NCBI GenBank assembly: GCA_011033025.1
Contig: WFMF01000211.1
Coordinates: 1 to 64,000, forward strand
Length of the DNA: 64,000 nt
Reading direction: 5' to 3'
Source of the DNA: Beroe forskalii
Lineage: Eukaryota > Ctenophora > Nuda > Beroida > Beroidae
A model generated the notes under the pieces. The model saw only the letters and a program-made list of their open reading frames with translations, ran no database searches and had not been told where the DNA came from. Below are positions 1-64,000 of this stretch, in pieces (position 1 is the first letter of the stretch; each line of letters starts with the position of its first letter). The position numbers and the translations under genes are program-made.

Positions 1-156
1 TGAAAATGGGCATTTTGCGAAAAAACAAAATGGGGGTGGGCTGGCCCCCGGTTAATTTTTTTGGGCCCCCGGCCCCCCAAAATTGCCCCGGCTTTTGGCC
101 CTTTTGCCAAAACTTTAAAAAATTTATCAAAACCCTTTAAAATCAAAATTTTCCAA

Positions 157-187
<31 letters not shown>

Positions 188-420
188 CTTTCCCCCCCAA
201 TCCCCAAAATTTTAAACAGATTAGAAAAAATTTCAAAAAACCCAACCAAACTCTGCCGCAAACATATGCTTACAATTGTTACATATTTGTTCCGATTTTG
301 TTCCATTTTTGTTCCAAAATCGGCGAAAGACTGACTCTCCCAATTTGGGACACAATGTCACAATTTGTAAACACAAGCGTAATGTCTCACGTTGTGCTAA
401 CATATTTCAGGAACTAGAGA
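1..420. other. Homopolymer-rich, low-quality-looking sequence
   Basis: The first ~250 bases are mostly runs of a single base (long G, C, T and A tracts that abut each other), unlike the rest of the window. No splice sites or coding periodicity are visible. It could be a genuine low-complexity tract, but the run-length pattern also resembles poorly corrected long-read sequence. The open frame across it is not a credible gene. Confidence 0.5.
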
Positions 421-488
421 ACTGTTTCAATTGACTGGCTGAGGATATAAATGTATTGTAGAGGCGTTGAATCGATAGGTCAAGGACT

Positions 489-572
489 GAACGGAACCTC
501 TCAGCTTCAGTTCCTTGTTTAACATGCCGTTCATCAAGGACATTCACTGAGTTCACCAGGCCAGGCTTCTAA
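489..572 (+). repeat. Dispersed repeat, copy 1
   Basis: This ~85-bp stretch (CCTCTCAGCTTCAG then TTCACCAGGCCAG) recurs with about 85% identity by eye at 6399-6483. A related scrap (AACAAGGAACTGAA) lies at 58,265 in the opposite sense. This suggests a dispersed family, but its full boundaries are not visible here. Confidence 0.6.
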
Positions 573-598
573 ACGACCAACTAGTGTGACAAACTTAC

Positions 599-3500
599 CC
601 GCCGATTTAGGTTCGGATTCGTCTTGTGATCTGGGGTTCTCTGATTCTTCCTCCTGGTGAATTATAGCTGATGTTTTCACGAGATTTTACAATACAAAAG
701 TTATGTACCAAGAAAGAAATCATCGAATTGCAAATCGATTTTGATTTTTCAAATAAATTTATCACCTCGTCCGGTTGAGCAGAGGTGACAAGCTCTTCTT
801 CTGCTTTATTTTCAGTCTTAACCATTGTCTCTTCTGCGGAGGTGACAAGTTCTTCTTCTGCCTTATTTTCAGTCTTTACCAATGTCTCGTCATCTTCCGT
901 AACACCAAGGACCTGGTCATTGGTTTCATTGCGGTCCTTCTCTTCAATCAAAAGCATGTCAGTCATCATCGGACTGTTGATTGCGTTCTCCTTTGGTTCA
1001 TCTTCATCTTCCTTGGGTTGAATTTCTTTTTCTAACGTTTGATCCATGAGAGTGGAATCTGTTTCTGAACTGAGATTTTCTCCCAAAGCAGTAGAACTAT
1101 GGTCCTTCCTTTCACTATTCTGAATGTTTGAAGAGATTGTTGGTTTGTTTTCCTGGTAACAACTCTCGGTCATCGCCATTGAATTAGGCAGCACATCTTT
1201 TGCCTCAACAGGCTCCGCCTTTATTCTGATATTGTGAAAAGGCAATATACTGCGAGCATCGTGCGAAGAGTGCTTTTCATCTTGTAACGTTATCCAAGTA
1301 TTGAGAGTTCGTAGATTTAAATCCATGTATTTCGTACAGTCAATGTCGTTATCTATCAAACATTGGATGACAGGTTTTGGCATATTGCCAGAACTTAGAG
1401 CAGCAGCCATCTCTGTCACTGTATCTTCATCTAGTCCTGATGAGGGATTTCATTTTAAATGTGTCAGACTGTTAGAATGAAGTGTGTCAGTCGCCAGAGT
1501 AGAGTGGTGTCAGAGTACACTAGTGTCAGAGAGAACTGGTGTCAGGGTAGAGTGGTGTCAGAGTAGACTTGTGTCAGAGTAGACTGGTGTCAGAGTACAT
1601 TAGTGTCAGAGAGGACTGGTGTCAGAGAAGACCGGTGTCAGAGTAGACTAATGTCAAAGTAGACTGGTGTCAGAGTAGACTGGTGTCAGAGTAGACTAGT
1701 GTCAGAGTAGACTGGTCTCAGAGTAGACTGGTGTCAGAGAAGACCGGTGTCAGAGTAGACTGGTGTCAGAGTAGACTGGTGTCAGAGTAGACTGGTGTCA
1801 GAGTAGACTGGTGTCAGAGTAGACTGGTTTCAGGGAAGACTGGTATCAGGGAAGACTGGTGTCAGAGTAGACTGGTGTCAGGGAAGACTGGTGTCAGAGA
1901 AGACTGGTGTCAGAGAAGACCGGTGTCAGAGTAGACTGGTGTCAAAGTAGACTGGTGTCAGAGTAGCTGGTGTCAGAGTAAACTGGTGTCAAAGTAAACT
2001 GGTGTCAGAGAAGACTAGTCTCAGAGTGGCGAGATGCCAGAGTACACCAATTATAGACTTTCAAACTCAAAATTTGCTTCTTCGTTGTGTAAAACATGTG
2101 ATACATTTACCTTTAGTTTGTTGTAGAGATAAAACGTTTTCTTCTTGTAGAAATACAGAGATAGCTTCGAGCCAAGCAGATATTGTGGCAACAGATCCTG
2201 GCACAATAATTAAATGAAGATCAAATTAAATGAAGATAAAATGAAGATCAAATGAAAATAAGCCGTCGTTTTTATTAGTCGCAATGTAATTAATATATTC
2301 TCTCATCGTAAGGTTTAATCTTATTTAGGTATCATCTAATCAAAATTTTTACCTTTCAACGGATCATGTATCTCTGTGGACTTCTTTTCAATCAATACCT
2401 TTAATTTCCTCAAATCTGCGGCTAAATTTTCCTCCTGAGCACCACATCTGATTTCTAATCGTAAACGTTTCGACTGAAAGTGAATGACATCTACTTATTA
2501 TTTCATTTAGTATATTTTCCCCAAGTTTGCCACACATTGGCAATAAATTTATCAATAACTATCAATCATTGATAATATTTTGAAATTTCAAAAACCTTGC
2601 CAAGAGAGCAGAGCCTCTCTTTGGGATACTTTTCAAGTATTTCTTGGATCTTTCTCCGGGCCGTCAAGCAGTCGACAGATGTTTCATTGATAGAACTATC
2701 ATTGGTAGGTAAAATGCTCAGGAGATCAGAGTTGCTTTTACTCATTATCTGAAATCGCGTTAGATAAACGATTACCCACTGTGAAATCAAAACGTTTCTT
2801 ACAAATCTACAGGATAGGCTTAGCAAGATAGCACATCTTATTCAACCCCCGAAACAAGGGGTTACGCTTGGCAACTCCACAACTCGACGATTCGAGAAAG
2901 TTTGCATAAGATAACCTAAAGGTATGAAAGGTACTAACAAACATAGTATATTTTTATTTCAAATAATAGTGCCCAATATAACCTGCTGAATGCCCTCCAT
3001 GGTCATGTTCAGGAGTGTGGCAAGGGAAACCAATTCTTCAGGGCTGGGCTGTGGTCGGAGTTTCCAGTACCTAGGAGAATGAAATAATATCTTGGAACTC
3101 TGCTGCAAATTAACGTTGATACTAAAAGCAGAACCACCCCGAAACCACTCGAACCCACCAGGAACCAACAGAACCACCAATATGGTAGATTTTGCTGGTG
3201 TCGAGTGAGTTTGGGTGGCTTCAGGGTGACATAGAAAATAATGTGATACGTTTGACTAGTATTTTGTCCCTTAGTAATTTACAAGTTTCATTAATACTAA
3301 AAGTGAACCTCATTCCTCCTTGAGTAAATTAGATTGAATTTTCAAGACATTAAACAGAGCCTCACTTGTAAACTAAAAGGTCTTTAAAGAGTGCCTCTTT
3401 ATGGGCTCCTTCATTCAGGAGCTTGTTCAACATTTGGTCCAAGATATCATTATCGACATCATGCTCTCGTGAAAATGTGGCACCCTCCACAAACTTTTCT

Positions 3501-4538
3501 TCCTTTTTCACTTCCTTAATCTCTACTGCATTCACGGTGCTCTCCTGTCCAGTCGTTTGCTGTCAGAGTAAATTTAAGATGAGTTTTTATAGCAATATTT
3601 AAAGTTTATTAAACTTTTATTTTTTGCAAAAGGTTAATTTCTCTTGAACACTGCATCTTGATGCAGGATGCTCTAATACTAAAATATTGGAGAAAATGAT
3701 GAGTGATACTAGAAGGGGAGGGGGGTAGTTCCCATGAATTTACCTTGTCTAAACAGGTTCTCCGCACACATCTCTGTCTCAACTGGTTATCAGTACAATG
3801 TTTACAGGTGCCACATGGGGAGCGTTTGCAGTTCTCACATTTACCACAACTTACGAATCTTTTACAGTGCTTCCTTAAAAGGATAAAATGTTTGATTATT
3901 AAAATTACAACTTATAAATTACACATGATTAGCAGTGGTTGACCTGGGGCAGTCTCAACCACACAACTTACACCTGAGCAGGAATAAGCTAACGTTGGGG
4001 CCAGGATTAGCTGATCTGGCCAGGTCCAAAGATTACCAATGAAATGAAAAAAAGAAATTTGACCATGGCTAGGGCCTGCAGGGGCCAGGGCTGGGGTTGA
4101 CTTAACAGTTGACATAGTTTCGAATAACAACAAGCTGAGGCTAAAAATTTCTCAAATTTTGATGTTCATGCATGCCATATAATACAGTACATGTCAGTAC
4201 TAACAGACCTTTAAAATTGCATATAGGTCATGCTCTCATTTAGGAATTTAGATGTTTCCAATACAAGAGAGCTTGCATATTTTTTGTTTTTTGTGCTCTA
4301 GAACTAACTTTAACTATACCAGAGTAGATCAGATGACAATCAAATGAAAAGCAGTGATCTATGAGTGACAGCATCAGTAAAACATAGTCATCTTGGTATT
4401 CTTGGAATCAACTCACTTGCTTGGTACTGATGTCTTTAAATCAGGGTTCTTGCAAACAAAAGATTTAGCACTATGGACAGAGTACTTGGAGATAGAACTT
4501 GGACGAGATATGTTGTCATCAAATCCTACAAAAGGCTT
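599..4538 (-). CDS. CXXC zinc-finger protein, multi-exon (3' end open)
   Basis: Nine exons join with consistent phase, in transcript order: 4538-4417, 3873-3744, 3559-3366, 3070-2983, 2748-2596, 2473-2353, 2197-2111, 1436-766, 653-599. Each has an AG acceptor and a GT donor. Exon 3873-3744 encodes a CXXC zinc finger (CGKCENCKRSPCGTCKHC, then C and RRTC), the module that in DNMT1, CFP1 and MLL reads unmethylated CpG. Here the KFGG stretch between the sixth and seventh cysteines is missing. The downstream exons are helical or coiled-coil, followed by a long acidic tail with two copies of a KTENKAEEELVTSAE segment. The last exon ends in a good donor, so the gene continues left of 599, probably outside the window. 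A likely first exon is at 8460-8371. The role is probably nuclear, chromatin or transcriptional, and the family member is not identified. Confidence 0.75.
1490..2035 (+). repeat. 16-bp minisatellite in an intron
   Basis: About 34 imperfect copies of GTCAGAGTAGACTGGT fill the intron between the last two helical exons and the acidic-tail exon of the CXXC gene. Variants include GGGAAGAC and GAGAAGAC. On the gene's sense strand the unit is pyrimidine-biased (ACCAGTCTACTCTGAC). Confidence 0.95.
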
Positions 4539-4599
4539 CTGAAAATAAATAAATGTTTAAAATAGCTGTTAATGAGGAGCTGTTGAAACAAATATGAAT

Positions 4600-6640
4600 A
4601 TTTCACACACTTTAACTTAATGAAATGGTTTATTACTCCAATTAACAATGTTAATTAGACTACAATTACACCTTTGTCCATGTTTTCTCATGGATTTGGA
4701 AAATATTTTATGCAAGAAAAATTTGACAGCCAATTTCCATAATATGCAATTAATGTATTTTGTCCAAAAAGAGGTGTTAGTGCCTCTCAGGACTATATTT
4801 GTTTAATTCCAGTTTGATGCAGTAGGTCAATTTTTCATTTATTTTCAGCATACTTGACTGAAAGAAAATCAGGTGTATGAAATTTTAAAGCTAAACTATA
4901 TTTGTTGGAAAGGTGATAATAGACATGTCTATCAAGTCCATCTGCTATAGAAGTGTGAAACATGCACATTGGGGCATATTAATCACATTTCACTTTTTGA
5001 AAACAACACCATATTTATCAATAGGTAACAGGATTGAAATCAAATCTAGGGGCCATAGAATACATACCTTAGGTTTCTTTGACATAAGGGATCATATCAT
5101 GTTGTCATGCTTCCTCAGATTTACATATCTTTTTGATGATTGATGATTGATGATTGTAATTGATAGTTGCTAATTGACTAAAAGACTACGGTTGGAGTTG
5201 TTGGAAACATCTGTGGCTTGATGACTGTATTTATTCTACAAAGAAGACAAACTGTACTATGAAAAACTGTGGAAAAAGCTATAAAAATCTGGATATTTTT
5301 TTCAACATTTTGTTCTGAGTGTGTGGCATAAGTTTGTGCGACATAAAGACATAAATATCTTGTCTGTATGCCATGCAAACTTGCTCCTTACACACAAAAC
5401 TGCAGTTTGTACTGCCACAGTTACCCCTAGTGTAAACTTTACAACACAAATAAATACAAATCCTAACACTTAAAATAGTAATTGATAAAATAAAATTGAA
5501 TTTCAGGATGTCCAGTTATGGCATGTCTGCTAGCAAGCCTCGGAATTGGATATTTGCTTAATACTTTAATGGACAGGCTGACAATGGGACTAGAGCACTC
5601 TTTTCAGGATACATGCACTTGCACCTGAATCTAGGTTAAGATGCTGGATGAATGTAAACCACCAAACAAGTCACAAATCATCTCCCCAACTCTTTGGCCT
5701 TTGATAGTTAAATTGTACTGATTGTACTTGATACTCTTCAAGTTAATTAATTAATTAATTACTTCTAAATATACATACAATGTGTCACTTTAAAAAAATT
5801 AATAAAAAACAATACTTTAAAACTAAAAACTAGTAACACACGCCCTCTAATTGTAGGGATAAATGAGATGAGAAAAATGGGCCAAATCCTGATTTAAATA
5901 AACATTGCGTGAAAACTGTTCCCATTACTGCAAAAATATTTTTTTTAAAATTATGCAGATGATTGCACATATCAAAAACAATATAAATTCTAAAAATACC
6001 AAATTATCACATACTTATGTTGAATTAAAATACCTAAACCAACAGACTAGTGATACTATGCCAAGCACCCCAATTTATACTATATTATAACTGATGGTTG
6101 AAACGAACTGATCATTAAAAACATTCCAATTTAGTGCAAATCCTTTGCAAGTTAGAAATATTATATGAAGAATAAAGCTTGTGGTTTTGTTTTGTTATGC
6201 TGTTTTGTGGTGTTGTTTTGTGGTGTTAATTTGTTTCCAATTCATGGAAACAAATTCATAAAAATTATATTCCTACTCATAATGAACTGTTATCAGTGGC
6301 ATGTGCAGCTTTTCCATGTGTGGCATAATCATGCATGGCTCTCTGCCTGTTAGTCAGGAACACAAAATTTTATAAAACATTTGAGACATTTGAAAGTGAA
6401 TGGACCTCTCAGCATCAGCTCCTTAGTCCTTGTTTTATATGCCATTCAGCAAGGAAATTCATTGAGTTCACCAGGCCAGCTTAGCCAGCTGAGCTGACGA
6501 CGATGATCACATGACTTTCAAAAATTTCTGTCAGTTATATCATTGAAATTTCAATCTGTTGAGTACATTTATTCAATTTAATAATTATATTCAACTGAAT
6601 AACCATATAAATAATGAAATTATGAGAATTTAACGAGCGA
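4600..6640. other. AT-rich intronic sequence, no gene seen
   Basis: This stretch is AT-rich with short open frames only, and I find no exon with convincing borders on either strand. If the 8460-8371 exon belongs to the CXXC gene, this is part of its first intron. A dispersed repeat copy lies near the right end (6399-6483). Confidence 0.6.
6399..6483 (+). repeat. Dispersed repeat, copy 2
   Basis: Second copy of the sequence at 489-572, in the same orientation, with small substitutions and a short insertion (TTAGTCC) in the middle. Confidence 0.6.
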
Positions 6641-6654
6641 TGTAAAATTTGCTA

Positions 6655-7340
6655 AACACGTATACCCCGTAGGGAAGCGCTTGTCAGGCGTTGCCTGACC
6701 CCCTCGCGCGCGCGCCACGACGCGCGACCCAAATAATGGATCTGACGACGTCAGACAAGGAAGCGCGCGGTGGCGTACACACACCTATGCAGGCTAAAGA
6801 ATAGAAATAAAAAACTATATAAAAATTTTCATGATTGCTTGTTATATTATAACTTTATGAGATGAATGACCGGACCTAACCTTGCCCTTGCTCTAACCTT
6901 GCTCTATAACCTTGCTCTATAACCAGATCCCTAGTTTTACGCGCGCGCGCGACACCCCTGGTTAGGGGAAGCTCTAACCAGATCCCTAGTTTTTCGCGCG
7001 CGCGCCTTTCTCAAAACCTCGTTTCGAGACGCAACGCGACGATACGCCCGTGGTTAGAGGCTAAGAACCTTGCACTAACCTCAACCAGCGCCATATTCTG
7101 CGCGTGCGCGCGCGGCGTCACCATCTGCATCGCGACCGCGCGCGCGGCGTCACCACCGCGACCGCGCGCGCGGCGTCACCACCGCGACCGCGCGCGCGGC
7201 GTCACCACCGCGACCGCGCGCGCGGCGTCACCACCGCGACCGATCGCGCGTTGCTAAACACGTATATTTGGCGTGGCGCGTACACACACCTATGCTTTGG
7301 CGAGCTTTGCGGCGCCGGCTTAGGGAATAGGAAGCGCGGC
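6655..7340 (+). repeat. GC-rich block with CG-dinucleotide repeats and 26-bp array
   Basis: A block of CGCGCG tracts sits in otherwise AT-rich sequence. The string GCTAAACACGTATA occurs near both ends (6650 and 7252), each time followed by GTACACACACCTATGC further on, which suggests duplicated units. Between 7128 and 7245 a 26-bp unit (GGCGTCACCACCGCGACC plus CGCGCGCG) repeats about 4.5 times. Motifs such as CCAGATCCCTAG also recur at 6925 and 6975. It could act as a CpG island for the minus-strand gene, but no promoter element is evident. Confidence 0.7.
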
Positions 7341-7379
7341 GCCGCGGCGCACGAGGCTCAACGTTTTATATAGCTACTT

Positions 7380-7935
7380 TGAGTTATTTTGAGTTTTTTG
7401 AGATATTTTGAGCCATTTTTAGTCATTTTTATTTAGTCATTTTTAGTCATTTTTAGTCATTTTTAGTCATTTTTAGTCATTTTTAGTCATTTTTAGTCAT
7501 TTTTAGTCATTTTTAGTCATTTTTAGTCATTTTTAGTCATTTTTAGTCATTTTTAGTCATTTTTAGTCATTTTTAGTCATTTTTAGTCATTTTAGTCATT
7601 CTTAGTCATTTTTAGTCATTTTTAGTCCTTTTTAGTCCTTTTTAGTCATTTTTAGTCATTTTTAGTCATTTTTAGTCATTTTTAGTCATTTTTAGTCATT
7701 TTTAGTCATTTTTAGTCATTTTTAGTCATTTTTAGTCATTTTTAGTCATTTTTAGTCATTTTTAGTCATTTTTAGTCAGTTTAATCATTTTAGTAATTTT
7801 TAATCATTTTTAGTCATTTTTAGTCATTTTTAGTTATTTTTAGTTATTTTTAGTTATTTTTAGTTATTTTTAGTTATTTTTGGTTATTTTTGGTTATTTT
7901 CAGTTGTTTTTAGTAATTTTTAGTTATTTTAGGTG
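7380..7935 (+). repeat. 10-bp satellite AGTCATTTTT, ~50 copies
   Basis: AGTCATTTTT repeats almost without interruption, with degenerate copies (AGTTATTTTT, TTTTGAG) at both edges. On the other strand each unit is AAAAATGACT, so A-tracts of five recur at the helical repeat. Confidence 0.98.
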
Positions 7936-8370
7936 AGAACCGAGGCAAAAATGGGCGAGAGTTGTGCCCATAATATAAATCCGAGAGTAAGCCGTCAAGC
8001 CGATGCTACAAATCAAATTTTAGTTTTACTGTAATTTATAAGAATGATGCAAAGTGAGGCCGAGGACTCGATTCTTTATGCTCTTATGATATGAAGCTGG
8101 AATGATGGTGAAGTGTTACGTTGGGAGTAAGCTCAGACTTCAAGTTCCACTTTCAACACCTGCTACATATCTGCAGGTTACTCAGGTGCCACTCTCAGTT
8201 TCTACCATATCATATCCCCTGACTTTTTGTGCGGTTCGACGTCATCAACTAACTGTTTTGGAGCATTATAATTACGTCACTTTAGCCGCCAACAAATAAT
8301 GCGTCGATATGTAAAGGACCCGGAGTTGCCACGTTTCTGTGCTGTGAGATGTACCTTTATATACACTCAC

Positions 8371-8460
8371 TTTGACATGAAAATGTAGACAGGAGACTTG
8401 CTGGTGTAGCGTGTACAGATCTCTCCTTGCCGCGTGTTTATACTTGATGTACGACTCCAT
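8371..8460 (-). CDS. Possible first coding exon of the CXXC gene
   Basis: An ATG at 8460 opens a 30-codon exon (MESYIKYKHAARRDLYTL...HFHVK) that ends at a consensus donor (AAA|GTGAGTG) in phase 0. The next exon of the CXXC gene, at 4538, starts in phase 0, so the two join in frame. I chose this ATG because the codons upstream of it do not look coding. Against it, the intervening intron would be ~3.8 kb and other exons could lie inside, and the segment may belong to a different transcript. Confidence 0.4.
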
Positions 8461-8737
8461 GATACTATCACAATGAAGCCCAATTAATGTTTTCCGTCCC
8501 ACATGTACCAGTACTAGTAGGAAGGTACCTATTGTGCTGATATTGTGTTCGCTAAAGGGCAACTCTCTTTCTTCTGGCCACACTTCTACATTCGTACATT
8601 TCAATCATTTAACCGAGTCCTTTGTTTTGTTTGTGTACATTAGCTCAGCATCTTTCACAGCGGCTGGGTAATGATACAAGGATTGGTTGCCCCTACATCA
8701 CAGTCAAACATTGCTATTTCTTGAGTCTACATTATTT

Positions 8738-9030
8738 GCAATCGTTTGCATAGCAAAATCAGTGACTCGGCGCCCGTCCGGCGCCTGATAAGCGTTAAAT
8801 GGTGATGCCTCCGATCAGCGCCTGTTAAAATAGACCTTTTTATCGGTGCCGCTTAGCGCCGATAGAAAAAGGTCCATTTTTCATAGGTAATGATCAGCGC
8901 CAATCTGACGACTGACAAGGGTGGTACCACCGACGCCCTATCAGCACCGTCGCACCGATCAAAATCGGTTCATTTTTCAGAAACGCTGTCGCACCGATCA
9001 TCATCATCAACACCGATCAACACCGATCAG
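8738..9030. repeat. GC-rich foldback repeat, copy 1
   Basis: It contains many GGCGCC and GATCAGCGCC motifs. Internal inverted segments pair GACCTTTTTATCGGTGCCG with GCGCCGATAGAAAAAGGTC around 8835-8875. The left edge (GCATAGCAAAATCAGTGACTCGGCGCC) resembles both edges of the copy at 13,815-14,095 on the other side of the MICU pair. Confidence 0.7.
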
Positions 9031-9661
9031 GGTCGATTAACATTTCATACTACTAAAATAACTATAATTGAATCAGCACGCCCTCTGATCTCTCTGGAAT
9101 AACCAGTACTTCGGTAATACTAATTAAGGTAGAGTAATAGCCAGTATGATTTATGAAGTATTTGATTTCTGAGTATGTAGCTAATTCCCGCCAATATCGT
9201 GTGTAAAATACAGTATGTATATCTGGGATGTATATAGTACATGGCATTAGAATTGCAGTTAATCAAATGAACATCACATATATCACCGGCTCTGTCATGA
9301 TTTCTCTTCCTTGCATTTCTCTTCCTTATCCCACCCTCTCATTATTAACTCTTAAGTCCACTGCTGTGTTCCATGCTATCTTGTTTTTCAGTGGTGGAAT
9401 TCGCTGTTCCTATGAGTACACTACTTCAATTTGGCAATTTGATAAATAGACTCGATCATTTATCATTATTTTCAATCGAGCTCGATTTATGATTAGAAAG
9501 TTAGATTGGATCCATTGGCCCATTGCATCCATATTGCTATATGTAATTGGGTATTTGGGCAAATTCACAATTATTGTGACCCTTTTTTGCCAATAATCAC
9601 TTTTGACTTATTGCTTTACTGTATCACTGATCTGCATTTCACTAACTCTTTCCCTACAGTG

Positions 9662-10930
9662 ATGTATAGAAGGGGCCTCACTTTAGTGAGTAACGCTGTG
9701 AATACATGGAGCAAACCTAGAGCATGGCACATAGCAACACAATCTCGTTTCCTAGCAACACAACCTCGACTCGTAGCAACACAAACCTCACATGAGAAGC
9801 AACACGGTTCCAGTCAGGGAGAGGGGAAGTTCCCCAAAGTTGGATTGTTAGCAGCAGGTTTCACAGCCTTGGGTGGGGCCGCTCTTGCTATGGACGACTC
9901 TGGTGAAGAAATCCCCTTCAGTTTAGAAGACATAAGGTACAGCAACAGTAAACTTTTCAACCACTTTTACTCCTTTGCTTCCTACAAGTACGACAACGAA
10001 CTTTTCATGTCTGGGGATGATTTCCTGAAAGCTGTACTTGACAAAAAGCATCACGAGATGTCACCGGAGAGAACCAGCCCTATTATCGAGCTATCAGAAG
10101 TTGAGCACACTATGATTTTAGAAGAAGCCCCTCTCGTTATCAAGAAGGCCGGTATCTTCACTTCTCTTGGGAGTCGTGCTCTAATCAGTTTCCCAGAATA
10201 CGTGTTCCTGGTGTCCATTCTGAGTCACCCTAAGAGCCATCTCATGAAGATATTCCACATGATAGATGTGGACGGGAACCGGGTCTTGGACAAGGGAGAG
10301 TTCGAGCTGTTGGGCATGTTCTTTGGGGGCGTGGAATGCTCGTCTCACAACACTTCTCTTAAAGTGCACTTCTTCAAGCAAGATGGATCAGGAATCCTTA
10401 GCTCCAAAGCCTTTGTCCACTTCATAGATAGTCTACAGGCAGAATGCCTCAAGCTGGAATTCAATGAGTACGCAAGAGGAAAGAAGAAACTCACTGATAC
10501 AGCCTTCACTCAGCTCCTTCTGGACAGAACCACATTAGATGACGCAGAGAAGAATGTTTATGTCAGACGTGTTGAGCAGAGGAGTTACGGAGAAGAAAAC
10601 ATTTCTAAGATCGGGGTTACATTTGCTCAGTACAAGCAGTTCATGGACTTGCTCAACAATATCCACGACCTGGAAATGACACTGAGACTCTTTCACTTGG
10701 CCAAGAAACCCGTTACACCAGAAGAGTTCGGACGGGCCGTCAAAGTGAGCACTGGGATTCCACTTTCTGGAAGAATGATTGAACTGGCATTCAAGATATT
10801 TGACGATGACGGTGATGGTGCACTGAGCCACGAAGAGTTTGTGAAGGTCATGAAGGAAAGACTGCAGAGTCGGGGCGTCATTGACCAAGATGTAAAGGAT
10901 GTTGTCGAAGGTGGCGACTATGAATTTTAA
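9662..10930 (+). CDS. MICU-like mitochondrial calcium-uptake regulator, paralogue A
   Basis: This intronless frame encodes 422 residues. MICU proteins sit in the mitochondrial intermembrane space and gate the calcium uniporter through EF-hands. Seen here: an Arg/Ser/Thr-rich N-terminus with an LATQ-type repeat (likely targeting sequence), a hydrophobic GLLAAGFTALGGAALA segment, a first EF loop DVDGNRVLDKGE (~residue 201), a central FFKQDGSGILSSKAF segment, and a perfect C-terminal EF loop DDDGDGALSHEE (~380). The FHLAKKPVTPEEFGRAV segment is typical of the family. The ATG at 9662 is preferred over the in-frame ATG at 9506: an acceptor (TTCCCTACAG) lies one base pair upstream of the start context, and the paralogue starts at the same residue. 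No C-terminal cysteine, as used for MICU1-MICU2 dimers, is present. Which MICU subtype it is remains open. Confidence 0.93.
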   Translation: MYRRGLTLVSNAVNTWSKPRAWHIATQSRFLATQPRLVATQTSHEKQHGSSQGEGKFPKVGLLAAGFTALGGAALAMDDSGEEIPFSLEDIRYSNSKLFNHFYSFASYKYDNELFMSGDDFLKAVLDKKHHEMSPERTSPIIELSEVEHTMILEEAPLVIKKAGIFTSLGSRALISFPEYVFLVSILSHPKSHLMKIFHMIDVDGNRVLDKGEFELLGMFFGGVECSSHNTSLKVHFFKQDGSGILSSKAFVHFIDSLQAECLKLEFNEYARGKKKLTDTAFTQLLLDRTTLDDAEKNVYVRRVEQRSYGEENISKIGVTFAQYKQFMDLLNNIHDLEMTLRLFHLAKKPVTPEEFGRAVKVSTGIPLSGRMIELAFKIFDDDGDGALSHEEFVKVMKERLQSRGVIDQDVKDVVEGGDYEF

Positions 10931-11150
10931 GAGACTGACGGTTTCATATTTTAAGAGACTGATTGGACACTGGACTTGTGGATTTATATTCTACAACTTT
11001 ATCATTACACCCTGAGTGCATGACTGTTTTTTGCGGTTCAATGTTGCCCTTGGGCATGATTATGTTACATGGTTTAGAGTATACTTATTATCGGAATATG
11101 AATAGAATCTATACATTATGTATTCCTTATTAATGAAAGGACTTGAACTG

Positions 11151-11156
11151 AATAAA
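11151..11156 (+). terminator. Poly(A) signal of MICU-like gene A
   Basis: AATAAA lies about 220 bases after the stop codon, in the plus orientation. Confidence 0.65.
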
Positions 11157-11686
11157 AGAATTACTATTAGTATTGTATCAGTACTTTTTAATTTTCACTT
11201 CAAGTAATTCGCCCCATTTTCAATTTTTGCTTTTATGGCTCCTATCTTTGCAGGACCAACGAGAATGTGGGATGGATCGATTTTTAAGAATTTTATCTCG
11301 ACTTCTGAATAAAGCGGTGCTGATGTTATAACATTAAACTATGAAATAATGTTTATTCTTATCAGTTGTTAGTCATTATTGCAGTTTTCATCAGAATGGC
11401 TGAAATTGGAATTTTTCACGGTATGGAGGGGGGGGGGGGCAATTCAATAATCGTTTATAGCCGTCTCGTGATAATAGCTTGTTATGGGAACAAGTACAAG
11501 AATCAGAATAATTACTGAATTAATCGAAGTTTAAAAGTGATACTGGAGTTATGGGTATTCAGTAAATAAAAAATCGAAAGGGATCATTAATTTTAACAAG
11601 TGTGAGTCTCTAACATCGCTCCCATTATATCTTATCTCTAATTTATGCTAAAACTCGACAATTCTAAAATACACCTCATCGCTTTG

Positions 11687-12121
11687 AGGGCCCTTATTTA
11701 ACCGGCACAATGAAAATCTACTTTTAAATTTTGGAGAACCGCCTAAAGTACAGGGTCGGTAAAATATTTCGGAGTGGGGCCGATAAAATTAAAGGTTACA
11801 TTGAAAAAGTTGATTTTGGGCATGTCATTCACGTATTATTTCCGATAATTGTGCTGGAAGTCGCATAATTCGCAATTTATGGAATAATTTTTGAAACAAT
11901 TATGGAATAAGTATCGAAACAATATACTCATTAAAAAATGCAAAGTAATTGACTGCTTCATGTTCCAGCCATGGTTTTTGTCAGACCTCAACCAAATAAT
12001 GGGTATGATTTAAATTTTGGTTAAAATGCCAAATGGGCCAGTAAAAATGATCATTGGCTCAATAGTAATGCGATTTTGGTTGTTAGGCCGGTGAAAATGT
12101 GGTCGGTTAAATAATAAGGGC
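11687..12121. mobile_element. Candidate terminal-inverted-repeat element between the MICU genes
   Basis: The left edge GGCCCTTATTTAACCGG matches the reverse complement of the right edge (GGTTAAATAATAAGGGCC) with a 3-base indel. Both edges are followed internally by CACAATGAAAAT/CACATTTTCA-like sequence. No coding capacity and no convincing target duplication are seen. Confidence 0.5.
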
Positions 12122-12433
12122 CGATAAGGTATAATAGTAATACACTAATACGTTAGTAAAATTATTCAAAATGAAAATCATCTTGGTGAAAATAAATAAT
12201 ATTAAACCTAAAATACGCAAAACCCTCGACCTAAAAACCTAAATATATTCTTCTACTCTAGGGAAACTACTTTCAGTTGACCACCCTTTCCAATTGCTAA
12301 TTACTCCTGAAGAGTCATATCTGAGTCCACACTCACAGGAAGGCTTCAGAATGGTCCTAATGAAGACTTTCTAAGACCCAAACTGGCAAGTTTCCACGGT
12401 GTTACGAAGATTGCTATCAGTCCCCAATCGCAG

Positions 12434-13693
12434 CTATTCGCCTTCCACAACATCCCGCATTTCTTGATCTATGACACCACGGATTTGCAGTCTTTCCTTC
12501 ATGACCTTCATGAACTCTTCGTGGCCCAGAGCACCATCACCGTCGTCGTCAAATATCTTGAATGCCAGTTCAATCATTCTCGAAGAAAGTGGAATCCCAG
12601 TGCTCACTTTAACCGCCCTTGCGAATTCCTCTGGTGTAACAGGTTTCTTGGCCAAGTGAAAGAGTCTCAGTGTCATTTCCAGGTCGTGGATATTGTTGAG
12701 CAAGTCCATGAACTGCTTGTACTGAGCAAATGTAACCCCGATCTTAGAAATGTTTTCTTCTCCGTAACTCCTCTGCTCAACACGCCTAATGAACACATTC
12801 TTCTCTGCCTCACTCAGAGATGTCCTGTCGAGGAGGAGTTTGGTGAAAGCCGTGTCTGTCAGTTTCCTCTTCCCTTTGGCGTACTCATTGAACTCCACCT
12901 TCAAACATTCCGACTGGAGACTGTCAATGAAATGAACAAATGCCTTAGCGCTCAGTATGCCAGTACCGTCCTCTTTGAAGAAATGAACCTTCAGAGAGGT
13001 GTTGTGGGGAGAACTGAACTGAACACCTGAGAAAAACATTCCGAGGAGTTCGAATTCATCCTTGTCAAGGACTCGGTTCCCATCGGCATCTATCATGTGG
13101 AATATCTTGAGAAGGTGGCTTTTGGGGTGGCTCATGATGGAAACCAGGAAGAGGTATTCTGGAAAACTTATCAGAGCCTGGCTTCCCAGCGAAGTGAATA
13201 TTGAAGCCTTCTTGATACGGAGAGGTGCTTCCTCTAGGATCATCATGTGATCTGCCTCAGATAGCTCAACAATAGGGCTGGTTCTTTCAGGTGAGATTTC
13301 GTGATGCTCTTTGTCAAGTACTGCTTTCAAGAAATCATCTCCAGACATGAAAAGTTCGTTGTCGTACTTGTAGGAAGCAAAGGAGTAAAAGTGGTTGAAA
13401 AGTTTACTGTTGCTGTACCTAATGTCTTCTAAACTGAAGGGGATTTCTTCACCAGAGTCGTCGTTGGCCAGAGCAACCCCACCAAGAGCTGTGAAGCCTG
13501 CTGCTAACAATCCAACTTTGGGGAACTTCCCCTCTCCCTGACTGGAGCCGTGTTGCCTCTTGTCTGAGGTTTGTGTTGCTAGGAGTCGAGGTTGTGTTGC
13601 TAGGAAACGAGATTGTGTTGCTATGTGCCATGCCTTGGGTTTGCTGCATGTATTCACAGCATTGCTGACAAGACTTAGCCCCCTTCTATACAT
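12434..13693 (-). CDS. MICU-like mitochondrial calcium-uptake regulator, paralogue B
   Basis: This intronless 419-residue protein is close to paralogue A along its full length. It has the same MYRRGL start, LATQ repeats and hydrophobic segment, EF loop 1 DADGNRVLDKDE, a FFKEDGTGILSAKAF segment and EF loop 2 DDDGDGALGHEE. A splice acceptor (CTCCACAG) lies 2 bases before the ATG, as in paralogue A, which implies a non-coding 5' exon in both. The C-terminus (MRDVVEGE) is shorter and differs from A. The genes converge, with ~1.5 kb between their stop codons. Both EF loops keep their acidic ligands, so both copies look functional. Confidence 0.93.
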   Translation of the reverse strand: MYRRGLSLVSNAVNTCSKPKAWHIATQSRFLATQPRLLATQTSDKRQHGSSQGEGKFPKVGLLAAGFTALGGVALANDDSGEEIPFSLEDIRYSNSKLFNHFYSFASYKYDNELFMSGDDFLKAVLDKEHHEISPERTSPIVELSEADHMMILEEAPLRIKKASIFTSLGSQALISFPEYLFLVSIMSHPKSHLLKIFHMIDADGNRVLDKDEFELLGMFFSGVQFSSPHNTSLKVHFFKEDGTGILSAKAFVHFIDSLQSECLKVEFNEYAKGKRKLTDTAFTKLLLDRTSLSEAEKNVFIRRVEQRSYGEENISKIGVTFAQYKQFMDLLNNIHDLEMTLRLFHLAKKPVTPEEFARAVKVSTGIPLSSRMIELAFKIFDDDGDGALGHEEFMKVMKERLQIRGVIDQEMRDVVEGE

Positions 13694-13814
13694 GGCTGTG
13701 GAGAAAGGATTAGTGATATGATCAATGATTTAATTCATGAATCAAAAGCAACAAGACATCTAGATCATGAAGCCATATGGTCACTGATCGAGTTCACGGC
13801 AATTGACGGAAAGA

Positions 13815-14095
13815 CCACATTGCGTTTGTAAAATCACCGACCCGGCGCGGATCAGCGCCTGCAGGTGCAATCGGCGCTGATCGCCAATACCACCTTTGGG
13901 CGCCGGTGAAAATGGCCCCCTCCATCGGCGCCCGTGGCCATTTGCAGCGGGCACCGATCAATGCCGATCAGCCACGACGGCGCCGATGGAGTGGGTACAT
14001 TTTTCACTGGCTCCCATTGGTGGTATCGCCCATCAGTGCCGATTGTTGCTGATCGGCGCTGGGTCAACGATTTCGCAATGCGATGATTTGCCAAG
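13815..14095. mobile_element. GC-rich foldback element, copy 2
   Basis: The ends are imperfect inverted repeats: CATTGCGTTTGTAAAATC...ACCCGGCGC on the left, and on the right the reverse complement of GCGCTGGGTCAACGATTTCGCAATG. The interior is packed with GGCGCC and GATCAGCGCC motifs. It is related to the copy at 8738-9030. No open frame of interest is seen. Confidence 0.65.
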
Positions 14096-14154
14096 TTCAC
14101 ATCAATATTTTTATCTCTATTTAAACCGATAAACCCTTCAAACGTTTTCTAAAT

Positions 14155-15359
14155 TAGGGTTTCCATCTAGATATTATCTAGATAAGATTATCTAGATAAT
14201 TTGCAAAAAATCTTTGTCTATATATCTAGATAATTTCTACTAGATATCTAGATAAACTTCATATCCCTTTTGCCGAGAAATTTCAGCTAAATTTGCCAAT
14301 TTTCTAGAAATTTTTCAATAGTTATTGGACTTTGAATATTCAAAATTTCTGTTCTGTTCATTTTCATATCCGTTTTGGAGATCTAAGTTAGTAAGACACC
14401 TTGTGGCTATGCATAGATGGACTTGGACTTATTTCAGACTTCTATAAACATTGCTCAATGTTCATATCAGGAACTCCAGGTTAATGGAAAGACTGTCCGG
14501 CTTCAAGTACAATCTGTTTACCTAATACTAATGGGAATAACTTGACCATTGTCAAACTGAAATGAATAACAGAACTAGATAGTAGAAGGCAATGTTTAAA
14601 AGTTTAAAGGATCTTATCACATCAAACAAATCGTCATTTGCCACTCTAACGAAAGTTCAATACCTACTCGCTCGATATTCTCCTCCACTACTATATTCTG
14701 TCACAAAACAGTGTGCCCTTTTCAAAAAATGAGGTGAAAATATGTACGAAATTAGCGTCCAGCTATGGCAAATTCATTGCTTGTTTAATAAAATCAACCC
14801 CCTAAATAACCAACATTAAATTATTAACGCATCCAACTCGAACAACCATTAACTTTGGTATGTTAATGAGGGAATTTCATTCCTTTTTCTTATTCTCTAA
14901 TTCTCACTCCAGCAACTCTGACTGTCCGAGGCCATCATCATGAAATCAATCTTAATTCGTCATTAATTGACTCCTTTCCGATGGATAATGGCTAATGCAA
15001 GTGTTTATAGCGACTGATGGGTAGATGAGGAACTTGTTGCTACTTTTTCATGGATGATTACTTATTTCAACTTAATTAAATGAAACAATGAATGTCCTGA
15101 ACTCCATTCGATATCAAATGATCTTTTGGTGGTCATTAATATCATAAATTTCAATAAACAACAATATTAATAACCAACAGCTGGTTATGGCATGATACTC
15201 CACTGCAAAAGTTGTGAGTTTCTTACGTTGAAATTTGTGTCAAATATGTATAACTTCCGGATTCAAAAATTATCTAGATTATCTAGATAATCTAGATAAT
15301 TGCGGAAAAATTATCTATTTATCTAGATAAAAGATTCCAAGTAGATAATGGAAACCCTA
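14155..15359. mobile_element. Non-autonomous hAT-like element, TCTAGATA-rich termini
   Basis: The 8-bp direct repeat TTCTAAAT flanks the element (14147-14154 and 15360-15367). Ends are inverted repeats starting TAGGGTTTCCAT, followed by arrays of TATCTAGATAA palindromes. The 1.2-kb interior is AT-rich with no transposase frame. An 8-bp target duplication with a T/CAGGG-type end is characteristic of hAT elements, and that family assignment is inference. Confidence 0.75.
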
Positions 15360-15369
15360 TTCTAAATCT

Positions 15370-16140
15370 AATGCACAAAAAACGATCCTATGTCAAAACT
15401 GAAGCGGCTAGGGCACCATCAAAAACCCCACAAGGAAAGAAAGAACGATACAGCAAGGATTTCACCAACTTACTGCTTACCTACTGTAAGGACCCTAATC
15501 TAATCTATCATGATATTAAATATTGATAGAATTAGAGTTGCGATCATATTTCTCATATTAGTCTAAATACAATAATTTATAGTGATTTACTAGGACATCC
15601 AAAAGAAAAAACACACACACACACTCTCTTTTCAGTTGCCGGTTGCATTATGTTATTGCAAAGTTCACGATGATTTATCAATTTGATAATTGCTCTCAGT
15701 CGTGAAGGAAGCGAAAGTAATCCATGAGAGCCCGATTTTCTCCTCACTGTATCTTATCACTGCCGGCCGCCCTGGCTGTGACCCAAAGTTTTCAAGTTCA
15801 ATCTCACCCTTGACCCTGAATTGTCCTAAATTTTGCCAAACGGTAAATATTACGAGGTTAAGTGTCGTGAGGTAAAACATGGCAGAAGAGGGAGGGGGTT
15901 CAAAATGCTATGACGTAATAGGTATGTGACGGATAGCCAAGGAGCCTTTATTTCTCAAGTTGCAACGTGAGAAAAGCGCTCTTCTTGTACTGTTACCGGT
16001 GGAGACACGTAAAGAAAACGAGAATACACGCTGTGGTGTGTTGACTCAATATATAAATACTGCTTGATGTCCGTGTCCTGCTTGCTAATATGATAGCAGT
16101 TACAGAATATTCACCGTAACACTGCATGATGAATCCACTT
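15370..16140. other. No gene seen
   Basis: AT-rich sequence with a short (AC)n tract at 15,612. The paired opposing open frames at 15,665-15,880 have no splice context or recognisable product. Confidence 0.5.
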
Positions 16141-16143
16141 CAT

Positions 16144-16400
16144 GAATCTACACACGATTCTCAGAAACTGAAGAAGAGTGAGGAGATAACTTTGCTTTCC
16201 TCGTAGTCTCAATACATACATTCTACATTCTACCCATAAATCTACACACGATTCTCAGAAACTAAAGAAGAGTGAAGAAATAACTTTGCTTTCCTCGTAG
16301 TCTCAATACATACATTCTACATACCCATAAATGTACACACACGCTTCTGAAGAAGAGTGAAGAGTTAACTTTGCTTTATTCACATTCTAAATACATACAT
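16144..16400 (+). repeat. ~93-bp tandem repeat, three copies
   Basis: Three head-to-tail copies carry TACACACGATTCTCAGAAAC, GAAGAAGAGTGA and AACTTTGCTTT. The third copy is the most diverged and is slightly shortened. Confidence 0.9.
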
Positions 16401-16594
16401 ATTTGGTACCTACACACTCAGATTTGAAACATTTGATCATGAGGTATATAAGTGTGTATGTAGACTGTAGGGCTGTAGGCTTGTAAAATGAACTATCATA
16501 ACATTATCACCAACAAAAGATGTAATATTTTGGGAATAGAAATTTCCAAAGATATGAATTTCTACAGTTACCTAAAACTACCTGTTGGATTGCG

Positions 16595-16715
16595 AACTAA
16601 GCCACTTCAGGGGGCATCGCCTATAGGCGCCTTTAGGTGGCACCGCCTATAGGCGCCTTTAAGGTGGCGTCGCCTATACGCGCCTGGTAACCTCCTATAG
16701 CTGGCGCCAGTTCGG
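16595..16715. repeat. GCCTATAGGCGCC palindrome cluster
   Basis: Four tandem units of the type GGTGGC-CGCCTATAGGCGCCTTTA occur inside a short GC-rich block. The edges (TTGCGAACTAAGCCAC and CCAGTTCGGCGATTCGTCAC) are roughly inverted copies of each other, so this may be a small foldback element. Confidence 0.6.
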
Positions 16716-16779
16716 CGATTCGTCACTTTGTCCTTATTTTCGGAATTCCTTAATCACCTTGACAATGCCTGACTAATTT

Positions 16780-17515
16780 GAACCACTTTACTACCATGAC
16801 ACTGTTTCACTACCTCGGCACCGCTTTACTTATACCTTGACACCGTTTTACTACCTCAACACCGCTTTACTACTGCGACACTGTTTCACTATACCTTGAA
16901 ACCACTTTACTACCTAAGTACCTTGACACCGCTTTACTACCTTGGCACCGCATTAATACCTTGACACCATTTCACTATCTTGGCACCGCTTTACTTCTTC
17001 GACACTGTTTCACTACCTTGACACCACTTTACTTCCTTAGTACCTTGACACCACTTTACTACCTTGGCACCGCTTCAATACCTTGACATCATTTCACTAT
17101 CTTGACACCACTTTACTTCTTCGACACTGTTTCACTACCTTGACACCACTTTACTTCCTTAGTACCTTGACACCACTTTACTAACATGACACTGCTTTAC
17201 AACCTTGACATCGCTTTACTATAACCTTGACACCATTTTAAAGTAAAGTGGAGTTCATGATGTAGTGAAGCGGTTTAGTTGCTGAGTTGTTGTAAAGCGG
17301 TGTCAAGATAAGAAGAAAGTAACGCGGTGTCAAGATAGTAAATCGATGTCAAGATATGAAATCGATGTCAAGATCGTAAATCGATTTCAAGTAGTAAAGG
17401 TATTTAAGCGGTTTCAAGGTACCATAACACTATCTTTTCACCGCTTTACTTCCTTGACACCGCTTTTCTTCCTTGACACCGCTTTAGTCTTTACTACCTT
17501 GACACCGCTTGACTA
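16780..17515. repeat. TTGACACCGCTTTACTACC minisatellite with an internal orientation switch
   Basis: A ~19-20-bp unit (CCTTGACACCGCTTTACTA) repeats about 20 times to ~17,235. The units are then reversed (AGTAAAGCGGTGTCAAGAT) from ~17,240 to ~17,420, and return to the first orientation at 17,430-17,515. The reversed block includes a diverged subfamily (TAAATCGATGTCAAGATA). Confidence 0.9.
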
Positions 17516-17835
17516 CCATGACAATTAACCTCTTCCTGATCTCAAAATTTGCACCAGGAACAAGAGAAATTTTAATCACTGCTGGCAGGTGCAATTTTTG
17601 TCTGGGAAATTTTGTTCGGTTGTTCCGAGATATTGTACCTATTATTTTGCTTGGTGATGATATGATGATCTCACTATTTTACAAACCTATCTTTTAAGTT
17701 TTTGCCTACTACCGATAAACTGGCTGATCAGGGTACAGCGCTTCTGTACTGTGGTTTGTAGATAAAAATACATACTACCCCATCATTTTCTAAACATAAG
17801 ATACACACCCAAATGATATCATTAACCTAGGTGAC

Positions 17836-18873
17836 CAAGGCCGTAATTCTCAATTTCGAGTTGGGGGGGCTGGGCGAGCGAAGCGAGTCCAGGGAATGGT
17901 TCCAGGGGCGGAGCCCCTGGCGGCAGGGGTCTGGGGGCGCAGCCCCCAGCGGGGTCCAGGGGCAGAGCCCCTGGCCGGGGGTTAGGGGGGCGGAGCCCCC
18001 CGGAAAATTTTTGGGTTTTTCAATGTCTGAGAATGAATTTTGGGCTACAGAAATGGGTAAGAATCGTGAAAATTATGAGTCGTATAAAATGGTACTTTAA
18101 CAAGTCTTGAGCAATTTTTCATGTTAAAAAACCGTGTGCAGACATATTGTGCCTCATAATCCTCCTTACCCAAATGATGACCCATTGTTAGCCCAGAGCA
18201 CTTGCTTGTTTTAAGGCGTTAAATTGTTATGAACATCATTGAATCTTTTTGACTTCCCCAAGATATCCCTGAGGCTGAAGGAGTCCTTGATCATTGAGAG
18301 CGAGCTCCGGATGGTGGACGGAGTGTCTCTTAACCATTGGACGAAACGGTTTGCCCAAAGTACACAAGCAAGGCACCCCACTCCGCCCCATCATAAGCAT
18401 GACCGGGGCATTCAACCACCGTTTCGTCCAATGGTTGGAAGACACTCTGTCCTCCATCCGGAGCTCGCCCTCAATCATTGAATATTTTTATTTATTCGAG
18501 TTTGTCACTTGCATAAATCTATGAGCATGTTATGAGCATGATATGAGCACGATATTTAGTTATTCCTTTCCTTGTTATTATTATTTTGCCTACTTACTAT
18601 GGAGACATGGATTTATTACAGCACTTCTGTACTGTGGTTTGTAGATAAAAAATACCATGATGAACCTACAAACTAGCATACATGAAGAGTTGATATGATG
18701 TTGAAACCTTCACAATTGCGAATGATGCATCAATATCATTCCCCATTCAATGAGCAAACTGTAAAGATCAGTAAATATGGAAATTTTAATAGGGAGTTAG
18801 AATTTTTTTGAGTCAGTTCAAAAATCTTGGGGGGGCTTCAGCCCCCCTAGCCCCCCCGGGAATTACGGCCCTG
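17836..18873. mobile_element. Non-autonomous hAT-like element with GC-rich hairpin ends
   Basis: The 8-bp direct repeat TAGGTGAC flanks it (17828-17835, 18874-18881). Termini are CAAGGCCGTAATTC on the left and the reverse complement of CAGGGCCGTAATTC on the right. Next to the left end are serial short palindromes of the type AGGGGCGGAGCCCCTGG. The right end mirrors them (GGGGGCTTCAGCCCCCC). The CAGGG terminus with an 8-bp duplication fits hAT elements. No transposase is present. The interior carries a retroelement fragment (18285-18480). Confidence 0.85.
18240..18480 (+). pseudogene. Penelope-like reverse transcriptase fragment, partly inverted-duplicated
   Basis: The plus strand from ~18,348 encodes GLPKVHKQGTPLRPIIS followed by NHRFVQWLEDTLSSIRSS. 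The LPKxHKxGxPLRPI block is a signature of Penelope-like element RTs. The minus strand of 18,240-18,345 encodes a second, longer copy of the following part (NRFVQWLRDTPSTIRSS...KDSFSLRDILG), so the two copies face each other and form an inverted repeat. No complete domain survives. Confidence 0.7.
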
Positions 18874-18889
18874 TAGGTGACCACGATAA

Positions 18890-20350
18890 ATGATCATAAA
18901 CACGATCATAAATGAGATTATGAATGAGCTCATCGTTGATGAGTTCATCACTATATTAGCTTATTTATTGTACTAACGCGCGCACGAGCGCGCGTTTTTC
19001 TGAAGACCTAGGTCGAAAAAAAGTCTTGGCGTGTTACACGAACAAGTTATGTTTTTTCGGCTAAATTGTGACCGGACCAATTTTGGACAAAATGTTGACG
19101 GCTCTAAAACTCCCAGAATCATTAAGAGCCATAAATGAGGAACCCATTAAACCTAGTTCTCTAGTTGAGTGATTGTTTCATCAAACGGGCAGTTACATAG
19201 CCAAAATTTTGTGCAAATTGTACTACTTAAAATAGAAACTACACATTCTATTCATGCTATACTAAAAGACTGGTTACCGGTTGGTGTGTTTTGATTGGTT
19301 GTAAAGTGTATTTGTTTGGGTGTGTCTTAATGTTCGTGTTTCGTGAGTAACGTATATCAAGAGAAGTTAAACAAACTCATAACCAAACGTAGCAGATGAG
19401 GAATGAATATCAAACAAATAAATATCATTTAGACATATTATTACAATATATAACTTCATGGGGAAATAACCTTGATCGGCGAAATGGAAAGTGTGATGAT
19501 CACTAGAAAATATCTCTTAGTAATTCTGAAAACAAGAATGGAATAAGGCAGGTATGAGTTGATATAAAGAAAATAAATTGCAGATAAAATTCAAATAAAC
19601 AATCTTAATAAAATATTAAGTTTCAGGAAGCATGTATTGTAAATATTCTAAGTTTTTATATATTATCAACTTAATATATTAAAATTTAATGCAATATAAC
19701 ATTATATACACGTCTATTCGTCCGTCTATAAAGTTTAAAAAACAGACTAAAGAATCAGAAAAACCTGTTAAACTCGACTTAAAAGCAAGATAAATAAGAT
19801 TTCTAGGATAATGAATTATTTTCTCCTGAAAAAGATTTATTAGGTACAATCACAGGCATATTGATTCAGGCAATAAATAAACATTTATTGAGAAATAAAA
19901 TGAGTTTTTTAACAAATTAATTAATTGAAATTCTAACAAGTTCTTAATTTCTGCAATTTTGAACCTAAAAGCTTCCTGATTAGTTTCTTTATTCTTCGAG
20001 TGATGTAATTATATGAAATTGCCAGGTTTTGCAGTGTAGCTCGATTCATAAGATTAAGGGGCTAACCCACAAAATGTTGCCACGTATCCAGGCCATCCAG
20101 GCCAACACGCGCGCTTCAAATTATCAGGGCAGAAACCACCCCCTTAAACTTTAAAGAAGATAATAACAAGAGTTTACTACTTCACTAGTAATAAGTAAAC
20201 TTGCTTGAAAATGTTAGAATATTTTCCACGGTCACTTAGTTCGAGGTATCACCTGGACCCTGGTCAAAAATCAATATATTTACATTTTATCAACAACTTC
20301 GAGCTTTCGAGACACGATTCACTATCATGTTAAATGGGACCAGCCAGTAT
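18890..20350. other. AT-rich, no gene seen
   Basis: Mostly AT-rich sequence with one short CGCGCG tract near 18,980. I see no coding exon or structured repeat that I can support. Confidence 0.5.
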
Positions 20351-20359
20351 AGCGTTTCT

Positions 20360-20465
20360 GTTAACATCCAATCAGAGTTCGTGTTGAAGGGGAACATCCA
20401 ATCAGAGATCGTATTGAAAGGGAACATCCAATAAGAGATCGTGTTGAAAGAAACATCCAATCAGC
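20360..20465 (+). repeat. ~31-bp tandem repeat, four copies
   Basis: Units of the form AACATCCAATCAGAGATCGT-GTTGAAAGGG repeat four times just downstream of the stop codon of the FN3-like gene. Each unit carries CCAAT. Confidence 0.85.
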
Positions 20466-20498
20466 TCAGTGAATGACAGAGCATAGATCGTTGATATA

Positions 20499-21570
20499 TC
20501 AGTTATTTTGATGCAGGAGTAACGTTAAAAACAACAAGAAGATGGAGTAACTGAGGAGGAATGTTCGGCTGATGGGCGGTGGTTTGATGTCAACTCTAAT
20601 GAAGGGGTAGGCAGTGGGCTGTTCCTTGGTGTTCACAGCAACGATCCAAATGTAGTGAGATCTGTTAGGCGCCACGTCTGAAGTATAGAGTGAGTTAGAT
20701 ACCTTAGGAGGTTTATTTATGTGGAGTAAAATTTTGGTGTTTACAAATTTGGTTGGTTGTAATTTGGGGATTGTATTACTCTATTTAAATATTTCGAAAA
20801 TCATTTGAACTGTCATCGTCGTCAAATATAGGCATTTTTCCGAATCTATCTATAGATATGTCGTTTAATTGTTATACGCAGCCTCGACCCATTGTAATGT
20901 AACACTGTAACAAAACCATTTCTACCAGTAGGGTAAGTATGTATTGCTCCTAAAGATCTGTACACAATTACACCGGGTGCTTCAAGACTCGTATCTATAT
21001 TTTAAATGTCTCACAAAGTGTTGAAACACCTGTACTTAAGAAAGTGGTCATTTGTCTCACCCTCAAATGAGGCAGTGTTGGAAGTGACACACTTCACTGG
21101 CTCCTCGTTCTCCTTGACTTCGTGTCCACAAGCCACCCAGTCACCGTTCAGCAACTCACCCAAATCTTTCTCCTGCAGAAAATAGGAATGTAAGGGGGTT
21201 GGAAACCCCCTCCTGCGGCGGTTTGCGAGCTCGAACCTAACAGAGAAGGGACGAGGGGTTCGAGTCTGAGGTCCCGAAGGCTCCGAGGGCCATGGTGAGC
21301 ATCCGCATTGGACGGCGACCCTAAAGGTTACACCAGCCCGATCTCCCGATGAATCGAGCCCGATCTCCCGATGAATTGGCACTTGTACAATCATCGCAAC
21401 AGTATCATTACTCGCCGCTAAATTAGCGTATACAATACAAACAGTACATTCTTACATTGTACAAACTTACCAAATAATAGAGGCAGTAGTGCTTGAGAAC
21501 TGCAGTGTCACTGTATACCGGCTCAGTCCACTGCAAGTTTATTGTCTGACCATCCACGCTTACAAAACAC
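20499..21570 (-). CDS. 3' end of a cell-surface protein with an FN3-like domain
   Basis: Three exons join in phase with good borders: 21570-21471, 21172-21061, 20677-20499. The first two give a fibronectin-III-like stretch (VDGQTINLQWTEP, then HYCLYYLEKDLGELLNGDW), and the last continues YIWIVAVNTKEQPTAYPF, the usual FN3 G-strand pattern. The protein ends PPPISRTFLLSYSIFLLFLT-LLLHQNN and stop. That tail is hydrophobic with no cytoplasmic part, which fits a GPI-attachment signal or a C-terminal membrane anchor. The upstream exons at 21.7-23.4 kb do not all join in frame (see separate entry), so the length of the protein is unknown. It may be a decaying gene whose 3' end is still open. Confidence 0.6.
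21194..21330 (-). repeat. GC-rich repeat, partial copy of the 30,230 element
   Basis: In reverse orientation this matches the element at 30,230-30,527: shared strings are GCGGCGGTTTGCGAGCTCG and ATTGGACGGCGACCCTAA. It lies in the intron between the two middle FN3 exons. Confidence 0.7.
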
Positions 21571-21762
21571 CTGAAAACACATAGAACAACAGTCAAAATT
21601 ATGTGAAATCAAAACGCAATAATTGTCTCTATTATTGTTTCTATTATTGGACAGTAAACTCGCATGCTGCTAGGTCAATTTTTTGACAATTTCGGGATCC
21701 TACGGGTAATTTAATAAACTGCTAATATCAAATTTGGTAAGTTGCCAAATCCCCGGATTACC

Positions 21763-23431
21763 TCTGATTCATCGTAGACCTCCAGGACGTAGTCATCAAC
21801 TTGTGAGTTGTCCTCCACATAAATCTGGTAGGTGTTTACAGTGTCCAAAGTGGAGCGCTTACCTCTCAGGAGGAACTCATATGATTGGTCATATGTGATC
21901 CTTGCAGTCTATTATTCCCTCTCAGGAGTAACAGTAATGATTGGTCTTACGAGGGGGGTGATCCTTGCAGTTTATTAACTCTTAAATTCTTACTTTCTTA
22001 AAGGGGGGAGGGGTCAAACCCTGATATTTTGAAAAACAAAATAAGTCTCCCTCCCCCGGTTTATGGAAGCCTACTAAAGAAGTAACTTCCAATGGAAGTC
22101 TTTTATCTTATAGCTTTATAGACTTGGTATAAAGTGGTTTTGGATTTACAAGGAGGAGTAATGCGGGTTAAAACTGCGTAAGGGCGAGTTACATGGGTTC
22201 AAATTGCGTGGAATTAAGGCAAGATACATGGGTTCGAGGTGTGTAACAGCAATTTTCATGGGTTTAAATTGCACAAGGACAAGTAAAGTGGGTTCTAACA
22301 GTGAATATCTGTGAACAAAAAAAACACGCAAAACAGTTGGTCAAGACTCGAGTAACCCTTATGGCTCTGCGGGCTTGGATCACTCGATCATGTGACAACA
22401 AAACCCGAAATTTAAAAATGGTTTGCGTCATTACGTATCAATTATGTACAATCTGAGGATGTGTTGAGCAACACACTTTGTTCAAGTTACAAACTACAAA
22501 ACAGGAAACTATAATTTAATTATCTCACCTCATATCTATCATTCCTTGTGGGAAGAATAGCTTTGTGAGGGGGAGCTCCAACAGAAACTATTGTAGTGTA
22601 GTCATTGTCTGAGGAATGGGGAGAGGTGTTAGGTTGTTCGAAATGTTCCATATTAGAGCATCAGCTAGTAATCTTATTTCTTTATGATCCTAAGTGTATC
22701 TCCTATAACCGATAATAATGTCTTCTCACTTGATTCATAGCAGTTAATTATCTCGTTGCTAACTCTGTGAGGTGCGATGATGGACGCTGCACTGCTCGCA
22801 CTCATAGATGGCTTCTGAATTCACTGGGCACTTGCCCATTCTGTCCCACTCGATGATAACACCCATTTCTGCCTGCTTGTCATTTATCTCTTCTACTTCA
22901 CAATTATACAGACCACGTGTTTAGCATAACCTGTATGAACTCTCACGTCATCCAGATATTGATTCTCAGCTGTGATTGTAATGCATTTGTTGCATTAAAA
23001 GATTGTTTATTAATCCATTTTAAATTCCTATTTCAAACAAAATTACACTAATACTTCAATCGAAAATAACATAAAAATAAAAATGAATAAATCATTCAAG
23101 CTGGAAGAGAAATAAGTCCGGCATTCTGTGGCTGTTCTGTCTCGTACGAGGAGGCGGCTTCTCTGATAAGTGTCTTGGCGAGTTATTCTGCCCTTGATTT
23201 TTTTCCTCGAGTCTATGGTTGTGAACGCCTTCCCCAGTTGACTTTCGTACGTAACTGATGCCCACACAGCTTCTGATGTCGTAGCTACAACATGCCCCAC
23301 TGTCTGGCTGTGCAAGGGTAACGTAGGACCAGTAGCTTCTCGCGATACGTAGAGAGGTCCATTCCGAATGTCACTGGAGTCCCTGTCACTACCTTCCAGG
23401 AAATCTCTTCGACTCCATTTTCAACCTCCTA
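21763..23431 (-). pseudogene. FN3-like exon blocks with reading-frame conflicts
   Basis: Several minus-strand blocks look coding: ~23,431-23,290 (EVENGVEEISWKVVTG), ~22,910-22,745 (LYNCEVEEINDKQAEMGV then IIEWDRMGKCPVNSEAIY), 22,608-22,529 (NDYTTIVSVGAPPHKAIL) and ~21,890-21,763 (YQIYVEDNSQVDDYVLEVYD). They share Cys/Trp/Tyr spacing seen in FN3 modules and have usable splice sites, but the phases do not chain together and some run into stops (after HHRTSQS; after CTARQWGML). A tandem duplication of CCTCTCAGGAG...GATTGGTC around 21,865-21,975 cuts into the last block. Either the gene is degenerating, or my borders are wrong. Confidence 0.4.
22140..22300 (+). repeat. ~40-bp imperfect tandem repeat
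   Basis: About four degenerate copies of a unit with ATGGGTTCAAATTGCGT(AA)GG(GC)AAG are visible. The copies differ at many positions. Confidence 0.6.
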
Positions 23432-23883
23432 TAGAGAGGATTATTTGTAAAATCAGGGATTCTGGCAACTGCAAGCCTCGTGAATGAAGCGAAGAAATTT
23501 TATTGAGTAATATTGGCCCATGCATTGTCAATGATATCGCATGGATCTTAGTTTTCAATTGGTTATTATAGAGTTTGGTGGTCAATCGGAAGAACTGCCA
23601 TCAAAGAATGGTTTTACATCTCGCAATTAATAATGAAATGAATATTAATATTAACCTCATTCAGTTATTTGTGATAATCCTTATTCTTATATTTTGTTCT
23701 TGTTACGGTTTTCAGTAGCATTCAGTCCTCTGCTGCAACAATCCTGCTTGTTTCTCTTTATATTTGCTCTTCTCCACCCATTAGTGTCCGTTCACTACCC
23801 TCAGTCATACGGACTCTCACTGTTCTGATTTACTTAGATCATTGTGTATTTACTATTTAACACTTATTTGAGGCATTACTTGC

Positions 23884-23972
23884 AGGTCACCAGCAAATAA
23901 TTTGGAGTTGATCAGGCAGATCGTTTATGAACAGAACAAACAGCAATGGTCCAAGGAATGGCCCTTGTTGTT
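23884..23972 (-). pseudogene. Non-LTR retrotransposon RT fragment
   Basis: The minus strand reads QGPFLGPLLFVLFINDLPDQ, the RT signature of non-LTR retrotransposons (jockey/CR1-like). After a one-base frame change the next segment gives SKLFAGDL, where the catalytic motif FADD has become FAGD. It is short, frame-shifted and lacks a catalytic aspartate, so it is a dead remnant. Confidence 0.75.
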
Positions 23973-24009
23973 AAGAAGTATATCCAACCACCGGTTGGGC
24001 ATGTTAACT

Positions 24010-25680
24010 CCCGTAATGTATGAGTGGTAACTGGTATTGCTCTTGCAGCTTCGTGATATGGATTTCACTAATTTCCGGGTGACGCACACAATTAGATATT
24101 TATGATGGCTGTCACATTAAATTTGGACTTAAACACGGCTCGCAGATCCCCAGGGCCCAGTATTCCATGACTGGGTTGGTGTCATTTCTGCACTACTGCG
24201 AAGTGCTGTGACACTTGTAGCTTTGTGAAAAAAGCCTACAGTGATACTTCTAATGCTCGGATGGAGCTACTTTACCTCGTCTATTTTATCTATTTCTATA
24301 ACTCCTTCGTCACAGAGTCACAGTAATTGACCAAAAGTGCTTTGGATTTGTTTGCTGCTTTGGAAACTCTCTTATTACTTGTTTACCTAGTTTCTGGGGC
24401 CAACTTCCTCTGTCGCGTGGATGATTGTTGTCGCGTGGATGATTGGGATTAGCAGATTTCTTAATTCATATCCATTTCTGGTGGATGTACTCCTTGTCCC
24501 ACTCATTTGCACATCTTTCCAGTATTTTGTGCTATCCTCATAATGGTAATCTAGTTAACAACAGATCTGAGATCGTGTGTCAAGCTATCTGATCTTTGAT
24601 CATCTCGCTGCAGTAGCAGCATGTGTTTCTTCTATTTTATTCTTCACTTCTTCTTTCGTTATCTTATCTCCTCTCGTTATTTGTTACTAATTACTAATAT
24701 TACCTCAATAAATAAGTTAACCTGCTTTGCAGTCTTTTTCAGTCCCCTTGTGACTTTCACATGTTTCTGGTGGGGGTTAGAGTGATTCGTGAGGGTTGGA
24801 TTTCTCATTGCATGCAAGATTGTAATTGTCCAAGTATCCTTGTATTCTACTATATATGCTCCTCTGCAGGCAATATCGATGATATTGTGCAAACATTATC
24901 ACTCACAGAAACTACCATTCCTGATACAGTAACCAGTAACACTTCAGGTGGCATGGCTGAACTGGCCATTACAGATTCTCAGATTGACTGCAGTGGTCAA
25001 TTCTGTTTTCACACGTCGACTCGACTTCAACCCCGCATTCGTGTAAGATGTTTCGTCACACCAGCCTGGCTAGGACGAATGATCCTGTGCACTTCAGTTT
25101 AAAGTGTAGAGACAGGTGGTTGCCTGAACAAAAAATACTCAGGGTTGAAACGTAAAAAAGTTGGAAACGTAAACGTTTGACTGACAGATATAACAAACAT
25201 TTAAGTTCACGCTGTATTCAAGTATACCTTGAGGATTTTCACACGGCTTGATTTCTCCTAGCAGTATTCCTCAGGAGTTAAAGTCTGCTTCAGGTCCCAG
25301 AAGCAGTGTCTTGGAACGGGTTTCAGCTGTTACCTCTCTTGTTTCTTAAGGTTCTCTCTTGCCTAAGGGTGATGATTTCCACTCACTCAACCTCTTCCAA
25401 TATCGAATGATGTCAGTATTACCAAGGAATTTGGTGCAGCAGGAGCTCTTCCATGAAAAGATACCGTTAATATTTAAATTTAACTTTCAAAAAACTTGTT
25501 ACTCTTATTAAGGAATAAGGATTTTTCCACCAATTTTCTTCCAAGAAAATTCCTCGTAACTTCATTGTTTATGAGCGCGATAAGTATTTGGGATATTTCA
25601 TCATGAACTCGGGTCAATGGGAAGATTGAATTTTCCATCATCCTGAGGTATTGACTCTCTAGTTACCCTTCTGTTCCGTT
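24010..25680. other. Mostly unassigned; weak exon-like block at ~25,340-25,235 (minus)
   Basis: The minus strand at ~25,340-25,235 reads REVTAETRSKTLLLGPEADF, then a TGA, then GILLGEIKPCENPQ in the same frame before a donor-like GTATAC. It resembles the FN3-like blocks on either side and suggests another decayed exon. The plus-strand open frame at 24,761-25,102 has no recognisable features. Confidence 0.35.
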
Positions 25681-25769
25681 ACTACCCGTGGAGCCTGGAG
25701 GTCAAAGGGCCATCAGGCGGCAGGGCCGTAATCCCTTGGCAAATTATGCCCTCTTTGGCGAGATGCGTC

Positions 25770-25925
25770 CTGTTAAATGTTTAGTGAGATACGCCCCTGT
25801 TTGGCAAGGAGCCAAAATGTTTGGCGATGTACGCCCCTGTTTGGCAATGAGCCAAACTATTTGGCGAGGTACGCCCCTGTTTGGTGAGGAGCCAAATCAT
25901 TTGGCGAGGTACACTCTGTTTGGTG
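25770..25925 (+). repeat. ~58-bp tandem repeat, three copies
   Basis: The unit TTTGGCGAGGTACGCCCCTG-TTTGGCAAGGAGCCAAA repeats with small changes. Each copy contains the local palindrome TTTGGC...GCCAAA. Confidence 0.8.
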
Positions 25926-27414
25926 AGGACAGAGGAGCTCCACCAACTGAAATAAATCGACGATTGCTTTCCGTTCCCTTCCAAAACAGACAATCCATAA
26001 GCGGAATGTAACCCAGGATGTCACAATGTGAATATTCATGAAAACGAGGCAATTTCAAATTAACATTTACTCAATTAGCGTCAAGTAAAGGGTTACTCTA
26101 AACTCATAGAACAGTCGTCGAGTCAAAATACGTTGATGCTTTTTTAAACAGATAACGACTTAGATCAGAACCTTCCTATTAATTTGCCTCCTTAGAGTCA
26201 ATTCTGTCTGGTGAATGGTGACTATGAGTTTTGGTTTTACCAGCAATTCTGTGGAAGATCATGATAATGATCTTAAATTCACCTCTTGCTCTTTCTGTAA
26301 TCAACTGCTTGTTTTCATCTAATCATACACGTGAGTTATGAATACATTCTGTTAAATTTCATCACTAGCAATTCTCTCTTCCATTTTCCCGCGCCCAACT
26401 TGTATTTCACTCCAGAATATATTTACATCAACTGTGTAGGAAGACCTGTCAATTATGATACAAGGTTTGGTGATGAGCTCCATCGGATGGATAGCATCTT
26501 AGTGAGCCAAGTACAGTTGCTTTCCACATCCAAAACAGACAATTCATGAGTTGGGGTGTAACCCAGGGTGTTACAAATTGTGAATATTAGTGAAGACATG
26601 AAGTATAATTCACAGACCAGTCGTCCAGTCAAGATATCAATATGATTTGTTGATGCGTTAAACAGACGACGAATTTGTTGGGTATTTTATTGTGGAAAAA
26701 TATAATTTGCCTAGGTACTTACTGCCAGGTGACGATGATTTTTAGACTGCATTTTTTTGTTCCGCTGTTTTTACATAATTTATGGCGATTATTAAACGAT
26801 TAAATTTACAATATTTAGAGCAGATTTGCAACTCGCACATTTGTGCATAATATAATGCGCCTCGCTCATCAAATACCCCTCTATCTTCCCTCTTTGCTTA
26901 ACCAATTTAGTTGTAGGAGTTGATCCCCCAGGTTTCAAGGTTTGTCCGAGAATGTAATAACTGATAAAGTAATAAGTCTGTACTCTTAAGGCGATGGGAT
27001 CATTTGACTTTTAGCAACTGGCTTTTAGTTAGAAAATGATGCTAAGCTTTGTCGATTGTCACATATGGCAGAATATTTCATGTGCATGGTGAGTATCAAG
27101 GTGCTCATCTTCCACTGTCTTTGCTATGTAACATACAATTCTTAGAGTCTTTTGAATTAAAAACTAAAAAGTTTAAATAGGAAGTTGTTGACTTACATAG
27201 CCAGTCAACAATTATCGTTTTCACGTCAAATATTATGATTGGTGGGTTCACGAGTGGAAATTCCCACGAAAAAATATAATCATATTATTTCAAGTGCTCA
27301 AGTGATGAATGACACTTAAGTGTGAAAGCAGCTCATTCATGTGGTAGGAACGCAGCTAAGAGCGTGGTGAATGGGGAACACCAAGGTAAGCGTTTATGGT
27401 TGTGTAATATAGCC

Positions 27415-27468
27415 TGTTTTCTTTTCCTTTCTTTTCCTTTCTTTTTCTCTCTTTTCCTTTCTTTTCCA
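27415..27468 (+). repeat. TTTCC/TTTTC microsatellite
   Basis: A pyrimidine-only run of CTTTTCCTTT units. Confidence 0.85.
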
Positions 27469-27577
27469 AATTTGATGTCGCTTTTTGCTAAGACTAGTTT
27501 ATAGTTTTCCTCTCCACCATAATACTAGTCCTGTGTAGTGAAAGACAAAATAATTCAATGTTACAAAAGAAATAAAC

Positions 27578-27900
27578 CTTGGTCGGAGATACATGAGTGG
27601 AGTTCTTTTTCCAGCTCAGTGTGATCCACGACTGACTCATTCATCGATCGCAGCAAGAGCACAACTACTTCTGGGTTGCGACCCTCACGCAACTCTTCAA
27701 CAGCACCCTGCTGCTGATTTTACCTCAATACAATAATCACATTGTAGTGGTAACCCATTGTCACTGCCTGGCAGTGACGAATGTCCAGTGTGTCTGGTAC
27801 GGGTTTCAGCTGCTCAACTGTTTCTTCTACGAGTCCACATGTTTCTGTACATCTTATGGATTTGCTAAGCGCCATATGCCAGTTTTCACTCTTTCCATTC
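27578..27900 (-). pseudogene. FN3-like exon interrupted by one in-frame TAA
   Basis: Between an acceptor (AATTGCAG) at 27,901 and a donor (CAAG|GTTTAT) at 27,578, one frame is open except for a single TAA at 27,722-27,720. Before the stop it reads SIRCTETCGLVEETVEQLKP...CQAVTMGYHYNVIIVLR, FN3-like. After it comes NQQQGAVEELREGRNPEVVV and LLLRSMNESVVDHTELEKEL. A 16-base intron would be required to remove the stop, which is implausible. The exon therefore looks like a recently broken member of the upstream part of the FN3-like gene, or carries a sequence error. Confidence 0.45.
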
Positions 27901-28120
27901 CTGCAATTTAAGTTTTTTCAGGAGAACTCTGCTGCGCTGGTAGTAGCGTTTCTAATCAAGTTCCTGTCATAGGCTGGTACTTGTTGTCGGATGAATTTGA
28001 TCTCCTTATATAAGGTGTGTCTCCATCTGAAAAAGGATACAGACTCTCTATGTGAGGTTTTTCATTGTCTAATAATCAAGGTTAGTAAAATTTGAAAAAA
28101 TTTAGGTTATTAAAACGTCG

Positions 28121-28318
28121 TCAGTTGTGAGCGACACTGTTTTCTGTGATTTTCTCGGCTGATTGCTGCACAGTCACAGGTGTCTCTCGTCCTGACCCCC
28201 TGTTCGCTCCAAAAGTCTGAAGGTAGGGTGGCATCCTTGTTAGCCGTGGTGACTCTGTTACTCCTGAGTTGCCACCCTCTCCCAGCTCTTCAGGAGTACT
28301 CTGCTCACTCCTCTGCAT
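28121..28318 (-). CDS. Possible small coding block, unrecognised
   Basis: A 65-codon frame rich in Ser/Thr/Glu (MQRSEQSTPEELGEGGNSG...) ends in TGA. It lies between the FN3-like blocks and has coding-like composition, but no domain. Its splice acceptor is unclear. Confidence 0.25.
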   Translation of the reverse strand: MQRSEQSTPEELGEGGNSGVTESPRLTRMPPYLQTFGANRGSGRETPVTVQQSAEKITENSVAHN

Positions 28319-28888
28319 GGGGAATTATGCGCTCCTTGAAATGACGGTACTGATTACCATGATTTGTCCATTTCTCTGTGCCACACTTCCACTCTAATGC
28401 ATAATAGGGGGCATACGTAATTTATGATAAAAGACCGATTATCCCTTTTAGTTTGTGAGCTTTTTGGCATTATATTATGTATGATGATTAATTGTCATGT
28501 TACGCAATTATTTAACTCAAATTCAAACTGATTCATTATTTTTATTACAATAAGCTCAATTACAATTTTAATATGTGGCGTCGGTCTCATTAAGAATACC
28601 ATTTTTACATGTAAGGTGTAAGTTCAGACGGGACTTGGGGCAAATGACTGGAGGATTCTCTTGCTGGTGAGACATTGTTGACATTTTTACACTAATTCAT
28701 TATAACATGGGTGGGGAGACATTATACAAAAGGATAAAATTGACCCCACATCAAATAACATTCAATCATTATTATCATATTAGAACTGCTAAGATTTAAA
28801 CGAAGAAATTGTTTACGTGATCAAGGCAGTATCAGTAGGGCTATAAATTTATCATATTCTTGCAATCAAAGAGAAAAAAAAAGGTGAA

Positions 28889-29163
28889 ATATTTCCCAAA
28901 ACCAAAAAGGATTTGGTTGTGATGGTCCGCGGCGGTGTTAAGCGTTCTTTATTGAAAAATACATGATATGAGAAAGAACGCGACGGTTAAAACTGCCGCA
29001 ACGTCGCTTTTTGAACCAACACTGACGCCTGATGGCTCAAAAAAGTGACGTTGCGGCAGTTTTAACCGTCGCGTTCTTTCTCATATCATGTATTTTTCAA
29101 TAAAGAACGCTTAACACCGCCGCGGACCATCACAACCAAATCCTTTTTGGTTTTGGGAAAAAT
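28889..29163. mobile_element. Long near-perfect hairpin (foldback MITE)
   Basis: Two arms of about 125 bases are almost perfectly complementary, from TTTCCCAAAACCAAAAAGG at the left to CCTTTTTGGTTTTGGGAAA at the right, around a loop of ~13 bases (ACTGACGCCTGA). The only differences visible are a few near the loop. There is no open frame. Such near-identity of arms suggests a recent insertion or gene conversion between arms. Confidence 0.9.
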
Positions 29164-29179
29164 ATCATTCTTTTTTCAG

Positions 29180-29990
29180 TGTTCAATCCTATTGTGAAAA
29201 TTCGAAGGATCACCGTAATAAATAGTAGGAATAGGATCAAAAGATAGGGTTGAAAACGTCTATTCCAAGCCAAATTTTGATAAACGTGATTTCGTGACGT
29301 CACTATGACGTCACCACTATTTCATCAGATATTCTCGGGGGAATTTTTTGGAGTTTTTACTTTCCTTCTTTCAAACACCAGTTTGATGAACCGTACATAT
29401 CAACCTTGTATTAGCTGCATTTGTGTGTAAAAAATAACTTACTGCGTGAAACTGATGACGTCATAAGTACGTCATCATATTTAAGATTCAACTTGAAACC
29501 CATTTATTAGTTCATGGGACACTATAACCGACATCATACAGTGATATGGAGTCCTGGGATCCCCCTGTTTTTTCACCACTAAACTTGCCGTTTTGGCTAT
29601 TTTTTCAATTTTACGTCAAAAGGCCCAAACAATCGCGAATATCTCCATTATTCTGTGAAGCAGGAAACTTTTTGACCACATTTTCAGAAAGTACATTAAA
29701 TTTCCTTTCTGCATTATTTGATGCATTTTTCTCTATCTCGAAAGCTTCATACCGAAAAATTGCGTTGAAAAACGCCTATTTTTGGGAAATTGAAATTCGA
29801 AATTCTTGATTTTGTGACGTCATTATGACATCATTGGATTGTCATCAGATAATTTTTGACACCATTTTTTGAAAGTTCTATCTTTCTTCTTTCAAATGCT
29901 GGGTCGATGAAGCATGTATCTTTTATAGTTGTTGAGATATGACATCATAAAAAGGACATACTTGTCGTTGTTTTTATCCTCTATTGATAT
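29180..29990 (+). repeat. Diverged ~535-bp tandem duplication with TGACGTCA motifs
   Basis: The segment from ~29,240 (GTTGAAAACGTCTATT...GTGACGTCACTATGACGTCA...TTTTGGAGTTTTTACTTTC) recurs from ~29,765 (GTTGAAAAACGCCTATT...GTGACGTCATTATGACATCA...TTTTTGAAAGTTCTATC). Each copy has a pair of CRE-type palindromes, and an extra pair lies near 29,455-29,480. No coding exon is seen. Confidence 0.7.
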
Positions 29991-30229
29991 GTATATCTGT
30001 ATATCTTCTATATCTATATAATCGTTACCCTTTTTAACAAGAACACCCTCAATTTTGGCGATTTCAAGTTGTTATAACTCCGCCGTTTTTAATCCGATTG
30101 ATCTGAAATTTTGACAGATGCACCTTTGACCCCCAACCATGCGGTGTATCAATTTTGGTACCATTCTGACATTGTAAAGTTTGCCAAATTTCGACGTGAA
30201 ATATGGCGAATCCATAAAAACATATAGTT

Positions 30230-30527
30230 GGGGGCTGGCAAGCAACGTTACATGAACACACTCCCGATGCTCCGAGACTCGTGTACTGTTAGGATCGCCG
30301 TCCAATGCTCACCCTCGGACCCTTCGGGTCCTCGGGCTCGCGCTCGGGCCTTCAGCCCTCGCATTGTTAGGACCGCCGTCCAATGCTCGCCCTCGGACCC
30401 TTCGGGTCCTCGGGCTCGCAGCTCGGGCCTTCGGCCCTCGCACCGTTAGGGTCGCCGTCCAATGCTCGCCCTCGGGCCCTTCGGGCCCTCGGGCTCGCAA
30501 ACCGCCGCGGGGGGCTTGCCAGCCCCC
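30230..30527. mobile_element. GC-rich element with GGGGGCTGGCAAGC termini
   Basis: The left end GGGGGCTGGCAAGC is matched by the reverse complement of the right end (GGCTTGCCAGCCCCC). Inside are three copies of a ~75-85-bp unit carrying CGCCGTCCAATGCTC and CCCTTCGGGTCCTCGGGC. The GC content contrasts sharply with its surroundings. The overlapping Arg/Pro-rich open frames on both strands follow from the repeat. No clear target duplication is seen. A partial inverted relative lies at 21,194. Confidence 0.75.
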
Positions 30528-30886
30528 TGATTTTATATTTCTATCACATTCACTTTGGAGGAAATAATTTTCCATCGTGTTTCGCTCTTCAGAAGCTCAT
30601 TTGCTTGCCTTTTCAATACTGTTGTCTAGGAGTCTAGGCTACTTACTTAGTTCTAAAATACTTAGTTCTAATAATAATGCATGCTCCAGAAATTAGCATT
30701 CAAATGGACTCATTTGCTTCGATAGGGATTTGAATTACTTTGATTTATCATGTGGCTTCGACTCCGTTACAAAATCGAGAGCAGAGTTGCAACTGGCACA
30801 TATGAGTATATTTTTCGTGATTGTCTTATAATAAGTTCTAATTTAGGTTGATTACCACAGGTGAGGCTCTTCCTCACCACTGCTAA

Positions 30887-31114
30887 CTAATGTGATGTTA
30901 GGTGCCGTATATTGAACTCTGTTGACCTCTGGGCTGACAACCTCTCCCAGTTTTCTGCTAAAGCCTCTGCTTTTATGACTTTAGTGAGTTGTAATTTCTG
31001 CAGTATCTCGTGAGTTATGCAAAATAACATAGGCAGGAAAGTAGAATTCTTGCTGGAATGTTGAGTAGCTCTTGAGAGGTCCTGATCAATACTCTTTTTT
31101 TTCAAATCAAACAA
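30887..31114 (-). CDS. Possible coding block, unrecognised
   Basis: The minus strand is open for ~75 codons with a helical, coding-like composition (FCITHEILQKLQLTKVIKAE, ENWERLSAQRSTEF). It could be another exon of the minus-strand gene in this region. Splice borders are not decisive. Confidence 0.25.
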   Translation of the reverse strand: MFDLKKKSIDQDLSRATQHSSKNSTFLPMLFCITHEILQKLQLTKVIKAEALAENWERLSAQRSTEFNIRHLTSH

Positions 31115-31474
31115 CGTGCGTTATTATTGCTCTGTGGTTCCTAAAGCCAAACTTTCACACCGCTATTGTAATCTAAATACACTTTTATATTTCAAAACAT
31201 TGATATGTCTGTTAGTTAGTTAGTCTGTTAATAACCTTAGTAAATATATCTATGTTAAATTTAAAATGTCTTACAAAGATCAAAATAGTAACAGTATTCG
31301 GGTGAAAACAATGTTGTACTCGAATTTATGAAAACTCTTAAATACAGTTTAGACTTTAGACTCCGCTACTGAATTTAGCGCTTTTGTTTATCACTGATTT
31401 CTGATTTGAATGTAGGTACTATTACTTCATTATCTATCCGTGTTACCCGGGTCTTATTAATCTCCTGACTTCTT

Positions 31475-31828
31475 CTAGACATGCTGTAAACTGAACCATT
31501 TTCTATTGATCATTTGTTTCCTGCTCGACTGCTGTAAGGGACGCTTGGAATTTGCAGGGATCATCCGTGTTGCTCCAAAAGACACACAGTAGATCGTGCT
31601 GGCAGAATCTATTGCAGGTTCATTATCCTGGTGTGAGGAAATGGTGGCTCCAATATCACTGTGAGTTGTTTTTCCTTCAGGTTTCCGGTCTCCAGGTCTT
31701 ATACAGCGAAGGGGCAACTCTGCAGGAATGGAAAAGCATGCTGTTATGTCTCTTCTTTCCCTTTGTGCATCACTTTCTTCAGAACTAGTACTTCTTGTTC
31801 CCACAGATGAATACCTATTGTTAAACAA
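31475..31828 (-). CDS. Possible exon(s), unrecognised
   Basis: The minus strand is open for 117 codons and contains an internal acceptor (CATTCCTGCAG), after which it reads LPLRCIRPGDRKPEGKTT and STIYCVSFGATRMIP. The Cys/Tyr spacing resembles the FN3-like blocks downstream. I cannot join it in phase to a neighbour. Confidence 0.25.
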   Translation of the reverse strand: MFNNRYSSVGTRSTSSEESDAQRERRDITACFSIPAELPLRCIRPGDRKPEGKTTHSDIGATISSHQDNEPAIDSASTIYCVSFGATRMIPANSKRPLQQSSRKQMINRKWFSLQHV

Positions 31829-31839
31829 TCTTAAAAGTG

Positions 31840-32890
31840 AACTATTATAGTTGTTTCAACATTTTATCTTTTTAATTTCATGGTGCGATTGGGTTCCCAG
31901 ATGGCACCAGTTTCCTCAATTGGGATATAGAATTAGTCTTTGACTCCGAATTGTGTTGGACAACACGGACTCTGAAACTGTTTATTCCCAAATCCAATCA
32001 TGCCTTTTTGGGAGGATGAGCTGTTTTATTCTTCTACTCTGTATATGAAAAATAATAATTCTTCCACTTTGATGGAATGAAAAAATAATATTCTGACCAA
32101 TAGAATTACTCCTCAGCAGAGAAATCGCTTGATTTATTACCTGCAGTCAGCACCAACGAAATTTTCGTTTCTCATTAATAATTGATGAGAGACGAAAGTA
32201 TTCGAAAACGTGAGAATGACCTCTGTGCATATTAATATAGCTATATGCCCAAAGTCTATGATTTATTAATATGCCCATTCTATGATTTATCTAATTTTAC
32301 GAGCTCCTGTTATTTGTAGTCAGTTCGTAAGATTTCCAAGATACTTGGTGTTTCATGATCTCCATACATATTCATCATGATACTAAAAAGTAGATCGCAG
32401 CAAAATACTATCGGTGATAGTAGCTCTCATTATTATAAATTCTTTTCAATTCGCTAACGGATGAGCCACTTGTTTAGTACATAACTTTCGTTGACTTTGC
32501 CAACAATTTTCCATGATATTTCCCCACCTTTTTGTAATTGGACAGATTAAATTGCAGATTACATACACTTACTGTTCATATACTTGAGTTGCCCCCCAAA
32601 CCATCCCCCTCCGTAGTTTTGTATTTTTACTATGATGCAACACCAAATTATCACCAACTTTATAGCTTCGAAATGGGTCTTTCAGAGAGAAACTATTGCG
32701 AAGTAAAGTGGTCATAGAATACGCAAATAGTGGATGATTCGAATTTGAATTTTGCTTTTTTACAGTGACTTCATAATAGAAGAGTTGGTTCTCTCAATCT
32801 CGAGCATCACTCGTATCGCCTGACTCTCGGTGGATTGATGTAGCGTACTCTGAAGGTTAAGCGAATATAGATTTTAAATATATTTAGTTA
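31840..32890. other. 5' flank of the GPCR gene, no gene seen
   Basis: AT-rich sequence without a supported exon. No TATA box or other promoter element stands out upstream of 32,903. Confidence 0.5.
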
Positions 32891-32902
32891 TCAGAAGTCG
32901 AG

Positions 32903-35146
32903 ATGGTGGGTGTTTTTATAATCTTGCTTATGCCCCAGTGCGTTGTTTCAAAGAACATGACAATTCCTTTGATTGAAAAGATAACTGGGTCCCATGTTAG
33001 TCATAACTTGTTTAATGCCGATGGATTTGAGAACAATTGGAATTGTCTTCGGTTCTCTGTTAATGTCATTAAGCACATTTTGCAAGGTTTCCTCAGTCCC
33101 AAAAAACTTCGGGAGTTGGCCACCAACACCAATGACACCAATCCCATTTGTCGATTTAACTTCAATGCTTTCGATGCTTACCGGTTCGGACTTACCACCT
33201 TTGATCATAGGTACACGGAATGGTTTTGTGAGATAAAAGAGGACTTCATTTGTGACTATAGCAGTGAGTGTCTTACAGACGAGTGTCATTGTAAAGAGGA
33301 GGAAGAAGAGGGTTACGATGTTTTCTACTGTGCAGACGGTTCAGGGTGTGTTGCCTTCAGTAAGTTGTGTGACTCTATCCACCATTGCATTGATGGGTCG
33401 GACGAGTGCCTCTGTGAAGGGGTACACTCTTTCTCCTGTCCTGGCATCAGTGACACTCCCTTCTGCATGCAGGAAACCGATGACACTTGTGCTAGAATGG
33501 TGGAGTTTCTCAATCTCACTGAAGAGTGTAGTGGAGCACTGAAGGATTTCACCTGTAAGCCCGCAATGATGCTCAATGATTCTTTGGACTCCCATGATGA
33601 ATCATTTTTCGAGTGTTTGTTCAAAGGCTATGACACCGTTTTCTCGCCTGAGTTAAGTATCAGTGACGACACAGTACCGAAATACTGTCGGGAAAACTGC
33701 TCAGATAATGAAGGCTGGCGTTATTACTGTGATCACATCTTCAGGGGCGACCAATCGGGAAGCTTCCAGTTCAACATGCACGCTTATGTCTTCAACTGCG
33801 ACAAAGTTGCCTACTCCAGCAGCACGATCACTCTGCTCAACGTGTGTGATGGGATTGTGGACTGTAAAAACATGGCCGATGAGATCGGGTGCTCTGGTAG
33901 GTTCTATTGCTCTAACGACACGGCTGAGTGGACACACCTCTCCAAGGTTTGTGACAATGTTAAGGACTGCTCCAATGGGTGGGATGAGTGCCAGGAATGC
34001 AATGTGGGTTCCCTGTCCTCCAGCAAGTTCCTCATCCAGTCCAATGTTGTCTTCTCCTTCACCATCCTGGGTGGTTTGTCCATCTTCCTGACTAATGTGA
34101 TTGTGGGGGTGGAGTGTTACAGAAACCCCTCCGGTAACAGCGCTGGTTCTAAAGACAGACTCATTCGACTGCAGGTGTTTGTATATGACGGACTGATGGG
34201 TGTGTACATGTGTCTGATAGTGATCGCTGCCATCATTCTCCGGACTAAAGGAGACTTCTGCCAGTATGAAGAGATGTGGCGGTCCAGCATCCCCTGTTCT
34301 CTGCTGGGTGTGGTGTTCTCTGTTTCCTCCCATGGGTCTCTGATCACCATCGTCTTCCTGAGTTTGGTAAGGTGTGCTGTGTGTCATAACCGAGGGGATG
34401 TGTTCACTGGGGGTGTTATCAAGGGAGTCTCTGTAGCGCTGTGGTTCCTCAATATTTCCAATGCAGTGCTTCCTTTGCTGCCCATTCCTGAAGTTCAGAA
34501 CATCTTCAGAACGGAGATCTTCCTGGCAAATGCCCAGGATAACCCCTTCATCAATTCCAATCCTCTGAACATGACCAAAGTAAATGATCTGCATTTCAAG
34601 GTGTTTGGAAGGGAAGATACCATCTACAATGCCCTTGAAAACCTCAACAACTTGACTTCCAACCACCACATGTTTGATTACCTGGAGATAGGTTACTATG
34701 GCAACACAGCTGAGTGTGTCCACAACCTCTTCAGCTCCAAGTCCTCCTTTGAAACCTTCAAGCTGAGTTACTGCACATGTGTCTCAATGCTGCTCCTGGT
34801 CCTCAGTGCCTCCTACATCCTTATAGTTCGGAATGATATGAAAGGGAAAGCCGAGTTGGCGAGGGTTGGAGGACCTCAGAATGCTGACACAGCCACCGCT
34901 CTGACCGTCAAAGTCACCCTGATGATCCTCACTCAGTTCTTCAGCTGGGTGTCCCTCATTGTCACCCTCATCTACTTCAAGTACATTGCTCGTAGACCTG
35001 CCCCCATGGAAGTGTTTGAGTGGTTTGCTCTGGTTGTCATCCCAGTCAACAGCCTTCTCAACCCTATCTTCTACACTCACCTTTACAAGAGGTGGACCAC
35101 CTCCATGTGGAGACTCTGGAGACTGGTTGTCAACCATTTCCATTAG
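32903..35146 (+). CDS. LDLa-repeat GPCR with LGR-like 7TM domain, single exon
   Basis: An intact 747-residue frame. A short hydrophobic N-terminus (MVGVFIILLMPQCVVS) is a likely signal peptide. LDL-receptor class A modules follow at about residues 142-170, 297-330 and 334-363, each with the C-D-G-x-D-C...DE pattern. Seven membrane segments follow at about 380-403, 422-446, 466-489, 505-527, 622-643, 668-692 and 704-726. TM2 has YDGLMGVYM, like the D-x-x-M-G-x-Y of LGR/relaxin-type receptors, and TM7 has NPIFY. The usual ERW after TM3 is LVRC. Extracellular loop 2 is long (~93 residues) with several N-glycosylation motifs. No leucine-rich repeats lie between LDLa and 7TM, unlike relaxin receptors or GRL101. 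The ligand is unknown. The final codons lie inside the first unit of a tandem repeat. Confidence 0.93.
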   Translation: MVGVFIILLMPQCVVSKNMTIPLIEKITGSHVSHNLFNADGFENNWNCLRFSVNVIKHILQGFLSPKKLRELATNTNDTNPICRFNFNAFDAYRFGLTTFDHRYTEWFCEIKEDFICDYSSECLTDECHCKEEEEEGYDVFYCADGSGCVAFSKLCDSIHHCIDGSDECLCEGVHSFSCPGISDTPFCMQETDDTCARMVEFLNLTEECSGALKDFTCKPAMMLNDSLDSHDESFFECLFKGYDTVFSPELSISDDTVPKYCRENCSDNEGWRYYCDHIFRGDQSGSFQFNMHAYVFNCDKVAYSSSTITLLNVCDGIVDCKNMADEIGCSGRFYCSNDTAEWTHLSKVCDNVKDCSNGWDECQECNVGSLSSSKFLIQSNVVFSFTILGGLSIFLTNVIVGVECYRNPSGNSAGSKDRLIRLQVFVYDGLMGVYMCLIVIAAIILRTKGDFCQYEEMWRSSIPCSLLGVVFSVSSHGSLITIVFLSLVRCAVCHNRGDVFTGGVIKGVSVALWFLNISNAVLPLLPIPEVQNIFRTEIFLANAQDNPFINSNPLNMTKVNDLHFKVFGREDTIYNALENLNNLTSNHHMFDYLEIGYYGNTAECVHNLFSSKSSFETFKLSYCTCVSMLLLVLSASYILIVRNDMKGKAELARVGGPQNADTATALTVKVTLMILTQFFSWVSLIVTLIYFKYIARRPAPMEVFEWFALVVIPVNSLLNPIFYTHLYKRWTTSMWRLWRLVVNHFH

Positions 35147-35450
35147 TTCACCAGACTTGATATATTCTACTACTAGAAGTAGAAGGAAAGCCAACCACCT
35201 CCAGTAGTTAACCACTACTGCTATATTCTACTACTAAAAGGGAGAAGGATTTCCGGTAGTTCACCAGACTTGAGATATTCTGCTACTAGAAGGGAAGCCA
35301 ACCATTTCCGGTAGTTCACCAAACTTGGGATATTCTACTACTAAAAGGGAGAGGGATTTCCAGTAGCTCAACCAAACTTGGGATATTCTGCTGCTAGAAG
35401 GAAGATGGATTTCTGGTATTTCACCGAACTTGAAATATTCTGTCACTTGA
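35125..35450 (+). repeat. ~60-bp tandem repeat covering the GPCR stop codon and 3' UTR
   Basis: Five imperfect units contain CCAACCATTTCC-(A/G)GTAGTTCACC, ACTTGGGATATTCTACTACT and AGAAGG. The first unit begins within the last codons of the receptor gene (AACCATTTCCATTAG). Confidence 0.85.
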
Positions 35451-35469
35451 AGAAGACAGGGACTTCTTG

Positions 35470-36740
35470 AAGTGGCAAGCTCGGTCACAGGACCTGTACC
35501 CAATCCTCTAGAGGCCCATTACAATATGGAATTCCAATGGGAACAAGACAACGAACAACGAGCCCTGCATGTACCTCCCCGCTGACTTCAGACACTAGAG
35601 GAAACAAGGATATTCACCACCCTAAACGATGAAAAGTAAGCATTGATGCCCAACAGAAAGAAAGACGCTGCCTTGAACTCGAATTTGTAGACTTACAGTT
35701 ACTTTGACGTCATGCCTTGGACTCCAAAAACAAAATATTATTGTCCTTCGGCTTCATTTTACAACTGTGCATGGTGTATTATGTATAAAATATTTTGAAT
35801 AATTTCTAGGCTTCTTTTGCCCCAGATCATAATTTTTCACGTATTTTCCAGCAACTTTTTCCCACAACTATGACTCAGATTTGCAGTCTTCCTCATCCGT
35901 TGCTCATCCATTTTCCAATTACAAACTGTCGTAACGTCCAATGCACCGAATCTGCGTTTGAACGATTAGATATTCGATAAGCAACTATCATCATTGCCAT
36001 TTAAAGTGATTCAATTTCTATGATTTTGTTCTATTACATTTTATGTTGATTTTTGGCTGATAAAAAGCGATAATAAAGGTAATAAATTTCATAAGCTATC
36101 CATTACTGATTCTCTCTCAATGCATCGAAATTGTTTGATTTTGATTGAATGTAGCTGATTCACATAACACTTCCAGTTATTTATTCCCGATATTCTTTCC
36201 TGTTTCTCTGAATATGAAATACGAATAAACCGAATCCCCGAGTGTACATCTCCGAGCGTTTGCCTGTTAGAGTATACAAAAATCCTTTTCCATATTTATA
36301 TTTTATTTCAATAGATTCGGGCGCTGAACTGGCATAGAAGCATCTTAACTGCAGCGACCAGTGATAGCACTTGACATATTGTCTGCATTGTCTGCCTGAC
36401 CAGTGATCCATTCCCAGCCCTACTGGAGGATACCTTATTTCTCAAGAAATGATGTTGATAAGAAAAAGCTACTTAACATCATCGGGGGCTAAGACTCTAA
36501 GACATGGTACATTTGTTTGATTCTGTACTAATGTTGAGCGTTCTTAACGCGTGAAATGTATGCAAGAAGAGCATTATAACAATCTTAATTTCCCATAATT
36601 ATGTTAAATAGCAAGTGGTTGTGGTTAATTGGTGCAATCAGGTGCCTAATGCCTTTTTTGGCAATATCTTTCCCGCTGTTTTGGGTTCTGTGAATGTCAT
36701 CTTATATGTCCATGGTTGAAATAACGTTTAATGTCTGACG
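35470..36740. other. GPCR 3' flank, no other gene seen
   Basis: AT-rich sequence. Two AATAAA sites on the plus strand at 36,072-36,077 and 36,081-36,086 could end the receptor transcript, giving a ~900-base 3' UTR. The minus-strand frame at 36,181-36,411 shows no coding features. Confidence 0.45.
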
Positions 36741-36745
36741 TTTTC

Positions 36746-36905
36746 TGCACCGCTTCCTAACGAGTGCAGAACGGTTTTGCTATTGACAATGAGGATCGTC
36801 CCTGAGAATCCCCGCTGTATCATCATGTGGCGGGAATAGCTGAGTTCTCGGACCTGCCTCATGATTTAAAACAATTATTTTCAAGTTACTTTTTTGTCAT
36901 TATTT
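36746..36905 (+). repeat. Dispersed duplication, copy 1
   Basis: This segment (CACCGCTTCC...GCAGAACGGTTTTGCTA... TGTGGCGGGAA...TTCTCGGACCTGC) recurs in the same orientation at 40,011-40,160. Shorter similarities to the flanks (CTCATGGGTT, TCTACATTGCTT) at 37,050-37,260 and 39,180-39,280 suggest that a larger ~3-kb segment was duplicated and then diverged. Confidence 0.75.
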
Positions 36906-37404
36906 TAGATTAGTTCAAGCATATGTTCAATGAAAAATTCACAATAACCTGGTAATTCTTAGCGTCAATTGTGTTTGATTTATGTCCCTCAAACTTGGTA
37001 GATCTTAACTGGTATTGTGGGTACAGTTTAAGTAATTAACCAAATCCTTTAACTGTCTCATGGGTTAGAAAGTTATTTCAAATTCTATGTTACTTCCTAA
37101 TTAAAAAGTTTATTTGTTTTCCTCTTACAGTTACAGTTTCCGAGATCTTTCGGAGGTTGAACGTTATTTGTTCAATGTATTTTCTACAGAATATCCTTTC
37201 CGAAATGCAAAAGGGTCACCCTCCTTAGTTTCACGGTCTCTACATTGCTTTTTGGTCTGTTCTTCATGAGTGGGGGGGGGAGAGTGATAGTGGGATTCCC
37301 CAGACATGCTGAACCACACGATTTTCGAGAGGGTCATCTTATCCGTCAACTGGATAAATCCATGATTGAAGTATTGTTAAGACGAATCCAGACTGTTTTT
37401 ATTA

Positions 37405-37999
37405 GGGGGTGCACACACGTGGCTTATAAGCCATGGACTATAAGCCATGGCTTATAAGCTACGTGTGTGCTGTCGATAACTTACCCATGGACTATTATCC
37501 ATATGTGTGTCTTGGGTGAAAGTATCGACTACACTCTACAAAAGTGTGGAGATTAGTCCATGAAAAATAGCCGGTCTTAAATGTGGTATTACAATCCACA
37601 TGGCTTGTAAGCCACGTGTGTCTTGTAGACTATAGTCGACACTGTACATAATTCCGAGAAAATTTGTATACATTAACGCTAGCCAATCAGAACGCTGTAT
37701 CATGCGTGTCATTAACCAATCAAAAGCAATAAAAGTGATAGGGGTAATGTTTCCGATTCTTCCTGTGTTGTGCTACGATCAGAGCATCCGAGGGTATCGT
37801 GTCAAATTCCGTCAATCAATTTCTATTCGGGGACACAGAAGAAATTGCTTTCGATATTTTGTTACGGTAACGTGTGTTGACAATAGTCTACAAGACACAC
37901 GTAGGATTCGTGGCTTATACTCCACGTCATGTGTCTTCACCCCAAAACTTGGCGTAGACTATAGTCGACATGGCTTATAATCCACGTGTGTGCAGCCCC
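37405..37999. mobile_element. Harbinger-like miniature element (TTA target duplication)
   Basis: TTA flanks both sides (37402-37404, 38000-38002). The termini are GGGGGTGCACACACGTGGC on the left and the reverse complement of GGGGCTGCACACACGTGG on the right. The ~30-bp ends continue as TTATAAGCCATG. The interior has many CCATGGACTATA-type palindromes. No transposase is present. A 3-bp TWA duplication with GGG-starting ends fits PIF/Harbinger elements, and that assignment is inference. Confidence 0.85.
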
Positions 38000-38266
38000 T
38001 TAATTAATTAATGCAAGACCGTTTTCCTGATGAATGCAAGACGGTTTGGCAAAGAACGTTTCGAATTCATCCAGATCAGCAGATCTTCTTGAGATTCTCT
38101 TCTGTTCCGCAAGTTACAATCTTATTACAGATTATTTCATGAAAATTTTTAAAACATTCAAAATTTTCATCATTTGAAATACACACGCATAATAAAACAC
38201 TTGTTTATAAAACAACAACAATTAATAACTTAATAAAAACTAAAAAAGAACATCTTCAACTCTTCC

Positions 38267-38563
38267 TCATCCCCTTCCGAATGATGGGTGGTGGGTTCTG
38301 GGGAGGGGGTCCTGTGGGGGGTTTGTCGCCTCCACTGAAGGTGAGGAGGGGGAGGCGGGTGTCTCTGGTTCCATCACGTCCTCCATGGGAACCTCCGGCA
38401 TCTGGTGGGTATGAGCCTCCCACATGTAGGGGTTTTGGGGCCTAACTTCACACATTCTCCTGAAGTGTTCTCTTTCCTCCTCCAGCTTCTCCATTTGTCG
38501 TTCAAGTCCCCTTTGGTATCTTCGGTCCCCACGGCCCTCTTTCTCGAGCTGCGCTATCCTCTC
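38267..38563 (-). CDS. C-terminal exon of an unrecognised coiled-coil protein
   Basis: An acceptor (TTCGGCACAG) at 38,564 opens a frame reading ERIAQLEKEGRGDRRYQR and EKLEEEREHFRRMCEVRP, strongly coiled-coil and charged, followed by a Pro/Glu/Ser-rich tail (PETPASPSSPSVEATNPP) and a stop. Codon use and GC content are higher than in the flanks, which supports real coding sequence. The upstream exons, which should lie to the right, were not found. No family could be named, and a leucine-zipper end of a transcription factor is only one possibility. Confidence 0.5.
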   Translation of the reverse strand, partial: ERIAQLEKEGRGDRRYQRGLERQMEKLEEEREHFRRMCEVRPQNPYMWEAHTHQMPEVPMEDVMEPETPASPSSPSVEATNPPQDPLPRTHHPSFGRG

Positions 38564-39587
38564 CTGTGCCGAAACCAGTTTTAAGGAAAAGTGAGCACTC
38601 CTGCTCTCGCCCTTATCAGTGTTTAATTGATCTGCATCTGGCTTATGCCATATATGCGCTACTTAAGATAACGACCTAATCTATCATATTTAATTAATTA
38701 TGTATGTAGGGCTCAACCGTAATAATATGTCACCAATATGAGGCGATTAACCAAATAACTAACTAGCCTCTACATGTACCATAATTTAATGTACAGTGTG
38801 TACACTAATACATAATAGCTTTACCCTGGCCCTACAACATACACTCTGTGTATATATCCTACAACAATATCTTGACTGAAAACGTTTACGATAACCTCAT
38901 GCATGAATTTCGATAGTTTTGACTTCAGTTTCAATTGTTCCACCTTGATAATAACAATCGAGCTTGATATCAATCCTTTCACCTCGGTATTGTGGGTGTT
39001 GTTTAACTATTGATAATAAATAACCGGGGAGGATCGGGGCTCTCGTCCCATCCGGGAGCCTGGGAGTGCTTGCCTCTAAAGCTCCCTCTCCTGGGCGCCG
39101 CCTGGGCCCTCATTGGCCCATCCCCCATCCAGAAGTGATATAGAAGATCAAGAGGATCCTCTTATCCGCCAACTGTCTCAGTGTCTCATGGGTTGGATGG
39201 CTTTCCTCTGTACCTTCTATAATCTCATCTCTCTCCGTCTGTCATCATCTACATTGCTTATTACGACAAGTTTGTTCTTCAGGATTTAGGCGAGGGTTGT
39301 TGGTTTCTTTTAGGATTAGTTTCCGAGACGGAAACAGCAAAACATGTACTGGATCAGTATAAGAGTTTAAGCAGCTTTATTAACCATATACCAGCCGTAG
39401 TAGTGTAACATCTTCTAAAGTCCTAAGATTTCTGTCATCCTCAGTACACTATAACATCAGCCGTATTAACTTTTTCAGTGCCTTTCACATCGCTTGAGCT
39501 CACGATGGTTACGAGAGGGTCTTCTTACCTGTTAACTGGTTAATATAGCATTTAAAAATCAATTGATTAACAAATAGATCCATTTAA

Positions 39588-39901
39588 GGGGCCATCCATA
39601 AAGGACGTCCGCAAAATTTCGGCCATTTCAGACCCCTCCCTCCCCCCTTGTCCGCAAACGTCCGCAATCCAGAAACCCCTCCCTCCCCCCCGGACGTCCG
39701 CATTTTTCTTCAAAATCTTTTGAGTCATCATTTTTGGCCCAAAAATTTCGTGATTTTCTAGTGAAATAGCCGTCAAATCGCCCAACATTTCCATGAATTG
39801 CGGACGTCCGCATTTGGCCAAACACCCCTCCCCCTACGTCCGCAAACGTCCGCATTGGCCAGACTCCCCCCTCATTGCGGACGTCCTTTATGGATGGCCC
39901 C
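39588..39901. mobile_element. Harbinger-like miniature element (TAA target duplication)
   Basis: TAA flanks both sides (39585-39587, 39902-39904). The ends are perfect inverted repeats for at least 26 bases, starting GGGGCCATCCATAAAGGACG. The interior repeats the GCGGACGTCCGCA palindrome several times. There is no transposase. A diverged relative is at ~57,940. Confidence 0.9.
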
Positions 39902-40010
39902 TAAGATATATATTTTATCCTGGTTGCACCTTGCTACTTTGTCAGTACCTTGGTGGCACTGAGTTGTGAATGTCAATTGCATTCTACTTGAGCTGGTGAA
40001 TTCAACACCG

Positions 40011-40160
40011 CTTCCCGAGGAACGCAGAACGGTTTTGCTAGTGACAAACAGAATCTTTCCTGAGAATCCCTTCTGTGTCATAATGTGGCGGGAGAAGCTG
40101 AATTCTCGGACCTGCATCATGATTTATAACAATTATTTTCTCTATAAATTGTTCGTCATC
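40011..40160 (+). repeat. Dispersed duplication, copy 2
   Basis: Matches 36,746-36,905 along most of its length, including the string GCAGAACGGTTTTGCTA and the end CATGATTTATAACAATTATTTTC. Confidence 0.75.
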
Positions 40161-40189
40161 TCTCTCTGTCATAATCAATACACTGTTAC

Positions 40190-41510
40190 ATGGGCTGTAA
40201 TAACGATAAATCAAAATGGTTTAGACTGTTTGATGATTCAAAAGTCTTTAGGACCTGTCTTGCAAATGAATGTGTAACTCACAACTGCCTTTTTGCATTT
40301 CATTCGTTGATAAATTCTAAGAATGTTAATAAAATGAGAATATATTATTCAAAACACAGAGACAAAACACACAGAGATGAGTTGGTCGAATTGCTGCAAT
40401 GTTTACTGAGTTTTATAGATAATAAAATATGCTGTTTCACTACTAACAATGTTAGTTGCGCTAGTGATTTGTCATGTCAAATGTTAGTAACATTTGACAT
40501 GACAACTCACTAGAGCAACTACTCTGTACTGTGGTCTGTAGAATATGATAATGAGATGTATAAGTATTTCGTTGAATTTCAAAGACATAAAGAAGAAGAA
40601 AGACAATGGAAATGGAATCAATGCGATTGGAGCATCATGAAGTTGGGAAGGGAGGAAATCAGGTGTAAAAGAACAGTTGTGGAGAGAGATGATTGCGGTA
40701 CTTTGTAAATCGTAAGTATTGTCATGTTGTGTAAGTATTGGTGGAGTTTCCTATTGTCCACCCCTGACCACACCATATGGAGCTTAACTTAAATTCATAG
40801 AATTATCTATCTTATGAGACCAATTCATAAGGTACGAAATTTGGGGATTTTTTGAAAATTTTAGAATGATTCTCAATACTTTATTCTAAACGTCACGACA
40901 CCTACGTAACGCGTGTCGCGTTCACATCCCATTCTCAGGATTGAGACTCAGAACTCCAACACAGCTACCGATTTGAACCCCCTGGCCGATCTCATTGCAA
41001 GAAGAACAAAGCTCTCTACTGAAATGGACTCACTGGATCATTCAGTGCCTGTGAAGCGACAAAGCATGTCCTGTGCAGGTACTCCGTACTGCTAATTAAT
41101 AAAAAAAATCGGAGTTTTTTCGAATGAAGAATAATGTTCGCCAATTAGAATATGACGTGTTTCAGTTCTACTTTTGTCCTCTGTTTCAACTTGTTCTTCA
41201 TTGTCGACGTCTTTATCTTTATCACTATCACAGACAGGTACTACGTACCTATGATAGAGATAAGGTAGGTAATGGTATCTGAGATACATACTCATAGGTA
41301 AGTACCTGCCTACTTTCTCCTATCTGCTTGACACTATCATTTTGTTCAGGGGCCGGATCACGGTTAATCCTGCGACTACTGAATGCAAGAAGAGTGGATA
41401 CTCAGCGATTTATTTCATGAGTTTTCACACTCAGGAGTGTAAAAACTCACGAAAGCCTCTGCTCGTACATTGGAATTGGATGGGATTCATGGGTAAGTTA
41501 TAGCAATAAC
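40190..41510 (+). CDS. Possible short gene or retro-remnant, unrecognised
   Basis: Several exon-like pieces lie on the plus strand: ~40,190-40,490 (KSKWFRLFDDSKVFRTCLAN, KTHRDELVELLQCLLSFID), ~40,537-40,708 (YDNEMYKYFVEFQRHKEEER...), 40,929-41,079 (IETQNSNTATDLNPLADLI, bordered by TTCTCAG and CAG|GTACTC) and 41,350-41,493 (GYSAIYFMSFHTQEC, ending at G|GTAAGT). Phases between the last two do not match. A 33-base palindrome (GTCATGTCAAATG / CATTTGACATGAC) sits at ~40,475. I cannot name a product. Confidence 0.3.
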
Positions 41511-41519
41511 TCAATAACA

Positions 41520-42826
41520 ATAATACTTTATTTCCCTCGCACACATTTTGAGCTCACAAAAATGTATTACTTTAAGTACGATTTGAAATATACGACTTTC
41601 CAATTTCTCAATCCGACCTGATTTCAGTGTAAATTGCTCTTTAAAATTCAGATTTCGATTGTAAGTTTGTTGTTATATTAAAATTTATACTCCTAATTTC
41701 AGACCAAAGAAGTGTAGAAATTGGTTGTAGCCAATAAGCAGTGTGCGGATCGCTTATAGTTCTGAGGGATTGACGAGGATTTACCGCGATTACGGTTGTG
41801 AATCTCATTCTTATTATTATTCTCGTCCAAGTCCAAATGCAGTTGAACTTGGAGATTTCAAAGTGTCCTGTCATAGTCATACCGGTGTTCACTCTCCACG
41901 TCTTTTTAAAGCTTAGCTGTTAGCATTCACTTTAACTTTAAAGGACGAGTAAAGCGAAGAAATTTTGTTCAAATATCGTTCTGAGACGTTGTACACAGAA
42001 TCTAGGGCAATTCTCTAATCTAATCGTTAAAAACGAAGATTCTACCACCTACGAACTCAATGTTCCCTTCCATATATTTATCATACATAACATGCAGTTG
42101 ATGTCAATTTGGTCCCCTGGATCACGCGACCTTGCTGTTATGTGATTTTGCATGTTATTAATCTTGCGTTTTGATATAATCACATCCCATATGAGTGAAG
42201 GTTAAACACTGTTTTGCTTCTTTTGTCTAACGTTGAATTCTCGAATTCTATGAGTCAATAATAAAAACCAACAAATCCATCTAATTAGTAATCGAGGCGT
42301 GAAAAAATCAATCAAAACCGTCAAAAAACAGTGGAATATATACTGTGTTTACATAGTGAACTCAGGGTGTAATTTGATACTGGGGACCATAATGCATCAT
42401 ATTTTGCATGATAGAATTGCTCTTTGATTTAGCTATAACGTGCGGTCAAAATGAAGTGAATAGAAACATCGGACTTTGAATTAAACGTGTTTGTTTATAA
42501 AATTATGATACCTAAGTAGCATAATATGAAATATTTTATATTTCCTTAAATTTTTTTAGACCGCGTCCTTTAAATTGAATGACAGAGGCCTCGATAAGAC
42601 GCGCAAGATTTAGGGGTACTTTAGCAATGTGTCCATCTGAAAAGAACAGATTTGAATTTGATTACGGTGGCATGTCGAACTCATATGTGCACGGCTTTTA
42701 GTTTTTCATGCGCGGGGATGTGAAACATTAATGAAATCGACCTGGATCAGAATGATAGTTCTATTCTGTCTATTGCTGAGCCAGAGCAGCAAGCATTCAT
42801 TGCATTTGATATGAACATGAACTGTT
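41520..42826. other. AT-rich, no gene seen
   Basis: No exon or clear repeat could be supported on either strand. Confidence 0.5.
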
Positions 42827-42829
42827 TTA

Positions 42830-43069
42830 GGCGCCCGTAACGTTCGTTGGTCGATCGAATGGAATTGGTCGATCGATCAACTCCATTTGAACGAATGATG
42901 TGTTTTAATACTCCCTGTTGACTTGAATCGTGTTTAAATGAGCAATATTTAATGTTTTAGTTGTTTCCTACTAGCTTAAAGATTTTCTATTAAAAACACA
43001 TCAGTCGATCAAATGAAGTTGATCGATCGACCAATTCCATTCGATCGACCGACGAACGTTACATGCACC
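42830..43069. mobile_element. Harbinger-like foldback element rich in TCGATCGA
   Basis: TTA flanks both sides (42827-42829, 43070-43072). Arms of ~60 bases start GGCGCCCGTAACGTTCG on the left and the reverse complement of GGTGCATGTAACGTTCG on the right, and continue as TGGTCGATCGAATGGAATTG. The loop is ~130 bases of AT-rich sequence. Noncoding. Confidence 0.85.
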
Positions 43070-43080
43070 TTACTTTTTGT

Positions 43081-43293
43081 CAGACGTTGTTGGGGCGGTG
43101 CGTGTGTGAAAAGGGTCAGAGCAGACAACGTGTTTACTGTTACATTTACAATGCTGTTCTTAAATAATTTCAGAACAGCCTTGTCAATTTTAGTGAAATT
43201 GACAAGGCAGTTCTGACCCCCCTCGTCTAAACTCCTAGCTTCGGCGGGCGGGCGCGCCCGCCCGCCGAAGGCGAGGGGATCAGACAACGTCTG
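43081..43293. mobile_element. Second foldback element adjoining the first
   Basis: The ends CAGACGTTGT and its reverse complement ACAACGTCTG bound a segment with two internal hairpins: TTGTCAATTT/AAATTGACAA near 43,190, and a perfect GC palindrome CTTCGGCGGGCGGGCGC/GCGCCCGCCCGCCGAAG at 43,231-43,270. The flanks show no clear duplication. Confidence 0.65.
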
Positions 43294-43492
43294 ACATTGA
43301 CAATACATTTATCCTTGATGATTATCTTGTACATTGTAGCTACACGAAAATGTCTCAAAATGCCATTGCTTAATCACGATGTATTTTTTTATTTAGGATT
43401 AAACGTGTTTGTTTATAAAATGTTTCAATTGTTTCAAAAAGTAGGGTACGTATTACTATTACGTAAATCGTAATACAGACTATTCAAACTCA

Positions 43493-44036
43493 AAGCTGGG
43501 TCAGTCTCCCATATAAACGGGAGCCTTCATTATCTATGACAATGACGTCACTCAGAAAAATATAATTAAGCGCACCTAGCGCTTTAAGGACTTGGGTTAG
43601 GGTTAGGATTAAGGTTAGGGTTTTTGTTAGGGCTATGGTTTAGGTTAGGTTTAGGATACAGAAAAATTGACGTTTAGATCTGTGACGTCACTCAGCCCCG
43701 TTTATATGGGAGACATACCTAAAGCGCTAGGTGCAGTGCGCTTAATTATATTTTTCTGAGTGACGTCATTGTCATAGATAATGAAGGCTCCCGTTTACAT
43801 GGGAGACGTACCTCATTATCTATGACAATGACGTCACTCAGAAAAATATAATTAAGCGCATCTAGCGCTTTAAAGGTTAGGGTCAGGATTAGGGTCAGGA
43901 TTTGTTAGGTTTAGGGTAAGGATTAAGGTTAGGGTTTTGGTTAGGGTCATGGTTAGGTTTAGGATACAGAAAAATTGACCTTTAGATCTGTGACGTCATT
44001 CAGCCTCGTTTTCATGCAGGGAGACATACCCAGCTC
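43493..44036. repeat. Nested inverted repeats enclosing TTAGGG-like tracts
   Basis: The outer ends AGCTGGGT...TCTCCC and the reverse complement at ~44,010-44,036 are inverted. Inside, unit A (ATTATCTATGACAATGACGTC then GCGCACCTAGCGCTTTA) occurs at 43,530, inverted at ~43,725-43,790, and again at ~43,813. Each forward copy is followed by ~100 bases of degenerate GGTTAGGGTTAGGATTAAGG. The end motif GTTTATATGGGAGACATACC also occurs internally, as if elements had inserted back to back. Confidence 0.8.
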
Positions 44037-44164
44037 AGGTTCCTCATAATCCTCTTCCAGTTCTAATAATGAAGTTGATATTCGATTCCAGGGTCATGGT
44101 CATTTGTCTTCACATATAACATCTTGTCTTGTTTTACAATTACAGCAAAGCTTAGTTCCCCTAA

Positions 44165-44245
44165 TCAGGGGCGTCGCGAAACGCTTGCCGCGCCGCGCAC
44201 GTCACCCCGTGCGCGTAACCAGGGTCCTGGTTAGGGCAAAAGTTT
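44165..44245. repeat. GC-rich scrap related to the 6.65-7.3 kb block
   Basis: The strings GAAACGCTTGCCGCGCCGCGC and AACCAGGGTCCTGGTTAGGG echo motifs near 6,680 and 6,955. CCAGGGTCCTGG is itself palindromic. Confidence 0.45.
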
Positions 44246-45100
44246 AGTAGCATCTATATTTGCATCAATTTTACTTTGATGATGATTGTAGTTTGAACAA
44301 AGCCTATTCTTTTGGCAAGAACAACTATAGCCTCTGGAGGGAGCTCTCTTTCTGTTAAAATAACAATTGCTCCTGTGTCCACAGCTGCCTTAGATAATCT
44401 TTCAATAGGGTTTATTCTTGACATTTCTGGTGTGTTTTTATGACTGTACGTGGGCCGAAACCCTTCCGTTTCCCTTTGTCACCTGCTGATGGGACATCTA
44501 CATCGCAGATGGCAGGGAAGCCTTACAACTGTAGGGTAACCGCTGATGATTCACAGTTTAGTCTCTTCCTCCTCTAATGTCAATCCTTGAATTAGAAAAT
44601 CGATATTCAGTATTTTGTTATGTTTGTAGTATACCCATACACCTTTATAGTTAAGACATTGGATTTCTGAAGATGCTTGCACACCACTCATCTTGGTGTG
44701 ACTCACTTGGATCCTACTGCTATCCTCATTGCATTACCTAAAGGGGTCATGTTGGTGTTCAAGTACAAAGTTGGAGAAAAGTCTTGCAGATTGATGTCTT
44801 GAAGAAAGATTTCTTTTTAATTCAAATATGTTTCTGTTTAGTTGGTTGACAATTTGTATCTGATGAAAAGGTAGAATCTGTAGCTGTCAATTGCCATTCC
44901 ACATAGTTTCATCTAATTTCTTTAGCCAGTTAAGTTTTCTATCTAAGGCTTTTTGTACATTACTGATTTCATGCTCAACAGGGTCTAAAAGCTTTGATCT
45001 ATCTGATAAAGACACACAATATTTCAATTGTTTGATCTCATCTTGCTTTGACTTGATGACAAGCTTTAAAAGTTCAGATTCTGCTCTTTAGGCTACAGCT
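44240..45100 (-). pseudogene. Degraded minus-strand ORF, possibly a retroelement N-terminal region
   Basis: Minus-strand frames, interrupted by stops and shifts, give a coiled-coil part (~45,095-44,890: KSKQDEIKQLKYCVSLSDRS, NVQKALDRKLNWLKKLDE), then LNRNIFELKRNLSSRHQSA, then (~44,420-44,268) NPIERLSKAAVDTGAIVILT and ERELPPEAIVVLAKRIGF. The last stretch resembles the region ahead of the RT in Penelope-like elements, but no RT follows. It could also be a decayed cellular gene. Confidence 0.35.
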
Positions 45101-45291
45101 ACCATAGACTTTAAAGGAGTTAATTTGTTTTTTTTGGTTCTAAATGACTTTGGTGGTCTTTTGAGAAATCTACATTGCTTTCTATACTCATTGTTAAATG
45201 CCTAGTGAATCATAGAAACAGTTGAATGACATTTGTTTTACATTTTACAAAAACAATAACTCATTTAACTAACTGAGGTAATAGATGAATC

Positions 45292-48200
45292 ATGGGAACA
45301 CGTCAATTTATAGATTGGCTGAATGATCGACTGGACAAGAGAACATTTCCTGGTTGTGTATGGGTTGACAAAGGACAAAAGATATTTAAGATATCATGGC
45401 CAAGAGCAGACAGAAGTATGAACCCAGATAAACTCGAGATAATGTTTGACTGGTGGACCCACAAGTTTGGAAACACAAGAACACACAATCAGCCCACTGC
45501 AATCAAGGGAAACTTCAGGTTATTGCTGTTCATTCTTACAAAGATGACACCACATCTAGTAATTTGCATTACATGTAAACAACTGTAGAACTGTGTGCTA
45601 ATGAGTGTTATCCTTAATGAGTTATAGTCTATTTCAAATTGTAACAATTTTTAAGCAGACTTCATTGAATTCAAATGAATTAAGGTTAGATGAACTATGT
45701 CATTGAACTCAGTTGACTCAATAGATCTAAAAGAAATTATGGATCCTTTCAGAAACAATATTAGGCTTGTATCCAATAGTCTAATTCATTTGATGATTTT
45801 ATCTACTCTGATGGATCCATAACTATTAGATTTGCTGGACACCCTTGGACATTCTTTCATATATTCATTGGACATGTCCATGTCATATATTCATTGTCCA
45901 TTAAACATGAAAGATTGAATGTATTCATTCATTGGACAATATTCACTATTCTTGGAGACTTTTGGTTTTCACTTGATTATCATTTTCAGGTCCTGCCTGA
46001 ATAGCAAAGTGCAGAACTTAGAGATCAAGAAACTGCAAAGCATGAATGTAAGGCAAGGTGATAATGATTGGAAATTCTTTCAGTTTACAGATGACAAAAA
46101 AGCTACAAAGGCTACAAAACCAGAAAGGTAAAAATCCATAATTTGAATTATTGTACATTAATCAGGAAATGATATAGGCCTTAGACTTGGCCAAACTTAA
46201 TCCTTCTCTTAAATTTGTTCTCAGCAAATTTTTGCTTCAAGTTGCTTCAATTCTTTTGTTCTTCATGTTCTTCATTTTACAACCTAGAAATTATGAAATA
46301 ATGACTAGACACTGGAATGATGTAGACCATGTTTAAATGTCATAAAAACAGATAGACTGTGCCAAAAGGTGGTAAATTCTCCAAATTGGAAGCAACTGAG
46401 CATCAAAAGGACATGCTGTGACCCACATTTTAACATTTTCTTATTTTGATAGTTATTCATCTATCATTTGAATTAATCGACAACTTTATCTATAATATGT
46501 TTTGTTTTAGGTCACTCCACGTGTCTAAGGATGCAGCATCAAGGTGAGTGTGTTAGAATTATTGATACATTCATGCCATTTTCATTGAAACTATTTCAGA
46601 GTTCTTTTTCAACATAAAATCTTCATCAACTTTTAATTGGAGCATTGTATAGTTATTCAGATGCATTCAGCTAGGGTGAATAATGGCACAGGAGACCAGT
46701 TTGTGGCAAATTTTTAATCAACATGATTCTTTGCCATAGTCTTTCCCCCTCCTTTGCATGTCATTACATGGTTTTGAGTTACTAGGGGCTTAGGACATCA
46801 TTTAGACATTTTTCTTGGGACCTTTTGAAATGTAAGGGTAGCCTACATTTGCATTTTTGAAGCAATGCCTACCTTACGTTTTACCTTATGACAAAGTATG
46901 ATAAAGATGCTCCAAGCGACTACATTTATAATCAGTTAAATATAATAAGTTAAATATAATAAGTTAAATATAATAAGTTAAAAAGAATGAAAGAATGTCA
47001 TCACATAAAGGTCACCATAATATAAAATGATAAATTCAGTCACAAAAATGTTACACTCTTCAAGGAAGGTGTGAATATTCAGGAATAAAAGTGCACTTTT
47101 ATAAATGATTTTTGAACAATTTAAGAACATTAGGTACCATGTTTATTTCTGGTTTTCATTCCTTCCTCAAATGATAGGTACCATTTGTAGTTCATGATTT
47201 GGGACCTACCAAAGACTCAAAATGAGCAAATAAGGCACCAATTTTTCGATTGGTTCCATTCTGTTACTACGTTTAAAAAGCATTATTTGATAATTATTGA
47301 TTTTGTTGGGAAGATACTTTTAATTGCTACCTCATGAACAAACGTAGCAAGCGAAATTTAAATGTGTTTTGGTCGTACTGTGTTATAAAGTATATGGTGC
47401 TGTATGTCTGTGTTATTATGGATGTTTCTATTCAGAATTGACTGTGCTTTCCATGTAGAAGTATGCTGTGCACCATAAAATGAGAAGATGATATCAGAAA
47501 GGAGTTTCATCATGGGAAATTTTGTCAGAAGAATTGGTACTATAACAAATATAGAGAGATACCAGTAGAATACATGACAGTGGAGAGATTGCCATAAATC
47601 TCTCCACTTTTAAAGCAAGGTATCCTTTATACCTATTTCTTACTAACGTTTTACTTTTAAGCCCACCTCAATTCTGGCGGTATCCAATCTCAAGTGGTAC
47701 TAGTGGTTTGTGCTCTACTGACTCAGATAAAAGTGATGAAATTGCAGAAACTCAGCCTCAAGTCAAAAGAGGACCCACTCTCAAAGTTCTTGTTAACCAG
47801 CCCTGCAGACCTGCTAACCAGGTGATTAACCAGATAGTTCTAGGGATTTAACCAGTTTGTTTACCAGTTTACCTGGTAGTCAGGTAGTTAACCAGGAATT
47901 TAACCAGGTAGTTACCTTATCCGGTATTCATGCATTTAAACTAGTTGATAAAGTTACCAGCTGGCTTTACTCAGTGGTCAGATTACAGAAAAATTAATAT
48001 CAATATCAAACTTTTCAAGTATCAATAGACACAGATGATGTGTTACCAGTTTTTGACTAATGCAATCAACTGTTTTCAGCTTGTCAAGACTTCTATGGAT
48101 AAAGAAGAGGTCTGCCATAGCCCACCACACTTGAAGAATGCCCGTGCTCCCAATGTTACACCAGTTTACGCCAATCCAAAAGTGAAACCTCAACTTCCTG

Positions 48201-48796
48201 TGGAACCGATCTTGAGGCCTGATAAAAGCACCCCTCAGCAGATGAGACCGGTTATTGACCCCCTCACCTTCTCCATCCATTCTCCTCATCTTGGGGGGAC
48301 AAGTGGTCACTCAATCGCTGATACTGAAGATAAGGCTCCTTTACAGAATCCCATACAGGGATCTGCCAGCTCTACATTGAAACCTGAACTGTACAACCTG
48401 AGTCTAATCCTGCAGAATAAAAACGTGAACGAAATACTGAGGGAGCTGTTCAAGAATCAACCGCATCCTGCAAATGCAAATGGGGAAGGTAGCTCCTCTC
48501 AATTCAGTAACGAACAGTCTGGCAAGCACTCTCAGTGCTCCTCTTCTTCAGCAGAGGTAATTAGTGTGAAGGAGGAGGAAAGCATGTGTCCCATGGTGCA
48601 GGAGACAGACTCCTCCAAGAACACTATCTCATCTTTCCTTCAGTACATCGGGAAGGAACTGGAAAAACTGCCTTATGAGGCTCAAGAAAAAGCCAAAATA
48701 GAGATATTCCAGGTGATATCAGACCTGAAGAAGCAGAGTAAACCTACCATGTTCATGGTTCCTGATCACTGGCAGCTTCGTGGTAATCAGCCGTAG
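45292..48796 (+). CDS. Interferon regulatory factor, isoform ending in a BESS-like motif
   Basis: Five exons join in phase: 45292-45518, 45990-46127, 46511-46543, 47662-47821, 48080-48796 (424 residues). The first two encode an IRF winged-helix DNA-binding domain. Tryptophans at 9, 24, 36 and 54/55 match four of the five in the family's tryptophan pentad, and the recognition-helix region reads KGNFRSCLNS. IRFs are DNA-binding transcription factors. The start is the first ATG, just before the fold begins. The last exon is Ser/Pro-rich and ends with ISSFLQYIGKELEKLPYEAQ and KAKIEIFQVISDLKK (48,626-48,733), resembling the BESS protein-interaction motif. That motif is not a normal part of IRFs. 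An AATAAA 190 bases after the stop supports a real 3' end here. Exon 46511-46543 can also join the IAD exons by phase (see next CDS). Confidence 0.8.
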
Positions 48797-48839
48797 TACT
48801 ACGAGAGTGATGGCCTCCGTGACCAGGCCAGGATCTACC

Positions 48840-51800
48840 TCTGAATATCAGCAAGCAGGAAAGAAGATGATGTAAGAGTATAAGGTCATACTGTTGTACA
48901 GTGTTAATAAGGGATCTTTACTCGTGTTGGGGTCTGCTACGCTTGCCATGCCACATCCCCTTCAGTTAGTACCTTAGTAAACGAGAATAAAGCCAGATGC
49001 AGCTGATTAATGACGAATTGATTGATGTCAGTAGAGATTGATGTCAGTGGAGATTGAAAGAGATAAATGAGTGAAACTATTTGGCAGCGTTGAGATGCAT
49101 TTTAGTGCGTATTAGACGAGGAGCAGCCGAGGTTAATAATAGCTTGATATGCTCGATATAGATATGCTTCGAAGCGATGGCCTTTTGTTATCATATCATA
49201 AGGTGAGCAGAAATTTTGCACTGTTTGTGATACAAGAATCCTCGCGAGGCCTTTTTCTTAAAAGTATGTCAATCTACAAGTACCACAGTATTATTTGCAC
49301 AGCCTTGTAGTCAGAAATAACAAATTTCTTCCTGTTAGCGTACTTCTATAACGTCAACAAGACGTAATGCCCATCGTCCTCCGTTCTTTAACCTTCCGCC
49401 AAAACATTACGATCATGAGGAAGTCAGTTGTTACACGTGTCGCAGTGTGTAATCTGATTTGCTATTCAATTACCAATCTCCCGGAAAAGTGTGTACTCGG
49501 TGTTAATAAAACATGATACAATGTGATGAAACATGATACCCGGGCTCTAATCTACGAAACTGGAAACCTGTATAATATTTCTCGGCAAGGGGGGACAGTT
49601 GTTTTAAAGTGTCAAAATGGTGGGGAAGTGTCTGGAACAAATTTCGATACATACCATAAGGCTATTTATTATGAATTAACAGTGAAAAATTGTTCGAATT
49701 GTCAAAAAAATCCATAAGACTCAAAAATGGAAGATTTCGACAAAATTTGATGAGATAATAGTAAAAATTTGAAAAGCTACCATGGGCGTTTTGGAACCTT
49801 GATTTCTAAAAGTATTATCAACCATGGCACATTTTTGATAAGCAGTCCTCCGGCCAAATTCTCGAAAATTCATCATATGTAACTCCATGAAAAAAGTACG
49901 TGAACCCCCCCCATTTTCTCAACAAAATTTATCACAAACTTTTGACTTTTCGATAATAAAGTAATAATAACACATACATATGCAGTAAAATCCGTTTAAT
50001 GTTATCTCTTTGTCTAATCTCTCTAAGGTTTCTTCAGATGGATCATATTGCAAAATTTCAAGGAAACAATTTTACGGGCTGTGCACTGTTAATAATGTTC
50101 CCCATATGTATGTTTTCGGCTCCCTTGGTCCGATATAAAAAGTAACGGCTCGGACGTTACGTGCACGACCCCCCCCCCCCAATTAAAAAGGTTTTATTTT
50201 GGGTGAGGATCCAAACCAATATGGACCCGATCACTTTCCCACATGCATGTACATGTTTATGCATACCAATTTCATGCTTGCCTCATAATATAACAACTTA
50301 ACAATAGGTTATCATTTCGATGCATATTGACTTTGTACAATGTACATGATATTAAACACGGCTTCTCCTCGTCTAATATGGACTAATGCACCTCAATTCA
50401 CAAATAGTAGTCATATTATATTGTGGACACTGATGAAAACGTCCATAAAATGGTGGAATGTCTGTGTGTTTCCTGATTGGTTGATATTATGATGAAATGA
50501 AATTATTGAAATTACGGGACTGTGAAGATGTATGATTGTGATGAAAGAATGAAGAATAATGAAATACTTTGATACATTGAACGGGTGGATTTTGTTGTTA
50601 GCGAAGCGTCTTGATTTATCCACTGTCAATTGGAGAGCTTACTATGTTGCGTGAACGCTTCTTTATTAACACCAATTGCTTGAAAATGCCGATGTTCAAT
50701 GTTTTCAATAATTCAAACATTCAAAATATGTTTCTAATTCAGATTGTGAAATGTTCAAGGAGATTTGTCTATAAAATTCAAATATTAGTATGATTTGCTC
50801 CTATATCACGAGTTTTCAAGTGAAATGAAATTGATAATTGAAATGTGTTTTGTTTACTGTTTAGCATTTCTCTCGTGCAGAGGTCAAGGCATTCAGTTCT
50901 CATTACTGAGTGAAATGTCGCAAGCTTCCATGGGAAATAATTCAGTATGATCTCCATTTCATTCGTAACTGTTTCCGAAGTTACAAACATTCTTTTTCTT
51001 AAAAAATACTTACTGTTTGAGGGGAATGAATTGATAATGCTGCAGAGAGATATGCTAAACCCTGAAATGCACTTGAAAGGTAATATGTTTTTAATATATT
51101 TATTTTCTGCATTCAAGTTTTCATTATTCTTGGAATTGTAATAATATTTCATTTGTTTTATTGGCACAGGCAATTTTCAAGAGAAGGCTAATTCAATTCA
51201 GCAATCTTATCGAGTAATATCAAGTTATACAGTTATCACTACTTCTTGTTGTCTTTTAAAAGACTTAAAGACACCGGTTTCTGTAATATAATACTCAGAA
51301 CTGAAACCTAAAGACTAAAGTCGCCAGAGGGCATAGTCTTCAGTTCCTAAAAGCACTTTACTCAGGTTCTTTTAGCTTTTAGTTTTCAAAGACTTAGTTG
51401 GTATAGTCCTTAGCCTAAAGTGTCAAACAATATCTGGAAAATTCTACGTTTTCAATTAAAGTTGACAGGGTGTTTGAAACTTTTTGAAATTAGACATAAA
51501 ATTCATTATTTTCATTAAAGCAAAAGTACTGTCCAGGAGTAACAGTTTCTTCTATCATGGAATCTTTAAAGCTTCATACCTTTATCCATAGTATATACCT
51601 GTGATTTCATCCAAAAACTGGACCAATGGTTCAATGGGTGAAGAACTCATTTGTGAAGACTTTTAAATAATTGGTATATCAATAGCTTCATCTTAGGTCC
51701 AAGTCCCAACTTCAACATTTTTCTTCCCTCTTTGGGAAAGTTCCCCCTTGAAATTTTGAAAATTTGTAATTTCCATTTCGACAACCCACCCCTGCAGAAG

Positions 51801-52140
51801 GTATCTGAGAAGGTACCCTTTGAAGCAAGACAAACGTAGTAAAAAATGGATTGATTCCTGTAATTTCACACTCATTCCTTATGTCTATGATCACTTGAAT
51901 GATGATCAATGATAGTTAATAATACTGTAAGTGAATATTCTAAAAAGTGACATCTTGCATACTGTGCCTCAAGCCTCGTAGAATCTCTGGAACAGAGAAC
52001 CAGGACTCTGGTAAATTGGGGGTGCAGCCCCTAGAAGCCAGAGGTTCTGAGAAAAAACTCAAATTCTCGCCAGTTCGTTCATATCTTTCCATTGCAGTAT
52101 TATCACATGTCACAAAACCAGTGTATCTTTGAATAAGTTT
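48840..52140. other. Long intron or intergenic stretch within the IRF locus
   Basis: AT-rich sequence with a C-run at 50,168. No exon with good borders was found. The short frames at 49,523 and 50,947 show no domain. A 5' end for a separate IAD gene could in principle lie here, but I see none. Confidence 0.5.
48986..48991 (+). terminator. Poly(A) signal after the BESS-like terminal exon
   Basis: AATAAA lies 190 bases downstream of the TAG at 48,796, on the sense strand. Confidence 0.6.
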
Positions 52141-52153
52141 AGAACTTTTTCAG

Positions 52154-55100
52154 TAGTGAAAGTGAGCCTCCTGGATTGGAACAATATGAGCCACCATCGG
52201 AGTTATATCAGGAGGACCACATTGACGGGGAATTCAAGGAAGTGATCAATGAGGCTCGGAGATGGCAACTTGGCATCAGGGTGAGTAGTAGGTACCCAAG
52301 ATATATGCGTTAATGATAGTCCATTATATATGGGCCTGGGTGTTATCTACACATTAGCCATGGACTATACTCCATGGACATTACTCCATGGACTATATCC
52401 TTGGAATATAGCCATGGACCAACTCCATGGACTATAGCCATGGGCTATAATACTCTGAATGGAGTATGGACTATAGCCGTAGACTAATTACTGGCTGTAC
52501 TTTACGTGTGTCTGCATGCAGCAGAGAGGTGGTTACTCCAAGTTGGTAATCCAAGGTCTTATCTATAAAGGTGCTATGGGTAATGGGTATATTACTATAT
52601 TACAAACATATCAAAGTACTGCAAACCGATGTTATACTTTATACCAATTTACTTTACACAGGTATTCACGCAAGACAAGACGCTAATTCAGCCTGAATAC
52701 ACTTATGATTACATGATGGCGCACCAGGGATGCCACAAGCTCCATTTCTACTGTTCAGGTGATTTGATATTTCAGATAAGCAGCACCAGCACCTTTTTCA
52801 GGTTATAAAATATACACTTATTCCACAATTATTCTATAGATACTTCTCATGATATGATATGTTTTATTTCATATTGATTTATGCCAATTTATCACTGTGT
52901 CAACACTTCGTCAGGTAACGAGAAGAGACAACGTCGGTTGCCCTTCATCTACAATCACCAACTCCCTGACTCTAACCCTGCACATATCATCCCCGTACCA
53001 ATAGACCCTGCCAACCACCCCTATCTCAACAAGAAGTTCCCCAGCCCCTCCAGATCGGAAGTTAGGGCAGAAGTTGACTGGCTTTGCAATTGTTATGGAT
53101 ACTGGAATTAAAATTAAGTTGAATTAAATGGAATTTGTCAGCATGATCGTAAGATAATATTTGATTGTTATCACAGGATGCCAAAAGAGTAAATCTGGCC
53201 CTTGCAACTTTGTAAAAGAGTAAAAGCAGTCCAATTTGTTACCCTGAACTTCTCCTTTTTTTCAGGGAACCTGACAGGACTACTGACATGTCGGAGCTCT
53301 TCTGTCCTGGATTTATCTTGGAAGTTGACAACATGTTCAATATCTACATAACCAGGTAGGTACTTGTTATGTATTATTTGGTTGAATGATTCGCTCTCAG
53401 TCTCTCACTGTCTTAATGTTTCTATTCTCGAGGTTGAATTTTACGGTAAAAGTTTTACAAACTGTTACAAATCCAGAAATTGCTAAGGTTACTTTATATT
53501 AGTCCTCATTTGTTAGGTTTACTTAAATAGTATCTGTTACATCGTACCAATATTATAAATTGAGCATGACAGTGTGGCCCTGTGTAAGGTTTCAGAGAAC
53601 TCGGAGGAAATATTATACTTCTTCGTGAGTGAATTTTAATTCAATCCGGATAAAATCGTAGAATCTAGAAGTGTCGTGATTCACTGGAATGACAGAAGGC
53701 TTCAATTTACTTCTTCATTGTTCACCAAGATTCAATAGATTGTGCCGTGTTTATTATTGTTGCAAATTATTTCAAAAGCTGGCAATTATTGCGGCGTCAC
53801 GATAGCTGGAAGACAATTCTATTTCATTGTTGTCAAAATTACTAGAGCAGGCCCATTATTCCTTTATTCGAGATTACTTTATACATGAATCTAGGCGGAC
53901 AAATAGCAACGATCTACCCTGCCCGCTTTAATTTCAGCCTTAAGCTTACCATTCACTCTTTCGGGCCTTTTTTCTTTTACAGGGATTATTGACTTCCTTC
54001 AAGTATTTTGAAATTCGAGAGGCATTTATCACGGAATTATTTCTTACCGGTCTGTACTGTAACTAGTTTTTGTTATTGGTTTCAGGCTCAGTCAAAAGCG
54101 GATTCAGTATGGTCACCATGGATCTACAAACTGTTGGGTGGACTTGGAGTCACCAAAGGGAAAGCCCCCAAATGGTAAGGCTCAATTCCTTCCATTGAGT
54201 ACCATAATCAGATCTCGGTTTCTAGCAAATATGTGAGTGCGTTATCCATCCCATTTTGACTAATTCTGCCCCTTACTAATTCTGTCTTGCAGCTGTTCGA
54301 GTGAATCAGATGGTTTCATATTGACTGCAATCACTCCGATCTTAATTGCAGCTGTCGTAGTGGCGGCAGCTGCCGTTCATTTTGAATAATTTCATCCCCT
54401 TATTCCTCTCTGACCTGCTGCTGTTAGAGTAGGCAGTTACGAAATAGTGCTCATTTTGACTCCTTTCACTCCCTACTTACGCATCCTGTTTTGACAGCTT
54501 TTATTCCAAGGTACTTATCCCTTTATTCTCTCCTCTTTTCAGCTGTTGGAGTGAGACAGATGGTGTTCAGCTACCCAAAGTACGTACACCGGCTCTACGT
54601 CTACCTCAAGTGGCTGGACGACCCCACTGTGGGTAAACCAGTAGTGGAGATGATCACCCCTACGGTGGTGATTGCTGTGAGCGCTAAGCCGGAGTTAGGA
54701 CAGAGTTACACGGCGGGGGAGGCAGGGGAGTTCTACTTTGAGATAGAGCATCGGGCTGCTAGTAGACTTCACAAGATGGTGCTGGAGAAAGAGAGTTCCA
54801 CTCCACAACAACCCAACATAAGTGAAGACCAATACTCCACAACAACCCAACGTTAGTTGGCAGCTACTGATTTATTCTACCGCTGTGCAGCTACTTACTT
54901 ATTCCGCATGCTGAAAGGAAAAGTTGCATCACCACAAATCAGAAAAGAAAATTGAGTACTGTAGGTTTTTTTGTCGTGAGTAATTCTTTAAATTTGAGGC
55001 TGTTGAGCTCCTTGTCCTACAGATAAGTGAAGACCAATACGAGTACATCACGGGAATGATGGATAAAGTGAACATCTCTGCTGGTAACGGCGGCCCCTCC

Positions 55101-56272
55101 TACATCCCCCAACCCTCAGTGAGTTGCAGTCGTCAGGCCCCTCCTGCATACGGCCCTTCCCAGCAACCCCCTGGGATCCTGTTCGACGCCCAGCAGCCTC
55201 CCATGTACTCCTGCGAAGCACCTCTCTTCGTCACCCAACCCTCGCCCGGGTGCAGCGTAACCTCCCCTCCCATGGAAGTTATCAACGGTTTCGAGCAGGA
55301 CATGCGTATGGCTGCGTACCAGGACGCCTTCTCTCCCATCAGCGGCGCTCCGTCACCCTGAGTGTCTCTCGCCACAGAGTGTGGGGTCCTCTTTCTCTGC
55401 TTCTTCTACAACGACACTCGGTCGAGAGGCTCTAGGTGAGTTAGGGCTGTGAACAGTGAACGAATACGTTATTATGAAGGAATAGGATATTAAGCGGTTA
55501 CATGTCGAAGTGGTGACCGTATACCGCAACTTACATGGTCGAGGCGACAGCCGAGACTGTGTAAGTTAGATAATGGACGAGGCGTGCCGAGTTCATTATC
55601 GAAGGTATACGGTCACAGCTGAATCATGGAACCGTTTATACCCCGACCGGAAATAGTTTTGGGCCTATAGTTATTCTCGTCAAAACAACAGCATTTCTTC
55701 CCACTCGGGTCTGACGACCCTCGTCCGGATTCAACGCTTAAGTAGATTTTGAGTGCTCCTTTATAAAATCAAATATCATTTTAACCTTTTTTGCACTGTC
55801 ATTCAATGGAGACCGTATAACCAAACTTACACGGTCGCTAAGACAAGCTTGGAAGGGGTATAATACCGTTTATAGGAATGTTTCATGAATACAGTATTGC
55901 CTTTTTTATGTTTATATGTTAACGATTGTTTGCTCCCTCAGAAGCGCACAGTGCGCGGCTGCGCGAGGAAGGTCTCACTGCGGCTACGGCTCCTGGAGAC
56001 TACCCTTTCATTCACAGCAACGAGCCTAACCTAAACGAGGCTGCCGTGACTTGGACCAACCCCTACTCGCCCTTAAGTGAGGCGTCCACCATAGTGGAAC
56101 AGGTGGGCCCCCCGAACAAGGAATTCAAATTTTACGTTCTTTATACAGGATTGTTACGATGCTGCACCCACCTACCTTCTTACTTTTATTTTTAGTAAGT
56201 TAGTACCTACAGCATACAGGTACCATATTCAGTAACCTATTCCTCCCTCAGCCAAACGAGTACCAATTCTGA
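52154..56272 (+). CDS. IRF-association domain (IAD) exons of the IRF locus
   Basis: Exons: 52154-52280, 52662-52758, 52915-~53034, 53266-53355, 54086-54174, 54543-~54851, 55023-~55435, 55942-56102, 56252-56272. They encode FTQDKTLIQ...AHQGCHKLHFYCS, LPFIYNHQLPDSNP, ELFCPGFILEVDNMFNIYIT, RLSQKRIQYGHHG and MVFSYPKYVHRLYVYLKWL, matching the order of elements in the IRF C-terminal IAD (IRF-3-type fold), used for dimerisation and partner binding. A Pro-rich tail follows. The first exon starts in phase 2, so it can accept the exon ending at 46,543 and complete a DBD-IAD protein. Problems: no clean phase-2 donor closes the exon starting at 52,915 (AA|GTTCCC at ~53,034 is the best fit); the 54,543 exon carries a 34-base insertion; the 55,023 exon needs a one-base frame change before its donor, otherwise it stops at 55,361. 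Confidence 0.7.
52330..52520. repeat. CCATGGACTATA palindrome cluster
   Basis: About eight copies of CCATGGACTATA/TATAGCCATGG lie in the intron after the first IAD exon, close in sequence to the interior and ends of the 37,405-37,999 element (ACGTGTGTCTGCATGCAG at the right edge). It is probably a diverged relative, without clear ends. Confidence 0.65.
54297..54334 (+). pseudogene. Decayed duplicate of the start of the next IAD exon
   Basis: CTTGCAG|CTGTTCGAGTGAATCAGATGGTTTCATAT duplicates the acceptor and first ~30 bases of the real exon at 54,543 (TTTTCAG|CTGTTGGAGTGAGACAGATGGTGTTCAGC), but it runs into TGA after ~10 codons. Confidence 0.7.
55494..55634. mobile_element. Small inverted-repeat element in the IAD intron
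   Basis: The left end CGGTTACATG...GTGACCGTATACC matches the reverse complement of the right end (GGTATACGGTCAC...CATGGAACCG). A partial relative (GGAGACCGTATAACC...TACACGGTCG) follows at 55,808-55,840. Noncoding. Confidence 0.6.
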
Positions 56273-56274
56273 AA

Positions 56275-57925
56275 CGGCCAACATATTACAAGATGCATCC
56301 ATGTACAGGTGGTAACCTCCACTCAACTCTTAAATCGGTGGAGTCTGAACTGAAATACCTAATCGATGAGTAGGTTAATAGAGTGTTTATTGGACATTCG
56401 ATTTAATTCCTGTAAAAACAACTTTTCTCAATTCCATGGTTTTGAATATCTGCAAAGAGTGTTCTCTGAAAAACGGATAACGGTGAACTATTTTGAATCT
56501 ATATACCTACAGGGGAATTTATTCTTCATTTAATCTAGACGATCGAAAACACCTTTTTATTTCAACTTAGAGCTATTGAAATGAATTAAAGGACTTATCG
56601 TCCCTGAAAATCCTATTTTTGGACATATGACATGTTTTCTTCTATGGGATTATCGGGTCCGATAACGTTTTTTTAACTTTTTAATCACAGGTTATAATAA
56701 CATGATCTTTGATTTAAATTCCTTTATTAAAAGTTTAAATAAATCATCTGAACTGTATTTGAGTGGCAATGAATGAGGTATATGCCTGGTATCTATATAC
56801 TATATCGCTTGATTCTGAATTCTTATTCTCTAATATCTACATATTTGTGGCTCTAATCTCTTCACTGTACCTCTTATCTCATTTTAACTGCCTTTATCTC
56901 AATAATAATATTTGTTTTTAGTTGTGATAATTCTTTCCATTCCTTATTTAACGCCAGGAAACCACGCATTTGTAAAATACACACTTCATAATCCATATGA
57001 TGCTAATTACGAAACTGTTAATTTATAATCCGCAAAATTATAAATCATCACAAGCTTTTGCTAGTCGAATGAACGTTTTAATTTGTTTTGTATACCTTGA
57101 TGATCGTTTATTTTTTTAAGATAGAGAAAAATTGAATCATATTCATTACTATTAGATTAGTTGATACTTCCATTATTAAAAGTACTAAAGAATTATTTCG
57201 TTTTGAAAATAGAGAAAGACAAAATTATGTTAGATATCACAATTGTCAATTTCTACTTTAGTGAAAATGGATGTTTTACTTGTTGAACTTTGTATTGAGA
57301 AAAGTTCAACCCAGTTTAGTATGAGATTTACTATTTTTGAAGTTACACAGCATTTGCATTTTGCATCGCCAAATAACTGCAGTTTGATGGATCAACCATT
57401 CACGTTGATTCATTGACCAATCAGCGTGCGAATTGACCGCAAACTCGGGCACTGAATGGTTTATGTGATGACGATTTCAGGGTTCTGGCAGCGAGTTAAT
57501 GTAACGCTGATATTAGTCAGGCCCCCATAACCGTATTGTTCGAGTTATCCCCAAGACGCGTCTTTAATTACTGTCGCGATTAGGCCTCAACCGTTCGTCT
57601 CACAACGCCTCCTTACAGATTGAGAGATGGGGCATTGTGTAATACTGTAACGTGTCATTAACATTCCCACTGTAATTAGTGCGACAATGGCGGTTTGAAT
57701 AAACATAAAGCTATAGAGAGATAGATCTTAGAAAAGTGAGTCGTATACATCGAATGGAGGAGATAGAGAATGGTGTGCTTGTTTCTTTGTTGAAATGTAG
57801 ATAAGATCAAGAGGATGTAAGAACCTTTTGAATTCCTACTTACAACAGCTCATCTCTTACACCTCATCACATCCAAATCAAAGGGACATGTGATAGCTGT
57901 GTAAGAGTAGCTTTTGTCCTTGGAG
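56275..57925. other. 3' flank of the IRF locus, no gene seen
   Basis: An AATAAA at 56,738-56,743 on the plus strand could end the IAD transcript. The remainder is AT-rich and without supported exons. Confidence 0.5.
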
Positions 57926-57939
57926 GAGTGGAGAGAGTC

Positions 57940-58262
57940 TAGGGGTCATCCATAAAAGCATAAAGGACGTCCTCAATGAGGGGGAGTCTGGCTTATGCAG
58001 ACGTTTGTGACCAAAGGGGGGGGGTGGTTGGCTATATGCGGATGTCCGCAGTTAACAGAAAATTTCGGTGGATTTGACTGGTATTTCACTATAAACTGAT
58101 GACTTTTTAAGATTTTTAGGAAAAATGCGGACTTCCGGGGGAGGGAGGGGTTTCTGGAATGCGGAAGTTTGCGGACAAGCGGGGAGGGAGGGGTATAGAA
58201 TGACGCTACATTCTTACATGCCTCGCCTGGCAAATGCAATGGATGTCCTTTATGTACGGCAT
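57940..58262. mobile_element. Diverged copy of the 39,588 element
   Basis: The left edge GGGGTCATCCATAAAA...AAAGGACGTCC and the right edge GGATGTCCTTTATGTACGGC correspond to the ends of the element at 39,588-39,901. The interior shares AATGCGGA, GTTTGCGGACAAG and the GGAGGGAGGGGT strings. The target duplication is no longer readable. Confidence 0.75.
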
Positions 58263-58264
58263 GT

Positions 58265-59677
58265 TAAACAAGGAACTGAAACCTAAGGTTTCCGTAGGTA
58301 TAGAATTCGTTATTCACCTTCTTGTCATGTATTACTGTTGCACTCAATGAAAGTATAAACCTCTCACACCTTTGCTTATAAGCTCATGCTTACAACGCCC
58401 ATTTCCTCGGTACAGGTTTCTCATTAATCAAAAGCGTATTTGTCGCGGGTTTCATTAAATGATTCATCCACAATTAAGCAGTTACTACTCAATTCCTGCA
58501 CCTTTAATCCCGTCCTATTCCAAATTTGGATTGAATGATGTTGCAGAATTGCCAGTAGCAACACGAAAGCTAACATGATCATAAAATAATAGGCTGCGAG
58601 TCCTATCACGTGTCATTGCAATGTAAATCACGCGTATGTAATGTGACAGAGGCCTAAGGTTTGGGGCAGGCGGTTGCATTGTCAAGGTACTTTGACACAT
58701 CATCGTATGAGGAATCTCTCAACTACCTTGAAGCTGTCGATTCAATTATCAACATCATGTGCCACTATACGAGTTTGGAACGCTGTGTAACTTTCGTGAT
58801 GATTTTCGCTTTTGCTTCAACACTATACGGAAGGCGCAAACATGATTCAAGAGATTTGTCGGCGCGCAAATCCAATTAAGTATGCGCGCGCACAGAATTG
58901 GGCAGGCGCGCGCAGCTAGGCCTAAATTTCTTTTGTGCCTACCTACGTAATCGCCTTGAAGCAAAAGCGAAACCATTTAAAAGACAAAAGTGCGTTGTAT
59001 GTACCAAGATAGTATGTCATATGCGCTTTATTATATGATTCAATTACTCGGTCGGACGTTAATAAAGCCTGCGTGTTAACATTAGAACATCCAGACTAGA
59101 TCAGAGATCTCAGTCGCCAAATTTCAACCAGAGAACCAGCATAATTCCAATGTGTGCATTGATAAGCACACATTGCAGTAATTCTCATAAGGAACTAACA
59201 CAGTAAGAAGCGGTATATAAAGACAAGATTCATTCATGAGAAAATATAACCAATATAGAAAGATCACACAGTATAACTCCACATTCTGTCGAATTCTAGC
59301 AATTATTCACCACATATAACGCTTCACTCAAGCACCAGTTAAAACCCCGCAAAGTAAGTAAAGATTCAACACATTTCAAAACTCTCAATTCTAAATAGAA
59401 ATGCAGTGACGGTCCTAAATTTACGTAACTATGAATAATGCTTGCACGTGTACTAGTTACCATTGAAGAGACTGATGAAATAGTCAATAATTTTCAGTAA
59501 AATTGTGCATTTTCAGTGAAATTATGCATTTAAACTCCGGTTATTACGTCAATCATTTGTTTGAACTTACCAAACTACCCTTATTTATAGTATATAAAGT
59601 TGTGTGGTGATATAGCACTGTATAAACACTTAAACTGGCAGTGGATTGCGTAGGTGTCACTGAGACTTGGTTCGACA
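58265..59677. other. No gene seen
   Basis: AT-rich, with a short CG-rich stretch (GCGCGCGCACAG, GGCAGGCGCGCGCAGC) at 58,880-58,920. No supported exon. Confidence 0.5.
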
Positions 59678-59680
59678 TTA

Positions 59681-60059
59681 GGGGCCATCCAGAAATGAGC
59701 TCATCACTTGGGTATGTATGTATGTTTTGGAAATATGAGGTAGTGATGAGGTAGTATGTATGTAGGTTTGCAAAATGATGAGCTCATCACTTAGAGGCGA
59801 AATTTTGACATCAACCACTCGTTGGAAAATTGGGCCAATGTTGGACCTAAATTACAATTTAGATGATCTAACTTAAATTGCAGTAGTAACGTCACTTCAG
59901 CCTTTCATATTGATTGAGTGACGTAACATAAATCTTGAAATGATGAGATGAGGTCGGGGTATGTATGTATCTTTCCCAAAAGATGAGGTAGTGATGAGGT
60001 AGTATGTATGTATGTTCAAAAAAGGCCGATTTTTGATGAGCTCATTTCTGGATGGCCCC
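59681..60059. mobile_element. Harbinger-like miniature element (TTA target duplication)
   Basis: TTA flanks both sides (59678-59680, 60060-60062). The ends are inverted repeats of ~26 bases, GGGGCCATCCAGAAATGAGC and its complement. The first 11 bases, GGGGCCATCCA, equal those of the 39,588 element although the interiors differ. The interior has ATGAGGTAGT and GTATGTATGTAT repeats. Noncoding. Confidence 0.9.
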
Positions 60060-60064
60060 TTAGC

Positions 60065-60775
60065 AAGTCGCGCATACACGAAGTGCCAATACTGTTAAAT
60101 CAGTGTCACGTACGTATAAATTACGCGCTTGTGGAAATGTCAAACTCACTCAGGCTACGTCACACTGCAGGCCTATGATAAGCATGTATAATGTATATAT
60201 TGTATAAACATTCCAAAACGTTATGTAATATGTATGTGCAGTAAAAATATCTTAAAAAGCGAGAAGTTTAATAATCATATCACCAAGCTTTATTCACTTA
60301 TAAAAGAAAAATAAACAACAAATCGATAGAAAATAATTCTGTATAATCACAATGTATAAAGTCAGCCATTATTTGAAAATTATTAAATTAAAACTAGGGG
60401 TTACACATGCACTGCGTCCCAGTTTTACAAACTAGCGATAAATTAATGAATGGCCTTATAATATCGATATGTAATCATTTCACGATCACGGGGTGGCAAT
60501 CTTAAAGCTTATAAGTATTTTAGCAATTCCTTAAAGGTGAAAATCACTTCAGGGCAAAAAATCCCTATTAAGATAGGGTGAGATCGTGCATATTATATAT
60601 AACACTTCCTTGAAAATATGAAAATGATTCGAAAGCTTAAGCTTCAACTTCCTTTAAAATTTAATAGCGTTGCACAATCAAGGAGTTTGGTAATATAATA
60701 CTGAGTTGACTACGTTGAGTCAAAGAATGAACCGTTGGAAACAGAACCACGCCCTGGCCAAATGCAGCTGAAAAG
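60065..60775. other. 3' flank of the proline-rich gene, no gene seen
   Basis: AT-rich sequence. The short TAAGCTTATAAG-type motifs are not significant. No exon supported. Confidence 0.5.
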
Positions 60776-60995
60776 AACACTACTTGCCAGCTGGCTGCTG
60801 CACGTGCAAAGTACACTACTTGCCAGCTGTGAAGCTGCACGTGAGAAGTACACTACTTGCTGGCTGCTGCACGTGCAAAGTACACTACTTGCTGGCTGCT
60901 GCACGTGCAAAGTACACTACTTGCTGGCTGCTGCACGTGCAAAGAACACTACTTGCCAGCTGTGAAGCTGCACGTGCAAAGCACACTACTTGCTG
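60776..60995 (+). repeat. ~32-38-bp tandem repeat with CACGTG in each unit
   Basis: Six to seven units contain CTGCACGTGCAAAGTACACT and ACTTGCTGGCTG or ACTTGCCAGCTGTGAAG. The last unit overlaps the stop codon region of the minus-strand proline-rich gene. Confidence 0.9.
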
Positions 60996-62216
60996 GCAGA
61001 GCCTCTCCGGGGTGGCAAGGGCGGTGCCCCGCGGCTGATAGTTTTTGGGGGGAGGGGAGGAGGTTTCCGATCCACAGGACTAGGAGAGGACACAGACGGA
61101 CGGGACTTGAGCGGGATGGGCGGCGGAACAGAGGGTGAGGCGTTCGGCACTGAGAGAGGCGGCGGCCGGTTCTTCTTGGCTCTACCTGTAGGACATTGTT
61201 TGTTTAATAAAATAATACAGGTTTTTATTTCACACTTAAAAGAGTTAAAGACCCTTTGGGATACTTCAATCAACCACATAATTTGGAGCCATGCCCTAAC
61301 AAGTCGGATGAATGAGTAACTCACTGAGGACAGGCTGTCTCGGGTCCCCACTTGGGGAGGTAGAGGAGGTGCGAGTGGAGGGTTGTCTCCCCTCCCCACT
61401 CGGAGGGGTAGAGGGCGTGCGAGGGGGCTGCCGAACCATCCCCGAGGGAATGTTCCTATCGTCGATGTGGATGAAGCGTGCTGCCGCGTGGATATCTGTC
61501 AAAGACTCGCCTGAAAAGGGGATTGGTTACGATCATTTAATTGTAATTTCATGTAATTTCCAAGTGGCGCAAGATCTGCATTAAATAGTAATACTCAAAT
61601 CAGAAATGCTCATTAATCATGCTGGTTCAGCAGAAAATCTGCACGAAACAAGCGTCTTACTGACGTAATAATTCTAAGGACTGAATTTAGAAAAGCCAGA
61701 AACCTGAAGTGCCAGAGGAGTCCCGTTCTTTAGTCTCTATGATGCTGGCCAAGGTGCTGACATTGGATATGGACCTCTTGGGCATGCTGGGTTGGCTAGG
61801 AAGTGGCTTTGGAGGGACGCCACCTGGCGAAACAGTGCCTCTTGGCGGCACACTGCCAGGCGCCCCAGTTCCCCTGGGCGAGGTGTTGGGGGAGCTGGGC
61901 ACGGCCCCTGTTCTGGGTGGGGCACTGGGGCAGTTCCCCGTTCTGGGCGGGGCAGTAGGGGAGTTGGGCACAGGTCCTGGCCTGGGTGGTGCACTGGGGG
62001 AGTTGGGCACGGGCCCAGTTCTGGGTGGGGCAGTGGGGGAGTTGGGCACGGGCCTGGGAGGGGCACTGTGTGAGTTGGGCACGCCTTGGGCAGGTGGGAT
62101 GGATCTGGGTGGGAGGGTGGAGTGCGGTGTCCGTGGTGGGACGGAGGTGGGAGGGGACTGCTTGTTGAAGATCGTATCCAGATACTCCCCATCTTCAGTA
62201 GAGGCCAGGGTGGGCG
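60986..62216 (-). CDS. C-terminal part of a proline-rich, SH3-ligand-like protein
   Basis: Three exons join in phase: 62216-61704, 61510-61325, 61185-60986. The first gives EDGEYLDTIFNKQSPPTSVPP, then four to five tandem copies of an NSPTAPPRTGPVP-type unit, then PPKPLPSQPSMPKRSISN. The second gives ESLTDIHAAARFIHIDDRN and two copies of a PSGEGRQPSTRTSS-like unit. The third is dense in SH3-binding motifs (NRPPPLSVP, RKPPPLPPK, GAPPLPPRRGSASK) and ends in a stop. A cytoskeletal or endocytic adaptor is a reasonable guess, but no catalytic or structural domain lies in this window. The upstream exons would lie to the right, inside or beyond the opposing plus-strand gene, or are missing. The family is not recognised. 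Confidence 0.65.
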
Positions 62217-62231
62217 CTGAAAGTGGGAGAG

Positions 62232-62342
62232 AGTTAGTCAAATCACAGACAGACACACAGGCAGACACACATACAGACACACAGACAGACACACAATCAC
62301 ACAGACAGGCACACAGACAGACACACAGAAAGACACACAGAT
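62232..62342 (+). repeat. CAGACACA microsatellite
   Basis: About 14 units of CAGACACA with variants (CAGGCACA, CATACAGA, CAATCACA) lie just upstream of the minus-strand exon. Confidence 0.9.
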
Positions 62343-62564
62343 ATTTTGAACGGAACTGCCAGTTCGTCTGAGTTCAAATTAATGTATCAGTGTAATAGTC
62401 CTGTATTTTTGCTTCATACCAGGACATAATTTCTTATCTCGCCTTATGCATTTAGCGTCGAATTTCAAATTTCAGTCCCATTATTTTGTTCTTGTTGAAT
62501 GTTGAAGTTTTGAATTCCAAGTTGACAGAAATACCGAACTTGATGCTTTCCATGAAGCAGTATC

Positions 62565-64000
62565 ATGTACAAGTTTCTCCAAGATGGCATCAAGAAAGGC
62601 TTCGGGAAGGACAGGGAGTTGTCAGCCTCCACTAGTGAGCTGACATCCTCTAAAAACCCAGAAAACTCCACTCTGCAAGCCGCTCAGTACATCCTCAAAT
62701 CCTCGGTTAGCAACATTCAGAGTGTGGGTCCCGGTCCCCTCTACCGGTCCCAAAGCAGCATAACGATAGGAGAGGATATCTCAAGACAACCCTCATCCCT
62801 CCCCGCCAGTCACATGACCTGGCGTCAGGGGGATGCGAATCAGAGGATAAGAGGCATGTCCTCAAGAAGTGATACCATAGCTCTGCCGATCAATGTTAGT
62901 CTGGCGGCGTATCTTAGTGATGAGATGGAACCTCTCACAGACTACGTTACAGATCTATCCACATCCTACAAATCTATCAGATCAGATGACACCTTCCTGA
63001 CTAGAACAGGTAAGTTACAACTTTTTTGCAGGGTAACCAGACAATTTGACGATTTGACCAGACCAGTGCAACCCAAATTCATGAAGTCACTACCAGAAAA
63101 ACCCCCAAACGAATTCCTCCGTTTCAGTCAAATACTTCCCCCAATTCCAGGTCCCAGCGTGGCTGAGTGTACGGCTGAGTTGGAAGCTGAGGCAGAGAAA
63201 GCACTGCAGGAGATAGTGGAACTGGCAGAACACAACGAAGCCCTGGACACAGCCCGGTACATGGAGGGGTGCAGGAACACAAACTCAGGTACACATAAAC
63301 TCAGGTACACACAAACTCAGGTACACAAACTCAGGTACGCACAAACTCAGGTACGCACAAACTCAGGTACGCACAAACTCAGGTACGTACAAACTCAGGT
63401 ACGCACAAACTCAGGTACACACGAACTCAGGTACGCACAAACTCAGGTACGCACAAACTCAGGTACACACAAAGTCAGGTAAGCACAAACTCAGGTAAGC
63501 ACGAACTCAGGAACACACAAACTCAGGTACGCACAAACTCAGGTACGCACAAACTCAGGTACGCACAAACTCAGGTACGTACCTCTCCATACTACAGTCT
63601 CAGCTGACGACGATAATCACAAGATGTTCGAAAGCTTCTGATTACAACTCTCTCGTATATCAGTTATATCGTTTAAACTCCAATCTCTTGATATCAGGTA
63701 CGCAGCCAAGTTCCTGCAGAGTAACTACGACCTGAGCATGGAAGTGCTGAACTTAAGGACCCGGTATCTCTCCATCAAGTTCGCGTTCCTGAATGGTATG
63801 ATTGAGAGGCTGGCGCACCTCAATAAGGACGCTGTGGCACCCACCTATCTCACCATGTCCACTTTCAACGACTGGGTCAAACACTCGCCAGTCATTGATG
63901 ATATCCAGGACAAAATGCTGCGGGTCCGGACCAAGAAAGTGCGGATAAAGAGGAACTTCCTGTCAGCATTCTTCAAGGATAAAGGCATGTTTCAGGACTT
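62565..64000 (+). CDS. Unrecognised helical protein, 5' part (runs off the window)
   Basis: Exons: 62565-63008 (ATG start MYKFLQDGIKKGFGKDRELS), 63151-63288 or 63304, and ~63,699 to the window end. The first exon is Ser/Thr-rich, then ALPINVSLAAYLSDEMEPLT. The second is acidic and helical (ELEAEAEKALQEIVELAEHN). The third is helical and conserved-looking (YAAKFLQSNYDLSMEVLNLR, LSIKFAFLNGMIERLAHLNK, VRTKKVRIKRNFLSAFF). Joining exon 2 to exon 3 in frame requires a phase-2 donor: the first CAG|GTAC after exon 2 is phase 1, while the next one, 16 bases later at 63,304, is phase 2 and fits, adding GTHKLR. The start ATG is plausible but could be internal, since a 5' exon may lie upstream. I do not recognise the family. 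Confidence 0.65.
63289..63575 (+). repeat. 16-bp minisatellite of splice-donor motifs
   Basis: About 18 copies of ACAAACTCAGGTACGC follow exon 2 of the plus-strand gene. Every unit contains CTCAG|GTAC or CTCAG|GTAAG, a good 5' splice-site match. Confidence 0.95.

What the first reader, a model, noticed from the sequence alone, without database searches (positions are those of the whole stretch)
45292..56272. IRF locus with two phase-compatible C-terminal halves: BESS-like versus IAD
The DNA-binding exons end with a 33-base exon (46,511-46,543) in phase 2. Both the exon at 47,662 (leading to a Ser/Pro-rich terminal exon with a BESS-like motif, stop and AATAAA) and the exon at 52,154 (leading to the canonical IAD) start in the matching phase. 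One gene could thus make a classical DBD-IAD factor and a DBD-BESS factor without the dimerisation domain. I know of no IRF with a BESS-like end. Exon borders and phases are seen; alternative use and the BESS assignment are inference.
Basis: partly seen in the sequence, partly recalled or inferred. Interest (0 to 1): 0.8.

Follow-up and report, generated by a model that had tools for sequence, protein, structure and literature searches.

The report
Immune switch gene with alternative endings
A distant animal relative of the interferon-response switch genes has one DNA-binding front half followed by two possible back halves, so one gene may make two proteins that act differently, but no transcript evidence was available to show it.

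Summary
The exon map is real. Three exons (45292-45518, 45990-46127, 46511-46543) encode one IRF DNA-binding domain (Pfam IRF, E=5.7e-13); each ends in phase 2. Two downstream acceptors fit that phase: 47662 (two exons, stop at 48796, AATAAA at 48986) and 52154 (seven exons, stop at 54856). Codon usage supports coding in the DBD, exon 48080-48796 and the 52154 half, but is ambiguous for exon 47662-47821. No second DBD was found, and no start exon between the halves stood out from control stretches.

Both domain names need correcting. The 52154 half is no canonical IAD: no Pfam IAD match, while a control gave 1.2e-67. It carries seven IAD blocks in order with a score reached by 0 of 1500 shuffles, but other profile tests were weak or negative. 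I read it as a strongly diverged IAD/MH2-type domain. The tail motif does not match Pfam BESS; it is a predicted helical hairpin with a BESS-like pattern.

Best reading: alternative last exon, giving a DBD-IAD factor and an IAD-less DBD-tail factor, probably a competitor or repressor. Use of both junctions is unproven: no RNA, no relatives.

The parts
45292..45518 (+). DBD exon 1, ATG start (in-frame stop just upstream), 227 nt, ends phase 2, gttatt donor (top 12.1% of 861)
   Evidence: PF00605 spans protein residues 6-108
45990..46127 (+). DBD exon 2 (recognition helix region FRSCLNS), 138 nt, ends phase 2
   Evidence: PDB IRF alignments
46511..46543 (+). 33-nt hinge exon, ends phase 2, gtgagt donor (top 0.1% of 861)
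47662..47821 (+). tail exon A, starts phase 2, ends phase 0; codon usage ambiguous
48080..48796 (+). tail terminal exon, 239 codons including stop, the tail being 23% Ser+Pro
   Evidence: composition
48626..48733 (+). BESS-like helical hairpin (two helices predicted, most of it pLDDT above 90); not a Pfam BESS match
48986..48991 (+). AATAAA, 190 nt after the tail stop
52154..52280 (+). first exon of the IAD-like half, starts phase 2, no Met codon, ends phase 0
52662..52758 (+). IAD-like exon (ends phase 1)
52915..53060 (+). IAD-like exon with FPSP block (ends phase 0)
53177..53211 (+). 35-nt exon needed to keep the frame; weak donor tttgtaaaa (top 51% of 861)
   Evidence: inference
53266..53355 (+). 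IAD-like exon (GFILEVD..IYITR)
54086..54174 (+). IAD-like exon (LSQKRIQYG..)
54543..54856 (+). IAD-like exon (VFSYPKYVHRLYVY, EFYFEIEHRAASRL); in-frame TAG at 54854-54856
55023..55362 (+). further probable coding exon, Pro/Gln-rich, ends TGA; joining to the previous exon unresolved
   Evidence: (frame from 55023 scores 0.319)

Best explanation
One divergent IRF gene with an alternative last exon. Its three DBD exons make an IRF-type DNA-binding domain. From the strong donor at 46543 the transcript either joins 47662 and ends at the polyadenylation signal near 48986, giving a 424-residue DBD plus Ser/Pro-rich tail protein with a C-terminal helical hairpin, or skips these exons and joins 52154, giving a DBD plus a strongly diverged IAD/MH2-type domain. 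The long form would be the ordinary signal-activated IRF. The short form keeps most of the DNA-contacting helix but not the IAD, so it would occupy the same sites without kinase-driven dimerisation, as competitor or repressor, possibly self-associating through the hairpin. Shown: exon borders, phases, open frames, IRF DBD, mutual exclusion by phase. Inferred: use of both junctions, the IAD fold, the function of the tail.
For: IRF DBD: PF00605 E=5.7e-13; 20 of the 22 PDB sequences listed at E<=1 are IRFs, one more is a viral IRF-like protein and one an unrelated P450. Both downstream halves start in the phase that all three DBD exons end in, and exon 47662-47821 ends in phase 0. Codon usage favours the used frame in the DBD, exon 48080-48796 and the IAD-like half. 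The first IAD-like exon has an acceptor and no Met codon. No second DBD by tblastn over the window. Of 9 candidate start exons with a phase-2 donor at 48.8-52.15 kb the best coding score is 5.1; six control stretches give 3-9 candidates with best scores 2.0-8.6; the DBD exon scores 10.0. IAD blocks in order: score 58.6, 0 of 1500 shuffles reach it, best of 11 fragments of other window ORFs 35.9, SMAD3 41.4. Precedent: human IRF3 splice forms lacking IAD parts inhibit or compete with IRF3 (PMC8636596, passages seen).
Against: No RNA; no related locus. No Pfam, NCBIfam or PDB match for the IAD-like half. Local HMM: 45 of 2000 shuffles score as well; hhalign: 60 of 300; full-length semi-global profile: 18 of 400 and in a wrong register; pairwise global: 4 of 400 with IRF5, 24 with IRF4, 61 with IRF8, 79 with IRF3, 64 with SMAD3. 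The fold model is useless (pLDDT 34.1). Exon 53177-53211 has a weak donor, exon 47662-47821 ambiguous codon usage. The blocks were cut after I had looked at the window protein, and one of seven is misplaced against my reading by eye.
Confidence: 0.6

Rival explanations
1. Two genes: the DBD with its tail is a complete IAD-less IRF, and the exons from 52154 belong to a neighbouring gene with its own promoter and a start exon that I missed, or to the remnant of a second IRF gene that lost its DBD.
For: The tail half has its own stop and AATAAA. Candidate start exons with a phase-2 donor exist in the gap (9; best 48810-48871). By DBD the closest PDB chains are 8hcs, 8hcm and IRF2/IRF1 rather than IRF4, and the IRF1/2 group has no IAD1 (PMC2885996, passages).
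Against: Candidates are no more numerous or coding-like than in control stretches; no second DBD; first IAD-like exon starts in the exact phase and has no Met.
Confidence: 0.22
2. Only the DBD-IAD form is used; the tail exons are a cryptic or decaying leftover (for example a captured gene end) rarely spliced.
For: Exon 47662-47821 has ambiguous codon usage; no relative of the tail found.
Against: 717-nt frame open with coding-like codon usage, consensus splice dinucleotides and an AATAAA.
Confidence: 0.13
3. The 52154 half is not an IAD at all but another beta-rich domain; the locus still has two alternative ends.
For: Pfam, hhalign and local HMM tests negative or weak.
Against: Seven IAD blocks in order, 0 of 1500 shuffles; C-terminal segment 1 of 400 shuffles, segment chosen by eye.
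Confidence: 0.2

Closest known systems
Interferon regulatory factors of the DBD plus IAD (IRF4-group) layout
   Same: N-terminal IRF DBD, then a half with IAD blocks FPSP / GFILE / IYITRLSQKRI / VFSYPKYVHRL / FYFEIEHRAASRL in order
   Different: IAD too diverged for Pfam; DBD closest to IRF1/2-type chains; extra terminal exons between DBD and IAD
IRF1/IRF2 group (no IAD1)
   Same: DBD ranks 8hcs/8hcm, IRF2 and IRF1 first; a Ser/Pro-rich end without IAD1 is the general layout
   Different: tail has no useful similarity to recalled IRF1/IRF2 C-termini (best E=0.15 over 20 residues)
IRF3 splice isoforms (nirs3, CL, mIRF-3a)
   Same: IRF forms lacking all or part of the IAD from one gene (PMC8636596, passages)
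   Different: there by exon skipping or alternative splice sites; here by a separate terminal exon of 239 codons with its own AATAAA
BESS domain proteins (BEAF, MADF-BESS)
   Same: short C-terminal helical motif with the pattern FL..(I/L)...L.KLP.E.Q....I.I.Q; 11 of 33 identities to a consensus-like string
   Different: no PF02944 match; with a second consensus-like string 70 of 2000 shuffles of the tail score as well

Membership tests
IRF family | N-terminal IRF DNA-binding domain (PF00605 above its cut-off) | tested here: met
   49.5 bits against a cut-off of 27, profile positions 2-104 of 105
IRF family | tryptophan cluster and recognition helix (positions recalled) | tested here: inconclusive
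   alignment to an 8hcs segment keeps four of the five tryptophans (the one before KANFR is I) and reads KGNFRSCLNS for KANFRCALNS
IRF with IAD1 | Pfam PF10401 match | tested here: not met
   none at E<=10; control fragment 227.6 bits
IRF with IAD1 | colinear IAD sequence blocks | tested here: met
   58.6, 0 of 1500 shuffles, one of seven blocks doubtful; other tests weak
IRF with IAD1 | IAD/MH2 fold | tested here: inconclusive
   single-sequence model pLDDT 34.1
BESS motif | PF02944 match | tested here: not met
   none at E<=10 for 424-, 61- and 41-residue queries; control 63.6 bits
BESS motif | self-association or protein binding | not testable with these tools
   needs a bench test
Alternative last exon | both junctions in transcripts | not testable with these tools
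   no RNA data
Alternative last exon | frame-compatible, mutually exclusive terminal halves | tested here: met

The most novel reading that the evidence does not exclude
One locus makes two IRFs of different logic: a signal-dependent DBD-IAD factor and a DBD factor whose dimerisation module has been swapped for a BESS-type hairpin, so that alternative polyadenylation switches IRF target genes between inducible activation and constitutive (chromatin- or insulator-like) occupancy; the locus would also span the IRF1-like (no IAD1) and IRF4-like (IAD1) layouts.
Probability: 0.17. Interest if true: 0.75.

Novelty: new variant of a known kind. Interest (0 to 1): 0.45.

Why it matters
If both junctions are used, the choice between activation and blocking of IRF target genes would sit in the choice of last exon within one gene, a simple circuit that could be tested by immune challenge. 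It would also bear on how IRFs with and without IAD1 arose. IRF isoforms without IAD are known from human IRF3 (PMC8636596), so the principle is not new; a dedicated, long alternative terminal exon would be a new form of it. My paper search for 'interferon regulatory factor' with 'BESS' gave 60 papers; the titles and abstract starts of the 20 listed showed no such IRF, and a search on IRF with alternative last exon/polyadenylation (74 papers, 12 listed) showed none either. These searches cover one open-access library only.

Tried and rejected
Whole-genome search: no genome is held for this window. Relatives in viral contigs by DBD, IAD-like half and tail: pattern hits 5, 4 and 3, none confirmed. 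Genome contigs was not scanned (prokaryotes only). NCBIfam: nothing. Rfam and tRNA scans of the window: nothing. PDB search with the tail: best E 0.45, SMC3 coiled coil, rejected as composition; with the IAD-like half: best E 0.54, a viral polymerase, rejected. Foldseek of the hairpin: one match, E 8.2, rejected (collected). PDB search with a BESS consensus-like string gave no BESS structure. Direct joining of exon 52915-53060 to 53266 breaks the frame, so the 35-nt exon was inferred. First start-exon scan used a donor threshold that also missed the true DBD exon; it was repeated with a lower one. The idea that the tail is an IRF1/2-type end was not supported.

The organism was not identified. 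A first coding intron in phase 2, as here, is listed for both sea urchin and two acorn worm IRF-like genes (and one lancelet gene), against phase 0 in the other lancelet genes (PMC2885996 table, passages); a weak hint only.
Full report
Observation. The DBD exons are 45292-45518 (ATG with an in-frame stop just upstream), 45990-46127 and 46511-46543, each with AG/GT borders; cumulative length leaves phase 2 after each. Two acceptors downstream fit: 47662 and 52154. From 47662 two exons lead to a TAG at 48796 and AATAAA at 48986; the joined product has 424 residues. From 52154 seven exons keep an open frame to 54856. Because exon 47662-47821 ends in phase 0 and 52154 needs phase 2, the tail exon cannot be included ahead of the IAD-like half without a frameshift. 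Phase agreement by itself has a 1 in 3 chance per acceptor and should not be over-read.

Coding evidence. With codon frequencies from three long ORFs of the window as reference, the used frame beats the other forward frames in the DBD, exon 48080-48796, the IAD-like half and a further exon from 55023, but not in exon 47662-47821 (53 codons). In exon 48080-48796 one reverse frame also scores slightly positive (0.087 against 0.258). Splice scores are mostly good; weak points are the donor of exon 53177-53211, the donor at 53060 (top 20.0%) and the acceptors at 47662 and 52154 (top 13.5% and 19.1%). Exon 53177-53211 is inferred because direct joining of its neighbours breaks the frame.

DBD. Pfam IRF matches with 49.5 bits, E=5.7e-13. 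In the PDB, 22 distinct sequences pass E<=1: 20 IRFs, one viral IRF-like protein and one P450; the best are 8hcs and 8hcm and then IRF2 and IRF1. The recognition-helix stretch reads KGNFRSCLNS against KANFRCALNS in the 8hcs segment, and four of five aligned tryptophans are kept (that these positions contact DNA is recalled).

The 52154 half. Pfam does not find PF10401 in it, while the control fragment scores 1.2e-67 and even touches MH2 at 2.1e-4. PDB and NCBIfam searches give nothing meaningful. Against vertebrate IAD profiles: local HMM, 45 of 2000 shuffles at least as good (759 shuffles gave no reported score), with an MH2 profile 24 of 2000; hhalign through the tool, P 0.3, but with FILE..IYITRLSQKRI against VLW..LYAKRLCQSRI in register; own hhalign run, 60 of 300 shuffles at least as good, SMAD3 scoring 25.7 against 15.0; pairwise global, 4, 24, 61, 79 and 64 of 400 shuffles for IRF5, IRF4, IRF8, IRF3 and SMAD3; semi-global profile, 18 of 400 for the whole half in a wrong register, 1 of 400 for the C-terminal segment, which I had chosen by eye, with SMAD3 at 1 of 400 and the reversed segment at 36 of 400. 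A colinear block test over the whole half gives 58.6 with 0 of 1500 shuffles reaching it, the reversed sequence 18.6, the best of 11 fragments of other window ORFs 35.9, SMAD3 41.4 (3 of 1500 shuffles) and IRF3 108.0 against blocks from the four others. Six of the seven blocks fall where I had aligned them by eye; the FQVTLCFGE block does not. The block cuts were made with knowledge of the window protein. The AlphaFold model without alignment is useless. Taken together I hold a diverged IAD/MH2-type domain to be probable, about 0.8, not shown.

The tail. It is 23% Ser plus Pro. Its last part is predicted as two helices joined by a turn, mean pLDDT 77.9 for 64 residues and above 90 in the helices; Foldseek finds no solved match. 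Pfam BESS is not matched by three overlapping queries at E<=10, with a working control; HMMER's filters can drop weak hits. Against the control string the motif scores 39, next best stretch in the window 20, 0 of 2000 shuffles; against a second string 17, with 70 of 2000 tail shuffles as good and other window stretches scoring up to 20. The first string may be biased by my having seen the motif. So 'BESS-like' is a description, not a membership.

One gene or two. tblastn of the DBD over the window finds only the known exons and chance hits. Start exons with a phase-2 donor at 48.8-52.15 kb: 9 candidates, best coding score 5.1; six control stretches: 3 to 9 candidates, best 2.0 to 8.6; the true DBD exon 10.0. 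Nothing stands out, but a short or non-coding first exon cannot be excluded. The first IAD-like exon has no Met codon.

Mechanism. The likely arrangement is an alternative last exon. The donor at 46543 is among the strongest in the region. Early polyadenylation near 48986 would give the short protein; read-through and skipping would give the long one. In human IRF3, isoforms lacking the IAD or part of it compete for the promoter or block nuclear shuttling (PMC8636596, passages). By analogy the short form should be a competitor. The hairpin may add self-association, as BESS does in BEAF (PMC5021357, passages), but this rests on resemblance.

Known or new. IRF-like genes of non-vertebrate deuterostomes vary widely in exon layout and phases (PMC2885996, passages). 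The searches that I ran found no IRF with a BESS-like end or dedicated alternative terminal exon (60 papers, 20 listed; 41, 20 listed; 74, 12 listed; listings only). I class it as a new variant of a known kind, if real.

Noticed in passing
54293-54324: Short copy of the start of exon 54543 (CTGTTCGAGTGAATCAGATGG against CTGTTGGAGTGAGACAGATGG) behind its own tcttgcag acceptor, with an early in-frame TGA: a decayed duplicate exon or a poison exon of the IAD-like half.
   Followed up: partly
54802-54851 and 55023-55040: A 16-nt stretch occurs twice, 34 nt apart, and the 18 nt between the copies equal the first 18 nt of the exon at 55023. It looks like a spliced exon-exon junction present in genomic DNA, or an assembly error, and it changes the frame before the Pro/Gln-rich exon.
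   Followed up: partly
55943-56107 and 56253-56273: Further exon-like open stretches (PGDYPFIHSNEPNLNEAAVTWTNPYSPLSEASTIVEQ, then PNEYQF and stop) that may continue the long form; how they join is unresolved.
   Followed up: no
9497-10930 (+) and 12434-13729 (-): Two near-identical long single-exon ORFs in opposite orientation; EF hands found in the one scanned; MICU-like by recall, possibly retrocopies.
   Followed up: partly
32888-35146: Single-exon ORF of 752 codons resembling an LDL-receptor-repeat GPCR (label recalled, no profile search run).
   Followed up: no
43499-44016: Palindromic MITE-like repeats with GTGACGTCA motifs (arms 77 nt, 96%, and 48 nt, 100% complementary) about 1.3 kb upstream of the DBD start.
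   Followed up: no
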